64,000 nucleotides of DNA. It comes from Paractinoplanes toevensis (GTDB taxonomy: Bacteria; Actinomycetota; Actinomycetes; Mycobacteriales; Micromonosporaceae). Of the stretch, positions 1-64,000 are shown piece after piece. Position 1 is the stretch's first letter; every line of letters starts with the position of its first letter. The notes beneath the pieces are model-generated. The model made no database searches. It saw only the letters and a program-made list of their open reading frames with translations, and was not told where the DNA came from. The stretch is taken from the NCBI RefSeq assembly GCF_018332695.1, contig NZ_BOQN01000003.1, positions 62,001-126,000 of the forward strand, read 5' to 3'. The position numbers were made by a program, and so were the translations under genes.

Positions 1-1
1 G

Positions 2-583
2 CTGGCCCGCCTCGACCAGCAGCGGCCACCGCCCGCGCTGCGCCCGGTCGACCTGCTGGAGATCGCCGCCGACACCATCCGGGACGCGCACGCCCGGGTG
101 CCGGGCCGGCCGGTGAAGCTGTCCGGGCTCGAGGACGACACCGACACGTTCGAACCGGCTACCGTGCTCGGCGACGAGCACGGCCTGCGCCAGGTCGCCA
201 CCAACCTGGTCGCCAACGCGCTGCAGCACACCCCGGACCGCTCCCGGGTCACCGTGCGGGTGGGCCGGCTGCCGGCTCGGCCGCCGCGGGCGACCACCGT
301 GCTGTCCGGCCCGGCCACCGTGCGGCCCGGCCTGCCCCTCGCGGTCTTCGAGGTGACCGACGACGGGCCTGGTGTGCCGCCGCTGCACGCCGCCCGCGTC
401 TTCGAGCGGCTCTACCGTGCCGACTCCAGCCGCACCCGCGGCCGGGGCGGCGGATCCGGGCTCGGACTGTCCATCGTGGCGGCGATCGTTCACGGTCACG
501 GAGGGTGGGTGGAACTCGATGCGCCACGCGGCGGAGGGGCCACATTCCGGGTCCTGCTGCCGACCTCCGGTGACACCCCGTGA
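2..583 (+). CDS. Sensor histidine kinase, C-terminal part (5' end outside window)
   Basis: This is the ATP-binding end of a two-component sensor kinase; the reading frame is open to the left edge, so the start and sensor region are missing. The visible part holds a HATPase_c domain. An N-box-like segment (LRQVATNLVANALQHT) is followed by the G1 box DDGPGVPP and the G2 box GGGSGLGLSIVAAIVHGHGG, which together bind ATP for autophosphorylation of the histidine lying upstream. The stop TGA at 581-583 overlaps the GTG proposed as start of the next gene, which suggests co-transcription with the MacA/MacB-type efflux genes. The kinase may therefore control that exporter through a response regulator encoded to the left. 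The family is secure; the signal sensed is unknown. Confidence 0.9.
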   Translation: MARLDQQRPPPALRPVDLLEIAADTIRDAHARVPGRPVKLSGLEDDTDTFEPATVLGDEHGLRQVATNLVANALQHTPDRSRVTVRVGRLPARPPRATTVLSGPATVRPGLPLAVFEVTDDGPGVPPLHAARVFERLYRADSSRTRGRGGGSGLGLSIVAAIVHGHGGWVELDAPRGGGATFRVLLPTSGDTP

Positions 584-1869
584 GATTCCGAGCTGGCTCC
601 GAGCTTCCGACGAAGATCCTCCCAGGCCGCCCCACCACAGTGTCCCGCATGCCAGCGCGCCTTAACCTGCGACGTCCCACAGTGGCGGTCAACGCCGCCC
701 TCGGAGTCGCCCTCGTCGCCGGGGCCTTCTGGGCGTACGAGACCCTGTCAGGACCGGACACCACGACGGCCGCCAACGCCTCGGTTCGCTCGGTTCCGGT
801 TCAGCAGGGCACGGTCACCAAGACCGTGTCCGCGGACGGGACCCTGGAGAGCGCGAGCACGGCGACCGCCAGCTTCGAGACCGGCGGAACGGTCACCGCG
901 ATCAACGTGAAGGTCGGATCGGTGGTGAAGAAGGGACAGGTGCTCGCGAAGGTCGATCCGGCCGACGCGCAGCGCACCCTGGACGCCGCCGAGACCGACC
1001 TGGACGCCGCGAACGACGCCCTGGACCGGGCCGAGGACGCCGGGTCGGACACCTCGACCGCCGAGAACGAGGTCGCCCAGGCCCAGGACGCGGTCGACGA
1101 CGCACAGGCCGGGGTCGACGGCACCGTGCTGAAGGCCCCGATGGCCGGCACGGTCACGGCGGTGAACGGCACGCTCGGCAGCTCCTCCTCCGGCAGTTCC
1201 TCCTCCTCGTCGTCGTCCGGTGGCAGCAGCAGCGGCGGCGGTTCGAGCGCCGGCGGCGGCAGCAGCTCCACGACAAGCTCCTCGAGTTCCTCGTCGTCCG
1301 GCTTCGTGGAGATCGCCGACCTGACCAAGATGCAGGTCGGCGCCGACTTCGCCGAGGCCGACGCGACCAAGCTCAAGGAGAAGCAGGTCGCCCAGGTCAC
1401 CTGGAACGCGCTGTCCGGCACCACCGCGACCGCCAAGGTCACCGCGATCGACCCGTCCGGCACCACCAGCAACAGCGTGGTGACCTACGGCGTCACGCTG
1501 ACCCTGGACAAGGTGCCGACCGGCGCCAAGGTCGGCCAGACCGTGTCGGTTTCGGTCACCACCGGCAGCAAGGAGAACGTCGTCTACGTCAATTCGGCGG
1601 CGGTGACGACGGTCGGCACCCGGCACACGGTGACGGTGGTCGCCAACGGTGCCTCGGAGGCGCGTCAGGTCGAGATCGGGCTGGAGGGTGATGCTGCCAC
1701 CGAGATCACCTCCGGTGTCACGGTCGGCGAGCAGGTCGAGCTCAAGACCACCTCCACCTCCTCGGGCAGCGGCACCACCGGCCAGTTCCCGGGCGGCGGC
1801 CAGTTCCCCGGCGGCGGCACCGGCAACTTCGGCGGCGGCAACCTCGGCGGCGGCGGGGGCCCGCGATGA
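580..1869 (+). CDS. Efflux periplasmic-adaptor-like (HlyD/MacA-type) membrane fusion protein
   Basis: A membrane-anchored adaptor protein that would work with the MacB-type ABC exporter encoded next. An N-terminal membrane segment (AALGVALVAGAFWAYETL) precedes a lipoyl/hairpin region (TGGTVTAINVKVGSVVKKGQVLAKVD) and beta-barrel domains. Two low-complexity parts stand out. A Ser/Gly-rich stretch of about 40 residues (bases about 1180-1302) sits inside the second lipoyl half-motif, and the C-terminus is a Gly-rich tail with GQFPGGG repeats. The start is uncertain: GTG 580 overlaps the kinase stop, but GTG 640 or ATG 649 (MPARLNLRR) would put the basic residues directly before the membrane segment; none has a good ribosome binding site. 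The stop overlaps the ATPase start (ATGA). The transported substrate is not evident. Confidence 0.85.
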   Translation: MRFRAGSELPTKILPGRPTTVSRMPARLNLRRPTVAVNAALGVALVAGAFWAYETLSGPDTTTAANASVRSVPVQQGTVTKTVSADGTLESASTATASFETGGTVTAINVKVGSVVKKGQVLAKVDPADAQRTLDAAETDLDAANDALDRAEDAGSDTSTAENEVAQAQDAVDDAQAGVDGTVLKAPMAGTVTAVNGTLGSSSSGSSSSSSSSGGSSSGGGSSAGGGSSSTTSSSSSSSSGFVEIADLTKMQVGADFAEADATKLKEKQVAQVTWNALSGTTATAKVTAIDPSGTTSNSVVTYGVTLTLDKVPTGAKVGQTVSVSVTTGSKENVVYVNSAAVTTVGTRHTVTVVANGASEARQVEIGLEGDAATEITSGVTVGEQVELKTTSTSSGSGTTGQFPGGGQFPGGGTGNFGGGNLGGGGGPR

Positions 1870-2603
1870 CGCGCCCGGTCATCGAGGTCCGCGACCTGCA
1901 GAAGATCTACGGCGAGGGCGAGGCCACCGTGCACGCGCTGGCCGGGGTGTCGCTGGTGGTCGAACGCGGCGACTACGTGGCGATCATGGGTTCGTCCGGC
2001 TCCGGCAAGTCGACCCTGATGAACATCCTCGGCGCGCTCGACGTGCCCACCCACGGCACCTACCACCTGGACGGGGTGGACGTCAGCAAGCTGGGCGACC
2101 GGCAGCTGGCCCTGGCTCGCAACCGGCTCATCGGGTTCATCTTCCAGTCGTTCAACCTCATCCCGCGGACCACCGCGGTGGCGAACGTCGAGCTTCCACT
2201 CGCGTACGCCGGGGTGAAGCCGCGCGAGCGGCGCCGGCGAGCCCTCGCCGCGCTGAGCGTGGTGGGTCTCGACGACCGGGCCAAGCACGAGCCGAACCAG
2301 CTCAGCGGTGGTCAGCAGCAGCGCGTCGCGGTGGCCCGGGCACTGGTCACCGAGCCGGCCCTGCTGCTCGCCGACGAGCCCACCGGCAACCTGGACAGCC
2401 GCTCGACCGAGGACGTGCTCAACGTCTTCGACGACCTCAGCGCGGCCGGCCGGACCATCGTGATCATCACGCACGAGGACGAGGTCGGCGCCCGGGCCAA
2501 GCGGCTGGTCCGCCTGGTCGACGGCCGGATCGTCCAGGACACCCGCCAGTCGCCGCTCAACCAGCGGCCGGTCGGCGCCTTCGCGGGACGGCACACGGCA
2601 TGA
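1866..2603 (+). CDS. MacB-type ABC transporter ATP-binding protein
   Basis: This is the ATPase subunit of a MacB/LolD-type ABC exporter, which hydrolyses ATP at the cytoplasmic face to drive the FtsX-like permease encoded downstream. Walker A (GSSGSGKST), the Q-loop region (FIFQSFNL), the signature LSGGQQQR, Walker B (LLLADEPTGNLD) and the switch histidine (ITHE) are all intact. At 245 residues it has the usual length for the family. The ATG overlaps the stop of the adaptor gene, so translation is probably coupled. In actinobacteria such kinase/adaptor/ATPase/permease sets usually export peptides or antibiotics, but nothing in the sequence fixes the substrate. Confidence 0.95.
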   Translation: MTRPVIEVRDLQKIYGEGEATVHALAGVSLVVERGDYVAIMGSSGSGKSTLMNILGALDVPTHGTYHLDGVDVSKLGDRQLALARNRLIGFIFQSFNLIPRTTAVANVELPLAYAGVKPRERRRRALAALSVVGLDDRAKHEPNQLSGGQQQRVAVARALVTEPALLLADEPTGNLDSRSTEDVLNVFDDLSAAGRTIVIITHEDEVGARAKRLVRLVDGRIVQDTRQSPLNQRPVGAFAGRHTA

Positions 2604-2688
2604 CCGCCTGCACCGAGCGGCACCCAGCCGCACATGCGAACGGCGCCGCAGGCGAGGGCCAGAAGGGCATGCCAGAGGTGAGCGCAGC

Positions 2689-3897
2689 ATGAGCTTTCGG
2701 GAAGTAGTGCGGTTCGCCCTGCGGGGTCTGTCCGCCAACAAGCTGCGATCGGCGCTCACCATGCTGGGCATCCTGATCGGTGTCGCCTCGGTGATCCTGC
2801 TGGTCGCGGTCGGCAACGGATCGGCCAAGGCGGTCAGCGACCGGATCGAGGCGCTCGGCACCAACACCATCACGGTGATGAGTACCAACCGGGGCGGCTC
2901 GTCCAACACGTCGCTGACCACCGAGATCGCCGACGCGCTGACCGACCCGACGATGGCGCCCGACGTGGCGTCGGTGTCCCCGGTGGTCAGTTCGTCCGCG
3001 ACGATCACCTACGAGGGCACCGACCACGACGTCAGCACGTTCGTCGGCACCACCACCGACTGGTTCAAGGCGTCGAACACGCCGGTCGGTGAGGGCGCGG
3101 GGTTCAGCGCGGACGACGTGGCGCAGGGCCGGCGGGTCGTGGTGATCGGCGAGACCGTGGCCGAGGAGCTGTTCCCCGGCGTCGACCCGATCGACAAGCA
3201 GGTCACCGTCAGCGGCGCGCTGTTCACCGTGGTCGGCGTGCTGGCGGAGAAGAGCTCCACCGGCAACCAGGACTCCAACGACACCGCGATCGCGCCGCTC
3301 AACGCGGTCCGCCAGGTGCTCAGCGGTTACGGCGCGCTCAGCTCGATCCTGGTCGAGGCGAAGGACCCGGACAAGGTCGACCTGGTCCAGTCCGAGGTGT
3401 CCACGATCCTGGACCAGCGGCTGACCACCACGGCGTCGTCGACCAGCTCGAACAGCACGCCGTACCGCATCCAGAACGCGTCCCAGCTGCTGGAGACGCA
3501 GACCGCGACCGCCGACACGTTCACCACGCTGCTCGGCGCGGTGGCCGCGATCAGCCTGCTGGTCGGCGGGATCGGCATCACGAACATCATGCTGGTGACG
3601 GTGACCGAGCGGACCCGGGAGATCGGCATCCGCAAGGCTCTCGGCGCACCACGGCGGGTGATCCTCAACCAGTTCCTGATCGAGGCCACCCTGTTGAGCG
3701 TGATAGGCGGCGCGCTCGGCGTCGCGGCCGCGCTGATCGGCAGCAACTTCGAGATCGTCGGCGTACGACCGGTGATCGTGCCCAGCTCGGTCGGGCTCGC
3801 CCTGGGCGTGTCCATCGCCATCGGACTGTTCTTCGGCGGCCTGCCCGCCAGCCGCGCCGCCCGGCTGCGTCCCATCGACGCGCTGCGCTACGAGTGA
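2689..3897 (+). CDS. MacB-type ABC transporter permease (FtsX domain)
   Basis: The membrane subunit of the MacB-like exporter. Its architecture is that of the MacB permease family: one N-terminal membrane segment (LTMLGILIGVASVILLVAVG), an extracytoplasmic MacB_PCD-type domain of roughly 220 residues, then an FtsX domain with three further membrane segments containing the typical TREIGIRKALGAPRR coupling motif near residue 310. The length of 402 residues is normal. The ATG at 2689 has AGGTGAG a few bases upstream. An 85-bp gap separates it from the ATPase gene, and a GTG start for the next small gene follows within 10 bp of its stop, so all four genes form one transcription unit. Confidence 0.94.
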   Translation: MSFREVVRFALRGLSANKLRSALTMLGILIGVASVILLVAVGNGSAKAVSDRIEALGTNTITVMSTNRGGSSNTSLTTEIADALTDPTMAPDVASVSPVVSSSATITYEGTDHDVSTFVGTTTDWFKASNTPVGEGAGFSADDVAQGRRVVVIGETVAEELFPGVDPIDKQVTVSGALFTVVGVLAEKSSTGNQDSNDTAIAPLNAVRQVLSGYGALSSILVEAKDPDKVDLVQSEVSTILDQRLTTTASSTSSNSTPYRIQNASQLLETQTATADTFTTLLGAVAAISLLVGGIGITNIMLVTVTERTREIGIRKALGAPRRVILNQFLIEATLLSVIGGALGVAAALIGSNFEIVGVRPVIVPSSVGLALGVSIAIGLFFGGLPASRAARLRPIDALRYE

Positions 3898-3906
3898 GGA
3901 TCCGCT

Positions 3907-4512
3907 GTGACTCCCATGAATGACGACACCGCCGTGATCTCGACCGTTCCGGCCGAACCGGAGTTCGACGATCCCCGCGACGACGACCTGGCCAAGGAAC
4001 TCGCCAAGGCCGCGCCGAAGAAGTGGTGGAACAAGGCCACCATCGTGCTCACCGCGGCCGCGCTGCTGGTCGGTGGCTTCGTCGGCGGCCTGCAGGCGCA
4101 GAAGCAGTGGGGCACCAGCAGCAGCAACACCGCCGGCGGTGCCCGCGCGGGCGGCTTCGGCGCCGGCGGCACCGGAGCCGGACGGTACGGCGGCGGCACG
4201 GGTACCGGCGCCGGCGCGTACGGCTTCCCGGGCGGCGGGACCGGTCAACAGGCCGCCCCGCAGGCGGGCGCCACCACCGCTGCGGCCGCCGGCACCACCG
4301 GCACGGTGAAGCTGGTCAACGGGACGACGATCTACGTGCAGACGCCGGACGGCGACGTGGTGACGGTCAAGACCGACGGCAAGACCTCGGTGTCGACCGC
4401 CAGCAAGGGCAAGCTCTCCGACGTGAAGGCCGGCCAGTCGGTCACCGTGCAGGGCGCGACCGGCACCGACGGCACGGTCACTGCCACCTCGGTGACCGCC
4501 ACCGCTAAATAG
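3907..4512 (+). CDS. Membrane-anchored Gly-rich protein with DUF5666-like C-terminal domain
   Basis: A 201-residue protein with a charged cytoplasmic N-terminus, one membrane segment (IVLTAAALLVGGFVGGLQA, about residues 45-63), a long Gly/Ala-rich linker and a small C-terminal beta-rich domain (GTVKLVNGTTIYVQTPDGD ... GQSVTVQG), which resembles DUF5666/OB-like modules. It is the last gene of the kinase-MacAB operon, 9 bp after the permease stop, with GAGG seven bases before GTG 3907. The C-terminal domain is likely outside the membrane. It may be an accessory of the exporter or of the sensor kinase. No enzymatic motif is visible and its function is unknown. Confidence 0.7.
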   Translation: MTPMNDDTAVISTVPAEPEFDDPRDDDLAKELAKAAPKKWWNKATIVLTAAALLVGGFVGGLQAQKQWGTSSSNTAGGARAGGFGAGGTGAGRYGGGTGTGAGAYGFPGGGTGQQAAPQAGATTAAAAGTTGTVKLVNGTTIYVQTPDGDVVTVKTDGKTSVSTASKGKLSDVKAGQSVTVQGATGTDGTVTATSVTATAK

Positions 4513-4528
4513 ATCGATGTGAAGCATG

Positions 4529-4551
4529 TGACAAGGTCAATTGTCTTGTCA
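4529..4551. promoter_or_regulatory. Inverted repeat upstream of the LuxR-type regulator gene (possible operator)
   Basis: TGACAAG (4529-4535) and CTTGTCA (4545-4551) form a perfect 7-bp inverted repeat with a 9-bp spacer. It sits directly upstream of the promoter-like elements at 4564-4592, centred about 59 bp before the expected transcription start, which is a typical position for an activator site. The binding protein is not known; the adjacent LuxR-type regulator is a candidate. Confidence 0.4.
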
Positions 4552-4563
4552 TATTCGAAAGCA

Positions 4564-4592
4564 TTGATGGGCGACCCCTGGCTTCCTACGCT
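4564..4592 (+). promoter_or_regulatory. Sigma-70-type promoter of the LuxR-type regulator gene
   Basis: TTGATG (4564-4569), 17 bp spacing and TACGCT (4587-4592) match a housekeeping -35/-10 pair. The expected start point is near 4599, giving a short leader before the GTG at 4624. Confidence 0.5.
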
Positions 4593-4623
4593 GTAGCCAG
4601 CTCGGACCTAGGGGGTGACTCGC

Positions 4624-7386
4624 GTGCAGGCCGACGCGACCACCCTGCGCGGTCGCGCCGCACTCCTGGCCGCCGTCGACAGTCGGCTGGCCGCCGGGGG
4701 CGGCGTGGCTCTGCACGGCCCGGCCGGCATCGGCAAGACCGCGGTGCTCGACGCGGTGGCCACCGGTGCGGTCGCGCGCGGCGAGCTGGTGCTGCGGTTG
4801 CGGCCGGTGCGCACCGAGCGCTCCCTGCCGTACGCCGGGATCGCCGACCTGGTGTCGCAGATGCCGGAGGACGCCGCCGCGGCCCTGCCACCCGCCCAGC
4901 GGGCCGTTCTGGCCGCCCTGCGGCAGGGCCTCCCGCCGCGCGGGGGGACCGCCACGCTGGTCCGCCGGCTGGTCCTGCCGTTGCTGCTCGCCCACTGCGC
5001 CCGCAGGCGCGCCGTGCTGCTCGTGCTCGACGACGCCCAGTGGCTCGACGCCGAGTCGGCCGAGATGATCGGCTTCGCGATGCGCCGCCGGCCCGGCCCG
5101 CGGGTGCGGGTCCTCGCCGCGCAGCGCCGCCCCGACCCGGCCGGCAAGCGCCGCGCGGCCCGGCTGTGCCCGGCACCGGTCCTCGAACTGGCCGTGCCCC
5201 CGCTGGCCGCCGACGACCTGACCGCCCTGCTCGAGGCCCGCGGCCTGCCCTGCCGGACGGCCAGCCGGATGCACGAGGCCAGCGCCGGCAACCCGTTCCT
5301 CGCCCTCGCCCTGGGCGGTGCGCTCGCCCCCGGACCGGCCTGGCGGCCCGCCGCGATCCCGGAGGCCGCCCGCGAGCTGCTGCGCGACCGGCTCCGCGCG
5401 CTGCCCGCCGAGGTGACGACCACGCTGCTGGTGGCGGCGCTGGCCACCGAGCCGACCACCACCGTGCTGCTGCGGGCCGGCCGCGACGACGCCGACCGCG
5501 ACCTGCGGGTGGCCGCCGCCGGCGGGACGGTCGAGCTGGACGGCGAGGCGATCCGGTTCACCCCGCCGCTGCTGGCCCAGGTGCTCGCCGAGGAATCCAC
5601 CGCGGCCCAGCGGTCCGCCGTGCACGCGTCGCTCGCGGCCGGCGCGATCGACACCATCGAGGCGCTGCGGCACCGCGCCCTGCGCACCACCCGGCCGGAC
5701 GCGACCGTGGCCCGCTCGCTGGCCGCCGCGGCCGACCGCTGCGCCGACCGGGGAGCCGGGCGCACCGCCGCCGAGCTCTATCTGCTGGCCGCCGACCGCT
5801 GCCCGCACACCCTGGCCGCCCAGCGGCTCGACTGGCTGGTGGTGGCCGCCCGGACCGCGCTCACCGGCGGGGCGTCGGCCCTGGCCGGCCGGGCCGCCGA
5901 GGCGGTGATCGCGGCCGACGCGCCGGCCGGGCACCGGGTGCGGGCCCGGCTCGTCCTGCTCGACCTGGCCGGGCAGGCCATCGCCGAGATGGGGGAGACG
6001 TTCGCCGCCGCCCTCGCCGAGGCCGGCGACGACCCGGCCCTGCTCGCCCCGATCCGGTTGCGGCTGACCTGGGCCGCGTTCCTCACCGGCGACCCGGACC
6101 GGGCCGCCACCGAGGCGGGGCGCACCGTCGACGCCGCCCGGCAGGCCGGCGATCCCACCACCGAGGCGATGGCGCTCAGCCTCATCGCCCAGGTGCAGCG
6201 GCTGCGGGGCGAGCCCCGCTGGATCGAGACGCTGGGCCAGGCCCTGGAGCTGCCGGCCACCCCGGCGCCGGACTGGCTGCACTACGGGCCGCGTTACATG
6301 GCCGCCCGGTTCGCCATGATGGACGACCGGGTCGACGAGGCCCGGGAGGAGTTGCTCAAGCTGCTCGTGGTCGCCGAGCACGACCGGATCGGCGAGGCCC
6401 GGGTCGAGGTGCTGCGCAGCCTGTCCGAGGTGGCCACCCGGGCCGGGCGCTGCCGCGAGGCGCTGCAGTACGCCCACCGGGCGGTCGAGGCCGCCCAGCA
6501 CGCCGGGCTCAGCCCCGGCCCGACCTGGTACACGGCGGCGGTCGCCGAGCAGGCCGGCGGGAGCCTCGCCGCCGCGGCCGGGTTCGCCCGCCGGGGGGTG
6601 CGCGCCTCCGAACAGGAGGGTGACAGCCTCTACCTGCGGCGCAACCTGCACGCGCTCGGCCAGGCCGAGTTGCGGGCGGGGGAGACCCGGGCGGGGGTGG
6701 CGGCGCTGCGCCGGCTGCGCGACCTGGAGGCCGAGTCCGGCGGCGCCGACCCGATGATCGTGCGCTGGCACGGCGATCTGGCCGGCGGGCTGGCCGCCCT
6801 CGGTGAACACGCCGAGGCCGCCGCCATCCTGGCCGAGGCCCGGGCCGCCGCACACCGGCTCGGCAATTCGCCCGGCACGGTCGGCTATCTCGACCGGGCC
6901 ACCGCCGTGGTGCTCTCGGAGAGTGGTCACGCCGACTCGGCGGTGGTGCTGTCGGCCGCCGCGGCCCAGCACTTCGAACAGTTGCACCAGCCGATCGAGC
7001 AGGCCCACGCGCTCCTCGTGCAGGGTGGCGCCGAGCGGCGCCGGCGGCGGTACGCGGCGGCCCGGATGGCGATCAGCGCGGCCCTGACCATCTTCCTGGC
7101 CGCCGACGCGAAGCCGTGGGCCGAGCAGACCGAGCGGGCGCTGGCCCGCACCGAGGGCAACTCGACCCCGGCAGACTTCGGTCTCACCTCGACCGAGCTG
7201 AAGATCGCCGGCCTGGTCCGGGACGGCGCCAGCAACCGGGAGATCGCCACCCAGCTCTACCTCAGCGTCAAGACCGTGGAGGCGACGCTGACCCGGGTCT
7301 ACCGCAAGCTCGGGGTGCGCTCGCGCACCCAGTTGCTGTCCCGTCTGCAGACCCCCGAGGTGTCCGAAGTCACCACCACCGCCTGA
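4624..7386 (+). CDS. Large ATP-binding LuxR-family transcriptional regulator (LAL type)
   Basis: A 920-residue regulator of the MalT/LAL class: an N-terminal AAA-type ATPase, a long alpha-helical TPR-like middle and a C-terminal GerE/LuxR helix-turn-helix. Walker A GPAGIGKT lies at about residues 32-39 and the Walker B segment (LLVLDDAQWLD) near residue 135. The DNA-binding end reads LTSTELKIAGLVRDGASNRE followed by a recognition helix with SVKTVEATLTRVYRKLGV. GTG 4624 is chosen because AGGGGG lies nine bases upstream; GTG 4615 is an alternative but has no spacing. It is a stand-alone gene between the efflux operon and a small conserved gene, with its own promoter and a hairpin terminator. 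Targets and ligand are unknown. Confidence 0.9.
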   Translation: MQADATTLRGRAALLAAVDSRLAAGGGVALHGPAGIGKTAVLDAVATGAVARGELVLRLRPVRTERSLPYAGIADLVSQMPEDAAAALPPAQRAVLAALRQGLPPRGGTATLVRRLVLPLLLAHCARRRAVLLVLDDAQWLDAESAEMIGFAMRRRPGPRVRVLAAQRRPDPAGKRRAARLCPAPVLELAVPPLAADDLTALLEARGLPCRTASRMHEASAGNPFLALALGGALAPGPAWRPAAIPEAARELLRDRLRALPAEVTTTLLVAALATEPTTTVLLRAGRDDADRDLRVAAAGGTVELDGEAIRFTPPLLAQVLAEESTAAQRSAVHASLAAGAIDTIEALRHRALRTTRPDATVARSLAAAADRCADRGAGRTAAELYLLAADRCPHTLAAQRLDWLVVAARTALTGGASALAGRAAEAVIAADAPAGHRVRARLVLLDLAGQAIAEMGETFAAALAEAGDDPALLAPIRLRLTWAAFLTGDPDRAATEAGRTVDAARQAGDPTTEAMALSLIAQVQRLRGEPRWIETLGQALELPATPAPDWLHYGPRYMAARFAMMDDRVDEAREELLKLLVVAEHDRIGEARVEVLRSLSEVATRAGRCREALQYAHRAVEAAQHAGLSPGPTWYTAAVAEQAGGSLAAAAGFARRGVRASEQEGDSLYLRRNLHALGQAELRAGETRAGVAALRRLRDLEAESGGADPMIVRWHGDLAGGLAALGEHAEAAAILAEARAAAHRLGNSPGTVGYLDRATAVVLSESGHADSAVVLSAAAAQHFEQLHQPIEQAHALLVQGGAERRRRRYAAARMAISAALTIFLAADAKPWAEQTERALARTEGNSTPADFGLTSTELKIAGLVRDGASNREIATQLYLSVKTVEATLTRVYRKLGVRSRTQLLSRLQTPEVSEVTTTA

Positions 7387-7414
7387 GCTGCACATTGTCG
7401 ACGGAGAGTGACCC

Positions 7415-7440
7415 CGGCGACATGAAACGCGTGGTCGCCG
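7415..7440 (+). terminator. Hairpin downstream of the LuxR-type regulator gene
   Basis: CGGCGAC (7415-7421) pairs perfectly with GTCGCCG (7434-7440) around a 12-nt loop, 29 bp after the stop codon; GTGAC/GTCAC can extend the stem across a bulge. A short T-run (TTTT) follows. Confidence 0.5.
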
Positions 7441-7560
7441 TCACTTTTGGATCGGGAGTTTTACCTGCTTGATTTGGGGAAGAAGCGGCGGGGGAGGATC
7501 GTTGTGAACGAAGGCGACGAAGCCTATCGCCACTACGATCCGTATAGGAGACCAGCCACC

Positions 7561-7818
7561 ATGCAGCTCTCCAGGAGACTCCGCGACGCTCGTACCACTC
7601 TGGCCAACCGCCGGACCATGCGCGTCGCCCACCGCCGGCTCGCCGACGAGCTCGCCTCTTTCCGCACCACCGCCGAGCGCGCCGAACTGGACGAGCTCCT
7701 CAGCCGCCACAGCAGCGAGGAGACCGAGCAGATCCGGGCCATCCTCTACCGCCAGGACCTCGAGCGCCAGCAGTCCGCCGTGCGGCAGACCGCCGGCCTC
7801 GGCGGTTACCTCGGCTGA
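7561..7818 (+). CDS. Small conserved basic helical protein
   Basis: An 85-residue hydrophilic, probably all-helical protein (MQLSRRLRDARTTLANRRTM ...) with many Arg, Glu and Gln residues and no signal peptide or membrane segment. The ATG at 7561 is preferred because AGGAGA lies about ten bases upstream; a GTG at 7504 (behind GGGAGG) or an earlier in-frame start would add an N-terminal extension. I recall similar short proteins beginning with MQLSRRLR-like sequence in Micromonosporaceae, but I cannot assign a function. Its 3' end overlaps the convergent terC gene by 13 bp. Third-position G/C preference supports real coding. Confidence 0.65.
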   Translation: MQLSRRLRDARTTLANRRTMRVAHRRLADELASFRTTAERAELDELLSRHSSEETEQIRAILYRQDLERQQSAVRQTAGLGGYLG

Positions 7819-8819
7819 GGTTTCTGCTCCTCTGCCACTGAACCGGCCCGGACGCTGCCCGCATGGGCCTTGGCGTCCGGGTCTTTCCGTACCTTGACCA
7901 GGCTCGCCACCGTGGTGACCACCAGAACTGTCACGATGACGCCGAGCGAGAGCCCGATGCCGACCTCGGGCACCGAGTCGCTGATGTCCTTGTGCGCCCA
8001 GTGCAGCACCAGCTTGACGCCGATGAACCCCAGGATGATCGACAAGCCGGTGGACAGGTAGACCAGGCGGTCGAGCAGGCCCTTCACCAGGAAGAACAGC
8101 GCGCGCAGGCCGAGCAGGGCGAACGCGTTGGCGACGAAGACGATGTACGCCTCGTCGGTCACGCCGAACACCGCCGGGATCGAGTCGAGCGCGAACAGCA
8201 GGTCGGAGCCGCCGATCGCGATCAGCACCAGGAACAGCGGGGTGAACATCCGGCGGCCGTCGACCCGGGTGACCATCTTGCCGTCGACGTAGTCGTCGGT
8301 CAGCGGCAGGAACCGGCGGCCGGTCCGGACCACCAGGTTGTCCTCGATGTCCGGGTCCTCGTCGCGGTGCCGGAACAACTGCACGCCGGTCCAGATCAGC
8401 AACAGGCCGAACAACAGGAACGTGAACGAGAACAGATTGAGCAGGGTCGCTCCGAGCGCGATGAAGATCACTCGCAGCACCAGCGCGATGATGATGCCGA
8501 AGGTCAGCACTTCCTGCTGATATTTCTCCGGCACCGCGAACGTCGCCATGATGATCACGAAGACGAACAGATTGTCGACCGAGAGGCTCTTCTCGACGAT
8601 GTAGCCGGCGTAGTACTGAGCGCCGAAGTCCCAGCCGGCGACCATGCCGAAGACGACGCCGAAGCCGACCGCCACCGCGATGTAGAAGGCGGACCAGAGG
8701 GCCGCCTCACGGAACCCGACGGCGTGCGGTCGCAGCACACCGAGGGTCAGGTCGAGGGCGAGCAGGGCGACGATGACACCGATGGTCAGCGTCCAGCCGA
8801 GCGCGGTGACCTCAAGCAT
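7806..8819 (-). CDS. TerC/Alx family integral membrane protein
   Basis: A 337-residue polytopic protein of the TerC/Alx family (LysE-like fold), members of which are tied to manganese export and metal or tellurite stress. It shows about nine hydrophobic segments and the hallmark acidic motifs in membrane segments: SVDNLFVFVII near residue 80 and GGSDLLFALDSIPAVFGVT near residue 205, whose Asp residues are the likely metal ligands. The C-terminal tail is charged and soluble. The start ATG has GGAGG ten bases upstream, and a strong hairpin lies in the leader. It is convergent with the small gene at 7561. Whether it exports Mn or serves in secreted-protein metallation is not visible from the sequence. 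Confidence 0.92.
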   Translation of the reverse strand: MLEVTALGWTLTIGVIVALLALDLTLGVLRPHAVGFREAALWSAFYIAVAVGFGVVFGMVAGWDFGAQYYAGYIVEKSLSVDNLFVFVIIMATFAVPEKYQQEVLTFGIIIALVLRVIFIALGATLLNLFSFTFLLFGLLLIWTGVQLFRHRDEDPDIEDNLVVRTGRRFLPLTDDYVDGKMVTRVDGRRMFTPLFLVLIAIGGSDLLFALDSIPAVFGVTDEAYIVFVANAFALLGLRALFFLVKGLLDRLVYLSTGLSIILGFIGVKLVLHWAHKDISDSVPEVGIGLSLGVIVTVLVVTTVASLVKVRKDPDAKAHAGSVRAGSVAEEQKPQPR

Positions 8820-8844
8820 GAATCAGGAACCTCCGAGCTTGGTA

Positions 8845-8877
8845 AAGCGGGGTGATTCCTAAGAATTGTCCCCGCTT
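8845..8877 (-). promoter_or_regulatory. Hairpin in the terC leader
   Basis: AAGCGGGG (8845-8852) and CCCCGCTT (8870-8877) form a perfect 8-bp stem around a 17-nt loop, which itself holds the inverted pair ATTC/GAAT. It ends 25 nt before the terC start codon. It could be a leader regulator or the terminator of the upstream dioxygenase-like gene. The conserved core of the manganese yybP-ykoY riboswitch is not apparent. Confidence 0.4.
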
Positions 8878-8903
8878 CCCCTGGGAAGTACCTGACAAAC
8901 GGC

Positions 8904-9674
8904 CTAGGTAACCTGGAACGATCGCTTCGACAGGCCCATCCAGAAGCCCTCGATCGGCTGGTCCGGCGCCCGCTCCGGGTCGTCGGCGGCGCCCAGGGTG
9001 AGGAACATCGGGGCGAAGTGCTCGATCGTCGGGTGCGCGAACGGCATGCCGGGCGCCCGGTCGCGGAAGTCCGCGAGCTCGTCGACCGCGCCGCGGGCCA
9101 GGGTCTCGGCGGCCCAGGCGTCGAACTCGCGGGACCAGCCGGGTGCGGCCGCGTCGGGCCGCCAGTCGCGCAGGAACGGCAGGCCGTGGGTGGTGAAGCC
9201 GGAGCCGACGATCAGCACGCCCTCGTCGCGCAGCGGGGCGAGCCGCCGGCCCAGCTCCAGCAGCCGGTCGGGCTCGAGGGTGGGCAGCGACATCTGCAGG
9301 ACGGGGATGTCGGCCTCGGGGTACATCACGGTCAGCGGAACGTAGGCCCCGTGGTCCAGGCCGCGGTTGGTGCGGGCGACGCGCTCGCTGTCGGGCATCA
9401 GCTTCTCGATGCGGGCGGCCAGTTCCGGTGCGCCGGGGGCGGTGTAGGTCGTCTCGTAGAAGCGGCGCTCGAAGCCGCCGAAGTCGTAGACCAGCGGGAC
9501 CGTCTCGGTGGCACCGAGCATGAGCGGCGCCGACTCCCAGTGGGCCGAGGCCATCAGGATCGCCCGGGGCCGCGGCAGGCCGGCCGTGAGCTGCTGGAGC
9601 TGGGCGACCCAGCGCTCGTCGTCGACCAGGGGCGGAGCCCCGTGGCTCAGGAACAGGGCGGGCATGCGGCTCAC
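8904..9674 (-). CDS. Class III extradiol dioxygenase family protein (DODA/YgiD-like)
   Basis: A 256-residue member of the LigB superfamily closest to 4,5-DOPA dioxygenases such as E. coli YgiD and plant DODA, which open catechol rings with a metal-bound active site. The metal-ligand motifs are present: SHGAPP at about residue 10, SAHWE at about 44 and GFTTHGLP near residue 175. The GTG at 9674 is chosen because GGAGG lies seven bases upstream; ATG 9665 is an in-frame alternative. It runs in the same direction as terC, with 84 bp between the two genes. The physiological substrate is unknown; a 12-bp perfect palindrome just before the start suggests regulation by a MarR-like protein. Confidence 0.9.
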   Translation of the reverse strand: MSRMPALFLSHGAPPLVDDERWVAQLQQLTAGLPRPRAILMASAHWESAPLMLGATETVPLVYDFGGFERRFYETTYTAPGAPELAARIEKLMPDSERVARTNRGLDHGAYVPLTVMYPEADIPVLQMSLPTLEPDRLLELGRRLAPLRDEGVLIVGSGFTTHGLPFLRDWRPDAAAPGWSREFDAWAAETLARGAVDELADFRDRAPGMPFAHPTIEHFAPMFLTLGAADDPERAPDQPIEGFWMGLSKRSFQVT

Positions 9675-10113
9675 GGGTGGACCTCCGTTGAAGCTTCAAC
9701 TAAGTAACCACAAGAGTACGCCGATTTACTTGCACCGTCAATTACTTACTCTGTGTATATGTTGGCGATCATCAATACTGTCCGTTATCAGTCGATTGCT
9801 GCCGACTCAAGCCATAGTTGTCGATCAACATGATCCACGGGGGGTAACCCGTCCGTGGGTTAAATTCGTTTTACGTTCTCCGACATCGTCTTTAACGATC
9901 CCTGGTCAGAGGCTTTGCAAAGAATGCATTTTTTCTCCGGCCACACCGGACGGGAACTTGCTCCGCATAGGACGTTGCAACTTGCACCGGACGCTGGCAT
10001 GCTACGCGATGTTGCGCAGGGGGGCGCTCAACGTAACCAATAGCGACGACCGACGGAAACTACCGTCGGTAATCGCTGCCTGAAGTCACCGCACCACATA
10101 AGGAGGGCCCGGA
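9675..10113. other. AT-richer intergenic region with competing hairpins
   Basis: This 439-bp gap has clearly lower G+C than its surroundings. No convincing gene is visible in either strand; an open frame across it lacks coding-like third positions. It contains the palindrome at 9688-9699 and a pair of mutually exclusive stems: CCACGG (9835-9840) with CCGTGG (9853-9858), or TAACCC (9845-9850) with GGGTTA (9857-9862). It must hold the promoters of the dioxygenase-like gene (leftwards) and the GPP34 gene (rightwards), and might hide a small RNA. Confidence 0.4.
9688..9699. promoter_or_regulatory. 12-bp perfect palindrome before the dioxygenase-like gene
   Basis: TTGAAGCTTCAA is fully self-complementary and ends 14 bp upstream of the GTG start. 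The TTGAA-N2-TTCAA form resembles MarR-family operators. No MarR gene is in the window. Confidence 0.4.
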
Positions 10114-10764
10114 GTGGCGTCGTCGCCGCAACTCCCCCTCGCCGATGATCTGTTTCTGACCGCGCACGACACGGTCAAGGGCAAGTCCCTGCTGACGCCG
10201 GCCACCCTTGGTCTCGGGCTCGCAGCGGCGCTGATCGGCGAGCTCGTTTTCTGGCGGCGGCTGGATCTGATCGACGGGAAGCTCGCGCTTATCGACGATC
10301 GGCCGACCGGCGATCCGGCCACCACTGCCGTCCTCGACCAGCTGTTGCGCGAGGGTCACCACCGCGCCATCCGTGACTGGATCTCCTTCCTCGCCACCGG
10401 CATCGCGACCGACCTGGTGGAGCGCCGGCTGTCCCGCGCCGGGCTGCTGCTCCGGCAGGAGAAACGGGGCCTGCTGGGGACCAAGGTGTCGTTCGTCCCC
10501 GCCGACTCCATGGTCGCCGGCTGGCCCGCCACCCGCATCCGCACCTTCATCGGCCGTGGCGAGTTGCTCGACGTCCCCGACCTGGTGCTCGGCGGTCTGA
10601 TCATGGCCACCGGCCTCGATCAGCACGTCTTCATCACCCTCGACGCTCGTGGCCGCGGGCAGCTGTTCGACCAGTTCCGTCGCCGCCTCCCGGCCATGCT
10701 GCAGGATCTCGTCGCGCACACCGAGGCCTCGGTCGGCGACGCCGTCATGGCCCGTCGCGCCTGA
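10114..10764 (+). CDS. GOLPH3/VPS74 (GPP34) family protein
   Basis: A 216-residue protein of the GPP34 family, the bacterial relatives of eukaryotic Golgi phosphoprotein GOLPH3, which binds PI4P and glycosyltransferases. Actinobacteria commonly carry several copies of unknown function. The family layout is clear: LADDLFLTAHD at the start, LLTPATLGLGLAAALIGELV as the first helix, a central GLLLRQEKRGLLG and a C-terminal ALIMATG-like helix (LGGLIMATGLDQHVF). It is soluble with no signal peptide. GTG 10114 has a strong AAGGAGGG seven bases upstream. The permease gene follows after 42 bp, so the two may be co-transcribed. Its biological role cannot be inferred here. Confidence 0.88.
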   Translation: MASSPQLPLADDLFLTAHDTVKGKSLLTPATLGLGLAAALIGELVFWRRLDLIDGKLALIDDRPTGDPATTAVLDQLLREGHHRAIRDWISFLATGIATDLVERRLSRAGLLLRQEKRGLLGTKVSFVPADSMVAGWPATRIRTFIGRGELLDVPDLVLGGLIMATGLDQHVFITLDARGRGQLFDQFRRRLPAMLQDLVAHTEASVGDAVMARRA

Positions 10765-10806
10765 TCCACCCCCTCAAAACCCCCTCACCCCCTCATGGAG
10801 ACACGC

Positions 10807-12327
10807 GTGTCCACCACCGCATCACCGCCGCAGAGTCAGCTCTCATCAGCACTGGCTCGCGACCGCCTCGGCGTCGCCGCGGTGGTCTTCTTCGTCATGT
10901 CCGCGGCCGCGCCGCTGACCGTGGTCGCGGGCGTCGTGCCCACCGGCCTCGCGGTCACCGGCCTGACCGGCATCTCCATCGCCTTCATCGCCATGGCCGT
11001 CGTGCTCGCGCTCTTCGCGGTCGGCTACGTCGCCATGTCCCGCCACATCGCCAACGCGGGTGCCTTCTACGCGTACATCTCGCAGGGCATCGGCCGGCCG
11101 GTCGGCGTGGGCGCCGCGTGGCTGGCGCTGCTGGCCTACAACTGCTTCCAGATCGCGGCCTACGGCGGTTTCGGCGCGATCGCGCAGCCGCTGTTCAAGG
11201 ACTGGTTCGGCGTCGACATCCAGTGGTGGATCCTGGCGCTGGTCTGCTGGGCGATCACCGCGATCCTCGGCGTGCGCGACGTCGCAGTCAACGGCAAGGT
11301 GCTCGCCACCCTGCTGGTCGCCGAGATCATCCTGGTCGTGGTGTTCAGCTTCGCCGACCTGTTCTCGCCGGCCTTCCACGCCTCGTCGGCCCCGCTCGAC
11401 CTGGGCAGCCTGGTCGGCGCCGGGTCCGGTGCGCTGCTGGCCATGGCGATCACCGGCTTCGTCGGCTTCGAGCAGTCCGTGGTGTTCTCCGAGGAGTCGC
11501 GCGACCCGCGCCGCACCGTTTCCCGGGCCACCTACATCTCGATCGCTCTGATCGCCCTGCTGTACGGCTTCGCCGCCTGGGCGATGATCTCCGCGGCCGG
11601 TGACGACGTGGTCGGCCGGGCCGGCAACGAGGGCCCCGACCTGTTCTTCAACGTGGCGTCCGACCAGCTCGGCACCGCGGCCATCCACCTCGGCCACGCG
11701 CTGTTCCTGACCTCGCTGATCGCCGCGATGATCTCGTTCCACAACATCATCTCGCGGTACACCTTCTCGCTCGGCCGGGAGGGCGTGCTGCCGCGCGCCT
11801 TCGGCCGCACGGTGCCCGGCACCGGCGCCCCGAAGAACGGCTCGCTCGCCCAGTCGGCCCTCGGCCTGATCGTCCTGGTGCTCTACGCGGTCATGGGCTG
11901 GGACCCGCTGGTCCAGATGTTCTTCTGGGGCGGCTCGGCCGGCGGCATCGGCGTCCTGCTGCTGATCACGGTCACCTCGATCGCGGTCATCGGCTACTTC
12001 GCCAAGCACCCGACCGGCGAGGACTTCTGGCACCGCATCGGCGCCCCGGTCATCGGCACCATCCTGCTGCTGGTCATGAGCTACCTGGCGCTGTCCAACA
12101 TCGCCACCCTGTTCGGTGTCGAGCCGGGCAGCACGCCGACCTGGGTCGTTCCGCTGGCCTACGGCGTGATCGCCATCGCCGGCATCATCTGGGCCCTCAT
12201 CCTGCGCAGCAGCCGCCCCGACGTCTACTCGGGCATCGGCCTCGGCGCCCGCAGCGCCACCTCGGGCAGCAGTGGTGGCGGTGGCTTCGCGGCAGCGCTC
12301 GCCGGCGACTCGGGGACGGACCGTTGA
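10807..12327 (+). CDS. APC family amino acid permease
   Basis: A polytopic transporter of about 506 residues in the amino acid-polyamine-organocation superfamily, probably a proton- or exchange-driven amino acid importer in the cytoplasmic membrane. About twelve hydrophobic segments are visible. The first holds SAAAPLTVVAGVVPTGLAVT, similar to the substrate-binding unwound helix 1 of the family, and the motif FVGFEQSVVFSEESRDPRRT matches the conserved end of helix 6 (GFE-EE-P). GTG 10807 is preferred because GGAGA lies five bases upstream; an ATG at 10795 would add four residues. A C-rich tract with three CCCCCTCA-like units lies just upstream. Its stop overlaps the acetyltransferase start. 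Confidence 0.9.
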   Translation: MSTTASPPQSQLSSALARDRLGVAAVVFFVMSAAAPLTVVAGVVPTGLAVTGLTGISIAFIAMAVVLALFAVGYVAMSRHIANAGAFYAYISQGIGRPVGVGAAWLALLAYNCFQIAAYGGFGAIAQPLFKDWFGVDIQWWILALVCWAITAILGVRDVAVNGKVLATLLVAEIILVVVFSFADLFSPAFHASSAPLDLGSLVGAGSGALLAMAITGFVGFEQSVVFSEESRDPRRTVSRATYISIALIALLYGFAAWAMISAAGDDVVGRAGNEGPDLFFNVASDQLGTAAIHLGHALFLTSLIAAMISFHNIISRYTFSLGREGVLPRAFGRTVPGTGAPKNGSLAQSALGLIVLVLYAVMGWDPLVQMFFWGGSAGGIGVLLLITVTSIAVIGYFAKHPTGEDFWHRIGAPVIGTILLLVMSYLALSNIATLFGVEPGSTPTWVVPLAYGVIAIAGIIWALILRSSRPDVYSGIGLGARSATSGSSGGGGFAAALAGDSGTDR

Positions 12328-12929
12328 GCGACTACCCGGAGATCCGGTCGGCCCGCGAGGACGAGCTCGGTGCGGTCGGACACCTGATCAGCCAGTCCTT
12401 CTTCCACCTCGGCGCCTGCGAGTACCTGGTGCCGCCGCTGGAGGACCGGCTGCAGGTGCACACCGACTACTTCACCCTGCTCACCGAGCACGCGAACAAC
12501 TACGGCCGGGTCGACGTGATCGACGACCCGTCCGGCAACGGGCTGGCGGCCACCGCCGTCTGGTTCGACTACACGCGTGAGGCGCCCGACCCGCCGAACT
12601 ACGAGGAGCGCCTGCGGGCCCTGGCCGGCGAGTACCTCGACCGGTTCGAGGCCCTCGACGAGCTCTTCGCGGCGCACCACCCGCACGACCCGCATTGGCA
12701 CCTCGCCTTCCTGGCGGTCCACGCCGACCACCAGGAGCACGGGCTCGGTGGCAAGCTCATGAAGCGCACCCACGACGAGCTCGACGCGGCGGGTGTGCCG
12801 CAGTACCTGGAAGCGACGAACGCGAACAACGTGCGTCTCTACCGGCGGACGGGCTACTCCGACATGGAGCCGTTCGAGATGCCGCTGCCGGACGGCACGC
12901 CGTTCTTCCGGATGTGGCGCAAGGTCTGA
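12324..12929 (+). CDS. GNAT family N-acetyltransferase
   Basis: A 201-residue Gcn5-related acyltransferase that would transfer an acetyl group from acetyl-CoA to an amine. The acetyl-CoA-binding motif A is visible as HLAFLAVHADHQEHGLGGKL, with the pyrophosphate loop QEHGLG, followed by motif B (YLEATNANNVRLYRRTGY). It begins with TTG at 12324, overlapping the permease stop by four bases, so its translation is probably coupled to the permease. That arrangement hints at action on a substrate brought in by the transporter, but this is inference. The gene ends at a strong bidirectional hairpin facing the kinase gene. Confidence 0.88.
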   Translation: MSDYPEIRSAREDELGAVGHLISQSFFHLGACEYLVPPLEDRLQVHTDYFTLLTEHANNYGRVDVIDDPSGNGLAATAVWFDYTREAPDPPNYEERLRALAGEYLDRFEALDELFAAHHPHDPHWHLAFLAVHADHQEHGLGGKLMKRTHDELDAAGVPQYLEATNANNVRLYRRTGYSDMEPFEMPLPDGTPFFRMWRKV

Positions 12930-12944
12930 CGTAACGGCCTTTGC

Positions 12945-12985
12945 CGCGAGGGGGCGTGACCACCGTCCGGTCACGTCCCTTCGCG
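12945..12985. terminator. Bidirectional terminator between GNAT and kinase genes
   Basis: Arms 12945-12960 and 12970-12985 pair over 16 positions (two of them G-U in the plus-strand RNA) around a 9-nt loop. It lies between two convergent genes, 15 bp after one stop and 8 bp before the other. There is no T-run on either side. Confidence 0.6.
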
Positions 12986-12993
12986 CTGTCCGG

Positions 12994-14709
12994 CTACCAG
13001 TCGAACTCGGGGCCGCGGGCGCTCCCGGCCGGCAGCAGCGGGCGCTCGGTGTACCGCCAGCTCTGGGCCACCACGTAGCGTCCGCCGTGCGGCGGGTTCA
13101 GGTCGACCGGCCCGCAGCTGTGCTTCAGGGCGAAATCGGTGAACATCAGACCCTTGCAGACGTACGGGCCGGCCACCACCTCGTCGCTCTTCGCGTCCCG
13201 TACGGTCATCGAGACGTCGGTCTGGATGCCGGGGGCCGCCTCGATCTGGCCCATCACCCGCACCGTCGGGCCCTCCGCGTGACACGGCCGGGCCAGCACC
13301 GGATGGCCCAGGGTCCAGCTGTACTCGTCGCCGCAGTGCCACGGTCCGAACTCGACCCTCGCGCCCGCCTGCACCGGCCCGGCCGAGACGCCGGCCGAGG
13401 CTTCGGCCTTTCCCTTCGCCCGCCCGCGCGGATCCGCCGGTGCCGCGCCGAGCGCGCCGGTGCCGCCGGTGAGCGCGGCCGGCTGCTCGACCGGGAGCCC
13501 GGACGGCACCGGGCCGGTCGGTTTCGCCGGTCCGGCGCTCGCGATCCCGGCGCCGCCACTCGCGGCCGGTGTGCTCGGCAGAGCCGGCTGGATCGCGAAC
13601 GTGGCCGGGTTCTCCGGGGTGTTCATCAGCTTCCAGGCGTTGAAGCCGCCCAGGCCGGAGAGCACCACGGCCGCCGCGACCAGGGTGGCCATCAGGCCGT
13701 GGCGGCGGAACATCCAGGAGCGTGGGCCGTTGCGCGGTGGTCGTCGTCGCGCCGCGGGCCGGACCGACGGATGCGGCACACCCAACTGGGCGGTCACGCC
13801 GTACGCCTGATCGGAAGCGGCCGTGACCGACGCCAGAGCCGGCATCCCGGCCACCTGCCGGGCCAGATCCCGCAGCGCGGTCTCGAGCTCGCCGGCCGAC
13901 GGCCGGCGGGCCGGGTCCTTGTCCATGCACCACTCGATCAGCGACCACACCGCCGGTGGCATGTCCGGGTGCGGTTCCGGTGTGTCCTCGAGGTGCTTGC
14001 GCAGCACGGCGTACGGCTCACCGGAGTACGGCGGGTGGCCGGTGACCAGCTCGTACAGCACGACACCGGCCGAGTAGACGTCGGACGCCGGCTCGGCCTC
14101 GCCGCGGACCGCCTCCGGCGACATGTAGTGCGGGGTGCCGACGATCGCCTGCGGCGTGGTCAGCCCGGCCGTGTCGAGCACCCGGGCGATGCCGAAATCG
14201 GTCAGCCGGACCTCGTCGCGGCCGTCCTCACCCTCCTGCAGCAGGATGTTGTCGGGTTTTACGTCCCGGTGCACCACGCCCAGCTCATGGGCCTGGGCGA
14301 GGGCCGCCGCGACCTGGGCGAGGAGATCGGCGGCCACCGCCGGCGGCAACGTCCCGGCGGTGTGCAGGCGGTTGCGCAGGCTGCCGCCGCGCACGTAGTC
14401 CATCACCAGGGCGAGCGAGCCGCCCACGCTGAACAGGTCGTGCACGCCGACGATGTTCTCGTGCCGCATCATCATCAGGATGGTGCGTTCCTGGACGAAG
14501 CGGATGACCAGTTTCGGTTGCCGCAACAGTCCCTCGTGGAGCAGTTTCACCGCCACGGACTCGCCGGTCGACCGGTCGATGCCGCGCCATACCGTGCCGG
14601 TCGCGCCGTGCCCGACCGGGCAGACGAGCACATAGGAGTTGCCGACGCAGCGGCCGCTCAGATCGGCGGTAGCGGCTGCGTCGCCGCTCGTGGAGAGGGA
14701 TGACTGCAC
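12994..14709 (-). CDS. Membrane serine/threonine protein kinase with extracytoplasmic Cys-containing domain
   Basis: A Hanks-type kinase of about 571 residues. The catalytic motifs are complete: glycine loop GHGATG (about residues 33-38), AVK lysine, HRDVKPDN catalytic loop, DFGIAR, and GTPHYMSPEA in the activation segment. A Pro/Arg-rich linker leads to one membrane segment (LMATLVAAAVVLSGLGGFNA), and the last ~200 residues lie outside the cell with four cysteines (HCGD, RPC, VCKG, HSCG) that could form two disulfides. GTG 14709 is chosen because AAGGA lies nine bases upstream; an in-frame start at 14850 would add 47 residues unlike a kinase. It is monocistronic and convergent with the GNAT gene. 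The extracellular domain is not one I recognise. Confidence 0.88.
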   Translation of the reverse strand: MQSSLSTSGDAAATADLSGRCVGNSYVLVCPVGHGATGTVWRGIDRSTGESVAVKLLHEGLLRQPKLVIRFVQERTILMMMRHENIVGVHDLFSVGGSLALVMDYVRGGSLRNRLHTAGTLPPAVAADLLAQVAAALAQAHELGVVHRDVKPDNILLQEGEDGRDEVRLTDFGIARVLDTAGLTTPQAIVGTPHYMSPEAVRGEAEPASDVYSAGVVLYELVTGHPPYSGEPYAVLRKHLEDTPEPHPDMPPAVWSLIEWCMDKDPARRPSAGELETALRDLARQVAGMPALASVTAASDQAYGVTAQLGVPHPSVRPAARRRPPRNGPRSWMFRRHGLMATLVAAAVVLSGLGGFNAWKLMNTPENPATFAIQPALPSTPAASGGAGIASAGPAKPTGPVPSGLPVEQPAALTGGTGALGAAPADPRGRAKGKAEASAGVSAGPVQAGARVEFGPWHCGDEYSWTLGHPVLARPCHAEGPTVRVMGQIEAAPGIQTDVSMTVRDAKSDEVVAGPYVCKGLMFTDFALKHSCGPVDLNPPHGGRYVVAQSWRYTERPLLPAGSARGPEFDW

Positions 14710-14864
14710 GTAGCGCCGTCCTTCCGAGATCGGGGGCGTGCCGATCGTGCTGATCGATCCCGGTCCGGAGCAACTTGCAGCGCCCGTTCTGTCAGGAACG
14801 GCGAGTAGCGGCCGAGCCCCGTATCCGAGGGTTCGGCTCGCTCGTTTCACCTTCGATTCGTGTC

Positions 14865-15617
14865 TCAGCCCGCCGACAGGTTGAGCTCGAAGCTGTAGCG
14901 GGCGGCCCGGTAGAGGTGGCTGCCGTACTCCAGGGCCCGGCCCCGATCGTCCCAGGCGGTGCGGGTCATGGTCAGCAGCGAGGCGCCGCGTTTCTCGCCG
15001 AGCATGCGGGCCTCGGCGAGGGTCGCGTTGCGCGCGCCGATCACCTGGGTGGCCATCCGCGGCACTCGTCCGGCCCGGCGCAACAGCTCGTAGAGGCCGC
15101 GTACCTCCAACTCCTCGCGCTTGAAGTCGCGGACGTCGAGCGGGATGGCGTTGTGCATCAGCGCGAGGGGCTCGTCGCCGGCGTAACGCAGGCGCTCGAT
15201 CCAGGTGACCTCGGCCCCGGGCACCAGGTTGAGCGCGGCGGCCACCGTCGCGTCGGCCGGCACGACCGCGAGGCTGAGGACGGCGGTGCGCGGGCCCTGG
15301 TCGCCGGCGATCAGGTCGTCGTAGAGGCTGGACAGCTCGACCGGGCGGCGCACCTTGGGGTGCACGACCTGGGTGCCGACGCCACGTTTGCGCACGAGCA
15401 TGCCGCGCTCGACGAGATATTGGATGGCTCGGCGCGTCGTCGGGCGGGAGACACCGAGCCGGTCGGCGAGGTCCACCTCGTTCTCGATGCGGTCGCCGAC
15501 ACCGATCTCACCGGACTCGATGAGCTCCTGCAAACGCGTCGCCACCTGGTAATACAGCGGCACCGGGCTGGTCCGGTCAACCTCGACCGGGCGCACCGGG
15601 GTTGGATCGGATGTCAC
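14865..15617 (-). CDS. GntR family regulator (HutC/UTRA type), probable inositol-operon repressor
   Basis: A 250-residue repressor with an N-terminal winged helix-turn-helix (YYQVATRLQELIESGEIGVG, then LADRLGVSRPTTRRAIQYL) and a C-terminal UTRA ligand-binding domain that usually binds a sugar or pathway intermediate. It is transcribed divergently from the inositol genes, like the GntR-type IolR next to iolC in Corynebacterium glutamicum, so control of this cluster is the obvious role. The start is a GTG at 15617 behind GGGGGA. A perfect 18-bp inverted repeat in the shared promoter region (15653-15670) lies 36 bp upstream of this gene and is the likely operator, which would also allow autoregulation. 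Confidence 0.85.
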   Translation of the reverse strand: MTSDPTPVRPVEVDRTSPVPLYYQVATRLQELIESGEIGVGDRIENEVDLADRLGVSRPTTRRAIQYLVERGMLVRKRGVGTQVVHPKVRRPVELSSLYDDLIAGDQGPRTAVLSLAVVPADATVAAALNLVPGAEVTWIERLRYAGDEPLALMHNAIPLDVRDFKREELEVRGLYELLRRAGRVPRMATQVIGARNATLAEARMLGEKRGASLLTMTRTAWDDRGRALEYGSHLYRAARYSFELNLSAG

Positions 15618-15652
15618 GACATTCCCCCAATGAATTTCGATGTCTGCACAAG

Positions 15653-15670
15653 ACTTTGTCAGGACAAAGT
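15653..15670. promoter_or_regulatory. Perfect inverted repeat, candidate GntR operator of the inositol cluster
   Basis: ACTTTGTC-AG-GACAAAGT is a perfect 8+8 bp inverted repeat with a 2-bp spacer. It abuts the -35 element of the rightward promoter (15672-15677) and lies in the divergent region between the GntR gene and iolC, so binding would affect both directions. Confidence 0.6.
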
Positions 15671-15671
15671 A

Positions 15672-15700
15672 TTGACGTAAGAGACCTCACGTTATTACAT
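15672..15700 (+). promoter_or_regulatory. Promoter of the inositol catabolic operon
   Basis: TTGACG (15672-15677), 17 bp and TTACAT (15695-15700) form a good housekeeping-type promoter pointing at iolC. The leader to ATG 15842 would be about 135 nt long. I see no obvious riboswitch in it. Confidence 0.55.
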
Positions 15701-15841
15701 CGAGGGCAGCAAACATAGCGTCGCCGGTCGGCTACCGACGGCTTCCACCGTTTCTTCATCGCGCCGTAACGAGCACGGCAGTCGGCATGCTTCCGCGTGC
15801 CCATTTCTGATTATTCGCGGGGATTCAGCGAAGGGATGCGC

Positions 15842-16798
15842 ATGCCCTCCGACGAGGTACTGACGATGGGACGCATAGGCGTCGACCTGTACCCACAACA
15901 GATCGGGGTCTCGCTGCGTGAGGTGCGAACCTTCGCGAAGTTCCTCGGCGGCAGCGCGTCCAACGTGGCCGTCGCGGCCGCCCGGTACGGCCGGCGCACG
16001 GCACTGATCACCCGCACCGGCGACGACCCGTTCGGCGAGTTCCTGCACGACGCGCTGCGCGGCTTCGGGGTGGACGACCGCTACGTCACGCCGGTCGCGG
16101 CGCTGCCGACACCGGTGACGTTCTGCGAGATCTTCCCGCCGGACGACTTCCCGCTCTACTTCTACCGCTTCCCCAAGGCCCCCGACCTGGAGATCCACGA
16201 GTCCGAGTTGGACCTCGCCGCGATCCGCGCCGCCGGCATCTTCTGGATCACCGGCACCGGGCTGTCCCAGGAGCCGTCGCGGTCGGCGACGCTGGCCGCC
16301 CTGCGCGCCCGGGACCGGGCCGCCACCACCGTCTTCGACCTCGACTACCGGCCGATGTTCTGGGAGTCCCGGGAGGTGGCCCGCCGGTGGTACGCGGAGG
16401 CGCTGCCCTACGCGACCGTCGCGGTCGGCAACCTCGACGAGGCCGCCACCGCCGTCGGGGTCCGCACCCCGGCCGAGGCCGCCGACGCGCTGCACGCCGC
16501 CGGCGTCGAGCTGGCCGTTATCAAGCAGGGCCCGAAGGGTGTGCTCGCGTCGCGGAGGAACGGCGAGCGGGTGGAGGTGCCGCCGGTCCCGGTCGACGTG
16601 GTCAACGGCCTCGGCGCCGGCGACGCGTTCGGCGGTGCGCTCTGCCACGGCCTGCTGGCCGGCTGGGAACTCGGGGCGACGATGCGCTTCGCCAACGCTG
16701 CCGGGGCCATCGTCGCCTCGCGACTCTCCTGCGCCGACGCCATGCCCACCGAGACCGAGGTCCGCACCCTGCTCGGCGAGGAGGTCCGCAGTGCCTGA
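15842..16798 (+). CDS. iolC: 5-dehydro-2-deoxygluconokinase (IolC), PfkB family
   Basis: A sugar kinase of about 318 residues that phosphorylates 2-deoxy-5-keto-D-gluconate in myo-inositol catabolism. Ribokinase/PfkB features are present: LTMGRIGVDLYPQQIGVSL near the start, FLGGSASNVAVAAARYG (substrate-binding GG motif) and VVNGLGAGDAFGGALCHGLL with the catalytic GAGD. ATG 15842 is chosen because GAAGGG lies six bases upstream; ATG 15836 and GTG 15797 are in-frame alternatives. It is the first gene of the inositol operon, and its stop lies inside the start region of the next gene. The order iolC then a Cgl0159-like gene matches the corynebacterial iol cluster. Confidence 0.92.
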   Translation: MPSDEVLTMGRIGVDLYPQQIGVSLREVRTFAKFLGGSASNVAVAAARYGRRTALITRTGDDPFGEFLHDALRGFGVDDRYVTPVAALPTPVTFCEIFPPDDFPLYFYRFPKAPDLEIHESELDLAAIRAAGIFWITGTGLSQEPSRSATLAALRARDRAATTVFDLDYRPMFWESREVARRWYAEALPYATVAVGNLDEAATAVGVRTPAEAADALHAAGVELAVIKQGPKGVLASRRNGERVEVPPVPVDVVNGLGAGDAFGGALCHGLLAGWELGATMRFANAAGAIVASRLSCADAMPTETEVRTLLGEEVRSA

Positions 16799-17660
16799 GT
16801 TCGCCGATCTTCTCGCGGTGCGCACGACGCGGCCGGATGCGATCGCCGAGGCGTCGGCGGCGCGGCGGCGGCCGACCAGCCTGTTCGGGTCGCACGGCAA
16901 GATGATGATCATCGCGGCCGATCATCCGGCCCGGGGTGCGCTGCGGGCCGGGGCCGACCCGCTGGCCATGGCCAACCGGGTCGACCTGCTCGATCGGCTG
17001 CGCACCGCGCTGGCCCGGCCGGGCGTCAACGGCGTGCTCGGCACCCCGGACATCCTCGAGGACCTGCTGCTGCTCGGCGCGCTCGAGGACAAGGTCGTGA
17101 TCGGGTCGATGAACCGGGGCGGGCTGGCCGGGACGACGTTCGAGATGGACGACCGGTTCACCGCCTACGACGCCGGCAGCATCGCGGCGGCCGGGCTCGA
17201 GGGCGGCAAGATGCTGCTGCGCATCGACCCGGCCGACGCCGGCACGGTAGCCACCCTGGCGGCCTGCGGCACCGCGGTGACCGAGCTGGCCGCGCACCGG
17301 CGGATGGCGATGGTGGAGCCGTTCATCTCGCACCGGGTCGACGGGCGGGTGCGCAACGACCTGACCGCCGAGGCGATGATCCGGGCGATGACGGTGGCCG
17401 CCGGGCTGGGCACCACGTCCGCCTACACCTGGCTGAAGGTGCCGGTCGTGCCGGACATGGAACGGGTCATGGCGGCCACAACGCTGCCGGCGCTGATCCT
17501 CGGCGGCGAGGTCTCCGACGACGCCTCCGGCGCCTATGCCCAGTGGGCCAAGGCGCTTAGCCAGCCCACCGTGCAGGGCCTGGTCATCGGGCGCTCGCTG
17601 CTCTATCCCGCGAACGGCGGCGTCGCCGACGCGGTGGACCGGGCGGTGGGGCTGCTATGA
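16791..17660 (+). CDS. Cgl0159-type (beta/alpha)8 protein, probable aldolase of inositol catabolism
   Basis: A 289-residue TIM-barrel protein of the family named after Corynebacterium Cgl0159, related to DeoC/LacD class I aldolases. Visible conserved parts are GKMMIIAADHPARGAL near the start, GVLGTPDILEDLL, IGSMNRGGLAGTTFEMDDRF and the C-terminal phosphate-loop-like VQGLVIGRSLLYP. The operon has no recognisable iolJ, so this protein is the best candidate for cleaving 2-deoxy-5-keto-gluconate 6-phosphate into dihydroxyacetone phosphate and malonate semialdehyde; this is inference. GTG 16791 overlaps the iolC stop by eight bases and has GAGGAGG upstream. The stop overlaps the iolB ATG. Confidence 0.85.
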   Translation: MPEFADLLAVRTTRPDAIAEASAARRRPTSLFGSHGKMMIIAADHPARGALRAGADPLAMANRVDLLDRLRTALARPGVNGVLGTPDILEDLLLLGALEDKVVIGSMNRGGLAGTTFEMDDRFTAYDAGSIAAAGLEGGKMLLRIDPADAGTVATLAACGTAVTELAAHRRMAMVEPFISHRVDGRVRNDLTAEAMIRAMTVAAGLGTTSAYTWLKVPVVPDMERVMAATTLPALILGGEVSDDASGAYAQWAKALSQPTVQGLVIGRSLLYPANGGVADAVDRAVGLL

Positions 17661-18553
17661 CACCGCGGGCGCGGGTCAATCCGCTGATGCGGCGGGGGAG
17701 CACGGCCGACAAACCGTTCGAGACGGTGGTGTCGCCGGAGAACGCCGGGTGGCGGTACAGCGGGCTGCGCATCCTCGATCTGCCGATCGGGGCGCGGGCG
17801 CGGTTCGTCACCGGCGACGACGAGATGCTGGTGCTGCCGCTGTCCGGGGGCTGCGACGTCACCTGCGACGACGAGCGGGTCACGCTGACCGGGCGGCGGT
17901 CGGTGTTCTCCCGGGTCACCGACTTCGCCTACGTTCCGCGGGATGCGACGGTGACCGTGCGGGCGCCCAACGGCGGGCGGTTCGCGCTGCCGTCCGCGCG
18001 GGCCGAGAACCGGCTGCCGTTCCGCTACGGGCCGGCCGAGGACGTGCCGGTCGAGCTGCGCGGAGCCGGGCAGGCCAGCCGGCAGGTCAACAACTTCTGC
18101 ACGCCGGAGAGCTTCGAGGCCGACCGGCTGATCGCCTGCGAGGTGCTCACCCCGGGCGGCAACTGGTCGTCGTACCCGCCGCACAAGCACGACGAGCCGG
18201 GCGAGGGGGAGTCCGACCTCGAGGAGATCTACTACTTCGAGGTGGCGCCCTCGCCGGCGGGCGGTGCCGGCTGCGGCTTCCAGCGGGTGTACGGGCATCC
18301 GGACCGCCCGATCGACGTCTGCTCCGAGGTGCGCTCCGGCGATGTGGTGCTGATCCCGTACGGCTGGCACGGACCGTCGATGGCCGCCCCCGGTTACGAC
18401 CTCTACTACCTCAACGTGATGGCCGGGCCGGGCGCGCGGGAGTGGCTGGTGCGCGACGACCCGGCGCACGGCTGGGTGCGGGCCTCCTGGACCGGGGTGC
18501 CGGTCGACCCCCGCCTCCCGCTCACCTCCTGCAAGGAAAGGACTCGCTCGTGA
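17657..18553 (+). CDS. iolB: 5-deoxy-glucuronate isomerase (IolB)
   Basis: A 298-residue cupin-type isomerase that converts 5-deoxy-D-glucuronate to 2-deoxy-5-keto-D-gluconate. The metal-binding cluster SSYPPHKHDE near residue 175, the EEIYYFEV strand and the downstream PYGWHGPS histidine match the KduI/IolB family. It overlaps the preceding gene by an ATGA and the following iolD by a GTGA, so translation of the three genes is tightly coupled. The length is typical for the family and nothing suggests damage. Confidence 0.93.
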   Translation: MTPRARVNPLMRRGSTADKPFETVVSPENAGWRYSGLRILDLPIGARARFVTGDDEMLVLPLSGGCDVTCDDERVTLTGRRSVFSRVTDFAYVPRDATVTVRAPNGGRFALPSARAENRLPFRYGPAEDVPVELRGAGQASRQVNNFCTPESFEADRLIACEVLTPGGNWSSYPPHKHDEPGEGESDLEEIYYFEVAPSPAGGAGCGFQRVYGHPDRPIDVCSEVRSGDVVLIPYGWHGPSMAAPGYDLYYLNVMAGPGAREWLVRDDPAHGWVRASWTGVPVDPRLPLTSCKERTRS

Positions 18554-20448
18554 GACTCACCGTCGGCCAGGCCGTCGTCCGGTTCCTGGCCAACCAGTGG
18601 ACCGAGCGCGACGGGGTGGAACAGCGCACGATCGCCGGCTGCTTCGGCATCTTCGGCCACGGCAACGTGGCCGGGATCGGGCAGGCACTGCTGCAGGCGC
18701 AGCGCACCGGCGAGGCCGACCTGCCCTATCACCTGGCCCGCAACGAGCAGGCCATGGTGCACGCGGCGGCCGGCTTCGCGCGGATGAGGAACCGGCTGTC
18801 CACGATGGCGTGCACCGCGTCGATCGGGCCGGGCTCGACCAACATGCTCACCGGCGCGGCGCTGGCCACCGTCAACCGGTTGCCCGTACTCCTGCTGCCG
18901 TCCGACGTCTTCGCCACCCGGGCCGCCTCGCCGGTGTTGCAGGAGCTGGAGGACCCGCGGTCCTACGACGTGAGCGTCAACGACGCGTTCCGGCCGCTGT
19001 CCCGCTTCTTCGACCGGATCTGGCGGCCCGAGCAGCTGCCGTCGGCGCTGCTGGCCGCGATGCGGGTCCTGACGGACCCGGTGGAGACCGGCGCGGTCAC
19101 CCTCTGCCTTCCCCAGGACGTGCAGGCCGAGGCGTACGACTTCCCGGACGCGCTGTTCGCCAAGCGGGTCTGGCACGTGCCGCGGCAGATCGGTGAGCCG
19201 GCCGCGGTGGAACGGGCGGCCGAAGTGCTGCGCAATGCCCGGCGGCCGCTGCTGATCGCCGGTGGCGGGGTCATCTACTCCGAGGCGTCGGCCGAGCTGG
19301 ACCAGTTCGCCCGGGAGACCGGCATCCCGGTCGCCGACACCCAGGCCGGCAAGGGCGCGCTCAGCTGGGACCACCCCAACTCGGTCGGTGGCGTCGGCTC
19401 GACCGGCACCCCGGTCGCGAACCGCCTGGCCCGGGACGCCGATGTGGTCATCGGGGTGGGCACCCGCTACAGCGACTTCACCACCGCCTCCCGAACGGCG
19501 TTCGCGAACCCGGACGTCCAGTTCATCAACATCAACGTGGCCGGGTTCGACGCGGCCAAGCAGTCCGCCCACCCCATCGTCGCGGACGCCCGGAACGGTC
19601 TGTCCGAGCTGCTCTCGGCGCTGGACGGCAAGCAGTTCCCGACCGGTTACCGGGTCGGCGTCGCCGAGTGGCAGGTGACGGTGGACGCCGCGTACCGGAT
19701 CGGCCCGGATGCCTTTAGCCCGGTCAAGGGTGGTGGCGGGGCGGCGGACGGTAGCCCGCTGCCCGCTCAGGCCGAGGTGATCGGGGCGGTGAACGAAGTG
19801 TGCGGAGCACGCGACGTGGTGGTGCAGGCGGCCGGCAGCATGCCGGGCGATCTGCAGCTGCTGTGGCGGGCCCGCGATCCGAAGCAGTACCACGTGGAGT
19901 ACGGCTACTCCTGCATGGGTTTCGAGATCGCCGGCGCGCTCGGCATCAAGATGGCCGACCCGAGCCGCGAGGTGTTTGCGCTGGTCGGCGACGGTTCCTA
20001 CCTGATGATGGCGCAGGAGATCGTGACCGCGGTGGCCGAGGGCATCAAGCTGATCGTGGTCCTGGTGCAGAACCACGGCTTCGCCTCGATCGGCGCGCTG
20101 TCGGAATCCCTCGGGTCGCAGCGGTTCGGCACCAGTTACCGCTATCGCGGCGACACCCAGGACTACGACGGCGGCCCGCTGCCGGTGGATCTCGCGGCCA
20201 ACGCGGAGAGCCTGGGTGCCGGCGTCATCCGCTGCCGCACGATCGCCGACCTTCGCGACGGGCTCAAGAAGGCGCGGGAGGCCGAGCGGCTGACCGTCGT
20301 GCACATCGAGACCGACCCGCTCTCGCCGGTGCCCTCCTCGGAGTCGTGGTGGGACGTACCGGTTCCGGAAACCTCGGAATTGTCAACGACGCAAGCGGCC
20401 CGCGGCGTGTATGAGGCCGCCAAGCGTGGCCAGCGGCAATACCTCTAG
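18550..20448 (+). CDS. iolD: 3D-(3,5/4)-trihydroxycyclohexane-1,2-dione hydrolase (IolD)
   Basis: A 632-residue thiamine-diphosphate enzyme that hydrolyses the ring of trihydroxycyclohexanedione to 5-deoxy-glucuronate. Three ThDP-family domains are recognisable: an N-terminal PYR domain with the catalytic Glu region (HLARNEQAMVHAAAGFAR), a central domain, and a C-terminal domain with the ThDP/Mg motif beginning GDGSYLMM and ending NHGFASIG. GTG 18550 overlaps the iolB stop. The reading frame is open upstream through iolB and part of the preceding gene, but that extension is not real coding. The stop is 13 bp before the iolA ATG. Confidence 0.94.
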   Translation: MRLTVGQAVVRFLANQWTERDGVEQRTIAGCFGIFGHGNVAGIGQALLQAQRTGEADLPYHLARNEQAMVHAAAGFARMRNRLSTMACTASIGPGSTNMLTGAALATVNRLPVLLLPSDVFATRAASPVLQELEDPRSYDVSVNDAFRPLSRFFDRIWRPEQLPSALLAAMRVLTDPVETGAVTLCLPQDVQAEAYDFPDALFAKRVWHVPRQIGEPAAVERAAEVLRNARRPLLIAGGGVIYSEASAELDQFARETGIPVADTQAGKGALSWDHPNSVGGVGSTGTPVANRLARDADVVIGVGTRYSDFTTASRTAFANPDVQFININVAGFDAAKQSAHPIVADARNGLSELLSALDGKQFPTGYRVGVAEWQVTVDAAYRIGPDAFSPVKGGGGAADGSPLPAQAEVIGAVNEVCGARDVVVQAAGSMPGDLQLLWRARDPKQYHVEYGYSCMGFEIAGALGIKMADPSREVFALVGDGSYLMMAQEIVTAVAEGIKLIVVLVQNHGFASIGALSESLGSQRFGTSYRYRGDTQDYDGGPLPVDLAANAESLGAGVIRCRTIADLRDGLKKAREAERLTVVHIETDPLSPVPSSESWWDVPVPETSELSTTQAARGVYEAAKRGQRQYL

Positions 20449-20461
20449 ACGGGACTTCGAG

Positions 20462-21958
20462 ATGGCAACGATCGAACACTGGATCGGCGGATCGTTCACC
20501 GCCGGATCCGGCCACCGGCGAGGCCCGGTGTTCAACCCGGCCACCGGTGAACAACAGCACGAGGTCGTGCTCGCCTCGACGGCCGACGTCGACGCGGCCG
20601 TGGGCGCCGCCCGGGCCGCCTTCGAGAGCTGGAGCCAGGCCTCGCTCAGCAAGCGCACGAAGATCCTGTTCAACTTCCGCGAGCTGGTCAACGCGCGGGT
20701 CGGCGAGCTCGCCGAACTCGTCTCGGACGAGCACGGCAAGGTGCTGTCCGACGCGGCCGGCGAGGTGCAGCGCGGCCTCGAGGTGATCGAGTTCGCCTGC
20801 GGCATCCCGGAGTTGCTCAAGGGTTCCTACACCGACCAGGCCTCCACCGGCGTGGACGTGTTCAGCTTCCGGGAGCCGCTCGGTGTGTGCGCCGGGATCA
20901 CCCCGTTCAACTTCCCGGCCATGGTGCCGATGTGGATGCACCCGGTCGCCATCGCCTGCGGCAACACGTTCGTGCTCAAGCCCAGCGAGCGCGACCCCTC
21001 CGCGTCGAACTACGTGGCCGGGCTGTGGCGCGAGGCCGGGTTGCCGGACGGCGTCTTCAACGTCCTGCACGGCGACAAGGAGGCGGTCGACGGCCTGCTG
21101 CGGCACCCGGACGTCGCGGCCGTGTCGTTCGTCGGGTCCACCCCGATCGCCCGTTACATCCACCAGGAGGGCACCGCGAACGGTAAGCGGGTGCAGGCCC
21201 TCGGCGGAGCCAAGAACCACGCGATCATCCTGCCCGACGCCGACCTCGACTTCGCCGCCCAGCACCTGGTCGCGGCCGCGTTCGGGTCGGCCGGGGAGCG
21301 GTGCATGGCGATCTCGGCCGCGGTCGCGGTCGGCAGTGCCGGGGACGCGCTGATGGACCTGGTGTCGCGCAAGGCCGCCGAGGTGAAGGTGGGCCCGGGG
21401 CGCGATCCGAGCTCGGAGATGGGGCCGGTGGTCACCGCGGCCGCCAAGGAGCGCATCGAGTCGCTGATCGGCAGCGGCGAGAAGCAGGGCGCGAAGCTGC
21501 TGGTCGACGGGCGCGGGCTCCGGGTGGAAGGGCACGAGGGCGGGTTCTTCGTCGGCCCTACCGTCATCGACCAGGTGCAGCCGTCGATGGACGTCTACAC
21601 CGAGGAGATCTTCGGGCCGGTGCTGTCCACCGTGCGCGCCGACGACGTGGACAGCGCCATCGACCTGATCAACAGCAACCCGTACGGCAACGGCACCGCG
21701 ATCTTCACCAGCAGCGGCGAGGCCGCACGCCGGTTCCAGCGGGGCGTACGCGTCGGGATGATCGGCATCAACGTCCCCATCCCGGTGCCGATGGCCTACT
21801 ACTCCTTCGGTGGATGGAAGGACTCGCTCTTCGGCGACAAGCACATCCACGGGCCCGAAGGGGTCTCGTTCTACACCCGCGGCAAGGTCGTGACCTCGCG
21901 GTGGCCGCACGTGGACCACGCGTCCGGCGCCTCCCTGCACTTCCCTACTGCTAGCTAA
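20462..21958 (+). CDS. iolA: Methylmalonate/malonate-semialdehyde dehydrogenase, CoA-acylating (IolA/MmsA)
   Basis: A 498-residue aldehyde dehydrogenase that oxidises malonate semialdehyde with CoA and NAD+ to acetyl-CoA and CO2, the last step of inositol breakdown. The MMSDH signature is present: ITPFNFPAMVPMWMHPVAIA, LGGAKNHAIILPDADLD, and the catalytic cysteine in FGSAGERCMAISAAV (Cys about residue 281). ATG 20462 gives the usual N-terminus MATIEHWIGGSF; an upstream in-frame ATG at 20411 would lie within iolD. The C-terminal HGPEGVSFYTRGKVVTSRWP is typical of the family. It lies between iolD and iolE in the operon. Confidence 0.94.
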   Translation: MATIEHWIGGSFTAGSGHRRGPVFNPATGEQQHEVVLASTADVDAAVGAARAAFESWSQASLSKRTKILFNFRELVNARVGELAELVSDEHGKVLSDAAGEVQRGLEVIEFACGIPELLKGSYTDQASTGVDVFSFREPLGVCAGITPFNFPAMVPMWMHPVAIACGNTFVLKPSERDPSASNYVAGLWREAGLPDGVFNVLHGDKEAVDGLLRHPDVAAVSFVGSTPIARYIHQEGTANGKRVQALGGAKNHAIILPDADLDFAAQHLVAAAFGSAGERCMAISAAVAVGSAGDALMDLVSRKAAEVKVGPGRDPSSEMGPVVTAAAKERIESLIGSGEKQGAKLLVDGRGLRVEGHEGGFFVGPTVIDQVQPSMDVYTEEIFGPVLSTVRADDVDSAIDLINSNPYGNGTAIFTSSGEAARRFQRGVRVGMIGINVPIPVPMAYYSFGGWKDSLFGDKHIHGPEGVSFYTRGKVVTSRWPHVDHASGASLHFPTAS

Positions 21959-21967
21959 GGCCTCTTC

Positions 21968-22915
21968 ATGGAGATTCGTCACCTGCAACTCGGTTCCTGC
22001 CCCGACTCGTGGGGTGTGTGGTTCGCCGACGACCCCCGGCAGACCCCCTGGCAGCGGTTCCTCGACGAGATGGTCGCCTCCGGTTACCACTGGCTGGAGC
22101 TCGGCCCGTACGGATATCTGCCGACCGATCCCGGCCGGCTGGCCGATGAGCTGGCCGCCCGTGGGTTGTCGGTGGCCGGCGGCACCGTCGCCGGGGCCGG
22201 CGGACCGCACAAGGACTTCGGCGCCGTGGTCGAGGCCACCCGCAAGGTCGCCGAGCTGACCGCGGCGGTCGGCGGGAAGAACGTCGTCTTCGTGCCGGTG
22301 CCGGGCTACCGCGACGACAACACCGGCGCCTACCGTGAGCCCGCCACCCTGGATGCCGATCAGTGGAAGACGCTGACCGACAGCAGCAACACCCTCGGCC
22401 GGATCCTGCTCGAGGAGTACGGCGTGCACATGCGCTTCCACCCGCACGCCGACTACCAGGTGGAGACCCAGGAGCAGACCGAGCGGTTCCTCGCCGAGAC
22501 CGATCCCCGGTTCGTCTCGCTGTGCCTGGACACCGGGCATCTCGCGTACCGCAACGCCGATGTTCCCGGGCTGATCCGGAAGTACCCGGAACGCGTCGGC
22601 TACGTCCACATCAAGCAGATGGATCCGGCGATCGCCGCCCGCGCGGCCGCCGAGGACCTGGCGTTCGGTCAGGCCGTGGCGATGGGCGCGAGTGTCGAGC
22701 CACCCTCCGGCAGCCCGGACGTCCCGGCCGTGATGGACGCCCTGAGCGAGCTCGACGCCGAACTGTTCGTCGTGGTCGAGCAGGACATGTACCCGGTCGC
22801 CTTCGATGTGCCGCTGCCGATCGCGCAACGGACCCGCTCGTACCTCAATTCCGTCGGCCTGCACTCCCGGGCCGGCACCGTCCAGCATGAGGAGACACCC
22901 GATGATCCGGCTTAG
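21968..22915 (+). CDS. iolE: Myo-inosose-2 dehydratase (IolE)
   Basis: A 315-residue xylose-isomerase-like TIM barrel that dehydrates 2-keto-myo-inositol to the trihydroxycyclohexanedione substrate of IolD. The start QLGSCPDSWGVWFADDPRQT is diagnostic of IolE, and metal-ligand motifs include MRFHPHADYQVE, SLCLDTGHLAYR and VVVEQDMYPV. ATG 21968 has AAGG seven bases upstream and follows the iolA stop by nine bases. Its 3' end overlaps the start of the ABC binding-protein gene by 14 bases in another frame, so transport and catabolism genes are one transcript. Confidence 0.93.
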   Translation: MEIRHLQLGSCPDSWGVWFADDPRQTPWQRFLDEMVASGYHWLELGPYGYLPTDPGRLADELAARGLSVAGGTVAGAGGPHKDFGAVVEATRKVAELTAAVGGKNVVFVPVPGYRDDNTGAYREPATLDADQWKTLTDSSNTLGRILLEEYGVHMRFHPHADYQVETQEQTERFLAETDPRFVSLCLDTGHLAYRNADVPGLIRKYPERVGYVHIKQMDPAIAARAAAEDLAFGQAVAMGASVEPPSGSPDVPAVMDALSELDAELFVVVEQDMYPVAFDVPLPIAQRTRSYLNSVGLHSRAGTVQHEETPDDPA

Positions 22916-23894
22916 CCGTACCCTCCGGTTCGCCGCCGCCCTGTCCGTCGCCGCCCTCGCTGCCACGGCCTGCAGCGGCGGCGGCCGCGAGAAGACCGAC
23001 GACACCGGCACCGCGGGCGGCAACGCCGCCGGCAGCTCCGGTTACACGATCGCCTTCATCACCCACGAGACCCCCGGCGACACCTTCTGGGACAAGGTCA
23101 AGAACGGTGCCGAACAGGCGGCCAAGGACACCGGCGTCACGATGAAGTACTCCAACGACCCGGAGGCCCCCAAGCAGTCGGTGCTCATCCAGAACGCGGT
23201 CGACTCCAAGGTCAGCGGCATCGCCACCACGCTGGTCACGCCGGACGCCCTCGGCGGCGCGGTCAAGGCCGCCACCGACGCCGGCATCCCGGTGGTCGGG
23301 TTCAACTCCGGCATCGACGACTACCAGCGGCTCGGTGCGCTGATGTACTTCGGCTCGGACGAGACGGTCGCCGGAACCGCCGCCGGCAAGCGGATCGGCG
23401 AGGCCGGCGGCAAGCACCCGCTGTGCGTCATCCAGCAGACCGGGTCGGTGGCCCTCGAAGCCCGCTGCGCCGGCGTGAAGAGCTCGGTGCCGGGCACCGA
23501 GAACATCCAGGTCAACGGGGCCGACGACGCGGCCGTGACGTCGACCCTGCAGGCCAAGCTGGCGCAGGACAAGTCGATCGACTACATCGTGACGCTCGGC
23601 GCCCCGCAGGCGATCGACGCGCTCAAGGCGATCGACCAGGCCGGCAGCCAGGCCAAGGTGGTCACCTTCGACCTCAACCAGGAGGCGGCCCAGGACATCA
23701 AGGACGGCAAGATCGTCTTCTCGATCGACCAGCAGCCGTACGTCCAGGGCTACATGGCCGTCACGTCGCTGTACCTGTACCTGAAGAACGGCAACGACAT
23801 CGGTGGCGGCAAGGCCGTGCTGACCGGGCCGTCCTTCGTGGACAAGGACAACATCGACAAGATCCTGCCCTTCACCAAGAACAACACGCGGTGA
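22902..23894 (+). CDS. Sugar (probably inositol) ABC transporter substrate-binding lipoprotein
   Basis: A 330-residue periplasmic-binding-protein-like lipoprotein of the Peripla_BP_4 (ribose/xylose-type) class. The signal peptide ends in the lipobox LAATAC, so it would be anchored outside the membrane and deliver ligand to the permease. The mature part opens with YTIAFITHETPGDTFWDKVK, a typical first strand and helix. ATG 22902 is chosen because GAGGAGAC lies upstream and the signal peptide then starts with MIRLSRTLRF; upstream in-frame codons belong to iolE sequence. Its place inside the iol operon makes myo-inositol or a derivative the likely ligand, which is inference. Confidence 0.9.
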   Translation: MIRLSRTLRFAAALSVAALAATACSGGGREKTDDTGTAGGNAAGSSGYTIAFITHETPGDTFWDKVKNGAEQAAKDTGVTMKYSNDPEAPKQSVLIQNAVDSKVSGIATTLVTPDALGGAVKAATDAGIPVVGFNSGIDDYQRLGALMYFGSDETVAGTAAGKRIGEAGGKHPLCVIQQTGSVALEARCAGVKSSVPGTENIQVNGADDAAVTSTLQAKLAQDKSIDYIVTLGAPQAIDALKAIDQAGSQAKVVTFDLNQEAAQDIKDGKIVFSIDQQPYVQGYMAVTSLYLYLKNGNDIGGGKAVLTGPSFVDKDNIDKILPFTKNNTR

Positions 23895-23898
23895 CGTC

Positions 23899-24948
23899 AT
23901 GACATCGACTGTTGAAGCGCCCGCACCGGCGGCCGGCCGAGTCAAGCTGGGCCTCTCCAACCGCCTTCTGGCCCGTCCCGAGATCGGCGCCCTGGTGGCC
24001 GCCGTCATCATCTTCATCTTCTTCCTGTCGCTCGCGCCGTCGTTCCGGTCGGCCGAGTCCTTCTTCACCGTGCTCTACCAGTCGTCGGTCATCGGCATCG
24101 TGGCCTGCGGCGTCGGCCTGCTGATGATCGGTGGCGAGTTCGATCTGTCGGCCGGCGTCATCGTCTACACGGCCGGCCTGTTCAACTCGATGTTCTGCTG
24201 GTATTTCGGCGTCAACCTGTGGGTCGGCGCGTTCCTGTCGCTCGCGTTCTGCCTGCTGATCGGTTTCCTGAACGGCTATCTGGTGATGCGCACCGGCATC
24301 CCCAGCTTCCTGATCACGCTGGGCACGTTCTTCGTGCTGCAGGGCGCCAACCTGGGCGTCACCAAGCTCGTCACCAAGACCGTCTCCAGCCTCGACGTCA
24401 GCAACATCGATGGGTACGACTCGCTGGGGAAGGTCTTCTCGTCCAGCTTCAAGGTCGGCTCGGTGACGATCTGGACCTCGGTGATCTGGTGGATCCTGTT
24501 CGTGGCCCTCGCCACCTGGGTCCTGCAACGCACCCGGGCCGGCAACTGGATCTTCGCGGTGGGCGGCAACCCGGACAGCGCCCGGGCCGTCGGTGTGCCC
24601 GTCCTCCGTACCAAAATCGGGCTTTTCATGACGGTGTCGTTCCTCGGCTGGTTCGTCGGCATGCACCAGCTCTACCGGTTCAACACGCTGCAGGCCGGCG
24701 GCGGTGTCGGCAACGAGTTCCTCTACATCATCGCCGCGGTCGTCGGCGGCACCCTGCTGACCGGTGGCTACGGCAACTCGATCGGCGTCGCGATCGGCGC
24801 GTTCATCTTCGGTATGACCAGCCTCGGCATCATCTACGCCGGCTGGGACCCGAACTGGTTCAAGGCGTTCCTCGGCGTCATGCTGCTGCTCGCCGTACTC
24901 GTGAATTTGTATGTGAAGCGGATGTCCACGATGCGGAAGGTGGGCTGA
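23899..24948 (+). CDS. Sugar ABC transporter permease (RbsC/FrcC-type)
   Basis: A 349-residue membrane protein of the BPD_transp_2 family, the homodimeric channel of carbohydrate importers. It shows eight to ten hydrophobic segments and the family motifs MIGGEFDLSAGVIVYTAGLF, LITLGTFFVLQGANLGVT, VGGNPDSARAVGVPV and GGTLLTGGYGNSIGVAIGA. It starts four bases after the binding-protein stop and ends three bases before the ATPase start. With these partners it forms the uptake system of the inositol cluster. Confidence 0.93.
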   Translation: MTSTVEAPAPAAGRVKLGLSNRLLARPEIGALVAAVIIFIFFLSLAPSFRSAESFFTVLYQSSVIGIVACGVGLLMIGGEFDLSAGVIVYTAGLFNSMFCWYFGVNLWVGAFLSLAFCLLIGFLNGYLVMRTGIPSFLITLGTFFVLQGANLGVTKLVTKTVSSLDVSNIDGYDSLGKVFSSSFKVGSVTIWTSVIWWILFVALATWVLQRTRAGNWIFAVGGNPDSARAVGVPVLRTKIGLFMTVSFLGWFVGMHQLYRFNTLQAGGGVGNEFLYIIAAVVGGTLLTGGYGNSIGVAIGAFIFGMTSLGIIYAGWDPNWFKAFLGVMLLLAVLVNLYVKRMSTMRKVG

Positions 24949-24951
24949 GCC

Positions 24952-25770
24952 ATGACCGACACCCTTGCCTCGCACGCGGATCAGGGCCTGCACCGCGGGG
25001 AGCCGCTCATCGAGATGGACTCCGTCGGCAAGTCGTACGGCGCGATCCGGGCGTTGCGCGACATCAACCTGCGGGTCAACGCGGGCGAGGTCACCTGCGT
25101 GCTCGGCGACAACGGCGCCGGCAAGTCGACCCTCATCAAGATCATGTCGGGACTGCACCCGCACAACGAGGGCACCCTGCGGGTCGACGGCAAACCGGTG
25201 ACCTTCAGCAGCCCGCGCGAATCCCTCGCGCACGGCATCGCCACCGTCTACCAGGACCTCGCCGTCGTCGGGCTGATGGAGGTCTGGCGCAACTTCTTCC
25301 TCGGCTCCGAGCTGACCGCCGGGAAGTTCCCCCTCGCCGGGCTCAAGGTCAAGCAGATGCGCGAGATCGCCGACACCGAGCTGCGCAAGATGGGCATCGT
25401 CGTCAAGGACATCAACCAACCCATCGGTACGCTCTCCGGCGGTCAGCGGCAGTGCGTCGCGATCGCCCGCGCCGTCTACTTCGGCGCCCGGGTGCTGATC
25501 CTCGACGAGCCGACCGCCGCGCTCGGCGTCAAGCAGTCCGGGGTCGTGCTCAAGTACGTCGCCGCGGCTCGCTCGGCCGGCCTCGGGGTCGTCTTCATCA
25601 CCCACAACCCGCACCACGCCTACATGGTCGGGGACCACTTCGTGATCCTGAAGCTCGGCGAGACCACCCTCGACAAGACCCGCAAGGAGGTCAGCCTCGA
25701 CGAGCTGACCACGCAGATGGCCGGCGGCGACGAGTTGGCCGAGCTGTCCCACGAACTCGGCCGGAAATAG
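24952..25770 (+). CDS. Sugar ABC transporter ATP-binding protein (single domain, FrcA-like)
   Basis: A 272-residue ATPase energising the inositol-type importer. Walker [10 protein letters not shown], the Q-loop TVYQDLAVV, the signature LSGGQRQ and Walker [13 protein letters not shown] are intact, as is the switch histidine (FITHN). Unlike RbsA-type proteins, which have two ATPase halves, this one has a single domain and would act as a homodimer, as in the FrcA subgroup. ATG 24952 follows the permease stop closely. Its stop is 9 bp before the iolG-like gene, which begins behind GGGGG. Confidence 0.93.
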
Positions 25771-25779
25771 GGGGTCTCC

Positions 25780-26799
25780 ATGCTCAAGGTTGGTGTGATC
25801 GGCACCGGCATGATCGGTCAGGACCACATCCGGCGGATGACCACCGTGCTGTCCGGGGTGGCCGTGACCGCGGTCAGCGACGTCGACTCGGCGGTCGCCG
25901 CCGACGTCGGCGGCCGGATCGGGGCCACCGTGCACGCCACCGGCGAGGACGTCGTCGCCGACCCGCAGGTCGACGCGGTGCTGGTCTGCTCGTGGGGGCC
26001 CACCCACGAGCAGTACGTGCTGGCCGCGATCGCCGCCGGCAAGCCGGTGTTCTGCGAGAAGCCCCTGGCCACCACCCAGGAGGCCTGCCTGCGTATCGTC
26101 GAGGCCGAGGTGGCGTACGGCAGCCGGCTGGTGCAGGTCGGCTACATGCGGCGGTTCGACTTCGCCTACCGGCAGCTCAAGCTGACCCTCGAGTCGGGGG
26201 AGATCGGCTCGCCGCTGATGATGCACTGCGCCCACCGCAACGCCAGTGTGCCGTCGTTCTACCAGAAGGAGATGGCGATCACCGACACGGCGGTGCACGA
26301 GATCGACATGGCGCGCTGGATGTTCGGCGAAGAGATCGCGGCGGCCCGGGTCCTCGTCCCTCGCCGCAGTCGTAACGGCGGCGAGCTTCAGGACCCGCTC
26401 CTGCTGATCCTGGAGATGGCCAGCGGGGTGATCGTCGACGTCGAGCTCTCGGTCAACATCCGCTACGGGTACGACATCCGCGGCGAGATCGTGGGGGAGG
26501 ACGGCACCGCGGCGCTGGGCTCGCTCTCCCCGCTGGAGATCCGGACCGCGAAACAGGTGATCACGCCGGTTCCGGCGGACTGGCGGGAACGCTTCCTGCA
26601 GGCGTACGACGTGGAGCTCCAGGAATGGGTGCACGCCCTCGCCCTCGGCGGCCGGCCACTCGGCCCCACCGCCTGGGACGGCTATGCCGCCGCGGTCGTC
26701 TCCGACGCGGGCGTGGCAGCGCTGCGCACCGGCGAACGGGTCGAGGTCACCCTGGTCGAGCAGCCGAAGCTCTACTCCTCGGCGGAGGTGGTGGCGTGA
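25780..26799 (+). CDS. iolG: Gfo/Idh/MocA family dehydrogenase, probable inositol 2-dehydrogenase (IolG-like)
   Basis: A 339-residue NAD(P)-dependent oxidoreductase, most likely oxidising myo-inositol (or scyllo- or chiro-inositol) to an inosose at the head of the pathway. The dinucleotide motif GVIGTGMIGQDHI opens the protein, CEKPLATT carries the family lysine, and DTAVHEIDMARWMFGE holds the catalytic histidine region. It follows the ABC ATPase gene after nine bases and overlaps the next gene by a GTGA. Members of this family differ in stereoisomer preference, so the exact inositol isomer is uncertain. Confidence 0.87.
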   Translation: MLKVGVIGTGMIGQDHIRRMTTVLSGVAVTAVSDVDSAVAADVGGRIGATVHATGEDVVADPQVDAVLVCSWGPTHEQYVLAAIAAGKPVFCEKPLATTQEACLRIVEAEVAYGSRLVQVGYMRRFDFAYRQLKLTLESGEIGSPLMMHCAHRNASVPSFYQKEMAITDTAVHEIDMARWMFGEEIAAARVLVPRRSRNGGELQDPLLLILEMASGVIVDVELSVNIRYGYDIRGEIVGEDGTAALGSLSPLEIRTAKQVITPVPADWRERFLQAYDVELQEWVHALALGGRPLGPTAWDGYAAAVVSDAGVAALRTGERVEVTLVEQPKLYSSAEVVA

Positions 26800-27662
26800 A
26801 GATCGCGCTCGACCCCTACATGCTGCGCAGAGTGCCGCTGCTCTCCCTGCCCGGTGTGGTGGCCGACCTCGGCTACCAGTACATCGAGATGTCGCCGCGG
26901 GACGACTTCCTGCCGTTCTTCCTGCACCCCCGGATAGACGACGCCGGGGTGGCCGCGTTCAAGCGGGCCCTGGCCGCGGCCGGCGTCGCCGTCTCCTCCG
27001 TGCTGCCCCTCTACCGCTGGTCGGGGCCGGACGAGGACGCCCGGCAGGCGGCCGTGCGGTACTGGAAACGGGCCATCGAGATCACCGTGGACCTCGGTGT
27101 CGACGTGATGAACTCCGAGTTCAACGGCCGCCCGTCGCAGCCCGGCGAGAGCGAGGCGCAGTTCTGGCGGTCTCTCGACGAGCTGTTGCCGATCTTCGAG
27201 CGGGAGGGCGTACGGCTGGTGCTCGAACCGCACCCGGACGACTTCGTCGAGGACGGCATCGCCGGTGTCAACCTGGTCCGCGGCATCAACTCGCCGAACG
27301 TGTCGTTCCTCTACTGCGCGCCGCACACCTTCCACCAGGGCGGTGATCTGGCCGCGGTGATGCGGCACGCCGGCCCGCTGCTGACCCAGCTGCACCTGGC
27401 CGACTCGTTCGACCATCGCGGGTCGTCCGGGCTCCGCTACATCGTCAACCCGCCCGGCTCGACCGCGCGGGTCCATCAGCACCTCGACATCGGGCAGGGC
27501 GAGGTCGACTGGGACCTCTTCTTCGCGACACTGGCCGAGATCGGGTTCGACGGCATCGCCACCGTCTGTGTCTTCGCATGGGAAGAGCGGGCCGAAGAAT
27601 CGGCCCGCTCCAACCTGTCCCAGGTCAACCAATATGTGGAGAAGCACTTCAGGAAATCGTGA
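26796..27662 (+). CDS. Sugar phosphate isomerase/epimerase (IolI/IolH-like)
   Basis: A 288-residue xylose-isomerase-like TIM barrel (AP endonuclease 2 fold). Metal-binding segments are visible: EFNGRP, LVLEPHPDDF, LYCAPHTFHQGGD and QLHLADSFDHR. In inositol clusters such proteins are 2-keto-myo-inositol isomerases (IolI) or the poorly defined IolH. GTG 26796 overlaps the iolG-like stop, so the gene is the last member of the operon. Its 3' end overlaps the convergent subtilase gene by 14 bases, with no terminator hairpin between them. Confidence 0.85.
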   Translation: MKIALDPYMLRRVPLLSLPGVVADLGYQYIEMSPRDDFLPFFLHPRIDDAGVAAFKRALAAAGVAVSSVLPLYRWSGPDEDARQAAVRYWKRAIEITVDLGVDVMNSEFNGRPSQPGESEAQFWRSLDELLPIFEREGVRLVLEPHPDDFVEDGIAGVNLVRGINSPNVSFLYCAPHTFHQGGDLAAVMRHAGPLLTQLHLADSFDHRGSSGLRYIVNPPGSTARVHQHLDIGQGEVDWDLFFATLAEIGFDGIATVCVFAWEERAEESARSNLSQVNQYVEKHFRKS

Positions 27663-30441
27663 ACGCCTTCGTCGTGGTGCTGACGTTGCCGAGCTTGTCG
27701 GTCGCCTTCAGCGTCCAGGTGACCGCGCCCTTGCTCATCGCCGACGTGTCGACGGCCAGTGTGTACGGGCTGGTCGTGCTGGTCGCCAGGCTCTGACCGG
27801 TGGCGTCGAGCAGTTCGAGCGACTCGACGCCGGCCGGGTCGGTGACCGCCACCTTGATCTGGGTGCCGGCCGAGGCGGCGAACTTGATGGTGGACACCGT
27901 CACCCTCGGGCCGGCGTAGTCCACGTTGACCGTCTTGCTGACGGTCAGCGTGTTGCCGGCCGTGTCGGTCGTCCGGACCGCCACCGCGTAGGCGCCGGCC
28001 AGGCCGGTGGTGTCCCAGTCGATCGACCACGGTGCCGAGGTGATCTGGGCGACCGGCTTGCCCTTGACCAGCAGGTCCATCGTCGCGATGTCGTCCGCCG
28101 GGTTGGTCAGCGCGATGGCGACGGTGCCCTTGACGTACGCCGTCGGCAGCGTCCAGACCGCCGACGGAGCCGTGTTGTCGACCCGGAACGTGCTGGTCGT
28201 CGTGGTGGCGTTGCCGGCGTAGTCGGTGGCGGTGACCGCCGCCGACACGTCACCGGTGATGCCGGTGCTGGTCCACCTGGCCGCGTACGGCGCGGTCGCG
28301 GCGCCGCTGACGGTGACGACCTTGCCGCTCGGCAGGGTCAGCGCCATCTTCACGGTCTTCAGGCCGGTCTCGTCGGTGACGTCCGGGGTGATGGTGATGG
28401 CACCGCGCACCGCGCTCGCGGTGACGTCGCCGACGACCGGGGCGGTGTTGTCGAACACCAGGGTCCGGTCGATCGTGGTGATCTGCCCGAGCTTGTCGGT
28501 GCCGCGCAGGGTCAGCGTGCTGCTGCCGTTGAACGCGCTGCCGTCGACCGGGATCACGTACGGCGTGGTGGTGTCCGTGCCGAGCACGTTGCCTTCCGCG
28601 TCGAGCACCTCGACCGAAGCGACCCCGGCCGTGTCCGTCGCGGCGGCCTTGATGTCGACGGTGCCGCGCAGCGCCGTCTTGGCCACGACGGTCGGGCTGC
28701 TCCAGGTCAGCTTCGGCCCGGCGTTGTCGACGCCGACGTTCTTCGTGGTGCCGGCGGTGTTGCCGGCCAGGTCGGTGACGACGACCTTGACCGCCATCGT
28801 GCCGGACAGCCCGGAGGTGTCCCAGTCGTACGTCCACGGCGCCGAGGTCACCGAGCCGACCTTGACGTTCTTGACGTACACGTCCATCTGGGCGAGGTCG
28901 TCCGCCGGGTTGTCCAGGGCGATCGCGGTGGTGCCGGTGACGAACGACGGGATGGTGGCGGCCGCCGACGGGGCGGTGTTGTCCACGTTGAGCACGGTCG
29001 TGGCGGTGGTGGTGTTGCCGGCCGTGTCGGTGGCGGTGATCGCGATGCCCACCGCGCCGGTGACCCCGGCACTGTTGTAGCTCATCGACCACGGTGCCTT
29101 GGCGGCGCTGAACGCGACCGTCCGGCCGTTCGGCGGGGTCACGACCATCCGCACCGACTTGACCGGGCCGGCCGCCGAGGCGACCGTCGGGGTCACCAGG
29201 ATCTTGCCGCGGGCCGGGGAGGCCGGCGACACGGTGATGTCCGAGATGGCGAGGTCCGGGGTCGCGCTGATCCGCTGCACGGCGCCGGCGATGTCGAGGC
29301 GGCCCCGGGCGACCCAGGTGCCGACGCCGTCGGCGGAGTTCTCCAGCGCGTCGCGAACCTGGTCGGCGGTGGCGTCCGGCTCGGCCGACAGCACCAGGGC
29401 GGCGGCGCCCGCGACGAGCGGGGCGGACGAGCTGGTGCCCTCGAACATGGTGAAGTTGCCACCGCCGGCGGCCTGGGCGATGTTGCTGCCCGGCGCGGCC
29501 AGATCGACCCACGGGTCGGCCGGGCTGTTGTAGTTGGTCCAGGAGTACTTGGTGTCGGTCTGGGTCGAGCCGGCGACCGCGATCGCCGGGATGCTGGCGG
29601 CCGGGTAGGTGCGGGTGACCTTGCCGTCGTTGCCGGCCGAGGCCACCACGACGACGTTGTGCGCGTAGGCGTACTGGACGGCCGAGTCGAGCAGCTGGCT
29701 GCTCTCCGCGCCGCCGAGCGACAGGTTGATCACGTCGGCGCCGTTGTCGGCGGCGTACATGATGCCCTTCGCGATGTTGTCGTACGTGCCGGTGCCGTCC
29801 GCGCCCAGCACCTTGACCGGGAGGATCCGGCATTCCCAGCAGACGCCGACCATGCCGGAGCCGTTGTTGGCGGCGGCCGCGGCCACGGTGGCCACCGCCG
29901 TGCCGTGCCCGGCGTCGTCGCTCGGGCCGCTGTCGTCGTTGACGAAGTCGTAGCCGGGCAGCACCCGGCCGGCGATCTCACTGACCTCGTTGACCCCGGT
30001 GTCGACCACGGCCACCACGACGCTGTCGCCGGTGGTGACATCCCAGGCCGCCGGGGCCTTGGCGGTGGTCAGACCCCACTGCCGGCTGAAGAGGGTGTCG
30101 TCGGGCGTGACGGCGTCGGCCTTGGCGACCGCGTTCGTCTCCACGTACGCGACGTTCGGGTCGGCCTTGAGCGTGGCCACCGCGTCCGCCCGGTCCGCGG
30201 CGGGCACCGCGACGGTCACGGCGCTCAGCTCGGCCGATGCGTCGCTGGACAGCACCGTGACGTCCGGGTCGGCGTCGAGCTTGCGTACGGTGGTGGCCAC
30301 CGTCGACGCGGAGCGCAGGCCGACGATCAGTTCGGTCGGGGTCTTCGTGGCTGCGAAGACCGGCGTGGCGGCGGCTGCGGATACACCGAGCGAAGCTGCG
30401 GCGATGACCGCTGCGGTTGCGGCCGGGAGTCGATACCTCAA
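27649..30441 (-). CDS. Secreted S8 (subtilisin-like) serine protease with six Ig-like domains
   Basis: A 930-residue exported protease. It has a signal peptide (residues 1-30, ending TPVFA-A), an I9-like propeptide to about residue 110, and a subtilase domain with the full triad: Asp147 (VVDTGV), His179 (AGHGTA) and Ser337 (GTSSSAP). From about residue 415 to the end lie six bacterial Ig-like beta domains arranged as a duplicated set of three (A-B-C, A'-B'-C'). The B copies share NPADD and SAPW..DWDT motifs; the C copies share EVLDAEG/ELLDATG and TDKLGQ/TDKLGN. These probably bind wall or polysaccharide. It starts with TTG at 30441 behind GAGGTGA, which is unusual. The 3' end overlaps the convergent isomerase gene. 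Confidence 0.92.
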   Translation of the reverse strand: MRYRLPAATAAVIAAASLGVSAAAATPVFAATKTPTELIVGLRSASTVATTVRKLDADPDVTVLSSDASAELSAVTVAVPAADRADAVATLKADPNVAYVETNAVAKADAVTPDDTLFSRQWGLTTAKAPAAWDVTTGDSVVVAVVDTGVNEVSEIAGRVLPGYDFVNDDSGPSDDAGHGTAVATVAAAAANNGSGMVGVCWECRILPVKVLGADGTGTYDNIAKGIMYAADNGADVINLSLGGAESSQLLDSAVQYAYAHNVVVVASAGNDGKVTRTYPAASIPAIAVAGSTQTDTKYSWTNYNSPADPWVDLAAPGSNIAQAAGGGNFTMFEGTSSSAPLVAGAAALVLSAEPDATADQVRDALENSADGVGTWVARGRLDIAGAVQRISATPDLAISDITVSPASPARGKILVTPTVASAAGPVKSVRMVVTPPNGRTVAFSAAKAPWSMSYNSAGVTGAVGIAITATDTAGNTTTATTVLNVDNTAPSAAATIPSFVTGTTAIALDNPADDLAQMDVYVKNVKVGSVTSAPWTYDWDTSGLSGTMAVKVVVTDLAGNTAGTTKNVGVDNAGPKLTWSSPTVVAKTALRGTVDIKAAATDTAGVASVEVLDAEGNVLGTDTTTPYVIPVDGSAFNGSSTLTLRGTDKLGQITTIDRTLVFDNTAPVVGDVTASAVRGAITITPDVTDETGLKTVKMALTLPSGKVVTVSGAATAPYAARWTSTGITGDVSAAVTATDYAGNATTTTSTFRVDNTAPSAVWTLPTAYVKGTVAIALTNPADDIATMDLLVKGKPVAQITSAPWSIDWDTTGLAGAYAVAVRTTDTAGNTLTVSKTVNVDYAGPRVTVSTIKFAASAGTQIKVAVTDPAGVESLELLDATGQSLATSTTSPYTLAVDTSAMSKGAVTWTLKATDKLGNVSTTTKAFTIS

Positions 30442-30519
30442 GTCAGATCACCTCGCGGGGCAACATCGGTTGTTCCGCGGGCTATTCAAGATCTTTTCCC
30501 GGGGTCATAAGCTGGGGCG

Positions 30520-31767
30520 ATGAGCGAGCGCGTAACGAACTGGGCCGGCAACATCGTCTTCGGTGCGAAGCGGTTGCACCGACCGGAAAGCGCCGAACAG
30601 ATCCAGGATCTGGTCGCGGCGGGCGGACCACTGCGCGTTCTGGGCAGCGGGCACTCGTTCAACCGGATGGCCGACACCGACGGCGACCTGATTTCGCTGG
30701 CCGATCTGCCGCGGATCGTGGAGATCTCGCCGGACCGCCGGTCGGTCCGGGTCGACGGCGGCATCCGCTACGGCGATCTCGCCGTCCGGCTGTACGAGGA
30801 GGGCCTGGCCCTGCACAACATGGCGTCGCTGCCGCACATCTCGGTGGCCGGCGCGGTCGCCACCGCCACGCACGGCTCCGGGGCGCGCAACGCCAACCTG
30901 GCCACCGCCGTCTCCTCGGTCGAGCTGATCGACGGCACCGGCCGGCCGGTGACCCTGACCCGGGACGACCCCGACTTCCTCGGCGTGGTCGTCGGGCTGG
31001 GCGCGCCGGGCATCGTCACGGCACTGACCCTCGACGTGGTCGAGGCCTTCGAACTGCGCCAATACGTGTACGACACGGTTCCGCGCGCGTCGATCGAGAG
31101 CCACCTGGCCGAGATGCTCGCCGACGGTTACAGCGTCAGCCTGTTCACCGACTGGACCGGCCTGGACGCCAACATGGGCTGGCTCAAGCGGGCCTCTGAG
31201 CTCTCCGGGGACTGGTTCGGCGCGCGCCGGGCGGACGGGCCGCGGCACCCCGTCCCGGGCATGCCCCCGGCCAACAGCACCGACCAGTCCGGCGAGCCGG
31301 GCCCGTGGCACACCCGCCTGCCGCACTTCCGGATGGAGTTCACCCCGAGCGCCGGCGCCGAACTGCAGTCGGAGTGGCACGTCGCGGCCGGCGACGCCCT
31401 GGCCGCGATCGACGCGGTGGCCTCGATCCGCTCGCTCGTCGCCTCGGTGCTGCAGGTCTGTGAGATCCGCGCGATCGCGGCCGACGAGCTGTGGCTGAGC
31501 CCGAACTACCACCGGAACAGCGTGGCGCTGCACTTCACCTGGATCGCCGACACCGACGCGGTGCTGCCGGTGGTCGCGGCGGTCGAGGAGCGGCTGGCGC
31601 CGCTGCACCCGCGCCCGCACTGGGGCAAGGTCTTCACCACCCCGCCGTGGGTGCTGGCCGCGGATTACGAGCGGTTCGGCGATTTTCAAGATCTCGTACG
31701 CCGTTACGACCCGGCCGGGACATTCCGAAACCCCTGGCTGGACGCCATCCTGGGGGATGTCAAATAA
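30520..31767 (+). CDS. FAD-linked alditol oxidase (AldO-like)
   Basis: A 415-residue flavoprotein very similar in layout to Streptomyces AldO, which oxidises xylitol, sorbitol and other alditols at C1, releasing hydrogen peroxide. The N-terminus TNWAGNIVFGAKRLHRP is typical. The FAD domain has VLGSGHSF, whose His is the covalent FAD attachment site in AldO, and SLPHISVAGAVATATHGSG. The ALO-type C-terminal domain shows FTDWTGLDANMGWLKR, HFRMEFTPSAGAELQSEW and RPHWGKVF. It is divergent from the subtilase gene, with 78 bp between the starts. It is the only gene in its unit as far as can be seen. The substrate is assigned by similarity only. Confidence 0.9.
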   Translation: MSERVTNWAGNIVFGAKRLHRPESAEQIQDLVAAGGPLRVLGSGHSFNRMADTDGDLISLADLPRIVEISPDRRSVRVDGGIRYGDLAVRLYEEGLALHNMASLPHISVAGAVATATHGSGARNANLATAVSSVELIDGTGRPVTLTRDDPDFLGVVVGLGAPGIVTALTLDVVEAFELRQYVYDTVPRASIESHLAEMLADGYSVSLFTDWTGLDANMGWLKRASELSGDWFGARRADGPRHPVPGMPPANSTDQSGEPGPWHTRLPHFRMEFTPSAGAELQSEWHVAAGDALAAIDAVASIRSLVASVLQVCEIRAIAADELWLSPNYHRNSVALHFTWIADTDAVLPVVAAVEERLAPLHPRPHWGKVFTTPPWVLAADYERFGDFQDLVRRYDPAGTFRNPWLDAILGDVK

Positions 31768-31818
31768 ACCGGTAACAACCTGCGCAGATAAAAACTTCGT
31801 TAAGTGTTGATCCGCTCG

Positions 31819-31832
31819 TGGGAGCGCTCCCG
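31819..31832. promoter_or_regulatory. CebR-like operator upstream of the triple-repeat secreted protein gene
   Basis: TGGGAGCGCTCCCG contains a perfect 12-bp palindrome and matches 13 of 14 bases of the TGGGAGCGCTCCCA box bound by the LacI-family cellobiose regulator CebR in Streptomyces. It is 52 bp upstream of ATG 31884. Confidence 0.6.
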
Positions 31833-31883
31833 TATTGCCAGCCGAAGCGAATTGGTCAGGCTTACGGGAAGGCGCAGGATCCA

Positions 31884-33032
31884 ATGTACAGGTCCCGGTC
31901 GTACAAGAAACCCACCAGTAACGCGCGCCGCTGGCAGATCGGTGCCGTGGCCGGGGTTGCGGTCGCCATCGTGGGCGTCGGTCTCGGCGTCGCCTCCGCC
32001 GCCGAGGCCGTCCCGACGGTCAACTGCCCCGCCGTCAAGATCGGCGTCGCGGTGCCGGCTCAGGCGCAGGCCGAGGTGCAGAGCAATCTCCAACTGCTCA
32101 ACACCCAGATCAACGAGGCCAACACCCGGCTCAAGAATACGGTCGGCCAGGGCGGCCCCGCCTTCATCCAGAACGCGATCCTCGGCCCGCTGGCCGACAA
32201 GCGGTTCGCCACGATCAACCGGATGGAGACGGCGATCGGCCGCAACGCGGCCAAGCCCGATCTCAACGCCGAAGGCCTGAAGACCTGCACGCTGAACCAG
32301 AACGGCGGCACGTCCGCCGCGCAGCCCACCGCGGTGGCCACCTCGGCCGCTTCCGCGGGCGGCGGCTCCGCCGCGGCCGGCGGCGTCGGCAACATCAGCT
32401 GCCCGCAGGTCAACGTGAACGTCGCCGTGCCCGCGTCGGCCTCCGCCGAGGTGCAGCGCAACCTCGAACTGCTCAACACCCAGATCGCCGAAGCGCAGAA
32501 GCGGCTCGAGACCTCGGTCGGCCAGGGTGGCGCCGCGTTCGTGCAGAACGCCATCCTCGGCCCGCTGGCCGACAAGCGGTTCGCCACGATCAACCGGATC
32601 GAAACCGCGATCGGCCGCCAGTCCACCAAGCCGAACCTGAACGCCGAAGGCCTCAAGACCTGCACCGTCAGCAGCAGCGCCGGTGCGGCGCAGGGCACCG
32701 GGGTCCAGGTCCAGGACGCCGCGGCGGTCGCCGCCTCGGCCGGCAAGATCAGCTGCCCGGCCGTGAACGTCAACGTGGCGATCCCGGTCCAGGCCGCGGC
32801 CGAGGTGCAGCGCAACCTCGACCTGCTCAACACCCAGATCGCCGAGTCGCAGAAGCGCCTCGAGACCTCGGTCGGGCAGGGCGGCGCCGCCTTCGTGCAG
32901 AACGCCATCCTCGGCCCGCTGGCCGACAAGCGGAACTCGACGATCAACCGGATCGAGACCGCGATCGGCCGCAACGCCGCCAAGCCGGACCTGAACGCCG
33001 AGGGTCTGAAGACCTGCACCGTCGTGAAGTAG
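31884..33032 (+). CDS. Secreted protein of three exact 88-residue Cys-bounded repeats
   Basis: A 382-residue exported protein with no domain I recognise. A basic N-terminus ([10 protein letters not shown]) and hydrophobic segment ([20 protein letters not shown]) form a signal or anchor. Three repeats follow at residues 48-135, 173-260 and 291-378, each 88 residues, each beginning and ending with cysteine, joined by Ala/Ser/Gly-rich linkers of 37 and 30 residues. Each repeat contains [30 protein letters not shown] and LNAEGLKTC. The two cysteines may form one disulfide per repeat. ATG 31884 is chosen because AGGAT lies five bases upstream and gives a short basic N-region. A CebR-like box upstream suggests control by cellulose-derived sugars. 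A strong terminator follows. Confidence 0.85.
32025..33017 (+). repeat. Three tandem 264-bp coding repeats
   Basis: Repeat units at 32025-32288, 32400-32663 and 32754-33017 each run from a TGC codon to a TGC codon and are exactly 264 bp long. Units 2 and 3 are the most alike at DNA level, which points to recent duplication or gene conversion. Confidence 0.85.
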
Positions 33033-33047
33033 CGACAACCCTGGTCG

Positions 33048-33089
33048 GATCTCCGGGTGCCCCCAACGGTGGTGGGGCGCCCGGAGATC
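33048..33089 (+). terminator. Terminator after the triple-repeat protein gene
   Basis: Arms 33048-33063 and 33074-33089 pair over 16 positions with a single G-U, around a 10-nt loop, 15 bp after the stop. No long T-run follows. Confidence 0.65.
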
Positions 33090-33138
33090 TTGCTTACGCT
33101 CACATCTTCCTGTCACACACCAGCGGTACCTTTTGCTC

Positions 33139-35169
33139 ATGCCCGCCGATGCGCCGAAACAGCCCACCCGCCACCCGTGGCGGGTCGAGGGAGCGCCACC
33201 CTCCACCGACCCCGAGGGCCCGAAGAAGCCGCGGCCCGCGTGGATGCGTTTCGGCTGGATGCTGGTGGTGCTGCTGGCGATCAACTGGATCATCTCGTCG
33301 TTCCTGCTGTCGCCGCCCGAGCGCACCCCGGTGTCCTACACGTTCTTCCTGACCCAGGTGCAGTCGGCCAACGTCAAGGAGATCACCTCCACCGGCGACA
33401 CCATCGAGGGCGAGTTCACCAAGAAGGCGTCCTACACGCCGTCCGGCGAGACCAAGGCCGAAGAGGTCGACCGCTTCACCACCCAGCGGCCCTCGTTCGC
33501 CGACGACGATCTGTTCGCCAAGCTGCAGGCCACCAACGTCCCGGTCAACGCCAACTCGCCCGACAAGTCCGCGCCCGTCTGGCAGCAGATCCTGGTCGGC
33601 TTCGGTCCCACCCTGCTGCTCGTCGGCCTGCTGGTCTGGTTCAGTCGCCGGGCCGCGGCCGGGCTCGGCGGGGGCGGTGGCCTCGGCGGCTTCGGCCGGT
33701 CCCGGGCCAAGCTCTACCAACCCGAGTCCGGGCCGCGCACCACCTTCGCCGACGTGGCCGGCATCGAGGAGGTCGAGCAGGAGGTCACCGAGATCGTCGA
33801 CTTCCTGCGCGAGCCCGAGAAATACCGCAAGCTCGGCGCCCAGATCCCGCACGGCGTGCTGCTGTCCGGCCCGCCCGGCACCGGCAAGACGCTGCTGGCC
33901 CGCGCGGTCGCCGGCGAGGCCCAGGTGCCGTTCTTCTCGATCTCCGCCTCCGAGTTCATCGAGATGATCGTGGGCGTCGGCGCCTCCCGGGTCCGTGACC
34001 TGTTCGACCAGGCGAAAAAGGTCGCCCCGTCGATCATCTTCATCGACGAGCTCGACGCCATCGGCCGCGCCCGCGGCGGCTCCCAGTCGCTCGGCGGCAA
34101 CGACGAGCGCGAGCAGACACTCAACCAGATCCTCACCGAGATGGACGGCTTCACCGGCAGCGAGGGCGTCGTCGTGCTCGCCGCCACCAACCGCGCCGAG
34201 ATCCTCGACTCGGCGCTGCTGCGCCCCGGCCGCTTCGACCGCCGGGTCACCGTCAGCCCACCCGACCTGTCCGGCCGCCGGGCCATCCTCGCCGTGCACA
34301 CCCGCGGCGTCCCCGTCGCCGAGGGCGTCGACCTCGACGCCCTCGCCTCCTCGACCCCCGGCATGGTCGGCGCCGACCTGAAAAACCTGGTCAACGAGGC
34401 CGCCCTGCTCGCCGCCCGGCGCGGCCACGACCAGGTGCTGACCCCCGACTTCACCGACGCCCTCGAAAAGATCATGCTGGGCACGGTCCGCGGCATCATG
34501 CTCAACCCCGACGAGAAGGAGCGCACCGCGTTCCACGAGTCGGGGCACGCACTGCTCGGCATGCTCACCCCGGGCGCCGACCCGGTCCGGAAGATCTCGA
34601 TCATCCCGCGCGGCCAGGCCCTCGGCGTGACCTTCCAGAGCCCGTCCACCGACCGGTACGGATACTCGGCGAAGTACCTCCGCGGGCGGATCATCGGGGC
34701 GCTCGGCGGGCGGGCCGCCGAAGAGGTCGTCTACGGCGACATGACCACCGGTGCCGAGTCCGACCTCGACCAGGTCAGCAACATCGCGCGCCAGATGGTC
34801 GGGCGGTGGGGCATGTCCGACGCGATCGGGCCGGTCACGGTTCTGCCGCCGCCGGGGCAGGAGTCGCCGCTCGGGCTCGACGGGGTGGCGCCGGCGACCA
34901 AGGAGCTGATCGACGCCGAGGTCCGTAAGATCGTCGAGTCCTGTTATGCCGAGGCCCTGTCGTTGCTGCGGTCCCACCGGGCTCAGCTCGACGGGCTGGC
35001 GCAGCGGCTTCTCGCGGCCGAGACTCTCGACGAGTCCGATGCCTATGCAGCTGCTGGGATTGATCGGGCCTCGGCTCCGGGGGCGGTTGCTCGTGGCGAG
35101 ATTCCTGGGGTTTCTGTTGCTCCTGGTCTTCCCTTGCCTGGTCTTTCCGATGCTGCCTCTGGGCGTTGA
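33139..35169 (+). CDS. ftsH: ATP-dependent zinc metalloprotease FtsH
   Basis: A 676-residue membrane AAA+ protease that degrades membrane and regulatory proteins as a hexamer. Two membrane segments ([18 protein letters not shown], and [10 protein letters not shown] near residue 160) flank an extracytoplasmic domain. The AAA module has Walker A GPPGTGKT at 244-251, Walker [12 protein letters not shown] and the second region of homology around [19 protein letters not shown]. The zinc site HESGH is at 466-470. ATG 33139 is preferred over TTG 33133. There is no Shine-Dalgarno sequence, so the mRNA may be leaderless, with TACCTT at 33127-33132 as a possible -10. It stands alone between two strong hairpins. 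Confidence 0.95.
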
Positions 35170-35195
35170 GCCTTCCGTTCTTCTTGCGCTGGGAC

Positions 35196-35269
35196 GGTTG
35201 TGGGCCGGGAGTGACCATGCTGGGCGGTAAAGCATCTATGCCCTGCATGGCCACTCCCGGCCCACAACC
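35196..35269. terminator. Large inverted repeat downstream of ftsH
   Basis: Arms 35196-35220 and 35245-35269 (25 bp each) are complementary except for one position that can pair as G-U, and the 24-nt loop can add four more pairs (GGGC 35222-35225 with GCCC 35240-35243). It lies 26 bp after the ftsH stop and is the likely terminator, although the arms are unusually long. Confidence 0.65.
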
Positions 35270-35482
35270 TTGCCTGGTATTTCCGCGGCGGGCAGGATCT
35301 TGGTCGCCCGCTGGCTCCGGCTGAGCGATCGCCTCGCCCTCGGTGGGCACTGCTGCCGCGCTTCTGGTTTCGCCGGGCGGCTTGGTTGCGCCGGCCCGGC
35401 TTTGTGGTGGGCTAAGCGAACATTCCGCGCCTCTTGCGGCCGTAGACGTGAACCTGGGCTGGGCGCGGGCGATGCGCTTAGC

Positions 35483-35530
35483 TTGCCCCGTTGCCCCGTT
35501 GCCCCGTTGCCCCGTTGCCCCGTTGCCCCG
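35483..35530 (+). repeat. Six exact copies of an 8-bp tandem repeat
   Basis: TTGCCCCG is repeated six times without interruption (48 bp). The unit is not a multiple of three, which argues against coding. Further single copies of the same string lie nearby, for example at 35693-35700. Confidence 0.9.
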
Positions 35531-35536
35531 TGCCTC

Positions 35537-35831
35537 CGAGCCGGGGCCTGCCGGCTCTGCTCAGCCCGTCGTGGTTGCGGCGGGTCGTTTGGTCCGCTTT
35601 GTTAGCTTGCACCCTTACCCCGAGCCGGGGCCGGGCGGCTCTGCTCAGGACCGTCGTGGTGCGGTGGGTCGTTTTGGTACGGCTTTGTTGGCTTGCCCCG
35701 TTGCGTCCGAGCCAAGATGCTCGCCTGTCGCGCGCTCAGGGGTGCTTCAGTGCGGACGAAATGCCATAAAAACTAATAACAGCCCGTCCGGGCGTGGTTG
35801 CGGTGAGCGGTTTGGAGCGCCTGTTGGCTTG
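35537..35831 (+). repeat. Imperfect direct repeats, 84-bp spacing
   Basis: Copy A (35537-35610) and copy B (35621-35696) are about 85% identical by eye, both running from CGAGCCGGGG through CGTCGTGG to GCTTGC. A third, more degenerate and partial copy ends at about 35831 (CGTGGTTGCGGTGAGCGGTTTGG ... GGCTTGC). Confidence 0.65.
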
Positions 35832-36193
35832 CTCCGTTTTGTTCCGGCTGGCGCTCGCCTGGTGTGACTTCGCTCCGCTTGTGGTTTGTCGGCGGGCGGC
35901 GCCGCCTGACGCGCCGACACGGGTCGGGCCGCGTGCCGGTTCAGGTCGGCTGGTCGACCGCCTCGCGGATGTGGCCGTGCTGGTGGCTTCGCCTCGTTGC
36001 GGTTGCTTTTGTCCTCGGCGGGGCCTCGCCGCGTAGGGCCTTGATCTGGGTGAGCCGATCCCGCCAGCTTTGGGAACGCAAGCTCCATCAGCACCGTGAA
36101 GCCGACGACGGCAATGGGTTGGTTTGGGGTGGGGCTTTGTTGCTCTTCCTCTATCTTCGGTTTTGTAGGTTATGGGGTTTTGATTTGTTGGTT

Positions 36194-36217
36194 GGGGTGG
36201 GGCTGGTGGGGTGGGGG
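36194..36217 (+). other. G-quadruplex-type motif
   Basis: Four G-runs (36194-36197, 36199-36202, 36208-36211, 36213-36217) separated by 1, 5 and 1 bases meet the usual quadruplex rule; a fifth run is at 36227-36231. It lies about 215 bp upstream of the first GH16 gene, on the coding strand. Confidence 0.55.
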
Positions 36218-36433
36218 TTGACTTTTGGGGGATTTGAGGAGGTCTCTCGGTGATCATGTGGTTGCGCAGCGTATGACGTTTCGGCGGGGTTTTTGGGGGC
36301 GTGGCCGGAAGGGCCTAATGTGGGGGCTGTTCGCTCTCGCGGGGTCCGGCATTCACTCTGTAGGTGGCAGGATGTGCGGGATCACATTCGCGATTGCGCC
36401 GGATGTCGGCCGGTTTGTCTGCCTGGAGGGGTT

Positions 36434-37285
36434 TTGCTCAAGCGGTTTGTCGCGCTCGGTTTGGGCCTTGCCCTCTCGTGTGCCGTCGCGGCCTGCGGGC
36501 CCGATGAGGCAGGCGACGCCGCCGACCCCACCTTCGTGACGCCCAGTGGCGTCGCGTCGTCGGGGGCCAAGAGCCCGGCCAGCAGTGCGCCGCCCGCCAA
36601 GACGGTGAAGTGGGGCAAGCCGGTCATGGTGGAGGAGTTCGACGGGCCGCTGTCCAGCAACTGGGCCCGTTACCACACCCCGGACGCCAAGAAGTCGCCC
36701 CGCAGCCATAACAACATCTCGGTCTCCGACGGCCTGCTGCATCTCACCGGCGGTGTCGACAAGGCTTACGGCAAGGACGTCGGCGCCGGCGTCATGTATT
36801 TGAAGGACTACAAGTACGGGCACTTCGAGGTCCGGTTCCGGGTGGATGCCGGTGCCGGTTATGCCCTGGCGATTCTGATGTGGCCGAAGAACAACGACGA
36901 CTGGCCCGAGGCCGGTGAGATCGACTTTCTCGAGATCAACAATCCGACCCGCCAGACGGCCAGCGGTTACGTGCACCACGGCAAGGACAACGAGACCGTG
37001 GGCATCGACAGTTATCAGGCCGACTTCACGAAGTTCCACACCATTTCCGGGGACTGGCTGCCCGATCGCATCACCTATTACCTGGACGGCAAGCAGGTGT
37101 TCAATGCCGTGCCGAGCGACCTGAAAGCCGGCCTGCCCGACGAGTCGGTGATGAACCTGGCGATCCAGCTCGATCAGGGCTGCCGCAAGTGGATCCCGTG
37201 CCGTAACGAGCAAACCCCGGAAAAGGTAGTTATGGACGTTGACTGGGTAAAGATCTACAAAATGCCCAAAAACTACAAGCCATAG
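36434..37285 (+). CDS. GH16 family glycoside hydrolase lipoprotein (first of two paralogues)
   Basis: A 283-residue secreted lipoprotein of glycoside hydrolase family 16 (beta-1,3/1,4-glucanase-like fold). The signal peptide LLKRFVALGLGLALSCAVAAC ends in the lipobox at Cys21, followed by a Ser/Ala-rich linker and one catalytic domain. The GH16 active-site motif ExDxxE is intact as EIDFLE at residues 162-167 (nucleophile Glu162, acid/base Glu167). TTG 36434 is proposed as start: it lies after GGAGGGG, and the identical context precedes the second paralogue. The frame is open further upstream without sensible sequence. Its polysaccharide substrate is unknown. The paralogue follows after 155 bp. 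Confidence 0.85.
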   Translation: MLKRFVALGLGLALSCAVAACGPDEAGDAADPTFVTPSGVASSGAKSPASSAPPAKTVKWGKPVMVEEFDGPLSSNWARYHTPDAKKSPRSHNNISVSDGLLHLTGGVDKAYGKDVGAGVMYLKDYKYGHFEVRFRVDAGAGYALAILMWPKNNDDWPEAGEIDFLEINNPTRQTASGYVHHGKDNETVGIDSYQADFTKFHTISGDWLPDRITYYLDGKQVFNAVPSDLKAGLPDESVMNLAIQLDQGCRKWIPCRNEQTPEKVVMDVDWVKIYKMPKNYKP

Positions 37286-37440
37286 GTCGGGTTTTCGCTA
37301 TCGACCTCGGCCGGAGGGTCATAATCCCAGGCCGTTCCTCCGTCGCGCGCTCCGCCGTCCGCCCTGAAGGATGGCTTGACGTGCCTGGACGCCTACGGTC
37401 GCGCCACAGTTCGGCCGGCCGTCGTACGCATGGAGGGGTT

Positions 37441-38403
37441 TTGCTGAAAAGGGTCGTTGCGACCGGCGCGGGGCTTGTTCTCGCGTGTGCCGCCGTGGCG
37501 GCGTGTGGAACGAGATCGGCGGACGACGCCGCTCTGAACGATTCCGGCACGTCCGTCACCGTTCCCGGCAGCCTGCCGCCGTCACCCTCCGCCTCGACCG
37601 GCCCCGGCACCGGCGTCGGTACCGGTGCGGGCGCCGGCACGTCGGTGCAGAAGCTCGGCGCGGCCATGTACACCACCACCACCACCCCCGCAACGAAGCC
37701 CCCGGGCGCCACTACCGAGAGCGGCACGTCGTCGAACCCGGCCGGCTGGGGCAACCCGGTCGCGGTGGAGAACTTCGACGGCCCGCTCTCCGGCACCTGG
37801 GGCCGGTACGACGCGCCGAACAGCGATCCGCCCCGCAGTGAGGACCAGGTCACCGTCTCCGGCGGCATGATGCACCTCACCGGCAGCGTCAGCTCGAAGC
37901 TCGGCAAGGACGTCGGCGCCGGGGTGAGCTACAACAAGAACCTCAAGTACGGCCGGTGGGAGGTCCGCTTCCGGGTGGATGCCGGTGCCGGTTACGGCCC
38001 GGTGATCCTGTTGTGGCCGAAGAACAACGAGGACTGGCCGACGTACGGCGAGATCGACTTCATGGAGATGGGCGACCCGACCCGCCAGGAGTACGGCGCT
38101 TACATCCACCACGGCTCGGACAACAACCAGATCGGCAAAGAGAACATCAAGGGTGACTTCACCCAGTGGCACACCGTCGCCGTGGACTGGCTGCCCGACC
38201 GGGTCACCTATTACCTGGACGGCAAGAAGATCTGGAACGTGACGGCCGGCATGCTCAAGACGGGCCTGCCCACCGAGTCGGTCATGCACCTGGGGATCCA
38301 GCTCGACCAGGGCTGCGACGAGTACATGGGGTGCCGTAACTCGCAGACCCCGGCCAAGGTCGTCATGGACGTCGACTGGGTGAAGGTCTACCAGGCGCCC
38401 TGA
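37441..38403 (+). CDS. GH16 family glycoside hydrolase lipoprotein (second of two paralogues)
   Basis: A 320-residue paralogue of the preceding gene with the same design: a signal peptide with the lipobox AVAAC (Cys22), a longer Thr/Ser/Pro/Gly linker (about residues 25-100), then the GH16 domain. The catalytic motif is EIDFME at residues 204-209, intact. Both proteins share VDAGAGY, WLPDR.TYYLDGK and QLDQGC. The start is TTG 37441 in the string GGAGGGGTTTTGCT, which is identical before both genes; an ATG at 37429 in another frame hits a stop after five codons. The two genes arose by tandem duplication and probably attack related wall or plant glucans. Confidence 0.87.
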   Translation: MLKRVVATGAGLVLACAAVAACGTRSADDAALNDSGTSVTVPGSLPPSPSASTGPGTGVGTGAGAGTSVQKLGAAMYTTTTTPATKPPGATTESGTSSNPAGWGNPVAVENFDGPLSGTWGRYDAPNSDPPRSEDQVTVSGGMMHLTGSVSSKLGKDVGAGVSYNKNLKYGRWEVRFRVDAGAGYGPVILLWPKNNEDWPTYGEIDFMEMGDPTRQEYGAYIHHGSDNNQIGKENIKGDFTQWHTVAVDWLPDRVTYYLDGKKIWNVTAGMLKTGLPTESVMHLGIQLDQGCDEYMGCRNSQTPAKVVMDVDWVKVYQAP

Positions 38404-38529
38404 CGTTTATCATTTGTTGATCGATATACCGGAAACTATGTTTGTATCGGTGATGTTAACTGCGGCCGGTCACGCCTTTGGTGGACGCACGTTGACACAT
38501 CGAGGTTGAGTAATTACTGTTCGGCAGCG

Positions 38530-39648
38530 ATGCTGATCCATATTTGGGCACCCGCATTCCGGAAACTTCGTCGCACCATTGCCGCAGCTTCGGCCGTCCT
38601 GCTTCTGGCCGCCTGCACCGGTGGTGATGACTCCGAAGCCGCTGCTGACGACGGTTCCGGGGTGAGCGTCGGGGTGATTCTCGCGGATGTGACAAGTTCG
38701 CCCAGGTGGAAGAATCAGGACCCGACGTATTTTCGTGACGCATTTCGCGCGGCCGGAGTTTCCGCCGAGGTTCAGCATGTGGCGGTCGATGGATCGGAAT
38801 TCGTCGACGTCGGCGAGGAGATGATTCGGCAAGGCGTCAAGGTGCTGATCGTCACAAGCCCGGACTCGGCCGGTGGAAAGGCCCTGATCGCCGGTGCGCG
38901 GCGGGAGAAGGTGACGGTCATCGACTACGACCGGCTCACCGTCGGCGGGGGTGCCGACTACCTGGTCGGCTTCGATCCGGAAGAGATCGGGCGGATGCAG
39001 GGCTACGCGATGATCAAGTGCCTGGCCCAGAAGGCTCCGGCCAATCCGCTGGTAGCCGAGCTCAACGGGGCGCCGGCCGACAACAACGCCGCGCAGTTGA
39101 CGGCCGGCCACGAGCTCGTGCTGGAGGCCAAGTACGCCAACGCGGAGTACACCAAGGGGCCGTCGCAGTACGTTCCCGGCTGGGCTCCGGCGCAGGCCAA
39201 GGACATCTTCACGCAGATGATCGGGCAGCAGCCGCGGATCGACGGGGTGCTGGCCGCCGACGACGGCATCGCGGCCGCCGCCATCGGGGTGCTGCGCGGG
39301 CTCGGCCGCAACGGCAAGGTTCCGGTCACCGGGCAGAACGCGACCGTCGAGGGACTGCGCAACGTCCTCACCGGCGATCAGTGCATGACCGTGTACAAGC
39401 GCACCAAGCTGGAGGCCCAGACGGCCGCCAACATCGCCGTTCAACTGGTGCGCGGACAGAAGCCGCCGGTCGGCGCGAAGGTCCGGGACCCGGAGACCAA
39501 CCTGGAGATCCCGTTCAACGGACTGGTGTCGCTGCCGATCACCGCGGGTGAGGTCAAGGACGTGGTGGCGGACGGTTTCGTCGAGGCGAGCCAGCTGTGC
39601 ACCGGTCCCTACCAGGAACTCTGCCGGAAGTACGGAGTCATCCGGTAG
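38530..39648 (+). CDS. Orphan xylose-type ABC substrate-binding lipoprotein (XylF-like)
   Basis: A binding protein of about 372 residues similar to D-xylose-binding XylF: it has the lipobox LLAAC after a basic N-region (FRKLRRTIAAASAVLL), VDVGEEMIRQGVKVLIVTSP, VIDYDRLTVGGGADYLVGFD and ELNGAPADNNAAQL. ATG 38530 gives a normal lipoprotein signal; TTG 38506 is an in-frame alternative directly behind GAGG. No permease or ATPase gene lies next to it, so it either feeds a transporter elsewhere or serves as a sugar sensor. The upstream 126 bp are AT-rich, as expected for a promoter. A small lipoprotein gene follows. Confidence 0.85.
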   Translation: MLIHIWAPAFRKLRRTIAAASAVLLLAACTGGDDSEAAADDGSGVSVGVILADVTSSPRWKNQDPTYFRDAFRAAGVSAEVQHVAVDGSEFVDVGEEMIRQGVKVLIVTSPDSAGGKALIAGARREKVTVIDYDRLTVGGGADYLVGFDPEEIGRMQGYAMIKCLAQKAPANPLVAELNGAPADNNAAQLTAGHELVLEAKYANAEYTKGPSQYVPGWAPAQAKDIFTQMIGQQPRIDGVLAADDGIAAAAIGVLRGLGRNGKVPVTGQNATVEGLRNVLTGDQCMTVYKRTKLEAQTAANIAVQLVRGQKPPVGAKVRDPETNLEIPFNGLVSLPITAGEVKDVVADGFVEASQLCTGPYQELCRKYGVIR

Positions 39649-39715
39649 CGCGATCGGGACCCGATCGTGTCCCGATCGCGGCGGGCGGGTGACCACTGTG
39701 GAACAGGGTGTGATC

Positions 39716-40291
39716 ATGCGTCTGTTCCGTTTGATCATGGTCCTGGTGCCGTTCGTGGGGCTGCTCAGTGCGTGCAGCCCGGCGAACGAGCCGATCGCGG
39801 GGATGGCCATGCCCGACGGCAAGCCGGTCATTCTTTTCCTGCCCTGTTCCGAGTTCGCCACCGTCAGCGTCAACGACGCCGATCCGCCCGCGCCGGGCTG
39901 GGGTTTCACCACCTCGGACGCCGAGCCGGGCAAGGCGGTCGAGCTGCCGCTGTTCGGTCGGCCGGCCGCACCCTGGGACGTCGACGAGGAGCAGCTGACC
40001 AGCCTGGAGGCGGGCCGGCGGTACTCACTGGGCGGGCTCAGCTTCCGGCACGCGATCTTCGTCGACTTCACGGTCGACGACCTGGCGCGGCTCGAGCCGG
40101 GCGAGGTGCTGGTCAGCAGCCGTAAGGGCACGCTTGCCGCGGTGGGCCGGGACGCCTTCGAGCGCGCCGCGCGCAAGGGCTGCGGAAACCCGGCCGGTCG
40201 CGGTTCGCGCGCCCGGCCGTCGGTCACCCCCAGCGTGCCGTCGCTGTCGCCGCTTCCCGGCGAGCCGCGAATCCTCCGGCGTTCCAGCTAG
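39716..40291 (+). CDS. Hypothetical lipoprotein
   Basis: A 191-residue putative lipoprotein of unknown function. The signal peptide MRLFRLIMVLVPFVGLLSAC has a lipobox ending at Cys20; the mature protein is a single small domain with two further cysteines (LPCSEF, KGCGNP) and a Ser/Pro-rich C-terminus. ATG 39716 is chosen because it begins the signal peptide, with AGGGTG upstream; GTG 39690 is an in-frame alternative. It follows the XylF-like gene by 67 bp in the same direction. The C-terminus overlaps the convergent S41 peptidase-like gene by four bases. Confidence 0.65.
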   Translation: MRLFRLIMVLVPFVGLLSACSPANEPIAGMAMPDGKPVILFLPCSEFATVSVNDADPPAPGWGFTTSDAEPGKAVELPLFGRPAAPWDVDEEQLTSLEAGRRYSLGGLSFRHAIFVDFTVDDLARLEPGEVLVSSRKGTLAAVGRDAFERAARKGCGNPAGRGSRARPSVTPSVPSLSPLPGEPRILRRSS

Positions 40292-41175
40292 GCCGGTTGG
40301 AGGTCGGTGAGGGCCCGGTGCAGGGCGTTCTCGGCGGGATAGGGAACGTGCGGCACCACACCCACGCCCTCCCAGTTGCCGCCGGTCTCGATGTCCCGCA
40401 CCTCGGCCTCCGGCAGAAGAGCAAGGACCTGCTTCGCCAGCCGTACGGGGGTGACATGGTCGGCGGCGCCCCGGGTGGTCTCGCCGATCAGCGTGGCCCG
40501 GTCGCGGACGGCCAGGTGGTAGGCGAGCGCCTCGGCCGACGAGTAGGTGTGCCGGCTGATCAGCACGGTCACCTCCCCGGTGAAGGCGGTGCCGCAGGCC
40601 AGCTCGGGCGTCCACCACTGGCGGCGGTGGCCGGGGTAGAGCACCACCGACAGCTGCCGGGAGGTGTCGCCGAGCAGCCACCCGGCCACGGCGGCGGCGG
40701 TGGCCGGGTCGCCGCCGCGGTTGGCCCGCAGGTCCAGGATCACCCGGTCGGCGGCTCGGGCCAGGGTGGCCGCCGCGTCCAGGTAGGGGCGGGCCGAGCC
40801 GAGCGCTTCGAGCGAGTTCAGCGTGATCAGGCAGTCCCCGTGGTCGAGGTGCCGCACCGCGCCGATGCCGCCGGACCGGCGGGCGATCGCGACCGGGTCG
40901 GGTGGCGGCCAGCCGGGCATCTCGTCGTCCGGTGCGCCGCCCACCGCGACGCCGCACGGCTCCAGGTGCAGTTCGAGGTGCCGGGAGTGCCGCCGGGCGA
41001 CGGCCTCGATCGCCCGGCACGCGGCGGCGTCGACCGGAGCCCGGTCGCCGGCGAACGTCGAGTCCAGCGCGTCGACGAGGCGTTCCCGCCGCGCCCCGGG
41101 CGGCATGATGCGGCGCAGCTGCCCGGTCAGCCGCCCGACGAGCTCGCCGGCCGTCCGCACGTCCTCGATCCCCAT
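40288..41175 (-). CDS. S41 family peptidase-like protein
   Basis: A 295-residue protein of the S41 (C-terminal processing/IRBP/tricorn-core) family. A helical N-terminal domain precedes the peptidase fold, with VILDLRANRGGDPATA, VTVLISRHTYSSAEALAYHL (catalytic Ser in YSSAEA) and LIGETTRGAADHV. These match family members that hydrolyse C-terminal peptides, but no PDZ domain and no signal peptide are present, so it is probably cytoplasmic. It resembles stand-alone S41 proteins often found next to regulators. ATG 41175 is used. It is followed by the convergent lipoprotein gene and lies downstream of a PucR gene in the same direction, 74 bp apart. Confidence 0.82.
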   Translation of the reverse strand: MGIEDVRTAGELVGRLTGQLRRIMPPGARRERLVDALDSTFAGDRAPVDAAACRAIEAVARRHSRHLELHLEPCGVAVGGAPDDEMPGWPPPDPVAIARRSGGIGAVRHLDHGDCLITLNSLEALGSARPYLDAAATLARAADRVILDLRANRGGDPATAAAVAGWLLGDTSRQLSVVLYPGHRRQWWTPELACGTAFTGEVTVLISRHTYSSAEALAYHLAVRDRATLIGETTRGAADHVTPVRLAKQVLALLPEAEVRDIETGGNWEGVGVVPHVPYPAENALHRALTDLQPA

Positions 41176-41249
41176 GCCCTCACGCTAGGCGCCGGCATCG
41201 CCGCCGAACCGCTCATCGCGTCTGCCGACCGCAGAAAAGGGACCAGGGG

Positions 41250-42434
41250 TCAGGACGTCTGCTCGGTGGGGCGGTGGGACCACGAGCTCAGCGCCCACCA
41301 CCAGCGGACCGTCTCCAGCACCGGCAGGCCCTCGGCCGGAGTGCCGAAACCGGTCAGGTCCTGCAGCCGGCGCAGCCGGTAGCGGACGGTGTTGGGGTGC
41401 AGGTGCAGGGCGCCGGCCGTCAGGTCGAGGCGCTGGCCGTGGTCCAGGTAGGCCAGGGCGGTCGCGACCAGCTCGCGGTGGAAGTCCTCGGTGGGGGAGA
41501 GAGCACCGAGCAGGCCGTCGCTGAGGAACCCGGCGAGCATGGGCTGGGCGGCCAGGGCCGTCTCGCCGGCCAGTTCCACCACGTCGCAGATGCCGGTGGA
41601 CTCCCGGAAGCGGGCCGCGTGCAGGGCGGTGCGGCCCAGCCTGTAGGCGGAACGGGCCTGGTCGAGGGTGACCGGCGGGGTGGTCACCACGAGGACGGCC
41701 GGGTCGAGGGCGCGGCCGCCGGGCAGCCTCGGGGTCAGCCCGCTGAGCCGGCCGCCGACCGGGGCCAGCACCCCGCCGCAGCGGGCGAAGGCCTGTTCGA
41801 GGGCGCGCACCCGGGTCGGGTCGGCCACGTCGGAGACCACGCAGTGGTAGGCGCCGCCGTGGTGCAGGCCGAACCGGGCCGGGTCCTCCTCGGGGGCGGC
41901 CGGGCCACCGTCGTCGTCCAGCAGCAGGCGGCGCAGCACCCGGATGCGGGCGGTGCGGTCGTCCCGGTTGAGGTCACGCTCGGCCGAGCGGTAGCCGTCC
42001 ATCACGTGGCGTTCCAGCTCGGTGCCGTACCGGTCCAGTTTCAGCAGGGCCTGGAGCAGCTCGTCGTACGGAATGCCGGCCTCGCGCCCGCGGTTGATCG
42101 CGATCTCCAGCAGGCGGCTGCGGCCGCCGTGCACGCCGGCCAGCAGGCCGGCCACCGGCACGCCCAGCGCGGCTCGCTCGGCGCCGAACCGGCTGGCCTC
42201 GCTGAAGTCGAGGTCGGGACCGAAGTCGCCCTCGGCCATCGCCCGCGCGAACGCGGTGAAGCCCGCGGACAGCAGAGCGGCCACGTGCCGGCGGCTCTCG
42301 GTCCAGGGCAGCCGGGCCACCTCGGGGAAGTGTTCCCGGGCGTGCGCGACGACGTCGTCGACCAGGTCGGCGTCGGTCGCCAGCTCCTGCACGAGGGCCG
42401 CCACCGTGCCGTTGAGAGAGGATTCCAGGGGCAT
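41250..42434 (-). CDS. PucR/CdaR family transcriptional regulator
   Basis: A 394-residue regulator with a helical N-terminal sensing region, a central GGDEF-like degenerate domain and the C-terminal PucR helix-turn-helix (TALAYLDHGQRLDLTAGALH, then LHPNTVRYRLRRLQDLTGF). Members often act as activators of purine, allantoin, polyketide or sugar-acid genes. The ATG lies at 42434; closely spaced inverted repeats at 42473-42498 are plausible autoregulatory sites. It could control the downstream S41 gene or the convergent-side MMPL transporter. The ligand is unknown. Confidence 0.88.
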   Translation of the reverse strand: MPLESSLNGTVAALVQELATDADLVDDVVAHAREHFPEVARLPWTESRRHVAALLSAGFTAFARAMAEGDFGPDLDFSEASRFGAERAALGVPVAGLLAGVHGGRSRLLEIAINRGREAGIPYDELLQALLKLDRYGTELERHVMDGYRSAERDLNRDDRTARIRVLRRLLLDDDGGPAAPEEDPARFGLHHGGAYHCVVSDVADPTRVRALEQAFARCGGVLAPVGGRLSGLTPRLPGGRALDPAVLVVTTPPVTLDQARSAYRLGRTALHAARFRESTGICDVVELAGETALAAQPMLAGFLSDGLLGALSPTEDFHRELVATALAYLDHGQRLDLTAGALHLHPNTVRYRLRRLQDLTGFGTPAEGLPVLETVRWWWALSSWSHRPTEQTS

Positions 42435-42472
42435 ACGGGGGCCGCCCTCGATCGACGTGAGCCTGTCTCTTG

Positions 42473-42498
42473 TTCCGGTTACGTTACCGGAAGGTAAC
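42473..42498. promoter_or_regulatory. Overlapping inverted repeats upstream of the PucR gene
   Basis: TTCCGGT (42473-42479) pairs with ACCGGAA (42486-42492), and GTTACC (42483-42488) pairs with GGTAAC (42493-42498). The two repeats overlap and cannot be used together. They lie 39-64 bp upstream of the PucR start codon. Confidence 0.45.
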
Positions 42499-42523
42499 AG
42501 CGGTAGCAGCTGACAAAGACTAC

Positions 42524-42562
42524 AAAAAACGGGCGGACCGCTCCACAGGGGAGCGGTCCGCC
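42524..42562 (-). terminator. Rho-independent terminator of the first MMPL gene
   Basis: Arms 42532-42544 and 42550-42562 form a perfect 13-bp GC-rich stem with a 5-nt loop. On the minus strand it is followed by a run of six T (42524-42529). It begins 12 bp after the MMPL stop. Confidence 0.85.
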
Positions 42563-42573
42563 ACGGGTGCGGA

Positions 42574-44772
42574 TCAGACGCCGATCAGCTCCGGCTGCGG
42601 CTCGTCCGAGACGACCGGAGGCCGCCGGGGCCGCATGAAGCGTGGCGCCCACCAGTTCGCCGGGCCCAGCAGGGTCATCAGCGAGGGCAGCACCACGGCC
42701 CGGATGATCGTGGCGTCCAGCAGGATCGCCGCGGCCAGGCCGATGCCCAGCTGCTTCATGTCGATCGTGCTGAGCGTCGCGAAGATCGAGAAGACCGCGA
42801 CCATCACGATGGCGGCGCTGCTGACCGTGCCGGCCGAGCCGGTGATGCCCTCGGCGACCGCCTCCCGGTTGGGCAGGCCCCGGCTCACCGCCTCGCGGAT
42901 CCGGCTGACCACGAAGACGTGGTAGTCCATCGACAGGCCGAACAGGACCACGAACAGGAACAGCGGCAGCCAGCTGACGATCGCGCCCATCGAGGTGAAG
43001 CCGAGCAGACCCTCCGCCCAGTCACCCTGGAAGACCAGGACCAGCAGGCCGTACGCGGCGCCGGCGGAGAGCAGGTTCAGCGCGATCGAGGTGAGCGCCA
43101 CCACGACCGAGCGGAACGTCCACGCCATCACCAGGAACGTCAGGATCAGCACGAAGCCGGCCACGATCGGCAGGGTCTTCCAGACGTGCGCGGCGTAGTC
43201 CTCGCTGTCCGCGACCCCGCCACCGACCGCGTACTTCGCGCCCGCGATACCGCCCAGAGCGGCCGGCACCAGGGTCTGCCGCAGCTCGTGCAGGCTGTCG
43301 GCGGCCTCGTCGCTGCGGGTGGAGAACGGCGTGGCGATGTCGAGCACCGACACCGTGCCGTCGGCCGAGACGTCGATCTGCGGGCCGTCCGCCTCCAGCT
43401 TCGCGAACAGCGGGTCGGTCTGGGTGCGCTGGGCGAGCCCGGTCAGCGCCGCCTTCACCTCGGCGGCCCGATCGGCGGGTGCCTGCACGACGACGAGGTG
43501 GGTGGTGCCGTTGCTGGGGTACGCGGCGGTCAGCCGGTCGTAGGCCTGCATCGCCGGTGTGGTGCGGGGCAGGTCCTCCGTACCCGGGAATTTGAGTTTC
43601 ATCCCGAGCGCGGGCGCGGCGAGCGCGAGAAGGGCGAGCACACTGACCAGAAGGGTGGCCGCCGGGCGCTTCAGCGCCGGGCTGAGGATCTTGCGCCAGA
43701 CCTTGCCGGACTCGCCGCCGCGCTTGGCGGTGAGCCGCCAGAGGAACGGCACCCGCGGGCGGTCCACCCAGCGGCCGAGCTTCGCGAGGAGGGCCGGCAG
43801 CACGGTGAGCGAGCCGATCACGGCCACCGCGACGACCAGGATCGAACCGGTGGCGAGCGAGGAGAAGGTGGAGTCGCCGGCCAGGAACAGGCCGGCCATC
43901 GCGATGATCACCGCGGTGCCGGAGACCACGACGGCGTGCCCGGAGGTCTCGGCGGCGATCTCCACGGCGTCCACGTGGTTGCGGCCGAGCGCCCGTTCCT
44001 CGCGTTCCCGGCGCACGTAGAACAGGGAGTAGTCGACGCCGACGGCCATGCCGATCAGCAGGATCACGCTGCTGGTGGCATCGCCCATCGGCACCAGGTG
44101 CGAGGCGAGGGTGGAGAGGCCCATCGCGGCGGCGACCGAGGAGAGCGCGAGCAGCAGCGGCACGCCGGCCGCGATGAGCGCGCCGAACGCGATGATCAGG
44201 ATGAGCAGGGTGACCGGCAGGCTGAGGATCTCGGCCTTCTGGAAGTCGTCGCCGAGCGTGTCGTCGAGGGCCTTGCCGATGGACGGGCCGCCGACCTCCT
44301 CGATGCGCAGCCCGGGATGTGCCGCCTGCACCTCGGCGGTCGTGTCGAGCAGCGGCGACACCCGGTCGGAGGCGGTGTCCGGGTCGCCGGACATGGTGAT
44401 CGGCACGAGCAGCGCGGTGCCGTCGGTGGCCGGGATCGGCTTGCCGACGGACGCGACGCCGGTCACGGAACCCAGGCGGGCGGTGGCGTCGGCGGCCGCG
44501 GCTTGCGCGGCCTTGGCGTCCAGCGAGCCGGAGCGCGCGGTGATCAGGATGTTGTCGACGGCCGGTTCGTCGGCGAACTTGCCGTCCTCGATCATGACGT
44601 AGGCCCGGCCGGCCTCGCCGATGGCGTCGTCGGACGCCGTTGCCTCGCGGGTGCCGGCCACGTTGCCGCCGACGAAGCACACCGCCACGAAAACCACCCA
44701 GAGTGCGATCGCTCGCCACGGGTGCTCGGCGCTCCAGCGCGCCATGCGTACCGTCATCGGCCGCTTTCCCAT
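42574..44772 (-). CDS. MMPL family RND-type transporter (first)
   Basis: A 732-residue MMPL/RND-superfamily exporter. Two halves are visible, each with one leading membrane segment, an extracytoplasmic domain and a bundle of five membrane segments; GVDYSLFYVRREREER in the first half and LSMDYHVFVVSRIREA in the second carry the conserved Asp-Tyr proton-relay motif. Such proteins export lipids, siderophores or toxic compounds. ATG 44772 (MGKRPMTVRMARW) is preferred over the upstream in-frame start at 44880, which adds sequence unlike a membrane protein. It is divergent from a TetR gene, with 257 bp between the starts, and ends in a strong terminator. Confidence 0.9.
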   Translation of the reverse strand: MGKRPMTVRMARWSAEHPWRAIALWVVFVAVCFVGGNVAGTREATASDDAIGEAGRAYVMIEDGKFADEPAVDNILITARSGSLDAKAAQAAAADATARLGSVTGVASVGKPIPATDGTALLVPITMSGDPDTASDRVSPLLDTTAEVQAAHPGLRIEEVGGPSIGKALDDTLGDDFQKAEILSLPVTLLILIIAFGALIAAGVPLLLALSSVAAAMGLSTLASHLVPMGDATSSVILLIGMAVGVDYSLFYVRREREERALGRNHVDAVEIAAETSGHAVVVSGTAVIIAMAGLFLAGDSTFSSLATGSILVVAVAVIGSLTVLPALLAKLGRWVDRPRVPFLWRLTAKRGGESGKVWRKILSPALKRPAATLLVSVLALLALAAPALGMKLKFPGTEDLPRTTPAMQAYDRLTAAYPSNGTTHLVVVQAPADRAAEVKAALTGLAQRTQTDPLFAKLEADGPQIDVSADGTVSVLDIATPFSTRSDEAADSLHELRQTLVPAALGGIAGAKYAVGGGVADSEDYAAHVWKTLPIVAGFVLILTFLVMAWTFRSVVVALTSIALNLLSAGAAYGLLVLVFQGDWAEGLLGFTSMGAIVSWLPLFLFVVLFGLSMDYHVFVVSRIREAVSRGLPNREAVAEGITGSAGTVSSAAIVMVAVFSIFATLSTIDMKQLGIGLAAAILLDATIIRAVVLPSLMTLLGPANWWAPRFMRPRRPPVVSDEPQPELIGV

Positions 44773-44983
44773 TTTCCCCGACCCCCTGTTTTCTGTGTCG
44801 AAGCTGAAGTTAGGGAGTGCGGGAGCTGGGAACATCGGGGACGGACCCCGGCTGCGCCCGGATCCGTGGACGGCGCGCAATGATCGGATTGACGACTCGG
44901 CGCCGTCCCAAGACCCACAAAAGGGACGCCGGACCCCGAGAATCGCTCAGGGGTTCCCCCGAATTTCGTGTGAGGACCACCAC

Positions 44984-45017
44984 GGTCGGTTCCCGACCGG
45001 ATTGGTCCATCCCGGTC
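44984..45017. promoter_or_regulatory. Palindromes upstream of the TetR gene, candidate operators
   Basis: GGTCGG-TTC-CCGACC (44984-44998) is a perfect 15-bp palindrome. GACCGG (44995-45000) and CCGGTC (45012-45017) form a second inverted repeat overlapping it. Both lie 13-46 bp before the TetR start codon, in the divergent region shared with the first MMPL gene. Confidence 0.5.
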
Positions 45018-45029
45018 TAGGCTGGCCGC

Positions 45030-45599
45030 ATGCCGCGCCAGACGAAGCAGCAGATCGAGGACGAGATCCTGGAGACCGCCGCCGCGCTGTTCGCCCGGCA
45101 CGGGTTCAAGGAGACGTCCATCCAGCGCGTGGCCGACGCGGTCGGCTATTCGAAAACCGGCCTCCTGCACCGCTTCCCGACCAAGGAGGCGCTGCAGGCC
45201 GCGGTGATCGAGCGGGCCCTCGTCGACCTGCGCCTGATCGCCGCCGAGGCCGAGGGCCTGCCGATCGGTGCCGACCGGGACCGCATCGTCATCACCGGCG
45301 TCGCCCGGCTCGCCATGGAGCGCCCCGGAGCGGTCGCGCTGCTGCTCAGCGGGCTGATGAGCGCCCCGGACGGCGAGGCGCTGCAGGAGACCGGTGCCGC
45401 GGTCTTCGCCGCCTTCGGTGTCGCCGACCCGGACTGTGTCGCCGAGCACGACCTGCCACGCCTGGTGCGGATCGTCGGTGCGCTGGGCGCGCTCGCCGTG
45501 ACCACCGTGGCCATGCACGACAAGCTCACCCCCGCCGCCCTCGCGGACATCGTCGAGGTCAGCTACGACGCGCTCGGTCACGAGCGCCCGAAAAAATAG
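45030..45599 (+). CDS. TetR family transcriptional regulator
   Basis: A 189-residue repressor with the N-terminal TetR helix-turn-helix (ILETAAALFARHGFKETSIQ, then VADAVGYSKTGLLHRFPTKE) and a helical ligand-binding domain. It is followed after 11 bp by the second MMPL gene and is divergent from the first. It therefore most likely represses one or both exporters and responds to a transported compound. No clear Shine-Dalgarno sequence precedes ATG 45030, so a leaderless transcript is possible. Confidence 0.9.
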   Translation: MPRQTKQQIEDEILETAAALFARHGFKETSIQRVADAVGYSKTGLLHRFPTKEALQAAVIERALVDLRLIAAEAEGLPIGADRDRIVITGVARLAMERPGAVALLLSGLMSAPDGEALQETGAAVFAAFGVADPDCVAEHDLPRLVRIVGALGALAVTTVAMHDKLTPAALADIVEVSYDALGHERPKK

Positions 45600-45610
45600 G
45601 GACTCCCCTC

Positions 45611-47794
45611 ATGGCAACCCTGCTGCACCGCCTCGGACTGGGTGCCGTCCGGCACCGGCTCATCGTGACCATCGCCTGGCTGGTGGCGCTGGTCGCGGTC
45701 GGCGTCGGCGCGGCGACCCTGTCCGGGCCGACCGTCAACACGTTCTCGATCCCGGGCCAGGAGTCCACCACCGCGCTCGATCTGATGAAGCAACGCTTCG
45801 GCGACGCCTCGGCCGGGGCCACGGCGCAGGTCGTCTTCGCCGCGCCGGCCGGTGACAAGGTCACCAGCGAGCAGAACGCGGCCGGAATCGCGCAGACCGT
45901 CGCGGCGCTGGGCAAGTTGCCCGGCGTGGTCTCGGCCAGCAACCCGCTCGACCCGAAGCAGCCGGTGGTCTCGCAGGACCAGTCGGCGGCGTACAGCACG
46001 GTCACCTACGGCGTGCAGGGCTCGGAGATCACCGTCGAGGAGCGGGAGGCGCTGCTCGCCGCGGTCGACCAGGCCCGGGCCGGTCAGCTGACGGTCGAGG
46101 TGCGGGGCGAGGCGTCCAAGGAGTCCGGTGCCGACGTCGGCGGCCCGGCCGAGGGTCTCGGCGTGGTGGTCGCCCTGCTGGTGCTGGCTCTGACCTACGG
46201 CTCGCTGGTCGCGGCCGGGATGAACCTGCTGACCTCGATCGTCGGCGTGGGTATCGGTGCGGCCGGCATCTTCACCCTGACCGGCTTCGTCGAGCTCCAG
46301 TCGACCACCTCGATCCTGGCGATCATGCTCGGCCTCGCGGTCGGCATCGACTACGCACTGTTCATCATCACCCGGTTCCGCCAGGAGCTGCGGCGCGGCC
46401 TGCCGGTGTCCGAGGCGGCGGCGATGGCGGTCGGCACCGCCGGCTCGGCGGTCGTGACGGCCGGCCTGACCGTGGTGATCGCCCTGGCCGGCCTCTCGGT
46501 GGCCGGCATCCCGTTCCTCACCGAGATGGGTCTGGCCGCCGCGGCCACCATCGTCATCGCCGTGCTCGTCGCGATCACCCTGGTCCCGGCCATCCTGGGC
46601 TTCATCGGCCACCGGGCGCTGCCCAAGAAGCTGCGTAACGCCCCGCCGGTCGAGGTGCACGAGGACGAGAGCGGTCGCGGCTTCTTCAAGGGCTGGGCCG
46701 GCCTCGTCACCACCAGGCGCTGGGCCAGCCTGGTCATCGCGGTGGCCGCGCTCGCGGTGATCGCCATCCCGGTCACCCGGATGCAGACCTCGCTGATCCT
46801 CAAGGAGGTCCCGGGCAGCACCCAGGAGAAGGCCGACACGATCATCGCCGAGCGGTTCGGCCCCGGTTTCGCCGGCCCGCTGCTGGTGCTGGTCGACGGG
46901 TCCGGCTCGACCTCCTACGCCGCCACGGTGCAGCAGCAGGTCAGCGCCCTGCCCGGGGTGCTGGTCGCGACCGCGCCGCGGCCGGACGCGAACGGCTCGG
47001 CGGCGCTGATCACGATCATCCCGAAGACCGGGCCGGACGACACCGCGACCGTCGACCTGGTCCACGCCATTCGCGACAAGATCAACGACGGACCCGACGC
47101 CAAGGTGTACGTGACCGGGCAGACCGCCATCAGCATCGACGTGTCCCAGAAGCTCGACCAGGCCCTGCCGATCTACCTGGTGCTCGTGGTCGGCCTCGCG
47201 TTCCTGCTGCTCGTCCTGGTCTTCCGCTCGGTCCTGGTGCCGGTGGCCGGCGTGCTCGGCTTCCTGCTCACGGTCGGTGCCGCTTTCGGCGCCACGGTCG
47301 CGGTCTTCCAGTGGGGCTGGCTGGACGTGGTGGTCAACGCCAAGGTCAACGGGCCGCTGCTGAGCCTGTCGCCGATCATCATCGTCGGCATCCTGTTCGG
47401 CCTGGCGATGGACTACATGGTGTTCCTGGTGTCGCGGATGCACGAGGCGCACGCCCACGGCGCCGAACCGCGGCAGGCCGTGGTGACCGGCTTCCGGCAG
47501 GCCGCCCCGGTGGTGGTCGCGGCCGCCACGATCATGTTCTCGGTCTTCGCCGGCTTCGTCCCGCAGGGCAACGACACGATCAAGCCGATCGCGTTCGCCC
47601 TGGCCATCGGCATCCTGTTCGACGCGCTGGTGGTCCGGATGATCGCCATCCCGGCCGCGCTCGCGCTGATCGGCCGGGCCGCCTGGTGGCTGCCGAAGTG
47701 GCTGGCCGGGCTGCCCGAGCTGGACGTCGAGGGGGCGGCGCTGGAGCGTCGTGCACCGGCCCCCGCGGAGGGCGAGAAGGTCGCCGCCGGCTGA
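45611..47794 (+). CDS. MMPL family RND-type transporter (second)
   Basis: A 727-residue MMPL exporter with the same two-halved architecture as the divergent gene. GLAVGIDYALFIITRFRQEL in the first half and GLAMDYMVFLVSRMHEAH in the second carry the conserved Asp-Tyr motif. It starts with ATG 45611 directly after the TetR gene, so the pair forms an operon. The frame is open far upstream across the TetR gene, but that part is not coding. The two MMPL proteins belong to different subtypes and are not a recent duplication. The substrate is unknown. Confidence 0.92.
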   Translation: MATLLHRLGLGAVRHRLIVTIAWLVALVAVGVGAATLSGPTVNTFSIPGQESTTALDLMKQRFGDASAGATAQVVFAAPAGDKVTSEQNAAGIAQTVAALGKLPGVVSASNPLDPKQPVVSQDQSAAYSTVTYGVQGSEITVEEREALLAAVDQARAGQLTVEVRGEASKESGADVGGPAEGLGVVVALLVLALTYGSLVAAGMNLLTSIVGVGIGAAGIFTLTGFVELQSTTSILAIMLGLAVGIDYALFIITRFRQELRRGLPVSEAAAMAVGTAGSAVVTAGLTVVIALAGLSVAGIPFLTEMGLAAAATIVIAVLVAITLVPAILGFIGHRALPKKLRNAPPVEVHEDESGRGFFKGWAGLVTTRRWASLVIAVAALAVIAIPVTRMQTSLILKEVPGSTQEKADTIIAERFGPGFAGPLLVLVDGSGSTSYAATVQQQVSALPGVLVATAPRPDANGSAALITIIPKTGPDDTATVDLVHAIRDKINDGPDAKVYVTGQTAISIDVSQKLDQALPIYLVLVVGLAFLLLVLVFRSVLVPVAGVLGFLLTVGAAFGATVAVFQWGWLDVVVNAKVNGPLLSLSPIIIVGILFGLAMDYMVFLVSRMHEAHAHGAEPRQAVVTGFRQAAPVVVAAATIMFSVFAGFVPQGNDTIKPIAFALAIGILFDALVVRMIAIPAALALIGRAAWWLPKWLAGLPELDVEGAALERRAPAPAEGEKVAAG

Positions 47795-47901
47795 TCGGTG
47801 TTTCGCCCGCTTCCTCCCGACTCGCCGGAAATCTGGCGAATATCCGATGGAAGCGGGCGAATCGCCAGCGTGACAGCCGTCCGACTTGCTGCAATTGGGG
47901 G

Positions 47902-50900
47902 ATGCGGCCGGATGATGCAGCGGAACTGAGCGAGCAACCCGACGGCGAGGTCAGAGCTGCGCTCGAAACGTGGCGCTCGGGACTCGTCGACCTCACGGAT
48001 GCCAACCGCCTGCTCAACTTCGGCCGAACGCCCTCGGACGCCGTGGAGATCACCGGGCCGTCCCCCAAGGGCATCCTCAAGGTGCTCCAGGAGGAGGGCG
48101 CGTTCGGCTTCCCCGGCGGCGACGAGGACCCGGGCCGCCCGGTGCTCAAGACCGAGCTGGCCGAGCACGACCTCGGTGCGCTGCTGCACCGCTTCTACCG
48201 GCGCTCCCGGCAGGAACTGCTCGACCGGGGCGTCTGCTCGCTCTACCTCGCGCTCGGCATGATGCACTGGACCGACGAGCGCAACACCCCGCACCAGAGC
48301 CCGATCCTGCTGATCCCGGTGGAGATCGACCCGGCCGGACCGCTGCTGCGGGCCCGCAACGAGGACCCGATCGTCAACCCGGCCCTCGCCCTGCGGATGG
48401 ATCCGCAGGGCATCGAGCTGCCCGAGGTCAAGGCGCTCGGCGAGCTCGACGTCACCGTGCTGTGGGCGCACATCGACGTGGCCATCGGCGAGCGGCCGGG
48501 CTGGTACGCCGACGAGACGGTGATCCTCTCCACCTTCGGCGTGAACCGCGAGTCGATCCACGCCGACCTGCTGGAGAGCGAACCGCACATCGCCGAGCAC
48601 CCGATCGTGCGTGCCCTGGCCACCCGGGACGCCGAGCGGCGGTTCGCCTTCGACCCGGTCGACCTCGAGCGGATCGACGAGGTCGCGCCGGCCGAGGACG
48701 TGCCGTTGCTGCTCGACGCGGACGCCTCCCAGCGGGCCTGCATCGCCGCCGCTACGGCCGGGCACAGCTTCGTGCTCGACGGGCCGCCCGGCAGCGGCAA
48801 GTCCCAGACGATCGCGAACATGGTCGGCTGCCTGCTGCACGCCGGCAAACGCGTTCTCGTCGTCTCGGAGAAGGCGGCCGCGCTGGACACCGTGCACCGG
48901 CGCCTCGACGAGGCCGGGCTCGGCAACTATCTGCTGCCGCTGCACAGCGACCTGACCGGGCGGCGGGAAGTGGCCGCGACCCTGGTCGAGGCGCTCGACA
49001 CCGACCCGGTGCCGCTGGCCGCGATGGACCCGATCGACCGGCGCGCGGTGCGCGAACGGAGGGAACGGCTCACCGCGTACGCGGAAAGCCTCAATCGCGT
49101 GCGGCCGCCGCTCGGCCGGACCCTGCACGAGATCATCGGGGTGTGCGCCACCCTGCAGGACGTGGCCGCCGCGCCGGTGCCCACCGAGATCCCCGGGGAA
49201 CTCACGCCGGACGCCCTGGAGCAGATCCGCGAAGCGGTCGGCCGGCTCGGCCGGCTGCGCAGCGAGAGCTACCTGTGGCGGGACGCGATCGAGCGGGAAC
49301 CGCTGGAGATCACGCTGCGCACGGCCATGGGCGCCCTGCGCGCGCTGGCCGAGACGGTGATCGCCAACGCGGCCCTGGCCGACGCGTTCGACCTGCACGA
49401 ACCGGCCGGCGCGAGCACCCTCGCCGCGCTCGCCGGGCACGCCGGCCGCCGGCCCGGCGTGATCATGGAGGAGTGGCTGATCGCCTCCAGCCTGCAGCCC
49501 GTCCAGCAGGCCGCCGAGGAGCTCACCAAGCACCTGGCCGCGCTGCGCTACGGCGGCATCCCGTGGGCCGAGCTGCCGTCGGCGGCCGAACTCACCGCCG
49601 TGCCCGGCCTGGCGCTGACGCCCGAGGCGATCGACCTGCACCCGCTGAACGCGGCCCAGGCCGAGCACCTGGCCAACAAGTTCGCCGAGGAGGCCGACCG
49701 GCTGGAGACCCGGCAGGAGAGCCTCGACCGGGTCACCGCCCGGCTCGGCCTGCCCAACGTGGTCACCTTCCCCGACTCGGCCCGGGTCATCAAGATCGCC
49801 GAGTTGATCAACCGGGAGAACAAGCCGGAGGCCGCCTGGTTCGCCGAGGGCGGCATGGCCGCCGCGCACGCCGCCGTACGCGCCCTGCGCCGGGCCGTCG
49901 AGGCGGTCAACGCGGCCGAGCAGACCGCCCGCCGGCACTTCGACGAGGGCGTGCTCAACGAGCCGATCGAGGAGATGGCCGACCGGCTGACCAACCGGCG
50001 CGGCCCCCGCAAGCTGCTGCGCACCTACCGGCGCGACAAGAAGGCGGCCATCGACGCGGCTCTGCCCGAGGTCAAGCCGGAGGACGCGGTCGCCAACGTC
50101 GAGGACGCCGCGGCCTGGAAGGCGGCCCTGGACGAACTGGACGAACTCACCGACGAGCACGCCGCGATCCTCGGCCGGCACTGGGAAGGTCTCGACACCG
50201 ACTTCGCCGCGATCCAGGAGGCGCTGCACAACGCCGACGAGGTGATCCGGGAGACGCCGGCCGAGGCCCTCGCCGCGGTCGTCGTGCACGTCACCGCACC
50301 CCGGCCGAACGGCGCGCTGCTGCGCATCGTCAGCGAGGCCAGCGAGGAGTTCGCCCGGTTCCGCACCACGCTGCGTGAACCACCGGCCCGGGCCCCGCGG
50401 CCCGAACTGGGCGAGGGCGCCGTGCAGGACGCGGTCACCTGGCTGCGCGCGCACGTCGGCCCGCTGCGGGCCGCCGCCGAGATGCTGCGCGCCTACGGCG
50501 GGCCCACCGGGCGCGGCGACATCACCCTCGCCGAGGCCGTCGAGATCGCCGAGCAGCGGCAGGCCGCCGTCGACGCCGAGGCCGCCATCTGGAGCAACGC
50601 CGGCCCGCACGCCTCCGTGCTGGGCTCGATCTACCGGGGCACCAAGACCAACGACGAGCTGATGAACCAGATCGTCGCCTGGACCGCCGAGGCCCGCCGC
50701 ATCCACACCGGGCACGACGCCGGGCTCACCGCCGAGCAGGCGCACGCGCTCGCCGAGGCGACCCCCAGCGAAGGGCTGTCCGCCGCGGTGGCCGGCTGGG
50801 ACGCGGCCCGCGATCAGGTGCTGAGCGCGTTCGGACCGGACCGGCGGATCGAGCTGACCACCCACCTCGGCGACTACGACAGCGCCCGGGACCTGCTCCT

Positions 50901-52695
50901 CCAACTGCTGCACGACACCGAAGGGCAGCAGGAGTGGTTCGTCCACTCCGACGCCCGGGACGTGATCCTCGCGTTCGGCCTCGGCGAGGCCCTCGAATAC
51001 TGCGCCGACCACCACATCCCGCCCGACGAGATCTGGCCGGTGCTGGAGAAGGCGCTCTACCGGGGCTGGGTCGACGCCATCCTGCGTGACGACGAGGGCC
51101 TGCAACCGGCCGGCGCCGAGGAACGGGTCCACCTCGTCGAGGCCTTCAGGCTGCTCGACCAGGAACTCAACGGGGGCGCGCTCGCCGACATCGTGTACGC
51201 CGTCGAAGCGCGCCGCCCGTCCGCGGCCAACGCCGGCGAACCCGCGCTGATCCGCCGCGAAGGCAGCAAACGCACCGGGCACCTCGCCGTCCGCGACCTG
51301 ATCGCCCAGGCCCGGCACGCCGTGCAGGCGCTCAAGCCGTGCCTGCTGATGTCACCGCTCGCGGTGAGCCGGCTGCTGCCCCCGGAGATCGAGTTCGACG
51401 TCGTGATCATCGACGAGGCGTCCCAGGTGACCACCGCCGACGCGATCAACTGCGTGTACCGCGGGGATGCGCTGATCGTCGTGGGGGACGAGCGGCAACT
51501 GCCGCCGACCACCTTCTACGACAAGATCGAGGACGACGTGGTCGACTTCCCGTCGATCTTCGATCTGGCCAAGGAGACCTTCCCGGTCCTGTCGCTGGAC
51601 TGGCACCACCGCAGCCGGCACGAGGCACTGTTCGCCTTCGCCAATCTCGCCTATTACTCGGGGCGGCTGGTCAGCCTGCCGCGCGCCTACGCCCGGGAGC
51701 CCGACCACGGTGTGCAGCTCTATCACGTCGACGGCATCTATCACCGCCTCACCACCTCGGACAATCCGATCGAGGCGGACGCGGTCGCGGCGCGGGTCCT
51801 GCACCACTTCACCCATCGGCCGGGGCGGTCGCTGGGGGTGGTGACGCTGTCGGTGGCGCAGGCCGACGCGGTCGACCTCGCCGTGCAGCGGATGATCTCC
51901 GAGCGCCCGGACCTCGAGCATCTGCTCGACGACTCCGACCGGCTCAACGGGTTCTTCGTGAAGAGCCTCGAAGCGGTGCAGGGCGACGTCCGGGACGTGA
52001 TCATCCTGTCGGTCGGTTACGGATACGACGACACCGACAAGATCAGTACGAATTTCGGGGTGTTGAATCGGCCCAGGGGGTGGCGGCGCCTCAATGTGGC
52101 CATCACCCGGGCCCGGCAGCGGATCGAGGTCGTCTCCTCCATCCACGCCTCCGACGTGCCGGATATGGGGAACGAGAGCATTCGGCACCTCAAGGCGTTC
52201 CTGGAGTACGCCGAGCGGGACGCCGCCACGCTGGGCAAGGAGGTCACCGATCGGGAAGGCATGACCTCGTTCGAGGAGTCGGTGCTTTCCACGATCAAAG
52301 GCTGGGGCTTCGAGGTACGGCGTCAGATCGGTGCCGCCGGCCATTGGATCGACCTTGGAGTGTTGCACCCGGAGCACCCGGATGAGGTGTATGCCGTCGG
52401 GATCGAATTCGACGGGCCCGGATATCGGAAGGTTGCCGCCGCCCGTGATCGGGATCGGTTGCGGGAGCAGGAGTTGCGGGAGCTCGGGTGGCATATGCAC
52501 CGGATCTGGTCTACCGCCTGGTATTCGAACCAGGCTGAGGAGGCCGGGCGGTTGCTGGGGGCTGTGCAGCAGGCCCTTGCTGATCCGGCGCCCGGGTTTG
52601 ATCGGTTGCCGGGGCGGGCCTGGGGTGGCGTTACGCACCGGCCGATCGGGCACGTTCTGGTTGAGCCGTCCATGGAGGATATCGAGCGGCCATGA
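47902..52695 (+). CDS. DUF4011 / SF1 helicase / Vsr-like endonuclease multidomain protein (Hhe-like defence protein)
   Basis: A 1597-residue protein. The N-terminal ~280 residues resemble DUF4011 (LVDLTDANRLLNF, SLYLALGMMHWTD, SPILLIPVEI). A superfamily 1 helicase follows, split by a long helical insert: Walker A GPPGSGKSQ at 294-302, then VIIDEAS at 1168-1174, GDERQLPPT from 1195 and NVAITRARQRIEVV. The C-terminus is a Vsr/DUF559-type nuclease domain with IEFD at 1501-1504 and RDRLREQELRELGWHMHRIW. This single-gene architecture was reported as the phage-defence system Hhe (DUF4011-helicase-Vsr). The ATG at 47902 has GGGGG directly before it, so the start is slightly uncertain. No methylase or partner gene is adjacent. 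Immune function is inferred from architecture only. Confidence 0.85.
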   Translation: MRPDDAAELSEQPDGEVRAALETWRSGLVDLTDANRLLNFGRTPSDAVEITGPSPKGILKVLQEEGAFGFPGGDEDPGRPVLKTELAEHDLGALLHRFYRRSRQELLDRGVCSLYLALGMMHWTDERNTPHQSPILLIPVEIDPAGPLLRARNEDPIVNPALALRMDPQGIELPEVKALGELDVTVLWAHIDVAIGERPGWYADETVILSTFGVNRESIHADLLESEPHIAEHPIVRALATRDAERRFAFDPVDLERIDEVAPAEDVPLLLDADASQRACIAAATAGHSFVLDGPPGSGKSQTIANMVGCLLHAGKRVLVVSEKAAALDTVHRRLDEAGLGNYLLPLHSDLTGRREVAATLVEALDTDPVPLAAMDPIDRRAVRERRERLTAYAESLNRVRPPLGRTLHEIIGVCATLQDVAAAPVPTEIPGELTPDALEQIREAVGRLGRLRSESYLWRDAIEREPLEITLRTAMGALRALAETVIANAALADAFDLHEPAGASTLAALAGHAGRRPGVIMEEWLIASSLQPVQQAAEELTKHLAALRYGGIPWAELPSAAELTAVPGLALTPEAIDLHPLNAAQAEHLANKFAEEADRLETRQESLDRVTARLGLPNVVTFPDSARVIKIAELINRENKPEAAWFAEGGMAAAHAAVRALRRAVEAVNAAEQTARRHFDEGVLNEPIEEMADRLTNRRGPRKLLRTYRRDKKAAIDAALPEVKPEDAVANVEDAAAWKAALDELDELTDEHAAILGRHWEGLDTDFAAIQEALHNADEVIRETPAEALAAVVVHVTAPRPNGALLRIVSEASEEFARFRTTLREPPARAPRPELGEGAVQDAVTWLRAHVGPLRAAAEMLRAYGGPTGRGDITLAEAVEIAEQRQAAVDAEAAIWSNAGPHASVLGSIYRGTKTNDELMNQIVAWTAEARRIHTGHDAGLTAEQAHALAEATPSEGLSAAVAGWDAARDQVLSAFGPDRRIELTTHLGDYDSARDLLLQLLHDTEGQQEWFVHSDARDVILAFGLGEALEYCADHHIPPDEIWPVLEKALYRGWVDAILRDDEGLQPAGAEERVHLVEAFRLLDQELNGGALADIVYAVEARRPSAANAGEPALIRREGSKRTGHLAVRDLIAQARHAVQALKPCLLMSPLAVSRLLPPEIEFDVVIIDEASQVTTADAINCVYRGDALIVVGDERQLPPTTFYDKIEDDVVDFPSIFDLAKETFPVLSLDWHHRSRHEALFAFANLAYYSGRLVSLPRAYAREPDHGVQLYHVDGIYHRLTTSDNPIEADAVAARVLHHFTHRPGRSLGVVTLSVAQADAVDLAVQRMISERPDLEHLLDDSDRLNGFFVKSLEAVQGDVRDVIILSVGYGYDDTDKISTNFGVLNRPRGWRRLNVAITRARQRIEVVSSIHASDVPDMGNESIRHLKAFLEYAERDAATLGKEVTDREGMTSFEESVLSTIKGWGFEVRRQIGAAGHWIDLGVLHPEHPDEVYAVGIEFDGPGYRKVAAARDRDRLREQELRELGWHMHRIWSTAWYSNQAEEAGRLLGAVQQALADPAPGFDRLPGRAWGGVTHRPIGHVLVEPSMEDIERP

Positions 52696-52737
52696 GCCTT
52701 TCGGGGCGCTGCCCCGGAGCCCGGCCTTGCGCCGATC

Positions 52738-53124
52738 TTGGAGAGTTTGCGTTCGGAGCGGGCGCGAACTCTCCACCTTTGGCCGCGGGTGGACGCGCTT
52801 GCCTGGCTGGGTGAGGTCGGCACGGTCCGGCACTCGGTCGTCAACGAGTTCGGGCGGGGAGTTCATGCGCGCGGTCGACACGTTGGCGCACGTGCAGCGG
52901 CACCTGCTGTGGATGGCCCGGCGTCGCGCCGTGCTGAGGTGGATCTGCCGGAGGACGTCGTGGTTGCCCTCCGGCAGGTCACGGCGGTGGCCTCGCCGGA
53001 AGCGCTGGCCGGGGCCCTTGCTGCCGCCTGGGCCCACGGCCGGCGCTATGGGGAGCTGCTGGCCGGAGGCTCGGTGCCGGGTTCGCTGTTCGAGGAGCTG
53101 GACTCCGCCCTTGCCGGCCGCTAG
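52738..53124 (+). CDS. Hypothetical protein, probably frameshifted
   Basis: An open frame of 128 codons after the Hhe-like gene. Its ends look coding: third positions are G/C-rich from about 52790 to 52855 and again from about 52940 to the stop (LPEDVVVALRQVTAVASPEA ... LFEELDSALAG). Between about 52857 and 52940 this frame turns A/T-rich at third positions and reads Arg/Ala nonsense, while the next frame reads MRAVDTLAHVQRHLLWMARR with normal codon use. Two compensating frameshifts, real or from sequencing, would explain this. The GGGCGGGGA run at 52852-52860 is the likely first site. No function is recognisable. The stop overlaps the convergent NADH dehydrogenase gene by four bases. Confidence 0.4.
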   Translation: MESLRSERARTLHLWPRVDALAWLGEVGTVRHSVVNEFGRGVHARGRHVGARAAAPAVDGPASRRAEVDLPEDVVVALRQVTAVASPEALAGALAAAWAHGRRYGELLAGGSVPGSLFEELDSALAGR

Positions 53125-54473
53125 TCCTTGCGGACTATCGCCTCCAGGCGGGTGCGCTCGAACGGGTCGCCGTACTCCTCGATGGCTCGGCGGGCGAACG
53201 CCTGCTGGACCGTCGCCACTCGCTCCGAGCGGCCTCGGCCCAGGAAGCTGACCGCCCAGTGCATCACCGCGGTCACCCGGTTCTTGAAGCCGACCAGGTA
53301 GAGCAGGTGCACCGCCACCCAGATCAGCCACGCGGGGAAACCGTCCAGGCGCAGCTTGCCGATGCTGGCCACCGCCGAGAAGCGGGAGATGGTCGCCAGG
53401 CTGCCCTTGTCGAAGTACTTGAACGGCTTGGGGGCGGGCTTGCCCTCCAGGCGGTTCTTGATGGCTCCGGCGGCGTACCGGCCGCCCTGGATGGCCACCT
53501 GGGCCACGCCGGGCAGCTGCTGGCCGTGCTCGTCGTTGAGGTTCATCAGGTCGCCGAGCACGAAGATCTCGGGGTGGCCGGGGACCGTCAGGTCCTTCTC
53601 GACGAAGATCCGGCCGGCCCGGTCGGCTTTCGCCCCGGTCTTCTCGGCCAGTTTGCGGGCCAGCGGGGGAGCGGCCACGCCGGCCGCCCAGACCTTGGTC
53701 ATCGAGCCGATGCGCTCGTGGCCCCGTTCGGTCTCCACCTCGATGCCGGTGGCGTCGACGCCGACCACCTTGGTGTTCAGCTCCACCTCCACGCCCAGCA
53801 GGTGCAGCTGGCGCAGCGCTCGCGTGGACAGGTGGTCGCCGAAGGTGTTCAGCACCGCGCCCACCGCGTCGACCAGGATGATTCTGGCCTTGCGGGGGTC
53901 GATGTGCTTGTACTGGCCGGGCAGGGTGCGGTGGGCCAGCTCGGCGATCTGACCGGCCATCTCGGTGCCGGTCGGGCCGGCGCCGACCACCACGAAGGTG
54001 AGCCAGCGGTCGATGTCTTCCGGGTCGGTGTGCAGGTCGGCGATCTCGAAGGCGCCGAAGATCCGCGCGCGCAGCTCCAGGGCGTCGTCGATGTTCTTCA
54101 TGCCGGGGGCGTGGTCGGCGTAGCTGTCGTTGCCGAAGTAGGACTGGGTGGCGCCGGCCGCGACGATCAGCGTGTCGTACTCGACCTCGTAGTCGATGCC
54201 GGGGCCGGAGACCTTGACGACCTTGTTGTCGGTGTCGATCTCGCGGGCCCAGCCGAGGCGTACGTCCACGTTCTTCTGCCGTTTGAGCACCTCGCGGATC
54301 GGCGGCGCGATCTCGCCCTCGCTGAGGATGCCGGTGGCCACCTGGTAGAGCAGGGGCTGGAAGAGGTGGTACGCCGTACCGTTGATCAGGGTGATGTCGA
54401 CCGGGGCGTTCTTCAGAGATTTGATCGCGAAGAGTCCGCCGAACCCGGCTCCGATGACAACCACACGATGCAT
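53121..54473 (-). CDS. ndh: Type II NADH dehydrogenase (NDH-2)
   Basis: A 450-residue single-subunit flavoprotein that passes electrons from NADH to the quinone pool without pumping protons. The FAD motif VVVIGAGFGGLFA opens the protein; the NADH-binding motif FVVVGAGPTGTEMAGQIAEL lies near residue 165; FVLGDLMNLNDEHGQQLPGVAQ is the conserved second FAD segment. A hydrophobic C-terminal segment (AWLIWVAVHLLYLVGF) anchors it to the membrane. ATG 54473 follows GGGAGCC. It is a single gene with its own upstream region, which is rich in inverted repeats. Confidence 0.93.
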   Translation of the reverse strand: MHRVVVIGAGFGGLFAIKSLKNAPVDITLINGTAYHLFQPLLYQVATGILSEGEIAPPIREVLKRQKNVDVRLGWAREIDTDNKVVKVSGPGIDYEVEYDTLIVAAGATQSYFGNDSYADHAPGMKNIDDALELRARIFGAFEIADLHTDPEDIDRWLTFVVVGAGPTGTEMAGQIAELAHRTLPGQYKHIDPRKARIILVDAVGAVLNTFGDHLSTRALRQLHLLGVEVELNTKVVGVDATGIEVETERGHERIGSMTKVWAAGVAAPPLARKLAEKTGAKADRAGRIFVEKDLTVPGHPEIFVLGDLMNLNDEHGQQLPGVAQVAIQGGRYAAGAIKNRLEGKPAPKPFKYFDKGSLATISRFSAVASIGKLRLDGFPAWLIWVAVHLLYLVGFKNRVTAVMHWAVSFLGRGRSERVATVQQAFARRAIEEYGDPFERTRLEAIVRKD

Positions 54474-54509
54474 TTTGGCTCCCGTCTTTCACTACATAGA
54501 GCGCCCTGA

Positions 54510-54571
54510 TCAGCGTGATTATGCCGTGAAGCGGGACACCTCAAAGGGCCCGGCGACAAGAATCACGCTGA
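54510..54571. repeat. 11-bp inverted repeat upstream of the NADH dehydrogenase gene
   Basis: TCAGCGTGATT (54510-54520) and AATCACGCTGA (54561-54571) are perfectly complementary across a 40-nt spacer. They lie 37-98 bp upstream of the ndh start. They could form a long-stem leader structure or be a pair of opposed protein-binding half-sites. Confidence 0.55.
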
Positions 54572-54600
54572 GTTGACCGGCTCCGCTTCGCTCCGCGGGA

Positions 54601-54699
54601 GCGATCGCCCTTGAGGCCAATGACGAGGCCCCGGTTTTCCAACACCGCAAACCCCACGGCGTCGAAAAACCGGGGCCTCGTCATTGACGGCGATCGCCC
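54601..54699. repeat. Perfect 21-bp inverted repeat flanked by 10-bp direct repeats
   Basis: Arms 54618-54638 and 54666-54686 are perfectly complementary around a 27-nt loop, with T-rich inner ends. The hairpin is bracketed by identical copies of GCGATCGCCC (54601-54610 and 54690-54699), each containing the palindrome GCGATCGC. It lies just downstream of the galactanase stop (minus strand), so termination is likely. The direct repeats resemble a target-site duplication. Confidence 0.65.
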
Positions 54700-54713
54700 A
54701 GCCCTTCCCGGGT

Positions 54714-55817
54714 TTAAGGCGTCCAGACCAGGTTCGGGTTCACGTGGCCGGTCCAGTCGAACGTGGCCATGTTGTCCCAGCCGTCACCCGTACCGTTGAT
54801 GTTGGCCGGGTCCCAGCCGTTGCCCTTGATCGCATACCAGGTGGGCTCCCAGTAGAAGACGCCCACCGCGCCGGCGTTGCGTGCGGTGTTCTGCACGTAG
54901 GTGAACTGTGTCGCCTGGCCGGCCCAGCTCGCCGGCTGGCCGTCGCAGAGCACGGTGCCGGGGATCGAGTTGGACTGGCTGTCGGCGTTGGCGGTGGTGA
55001 ACTGGTACGCCGTCTCGGCGATCACCACCGGCTTGCCGTAACGGGACTTCACGTCGGCGATGACGTTGTAGAGGTTCGCCAGCGTGCCGTGCCACATGCA
55101 GTAGTAGGACAGGGCGGTCACGTCCCAGACGACGCCCTGGGCCTTGATGCCGTCGTAGAACCAGCGGGCGTTCGCGTCGCTGTCCGCGTCGGCGGTGTGG
55201 ATCCACACCTGGGTCGAGCTGTTGCAGGCCTTCGTCGCGTTGTAGCCCTGCTTGAGCAGGCCGGCCAGCGGGGCGAAGTTGCTGCTGGTCACCTGGCCCT
55301 TGGGCCACAGCATGCCGACGTTGATCTCGTTGCCGATCTGCACGCTGTCCGGCGTGGTGCCCTGCGCCTTCAGCGCGGTGCACACGTCGTAGGTGTAGTT
55401 GTAGACATCGGTGCCCAGCTGCGACAGCGAGTGCGACGCCCAGGCGGCCGGCGGGTACTGCTTGCCGGGGTCGGCCCAGGTGTCCGAGTAGTGGAAGTCG
55501 ATCAGCAGCTTCAGACCCTTGGCCTTGATCGCCTTCGCCTGTTGCAGAACCTTGGCCTTGTTGTTGTAGCCGCTGGCCGGGTTGTTCCAGATGCGCAGCC
55601 GCATGTAGTTGGCCCCGGCCGACTTCAGGATGTCGTACGGGTCGGCGGCCGTACCGGCCTTGTTGTAGTACTTCGCGCCGAGGTCGAGGCTGCGTTGCAG
55701 CGAGGACACGTCCGCACCGAGCATGGTGAGGGTGTTCGCCGCGTGGGCGGGGGTAGCGAGCGCGAGCGGCAGCGCGAGGACGAGCGCTGCTGCGACGGCT
55801 CTCAGGGACGGTTTCAT
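54714..55817 (-). CDS. ganB: Secreted GH53 endo-beta-1,4-galactanase
   Basis: A 367-residue secreted arabinogalactan endo-beta-1,4-galactanase (glycoside hydrolase family 53). A cleavable signal peptide (MKPSLRAVAAALVLALPLAL, cleavage after AHA) precedes a TIM barrel. Catalytic segments are the acid/base Glu in VQIGNEIN and the nucleophile Glu in VVIAETAYQF; LRLRIWNNP-like (YMRLRIWNNP) and IDFHYSDTWADPGKQ are typical of the family. It would release galacto-oligosaccharides from pectic or arabino-galactan outside the cell. It is the last gene of the leftward operon, 57 bp after the LacI gene, and ends at a large inverted repeat. Confidence 0.92.
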   Translation of the reverse strand: MKPSLRAVAAALVLALPLALATPAHAANTLTMLGADVSSLQRSLDLGAKYYNKAGTAADPYDILKSAGANYMRLRIWNNPASGYNNKAKVLQQAKAIKAKGLKLLIDFHYSDTWADPGKQYPPAAWASHSLSQLGTDVYNYTYDVCTALKAQGTTPDSVQIGNEINVGMLWPKGQVTSSNFAPLAGLLKQGYNATKACNSSTQVWIHTADADSDANARWFYDGIKAQGVVWDVTALSYYCMWHGTLANLYNVIADVKSRYGKPVVIAETAYQFTTANADSQSNSIPGTVLCDGQPASWAGQATQFTYVQNTARNAGAVGVFYWEPTWYAIKGNGWDPANINGTGDGWDNMATFDWTGHVNPNLVWTP

Positions 55818-55874
55818 GACGCTCCTTCGTTCGAAGAAACGGGGGAAACCGGCGGTCGGTGGCTCCGCCGGAAC

Positions 55875-56915
55875 TCAGGCGGGCGACGAGTCCCGGATCA
55901 CCAGCGTGGTGGGCACGGTGATCGAGAGGGGCGTACGCCCGTTGATGACGTCCGTGAGGAGACGGACCATCTCTTCGCTGATCCGGTCCAGGGGATGCCG
56001 GACCGTGGTGAGGGACGGGTCGAGCGTGGCCGCCAGACCCGAGTCGTCGAAGCCGACCACCCGCACGTCGCCGGGCACGTCCTTACCGGCCTCGCGCAGC
56101 ACCGGCAGCGCGCCGGCGGCCATCGCGTCCGAGGCGGCGAACACCGCGTCCAGGTCGGGGGCCTGGTCGAGGAGTTGCCGCATGGCGGCGGCGCCGCTGG
56201 CCCGGCCCCAGTCACCGGGCACGATCCGGGCCGGCTCGACCGGCAGGCCGTGCGCGAACAGGGCATCGGTGTAGCCCTGGAGCCGGTCGACGCCGCCGAC
56301 CATGTCCTGCGGTCCGGTGATCGTGGCGATCCGCGTGCAGCCTTTCGAGATCAGATGCTCGACGGCCGAGCGGCCGCCGGAGCGGTCGTCGGCCATCACC
56401 GAGCTGATCTGCTGCTCGTAGCCGAGGACCCGGCCGCACGCGACGATCGGCACCTCGGCCTGCACCAGGTGGCTGAGCAGCGGGTCACCGGAGTGCGGCG
56501 ACACCAGCAGCACCCCGTCGACGTGCCCGCCGGACAGGTAGGCGGTGGTGCGGTTCCGCTCCTCCGGGGTCGACGCGATCATCAGGATCAGCGTCAGTTC
56601 CCGGTCGGAGAGGGCCTGGGCGACCCCGCGCAGCAGCACCGAGAAGTTGGGGTCCTCGAAGAGCAGGTGCTGCGGCTCGGTGAGCAGGAACGCGATCGAC
56701 CCGGACTTGCCGGTGGCCAGCGAGCGGGCGTGCGGGTTCGCCGTGTAACCGGTCCGGGCGATGGCCTCCCGCACGGTGCGGACGGCTTCGGGGCTGACCC
56801 ATTCCCGGCCGTTCAGAACCCGGGAGACGGTGGCGTAGGAGACCCCGGCCTCGCGCGCCACGTCGCGGATGGTGGGCCGCTTTCGCACGTTCGGGACTAT
56901 AGACTGCGCCATCAC
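55875..56915 (-). CDS. LacI family regulator of the galactan operon
   Basis: A 346-residue LacI/GalR repressor. The helix-turn-helix TIRDVAREAGVSYATVSRVL is followed by the hinge helix region (NPHARSL) and a periplasmic-binding-like sensor domain (VDGVLLVSPHSGDPL ... VRVVGFDDSGLAATLDPSLT). GTG 56915 overlaps the permease stop; ATG 56912 is the alternative. Encoded within the transport operon, it most likely represses both divergent units by binding the two identical 19-bp sites at 60209-60227 and 60299-60317, with a galactoside as inducer. This assignment is inference from position. Confidence 0.88.
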   Translation of the reverse strand: MMAQSIVPNVRKRPTIRDVAREAGVSYATVSRVLNGREWVSPEAVRTVREAIARTGYTANPHARSLATGKSGSIAFLLTEPQHLLFEDPNFSVLLRGVAQALSDRELTLILMIASTPEERNRTTAYLSGGHVDGVLLVSPHSGDPLLSHLVQAEVPIVACGRVLGYEQQISSVMADDRSGGRSAVEHLISKGCTRIATITGPQDMVGGVDRLQGYTDALFAHGLPVEPARIVPGDWGRASGAAAMRQLLDQAPDLDAVFAASDAMAAGALPVLREAGKDVPGDVRVVGFDDSGLAATLDPSLTTVRHPLDRISEEMVRLLTDVINGRTPLSITVPTTLVIRDSSPA

Positions 56916-57814
56916 GCCTTCACCGCGCCCGCGCCGAGATCCACTCGCCAGTACCGTTGCAGGCCCAGGAAGAGCGCCACCAGCGGGATGATCGAGATGA
57001 GTGCCCCGGTGACCACCGTGATGTACATCGACGGCTGGTTCGCACCCTGGTTCAGCAGGCCGGAGAGGCCCACGGTCAGCGGGTAGAGATGGTCGTCGCC
57101 GAGCATGATGTACGGCAGCATGAAGTTGTTCCAGATCGCCACGAACTGGAAGAGGAAGACCGTGACCAGGCCGGACTTCATCATCGGCAGCACCACCCGG
57201 CCGAAGGTGCGCCAGTCGCCGGCGCCGTCGATCCGGGCCGCCTCCAGCACCTCGGTCGGAACGGTCGCGGCCGCGAAGATCCGGGACAGATAGATCCCGT
57301 ACGGGGAGATCATGCTGGGCAGCAGCACCGACCAGTACGTGTTGGTCAGCCCGACCTTGGCCAGCAGCAGGTACTGCGGGATGGCCAGGATGACGCCCGG
57401 CACCAGCACGCCGGCCAGGATCACGTTGAACACGAACCTCTTGCCCGGGAAGTCGTACTTGGCCAGCGCGAAGCCGGACATCGCCGAGACCAGGGTGGAG
57501 ACGGCCGCGCCGACCCCGGCGTACAGGGCGGTGTTGGCCATCCAGCGCCAGTACAGGCCGTTCCGGTAGGCGAACAGGTCGCCGATGTTGTCGAACAGGT
57601 GGGTGCTGGGCGCCAGGGTGAACGTGGAGAACAGCTCGCCGGAGCTCTTGGTCGAGGCGATCAGCACCCAGAGCACCGGGAACAGGCAGTACACGGCGCC
57701 GAGCAGCAACAGGACGGTGGCCAGGGTGCTGTTCTTGCGGTTGCCCCGGCGGTTCTTCTTGTCCGGAAGGGCGGCGGTGACCGGCACCGCCGGGAGGGCA
57801 GTCGAGACGGTCAT
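56912..57814 (-). CDS. Carbohydrate ABC transporter permease (MalG-type)
   Basis: A 300-residue inner-membrane permease with six hydrophobic segments and the cytoplasmic EAA loop EAARIDGAGDWRTFGRVVLP, which contacts the ATPase. It pairs with the MalF-type permease encoded just upstream. Its ATG follows the stop of that gene by two bases, and AGGAGG is embedded in the preceding 3' end. The ATPase is not encoded here; such CUT1 systems often use a shared MsiK-type ATPase elsewhere in the genome. The cluster context suggests galacto-oligosaccharide import. Confidence 0.93.
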   Translation of the reverse strand: MTVSTALPAVPVTAALPDKKNRRGNRKNSTLATVLLLLGAVYCLFPVLWVLIASTKSSGELFSTFTLAPSTHLFDNIGDLFAYRNGLYWRWMANTALYAGVGAAVSTLVSAMSGFALAKYDFPGKRFVFNVILAGVLVPGVILAIPQYLLLAKVGLTNTYWSVLLPSMISPYGIYLSRIFAAATVPTEVLEAARIDGAGDWRTFGRVVLPMMKSGLVTVFLFQFVAIWNNFMLPYIMLGDDHLYPLTVGLSGLLNQGANQPSMYITVVTGALISIIPLVALFLGLQRYWRVDLGAGAVKA

Positions 57815-57816
57815 GG

Positions 57817-58773
57817 TCAGTCCTCCTGGTTGAAGGCCCGGTTCCCGACGAGCTTGAGGAACCCGAAGGACACGGCGAAGGTGGCGACCGCGATGACCAC
57901 CGAGGTGGCCGCGGCGGAGTAGATGTCGTTGCGGACGAAGGCGTCCCGGTAGACCTTCATCAGTGGCGTCCAGGTGCTGGAGATGGTGTTGCTCAGCGGC
58001 TTCAGCGTCATCGGCTCGGCGAAGACCTGCAGCGTCGCGATCAGCGAGAAGACGAACGTCATGATCAGGCTGGGCAGCACGATCGGGATCTTGATGCGCC
58101 AGGCGATCTGCTTGTCACTCGCGCCGTCGAGGCGGGCTGCCTCGAACAGGTCGGTCGGGATCGCCCGCAGCGCGGTGTAGATGACGATCATGTTGAATCC
58201 GGTGCCGCCCCAGACCGCGATGTTGGCGACCGCCCACAGCACCCACGAACCGGTCAGCACGTCCGGGGGCTCGACGCCGAACATCTGCACCACGTCGGTG
58301 AACGGGCTGACCCGGGGAAGATAGAGAAAACCCCAGAGCAAGGAGCCGACCACCGCGGGTACGGCGTACGGCAGGAAGATCGCCGTACGGGAGAAGGTGC
58401 CGACCCGGGTGCGGCCGGCGTCCAGCAGCAGGGCCATCAGCAGCGCGAGACCGAGCATGGTGGGGACCACGATCAGGCCGTACGCGCCGATCCGGTAGAC
58501 GCTGGGCAGGAAGTCCGGGTCGGTCAGCGAGCGGGCGTAGTTGCTCATCCCGGCCCACACCTCGGTGCGCGCCCCGGCACCGAGCCCGAGTCCGCTGACC
58601 TTGACCCGGCGCAGGCTCAGGTAGGCGGCGTAGCCGATCGGTGCGGCGAAGAACGCCACGAAGAGGATCAGGGCGGGCGCGAGGAACGAGTACGGGGCCC
58701 CGGCGCGCCGGCCGCGGCGGGTGGCCGTCCGGGGCGTACGTGTTTCGGTGGGGAGTGCCGTCACGGCCGTCAC
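57817..58773 (-). CDS. Carbohydrate ABC transporter permease (MalF-type)
   Basis: A 318-residue permease of the CUT1 family with six predicted membrane segments and the EAA loop EAARLDGASDKQIAWRIKIP near residue 210. The first segment (YSFLAPALILFVAFFAAPIG) is typical of MalF-like proteins. The gene lies between the binding-protein gene (51 bp upstream) and the MalG-type permease. It should form the channel heterodimer with the latter. Confidence 0.93.
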   Translation of the reverse strand: MTAVTALPTETRTPRTATRRGRRAGAPYSFLAPALILFVAFFAAPIGYAAYLSLRRVKVSGLGLGAGARTEVWAGMSNYARSLTDPDFLPSVYRIGAYGLIVVPTMLGLALLMALLLDAGRTRVGTFSRTAIFLPYAVPAVVGSLLWGFLYLPRVSPFTDVVQMFGVEPPDVLTGSWVLWAVANIAVWGGTGFNMIVIYTALRAIPTDLFEAARLDGASDKQIAWRIKIPIVLPSLIMTFVFSLIATLQVFAEPMTLKPLSNTISSTWTPLMKVYRDAFVRNDIYSAAATSVVIAVATFAVSFGFLKLVGNRAFNQED

Positions 58774-58824
58774 CCTTTCTCGGGCTGTGCGGCGCGGCTC
58801 TCGCCGCGCCGCATCAGGGGTGGA

Positions 58825-60132
58825 TCAGCCGGCGACCTTGAAGCCGGTGTTCTTCATGTCGTCGACCGTGGTCTGCTGCATCGTGGTCAGCGCGGCCGGG
58901 AAGTCGGCGGCCTTCTTCGAGGCGGCCGCCTTGCCGAAGGCGTCGTTGTAGGCGGAGTAGGCCACGTTGACGTTCGGCCCGTACGTGAACGGCTTGGTGA
59001 TCTTGGCGGCCTCGGCCGCGACCGTGTAGAAGTCGCTCTGGTTCGACAGGAACGCCGGGGGCGCGGTCAGCGCGGCGCCCGAGTCGACGCTGGCCGGGTA
59101 GACGTTGGCCGTGCCGGCCAGGGCCTTGATGCCGGCCGGGTCGGTGTTGAGCCAGGCGATGAACTGCGCGGCCTGCTCCTTGTGCTTGCTCTGGGTGGTG
59201 ACGCTGGTGGCCGAGCCGCCCCAGTTGCCGTTGGCCGGTGACGCCGCGTCCCACTGCGGGAGCAGAGCGGCCTTCCACTTGCCCTTGGTGCTCGCCGCGT
59301 TGCCCTCGAGGACGCCGGGACCCCACACCGAGCTGGTCCAGCCGACCTGGGTGCCGTCGTTGAGGGCCGCGTTCCACTCCGGGGTGTACATCGGCTTGTT
59401 GTCGATGACGCCCTCCTGCACCAGGCCGCCCCAGTAGGTGGCGACCTTCTGGGTGGCGGCGTCGTTGATCGCGACCGACCAGGTGTCCCCGTTGATGCCC
59501 CACCAGGAGGCGCCCGCCTGCTGGGAGAGGCCGGCGAACCAGCCCGCGTCGGTGGCCGAGAACGTGCCGAGGTACTGCTTCTTGTTCGCGGCGTGGATCT
59601 TGCGGGCCGCCGCCGCGTAGTCGTCCCAGGTCTTCGGGGCCTGGAGGCCGAGCTTCTCGAAGACGTCGGTGCGGTAGTAGAACATCATCGGGCCGGAGTC
59701 CTGCGGGACGCCGTAGAGGGCCTCGCCGCCGAGGGTGACGGCGTTCCAGGCCGACTCCGGGAACTTCGCCTTGAGGCTGCCGGCCTCCTTGTTGATGTCG
59801 GCGAGCGCGTTGGCCGAGACCAGGGTGGGCATCTTCTGGTACTCGGCCTGCATCACGTCGGGGGCGCCGCTGCCGGCCTTGATCGCGGTGAGCAGCTTGG
59901 TGACGGCGGGGTCGCCCCCGTCCTGCTTGTTGACGGTGACGTGGATGTCGGGGTGGGTGGTGTTCCAGCCCTCGACGACCTTGTCCATGTTCGGCGCCCA
60001 GGTCCAGTAGGTCAGTTCGACCTTCTCGCCGGGCTTGGTGGCGGTGGAGCCACTGTCGCTGTCGTCGGAGCTGGAGCAGGCACCGGTCATCAAAAGGGCG
60101 GCGGCGAGAACGCCTGCGAATGTCTTCTTCAT
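58825..60132 (-). CDS. Carbohydrate ABC transporter substrate-binding lipoprotein (GanS-like)
   Basis: A 435-residue extracellular solute-binding protein of family 1. The signal peptide MKKTFAGVLAAALLMTGAC ends in the lipobox MTGAC, followed by a Ser/Asp linker. The mature protein starts with VELTYWTWAPNMDKVVEGWN and contains aromatic residues typical of oligosaccharide binding. ATG 60132 is set by GAGGAGG four bases upstream; the frame is open further upstream without coding-like sequence. It is the first gene of the leftward operon under the divergent promoter with two LacI-type operators. By context it binds beta-1,4-galacto-oligosaccharides released by the GH53 enzyme. Confidence 0.9.
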   Translation of the reverse strand: MKKTFAGVLAAALLMTGACSSSDDSDSGSTATKPGEKVELTYWTWAPNMDKVVEGWNTTHPDIHVTVNKQDGGDPAVTKLLTAIKAGSGAPDVMQAEYQKMPTLVSANALADINKEAGSLKAKFPESAWNAVTLGGEALYGVPQDSGPMMFYYRTDVFEKLGLQAPKTWDDYAAAARKIHAANKKQYLGTFSATDAGWFAGLSQQAGASWWGINGDTWSVAINDAATQKVATYWGGLVQEGVIDNKPMYTPEWNAALNDGTQVGWTSSVWGPGVLEGNAASTKGKWKAALLPQWDAASPANGNWGGSATSVTTQSKHKEQAAQFIAWLNTDPAGIKALAGTANVYPASVDSGAALTAPPAFLSNQSDFYTVAAEAAKITKPFTYGPNVNVAYSAYNDAFGKAAASKKAADFPAALTTMQQTTVDDMKNTGFKVAG

Positions 60133-60208
60133 CGATCCTCCTCGATCGGCGGGCCACGGTGGGCGCGGCCGCGGTCGCTGCCGGGGGAGACGTGCGTCAC
60201 CGAACAGG

Positions 60209-60227
60209 ACCTGTGACCGGTTACAGT
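60209..60227. promoter_or_regulatory. LacI-type operator O1 (leftward promoter)
   Basis: ACCTGTGACCGGTTACAGT contains CTGTgACCGGTtACAG, a 16-bp palindrome with one mismatched pair. It overlaps the expected -10 region of the leftward promoter whose -35 (TTGACA on the minus strand) is at 60246-60251. An identical copy is at 60299-60317. Confidence 0.75.
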
Positions 60228-60245
60228 GCTGCTCGTTTACGGGAT

Positions 60246-60251
60246 TGTCAA
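60246..60251 (-). promoter_or_regulatory. -35 element of the leftward galactan operon promoter
   Basis: TTGACA on the minus strand; the matching -10 would lie 18-19 bp further left (ACTGTA or CTGTAA), inside operator O1. Confidence 0.45.
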
Positions 60252-60255
60252 GTGC

Positions 60256-60284
60256 TTGCGTCCAGCCGGTTAAAACGCTGTATC
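60256..60284 (+). promoter_or_regulatory. Rightward promoter of the beta-galactosidase-GalT gene
   Basis: TTGCGT (60256-60261), 17 bp and TGTATC (60279-60284) form a plausible promoter with start near 60291, placing operator O2 directly downstream of the start, a repressing position. Confidence 0.5.
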
Positions 60285-60298
60285 GTGCGGAGACCTGA

Positions 60299-60317
60299 AC
60301 CTGTGACCGGTTACAGT
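60299..60317. promoter_or_regulatory. LacI-type operator O2 (rightward promoter)
   Basis: An exact copy of the 19-bp O1 sequence, 90 bp away, located between the expected start point of the rightward promoter and the GTG at 60365. The pair suggests coordinated repression of both divergent units, possibly through a DNA loop. Confidence 0.75.
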
Positions 60318-60364
60318 CCGGCGCGGTTTTGTTTGCCACACCGTTCGTCGCAGAGGAGCCACCC

Positions 60365-63300
60365 GTGCCTACCGAACCCCTCGCCGTTCGGCACCATCCC
60401 TGGTCAGAGCCGCTGCGCCGGCCACGGATGAGCAATGACGAGGACGCGCGCCTCGGGGTCTCGCTGACCAGCCGGTACCTCACCCGCGACGGCGTCCCGG
60501 TCATCCCCGTCTCCGGGGAGATCCACTACAGTCGCGTCCCGCGCGCCCGCTGGCGGCAGCGCCTGCGGCAGATGCGCGCCGGTGGCGTCACCGTCGCGGC
60601 CAGCTACGTCTTCTGGCTGCACCACGTCGAACACCGGGACGCGCCGCGCTTCGACGGCAACCTCGACGTGGCCGCGTTCGTCGACCTCGCCGTCGCCGAG
60701 GGGCTCGACGTCATCCTGCGGCTCGGCCCCTGGTGCCACGGCGAGACCCGCAACGGCGGCTTCCCCGACTGGGTCCAGCAGGCGCCGGTGCGGCACCGCA
60801 CCGACGACCCCGGCTACCTGGCGATGGTGCGCGAGTGGTTCGGGCAGATCGCTGCTGCTCTGGACGGGCGCTGCGGCCCGGACGGCCCGGTGATCGGCAT
60901 CCAGATCGAGAACGAGCTGTACGACCAGCCCGGCCACCTCCGCACGCTCAAACGCCTCGCCCGCGAGGCCGGAATGTCCGCGCCGCTGTGGACCGCCACC
61001 GCCTGGGGCGGCGCCGACCTGCCCGCCGAGGAGCTGCTCCCGCTCTACGGTGGTTACGGCGACGGCTTCTGGGTCGACTCCGACGCGGCCTGGGACCCCA
61101 CGTTCCGCGACCACTACTTCTTCTCGCACGTCTGGGACGACCCCGGCATCGGCGCCGACGTCCGCCGCATGCAACTGCAGGGGATGCGGGCCGACACCGC
61201 CCATCCGCGTACGCCGTCGGAGCTCTTCCCGCCGGCGACCTGCGAGCTCGGCGGCGGCATGGCCACCGCCTACCATCGCCGGCCGAGGCCGGCCGCCCTC
61301 GACGTCGCGGCCATCGCCCATTGCAAGATCGGCAACGGGTCGGCCTGGCAGGGCTATTACATGTACGCCGGGGGAACGAACCCACCCGGCGGTCTGCAGG
61401 AGTCGCACGACACCGGATATCCGAACGACCTGCCACAGCTCGGCTACGACTTCGGCGCGCCGATCGGCGAGGCCGGGCTGCCGGCCGAGAGCCACGCCCT
61501 GCTCCGGCAGCAGCACGCGTTCCTCGCCGCGTTCGGGTCGTCGCTCGCGGAAATGCCGTCCAGCCTGCCCGAGGTGCGGCCCAGCGGCGTCGAGGACTCC
61601 GGCACGCTGCGCTGGGCGCTGCGCAGCGACGGCGAGAGCGGTTTCCTGTTCATCGCCTGGCATCAGCCGCACGTGCCGCTGGACCTCTACCGCGGTGCCC
61701 GGTTCCGGGTGGAACTTTCCGGCTCCGAAATCGTTCTTCCCTCGGAGCCGATCGACATTCCGGCCGGCACCCTGGCTCGCTGGCCGCTGGCGCTCACTCT
61801 CGGTGGCGTGCGGCTCGACTGGGCCACCGCGTCCGCGCTTACCGTGCTGCCGGGCGCGGTAGCAACGCTCGTGCTGGTCGCCGAGGCCGGTATCGAGGTC
61901 ACCTACTCGGTCGGCGGTTCCCCCGCCACCGTTGAGCCGGGCCTGTCGCCGGTCCGGCTCCGGCATGACGGCGGCGAGCTGGACCTCCTGGTCCTGCCCG
62001 CCGCCGTCGCCGCCGAGGTGTGGGTCTGCGAGGCCGGACCGGCCCGTCGCTTGCTGCTGTCTGCGGCCGAGTTGACCTGGGGCCCCGACGGGCGGATCGA
62101 ATCCACCGGGCCGGGCGTCCGCATGTACGACCCGGCCGGCCGGGCGTTCGCCGATCTCCCGCTGGAGAGCGCGTCGGCCACCGAGCGTTCGTTCTCCGAG
62201 CGTTCGTTCTCCGAACGTAAGAGCGACGAACGTTCGTCCGCCGAACGTAAGGACGACGAACGTTCGTCTCACGAACGTAAGGGCGACGAACGTAAGGGCG
62301 ACGAACGTTCGTTGGACGAACGTAAGGGCGACTTACGTTTTTCGGGGGGCGGGGCCGGGACTGTCGGTGCGGAGCTTGTGCGGCAGGCCGGTGGGGCCGT
62401 TCCGGTGGGTTACGAGAAGTTCGACGGGCGGCAGTCGGCGCCCTCGCCGGCGGTGTTCGAGGAGCTTGCGGCCGTCTACCGGGTGGTGCTGCCGGCCTGG
62501 GTCGCGGAGCCGGGGGCCGACGGCTACCTGCGGATCCGCTGGGCCGGGGACGTCGGGCAACTGCGGGTCGACGGGCGGGTGGCCACCGACCGGTTCTGGG
62601 ACGGCTCGGAGTGGATCGTCAGCCTGCGCGACGCGGGAGTCCGGGACGGTTCCGAGGTCACGCTGCACCTGCTGCCGCTGGCGGTCGGGTCGACGATCTC
62701 GCTGCCCGAGGATGCCGGGGACCGCCTGGCCGCCGCGGACGGGCAGCTTCTCGCGATCGACTCGCTCGCGGTCGAGGGGCGGACGGTCTGGCGGGAGCCG
62801 CACCGGGTTCGGCGCACGTCGCGGTCGATGGCCGACGGGCGGGAGATCATCTACTTCGACGACACCGAGCCGTACGGGGCTCGCGACGCCGTCGACCGGC
62901 GGCCGCTGCCGGCCGCCGCGGACGCGCCCGGGCCGGAGATGCGCTACGACCCGCTCACCGGGGAGTGGATCGCGATCGCCGCGCACCGCAACGACCGGAC
63001 CTTCCTGCCCGCGGCCGACCAGGATCCGCTCGCGCCCACCACGCCGGGCGGCTTCCCCACCGAGATCGCGGAAGCCTCCTACGACGTGGTGGTGTTCGAG
63101 AACCGGTTCCCGTCGTTCTCGCCCCGGGTGTCGGGCGATCCGGAACTCGTGGACGGAAGTTCACTGTGGCCGGTGCGGCCGGCTGCCGGGCGTACCGAAG
63201 TGGTCTGCTTCTCCTCGGCCCCGAAGGGGTCGTTCGGCAGCCTGAGCCCGCACCGGGCCCGGACCGTGATCGAAGCCTGGGCCGACCGGACCGCCGACCT

Positions 63301-63898
63301 CGGCTCGCGTGACGACGTCGAGTACGTCTTCCCGTTCGAGAACCGCGGCCGCGAGATCGGGGTGACGCTGCCGCATCCGCACGGGCAGATCTACGCGTTC
63401 CCGTTCGTGCCGCCGAAAGCCGCCCGGATGATCGAGATGGCGTCCGGGCACACCGGCGGGAACCTGTTCCGGGACATCCTCGACGCCGAGCGGCGGGCCG
63501 GGACGCGGGTCGTCGTGGAGTCGGCGCACTGGACCGCCTACGTCCCGGCGGCCTCGCGGTGGCCGGTCGAGGTGCACCTGGCGCCGCACCGGGACGTGCC
63601 CGACCTGCCGGCGCTGAACTCGGCCGAGCGCGACGATCTGGCACTGATCTACCTGGACGTGCTGGGCCGCTTCGACCGCTACTTCCCGGGGGTGCGCGAA
63701 ACGCCGTACATCTCGGGGGTCTTCCAGGCCCCGAGTCGCACCCACCGCGACCTTTTCCGCCTGCATCTGCAGGTTTTCTCGATTCTGCGGGCGCCCGGGA
63801 AACTGAAGTACCTGGCCGGGGTGGAATCGGCGATGGGCTCGTGGATCAGCGACACGACACCCGAGAAGGCCGCCGCCCGCCTTCGTTCGCTGGGCTGA
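60365..63898 (+). CDS. Fusion of GH35 beta-galactosidase and galactose-1-phosphate uridylyltransferase (GalT)
   Basis: One open frame of 1177 residues without a signal peptide. Residues 1 to about 810 are a glycoside hydrolase family 35 beta-galactosidase: GEIHYSRVPRARW, the acid/base Glu184 in IQIENELYDQ, a likely nucleophile Glu294 in TCELGGGM, and C-terminal beta domains. A charged pentapeptide repeat (E-R-[SK]-x-x, ten units, residues 607-656) interrupts the latter. From about residue 815 to the end is a complete GalT: DGREIIYFDD, YDPLTGEWIAIAAHR, FENRFPSF and the active-site HPHGQ at 1004-1008. GTG 60365 has GAGGAG upstream. The enzyme would split imported galactosides, and after phosphorylation by a GalK encoded elsewhere convert galactose-1-P to UDP-galactose. 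No stop separates the domains. Confidence 0.9.
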   Translation: MPTEPLAVRHHPWSEPLRRPRMSNDEDARLGVSLTSRYLTRDGVPVIPVSGEIHYSRVPRARWRQRLRQMRAGGVTVAASYVFWLHHVEHRDAPRFDGNLDVAAFVDLAVAEGLDVILRLGPWCHGETRNGGFPDWVQQAPVRHRTDDPGYLAMVREWFGQIAAALDGRCGPDGPVIGIQIENELYDQPGHLRTLKRLAREAGMSAPLWTATAWGGADLPAEELLPLYGGYGDGFWVDSDAAWDPTFRDHYFFSHVWDDPGIGADVRRMQLQGMRADTAHPRTPSELFPPATCELGGGMATAYHRRPRPAALDVAAIAHCKIGNGSAWQGYYMYAGGTNPPGGLQESHDTGYPNDLPQLGYDFGAPIGEAGLPAESHALLRQQHAFLAAFGSSLAEMPSSLPEVRPSGVEDSGTLRWALRSDGESGFLFIAWHQPHVPLDLYRGARFRVELSGSEIVLPSEPIDIPAGTLARWPLALTLGGVRLDWATASALTVLPGAVATLVLVAEAGIEVTYSVGGSPATVEPGLSPVRLRHDGGELDLLVLPAAVAAEVWVCEAGPARRLLLSAAELTWGPDGRIESTGPGVRMYDPAGRAFADLPLESASATERSFSERSFSERKSDERSSAERKDDERSSHERKGDERKGDERSLDERKGDLRFSGGGAGTVGAELVRQAGGAVPVGYEKFDGRQSAPSPAVFEELAAVYRVVLPAWVAEPGADGYLRIRWAGDVGQLRVDGRVATDRFWDGSEWIVSLRDAGVRDGSEVTLHLLPLAVGSTISLPEDAGDRLAAADGQLLAIDSLAVEGRTVWREPHRVRRTSRSMADGREIIYFDDTEPYGARDAVDRRPLPAAADAPGPEMRYDPLTGEWIAIAAHRNDRTFLPAADQDPLAPTTPGGFPTEIAEASYDVVVFENRFPSFSPRVSGDPELVDGSSLWPVRPAAGRTEVVCFSSAPKGSFGSLSPHRARTVIEAWADRTADLGSRDDVEYVFPFENRGREIGVTLPHPHGQIYAFPFVPPKAARMIEMASGHTGGNLFRDILDAERRAGTRVVVESAHWTAYVPAASRWPVEVHLAPHRDVPDLPALNSAERDDLALIYLDVLGRFDRYFPGVRETPYISGVFQAPSRTHRDLFRLHLQVFSILRAPGKLKYLAGVESAMGSWISDTTPEKAAARLRSLG
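62183..62332 (+). repeat. Ten in-phase 15-bp minisatellite units inside the fusion gene
   Basis: Ten consecutive 15-bp units, each beginning GAACGT or GAGCGT, fill 62183-62332 exactly. They alternate between GAACGTTCG-type (encoding ERSxx) and GAACGTAAG-type (encoding ERKxx) units. The GAACGTTC core is itself a palindrome. The unit preserves the reading frame. Confidence 0.92.
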
Positions 63899-63908
63899 TC
63901 CCGCCGGT

Positions 63909-63942
63909 GGGGGTGCCGGTCGGAGCCGGCGCCGGCACCCCC
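63909..63942. terminator. Terminator after the fusion gene
   Basis: Arms 63909-63919 and 63932-63942 form a perfect 11-bp GC-rich stem with a 12-nt loop, 10 bp after the stop codon. No T-run; probably bidirectional if the gene at the right edge is real. Confidence 0.65.
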
Positions 63943-63953
63943 TCATCCGGCGC

Positions 63954-64000
63954 TCAGCCGGTGATCCTTTTCGGGCAGCCCTCCCATTTAAAATCTGCCA
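63954..64000 (-). CDS. Possible C-terminal end of a gene entering from the right edge
   Basis: On the minus strand a frame ending in TGA at 63954-63956 encodes ADFKWEGCPKRITG before the stop and is open to the edge. The position, just beyond a terminator hairpin and convergent with the fusion gene, is right for a gene end, but only 15 codons are visible and nothing can be said of its function. Confidence 0.3.
   Translation of the reverse strand, partial: ADFKWEGCPKRITG

What the first reader, a model, noticed from the sequence alone, without database searches (positions are those of the whole stretch)
60365..63898. Beta-galactosidase (GH35) and GalT encoded as one polypeptide
The frame runs without a stop from a full GH35 enzyme (Glu184 and Glu294 motifs) into a full GalT (HPHGQ at 1004-1008). 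These normally separate enzymes act two steps apart in galactose use, with only GalK between them. A fusion under the same LacI-type operators as a galactan importer would link hydrolysis to Leloir processing. I know of no described GH35-GalT fusion, but I cannot search.
Basis: partly seen in the sequence, partly recalled or inferred. Interest (0 to 1): 0.8.

Follow-up and report, generated by a model that had tools for sequence, protein, structure and literature searches.

The report
Galactosidase and GalT in one protein
A soil actinobacterium encodes one long protein that joins a beta-galactosidase for digesting plant galactan to GalT, an enzyme from a later step of galactose breakdown, and seventeen related genomes carry the same fusion, so it is a real, conserved gene and not a sequencing error.

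Summary
Window 60365-63898 is one open frame of 1177 aa: GH35 beta-galactosidase, a variable linker, a jelly-roll-like domain, then a complete GalT. It is not an assembly error: the same fusion occurs in 18 genomes, 16 of the 54 Actinoplanes genomes with this GH35 gene (67 searched) plus two Micromonospora. The fused GalT is under purifying selection and keeps HPHGQ; the GH35 and GalT trees share 12 of 15 splits, so the fusion most likely arose once and moves as a unit. GalT has been lost repeatedly: four relatives carry broken or split GalT, and one carries a free copy whose start overlaps the stop of a GH42 beta-galactosidase gene. The locus (GH53 galactanase, LacI regulator, ABC importer, paired operator-like palindromes) is a galactan-utilisation cluster. 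Most likely a bifunctional cytoplasmic enzyme that ties extra GalT to galactan flux, beside the genome's ordinary GalT. Three zinc ligands of E. coli GalT are missing, as in many other actinobacterial GalTs. My paper searches found no described GH35-GalT fusion. Activity, polypeptide integrity and channelling are untested.

The parts
60365..63898 (+). GH35-GalT fusion gene, 1177 aa
   Evidence: one open frame; same frame in 17 other genomes
60479..61516 (+). GH35 catalytic domain (aa 39-384); Glu184 and Glu294
   Evidence: Pfam PF01301; motifs
62180..62344 (+). variable linker (aa 606-660) built of a 15-bp minisatellite (ERxxD-type repeats)
62357..62800 (+). C-terminal domain of the GH35 part (aa 665-812), jelly-roll-like; ends at the fusion point
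   Evidence: conserved in the GH35 orthologues; mostly strands in a medium-confidence model; no Pfam family over its cut-off. The name jelly-roll-like is inference
62801..63895 (+). GalT domain (aa 813-1177): HPHGQ 1004-1008; zinc-ligand positions are D887, A890 and P953
   Evidence: model matches PDB 6k5z, TMt 0.88
60212..60225 (.). operator-like palindrome TGTGACCGGTTACA, copy 1
60302..60315 (.). operator-like palindrome, copy 2, 90 bp from copy 1
58825..60132 (-). extracellular solute-binding protein of the ABC importer
   Evidence: PF01547
57817..58773 (-). ABC permease A
   Evidence: open frame; conserved neighbour; type by reading and position, not scanned
56912..57814 (-). ABC permease B
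   Evidence: open frame; conserved neighbour; type by reading and position, not scanned
55875..56915 (-). LacI-family regulator
   Evidence: PF00356, PF13377
54714..55817 (-). GH53 endo-beta-1,4-galactanase with a signal-peptide-like N-terminus
   Evidence: PF07745 E 7e-104; signal peptide by reading

Best explanation
A bifunctional cytoplasmic enzyme of a galactan-utilisation cluster. Secreted GH53 cuts beta-1,4-galactan; the ABC importer brings galacto-oligosaccharides in; the GH35 domain frees galactose; a galactokinase encoded elsewhere makes galactose-1-phosphate; the fused GalT domain converts it with UDP-glucose to UDP-galactose and glucose-1-phosphate. Fusing GalT to the galactosidase behind one pair of LacI-type operators supplies extra GalT in fixed proportion to galactan breakdown, which should keep toxic galactose-1-phosphate low. 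Human GALT is an obligate dimer, so the domain may also dimerise the galactosidase. Shown: one frame, conserved junction, domain identity, catalytic motif, purifying selection, shared history of the two halves, conserved cluster and palindromes. Inferred: both activities, an uncleaved polypeptide, operator function, cytoplasmic place (no signal peptide seen by reading), and the benefit.
For: Same in-frame fusion in 16 of 54 genus GH35 loci and in two Micromonospora. GalT dN/dS by NG86 is 0.11-0.24 against 0.19-0.37 for the GH35 part, lower in 9 of 9 pairs (YN00 ran in only 3 of the 9, see evidence against). GH35 and GalT trees of the 18 fusions share 12 of 15 splits; shuffled mean 0.245, maximum 3 of 200 shuffles. 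The 18 fused GalTs, G031's split one and G053's free one form one clade, 100/99. HPHGQ intact in 102 of 102 GalT rows. No conserved ribosome site before the GalT start region. In the 54 genus loci: two palindromes in 54, binding protein and permease A in 54, LacI and permease B in 53, GH53 in 52 (G059 is cut by its contig end). In G053 the same GalT is separate but its ATG overlaps the stop of a GH42 beta-galactosidase, a second tie to a beta-galactosidase. Similar logic in the B. subtilis gan operon: LacI-like GanR on paired inverted repeats, GanA inhibited by galactose (PMC5472308: abstract and passages).
Against: No GalT follows GH35 in 34 of 54 genus loci, and it is broken or split in 4, so it is dispensable. 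The genome has a second, ordinary GalT. The two reactions are not consecutive. By YN00 the GalT value was lower than GH35 in 2 of 3 pairs and slightly higher in one (0.041 against 0.038, G037-G027). Three of four zinc ligands of E. coli GalT are missing; PMC5081055 says this site matters for E. coli catalysis (passages). The cluster is not fully kept in the two Micromonospora: no GH53 within reach in either, and in G241 only LacI of the five neighbours. No galactokinase was found in this assembly, though the 15-kb region that holds it in the nearest relative has no close match as a whole. No expression or enzyme data.
Confidence: 0.75

Rival explanations
1. GalT is a passenger: the fusion is an accident in decay, and only GH35 matters.
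For: Fused and unfused are interleaved on the GH35 tree: at least 12 changes, 10 forced by well-supported branches, 18 losses if there was one gain. Broken or split GalT in G031, G038, G047, G061. A redundant GalT elsewhere.
Against: Where the frame is kept, GalT is under purifying selection (NG86 0.11-0.24 in 9 pairs) and HPHGQ is intact. G053 has a free, intact GalT of this clade beside another beta-galactosidase.
Confidence: 0.1
2. The frame is open but two products are made, by internal initiation at the GalT start or by proteolysis.
For: An in-frame ATG (62828 here) is present in 18 of 18 fusions, with a short AGGA before it in two (G014, G039); an upstream GTG has GGAG before it in two (G064, G014).
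Against: No Shine-Dalgarno-like motif of four or more bases before that ATG in 16 of 18. The residues before it (mostly HRVR[RK]) are conserved too. The variable linker lies inside the GH35 part, not at the GalT joint.
Confidence: 0.12
3. The GalT domain has changed substrate and acts on another sugar phosphate or nucleotide.
For: Missing metal ligands and a separate clade. Below the cut-off of the E. coli-type model NF008724 (169.9 against 448 bits).
Against: 56% identity to the ordinary GalT; over the cut-off of TIGR00209 galT_1; R875, R878, N913, N993, H1006, Q1008, K1148, E1154 invariant in the 29-row alignment (their roles recalled from E. coli GalT, some also named for human GALT in PMC5081055); the same ligands are missing in 36 of the 82 aligned GalTs outside the fused clade.
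Confidence: 0.08
4. A sequencing or assembly error hid a stop codon.
For: Draft genome in 287 contigs.
Against: 17 other genomes show the same frame.
Confidence: 0.01

Closest known systems
Bacillus subtilis gan operon (ganSPQAB, GanR)
   Same: LacI-like repressor on paired inverted repeats, importer, secreted endo-galactanase, beta-galactosidase (PMC5472308, abstract and passages)
   Different: its beta-galactosidase GanA is a separate enzyme without GalT; its family (GH42) is recalled
GalT (EC 2.7.7.12) of E. coli, human and Thermotoga maritima
   Same: fold (model to 6k5z TMt 0.88), HPHGQ, nucleotide-site residues
   Different: fused to a galactosidase; lacks the Cys52, Cys55 and His115 equivalents. 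Human GALT has two of the four ligands replaced and binds no zinc there (PMC5081055, passages)
GalT-GalK single-frame genes in Cellulosimicrobium, Oerskovia and Corynebacterium halotolerans
   Same: GalT joined to another galactose enzyme; seen by motif in five loci
   Different: consecutive steps; no glycoside hydrolase
GH35 genes at the same locus in other Actinoplanes
   Same: same neighbours and palindromes
   Different: end after the jelly-roll-like domain, no GalT
Yeast Gal10 (mutarotase-epimerase), recalled
   Same: fusion of enzymes of galactose metabolism
   Different: different domains; not tested here

Membership tests
GH35 beta-galactosidase | GH35 profile over the cut-off | tested here: met
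   158.2 bits against 27
GH35 beta-galactosidase | two catalytic Glu in place | tested here: inconclusive
   Glu184 aligns with the ENE motif; Glu294 by motif only; model poor there
GalT | both Pfam halves over the cut-off | tested here: met
   109.7 against 22.1 and 53.1 against 29.2 bits
GalT | HPH active site with the uridylylated His, followed by Gln | tested here: met
   H1004, H1006, Q1008; 102 of 102 rows
GalT | NCBIfam TIGR00209 galT_1 over its cut-off | tested here: met
   128.4 against 102.1 bits
GalT | uridylyltransferase activity | not testable with these tools
   no assay
E. coli-type zinc GalT | zinc ligands Cys52, Cys55, His115, His164 | tested here: not met
   only the His164 equivalent is kept
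E. coli-type zinc GalT | NCBIfam NF008724 over its cut-off | tested here: not met
   169.9 against 448 bits
gan-type galactan utilisation cluster | GH53, LacI regulator, ABC importer and beta-galactosidase together | tested here: met
   permeases named by reading and position

The most novel reading that the evidence does not exclude
A zinc-site-free GalT, acquired from outside the family (nearest relative found: Kineococcus), has become a movable catabolic add-on for beta-galactosidases: fused once in frame to GH35 and inherited or exchanged as a unit, lost many times, and once freed and re-coupled by a start-stop overlap to a GH42 galactosidase. The fusion works as a flux-matched unit in which GalT dimerisation also assembles the galactosidase.
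Probability: 0.3. Interest if true: 0.6.

Novelty: new variant of a known kind. Interest (0 to 1): 0.5.

Why it matters
It is a conserved natural fusion of a polysaccharide-degrading enzyme with an enzyme of the Leloir pathway that is not the next step. With relatives that kept, split, broke or lost GalT, it offers a natural series for testing what enzyme fusion is good for: channelling, dose matching, or protection from galactose-1-phosphate. It may also be useful as a one-protein catalyst.

Tried and rejected
Loss of galactokinase in this genome: PF10509 is over its cut-off in 66 of 67 genus genomes but not in G000. I dropped this as a finding: the 15-kb region that holds galK in G064 matches G000 only in three pieces at 68-70% identity (weaker pieces), so a gap in the assembly is more likely.

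Missing metal ligands as a sign of a dead GalT: rejected. In 102 GalT rows the three ligands are all present in 45, all absent in 56 and mixed in 1; the 56 include the 20 rows of the fused clade. Whether the other zinc-less GalTs are the only GalT of their genomes was not checked.

Mobile or viral origin: no close viral relative in one scan with the last 513 aa; no plasmid record covers 80% of the protein.

Structure: the full-length model is poor in the GH35 part (mean pLDDT 59.9, pTM 0.46), as only three GH35 rows could be used; only its GalT part was interpreted. YN00 dN/dS failed in 6 of 9 pairs. Cutting out linkers by pattern failed for most rows and was replaced by an alignment. Of 102 GalT rows, 58 went into the tree. 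Downstream synteny of fused and unfused neighbours gave no clear picture: of 9 pairs, matches were close behind the stop in some, far or absent in others; G037-G038 fits a deletion inside GalT. The relaxed search for GalT remnants found only the four known cases clearly above its reversed-sequence control. The gene neighbours of the Kineococcus GalT were not family-scanned (one search failed); its galactokinase is seen by motif only.

Full report
What is there. Window 60365-63898 on the plus strand is a single open frame of 1177 aa. Pfam finds a GH35 catalytic domain at residues 39-384 and both halves of GalT at 857-1176. TIGR00209 (galT_1) is over its cut-off; the E. coli-type model NF008724 is matched but far below its own. 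Between the two enzymes lies the rest of the GH35 protein: a middle part, a variable linker (606-660) and a conserved jelly-roll-like domain (665-812) that ends where GalT begins. The GTG start has an AGAGGAG motif upstream.

Not an error. The window lies in an Actinoplanes genome. The genus is inferred from named records whose contig lengths equal those of G040 (A. palleronii), G053 (Actinoplanes sp. TBRC 11911) and G241 (Micromonospora sp. KC606). Of 67 genus genomes, 54 have the GH35 orthologue and 13 do not. In 16 of the 54 the frame runs on into a full GalT. In four, GalT is broken or out of frame: G038 keeps only its last part, G047 fragments, G061 has a frameshift inside GalT, and G031 has an intact GalT in another frame. 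In 34 no GalT follows within the stretch held. In a sample of 200 genomes of the order, two of the eight that passed the threshold matched across the junction: the window's own and one of those Micromonospora.

One origin, many losses. The 18 fused GalTs, the split GalT of G031 and the free GalT of G053 form one clade (100/99), with a Kineococcus GalT as nearest relative (100/99); the ordinary GalT of the genus lies elsewhere (58 of 102 rows). Trees of the two halves of the 18 fusions share 12 of 15 splits (shuffled mean 0.245, maximum 3); the three that differ have weak to moderate support. So the halves have been inherited or exchanged as one unit. On the GH35 tree (66 rows, G031, G038, G047, G061 and G053 counted as unfused) the two states are interleaved: at least 12 changes, 10 forced by well-supported branches, or 18 losses if there was one gain. 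The tree cannot tell losses from exchange of the fused gene between species. The broken copies do show that loss has happened.

Under selection. By NG86, dN/dS is 0.11-0.24 for GalT and 0.19-0.37 for the GH35 part (linker included), lower for GalT in 9 of 9 pairs. YN00 ran in 3 pairs: lower for GalT in two, slightly higher in one (0.041 against 0.038). The ordinary GalT gives 0.09 and 0.11 by NG86 in two pairs (all). HPHGQ is intact in 102 of 102 rows.

One polypeptide? An in-frame ATG (62828) is present in all 18 fusions. No Shine-Dalgarno-like motif precedes it in 16 of 18; two have AGGA, and an upstream GTG has GGAG in two. A single product is likely but not proven.

The zinc site. Three of the four zinc ligands of E. 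coli GalT (Cys52, Cys55, His115) are replaced in every fused GalT and in G053's. Across 102 rows the three are all present in 45, all absent in 56 (20 of them the fused clade) and mixed in one. Human GALT has two of the ligands replaced, binds no zinc there and was active in that study (PMC5081055, passages). So their absence does not argue strongly against activity, although the same paper calls the site important in E. coli.

Surroundings. GH53, LacI, two permeases and the binding protein lie upstream on the other strand. In the 54 genus loci the binding protein and permease A are found in 54, LacI and permease B in 53, GH53 in 52 (missing in G021 and in G059, whose contig ends there). The palindrome TGTGACCGGTTACA (two positions free) occurs twice upstream of GH35 in 54 of 54, 88-90 bp apart except 58 in G049, and in G067; once in G090 and in the two Micromonospora. 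The Micromonospora differ: no GH53 in either, and in G241 only LacI of the five neighbours (all). That LacI binds the palindrome is inference; B. subtilis GanR on paired repeats is the model (PMC5472308, abstract and passages).

A second tie. In G053 the GH35 gene is unfused and the same GalT sits in another importer operon, its ATG overlapping the stop codon of a GH42 beta-galactosidase. Of 68 GH42 matches in the genus, 30 became loci with 1.5-kb flanks, and only G053's has GalT. As this GalT nests among the fused ones, the simplest reading is that it left the fusion and was re-coupled to another beta-galactosidase.

How it probably works. See Best explanation. Galactokinase acts between the two activities and is not in the protein, so I favour dose matching and protection from galactose-1-phosphate over channelling. 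Its toxicity is general knowledge of the pathway (only a paper listing was seen). Galactokinase is found in 66 of 67 genus genomes and missing only in this assembly, probably through a gap.

Structure. AlphaFold gave a good GalT part (best match T. maritima GalT 6k5z, TMt 0.88) and a poor GH35 part.

Novelty. Five paper searches combining GH35 or beta-galactosidase, GalT or galactokinase, and fusion terms listed nothing relevant: three gave no paper, two gave five papers unrelated by title and abstract start. The library lacks most subscription papers, and I could not search architecture databases. I call it a new variant of a known kind: known enzymes, a known type of locus, and an architecture I found no report of.

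Noticed in passing
window 62180-62344: A 15-bp minisatellite (ERxxD repeats) expands the GH35 linker in G000 and, by its peptide, in G064; similar 22-base stretches occur on four other contigs of the genome (C49, C66, C76, C85).
   Followed up: partly
L101:4010-7104 (Actinoplanes sp. TBRC 11911): GH42 beta-galactosidase gene overlapping by ATGA with a free fused-type GalT, behind an ABC importer.
   Followed up: yes
L141, L162, L170, L173, L177: GalT and a galactokinase motif in one open frame in Cellulosimicrobium, Oerskovia and Corynebacterium halotolerans: probable GalT-GalK fusions, by motif only.
   Followed up: partly
L102-L178 GalT loci and genus GalTs: Nearly all-or-none loss of the three zinc ligands: 45 with all, 56 with none, 1 mixed, in 102 GalT rows.
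   Followed up: partly
G000 against L185 (G064:C45:41000-56000): A 15-kb region with galK and, by reading, galE and a tryptophanyl-tRNA-synthetase-like gene has no close match in the window's assembly: probably a gap despite 100% completeness.
   Followed up: partly
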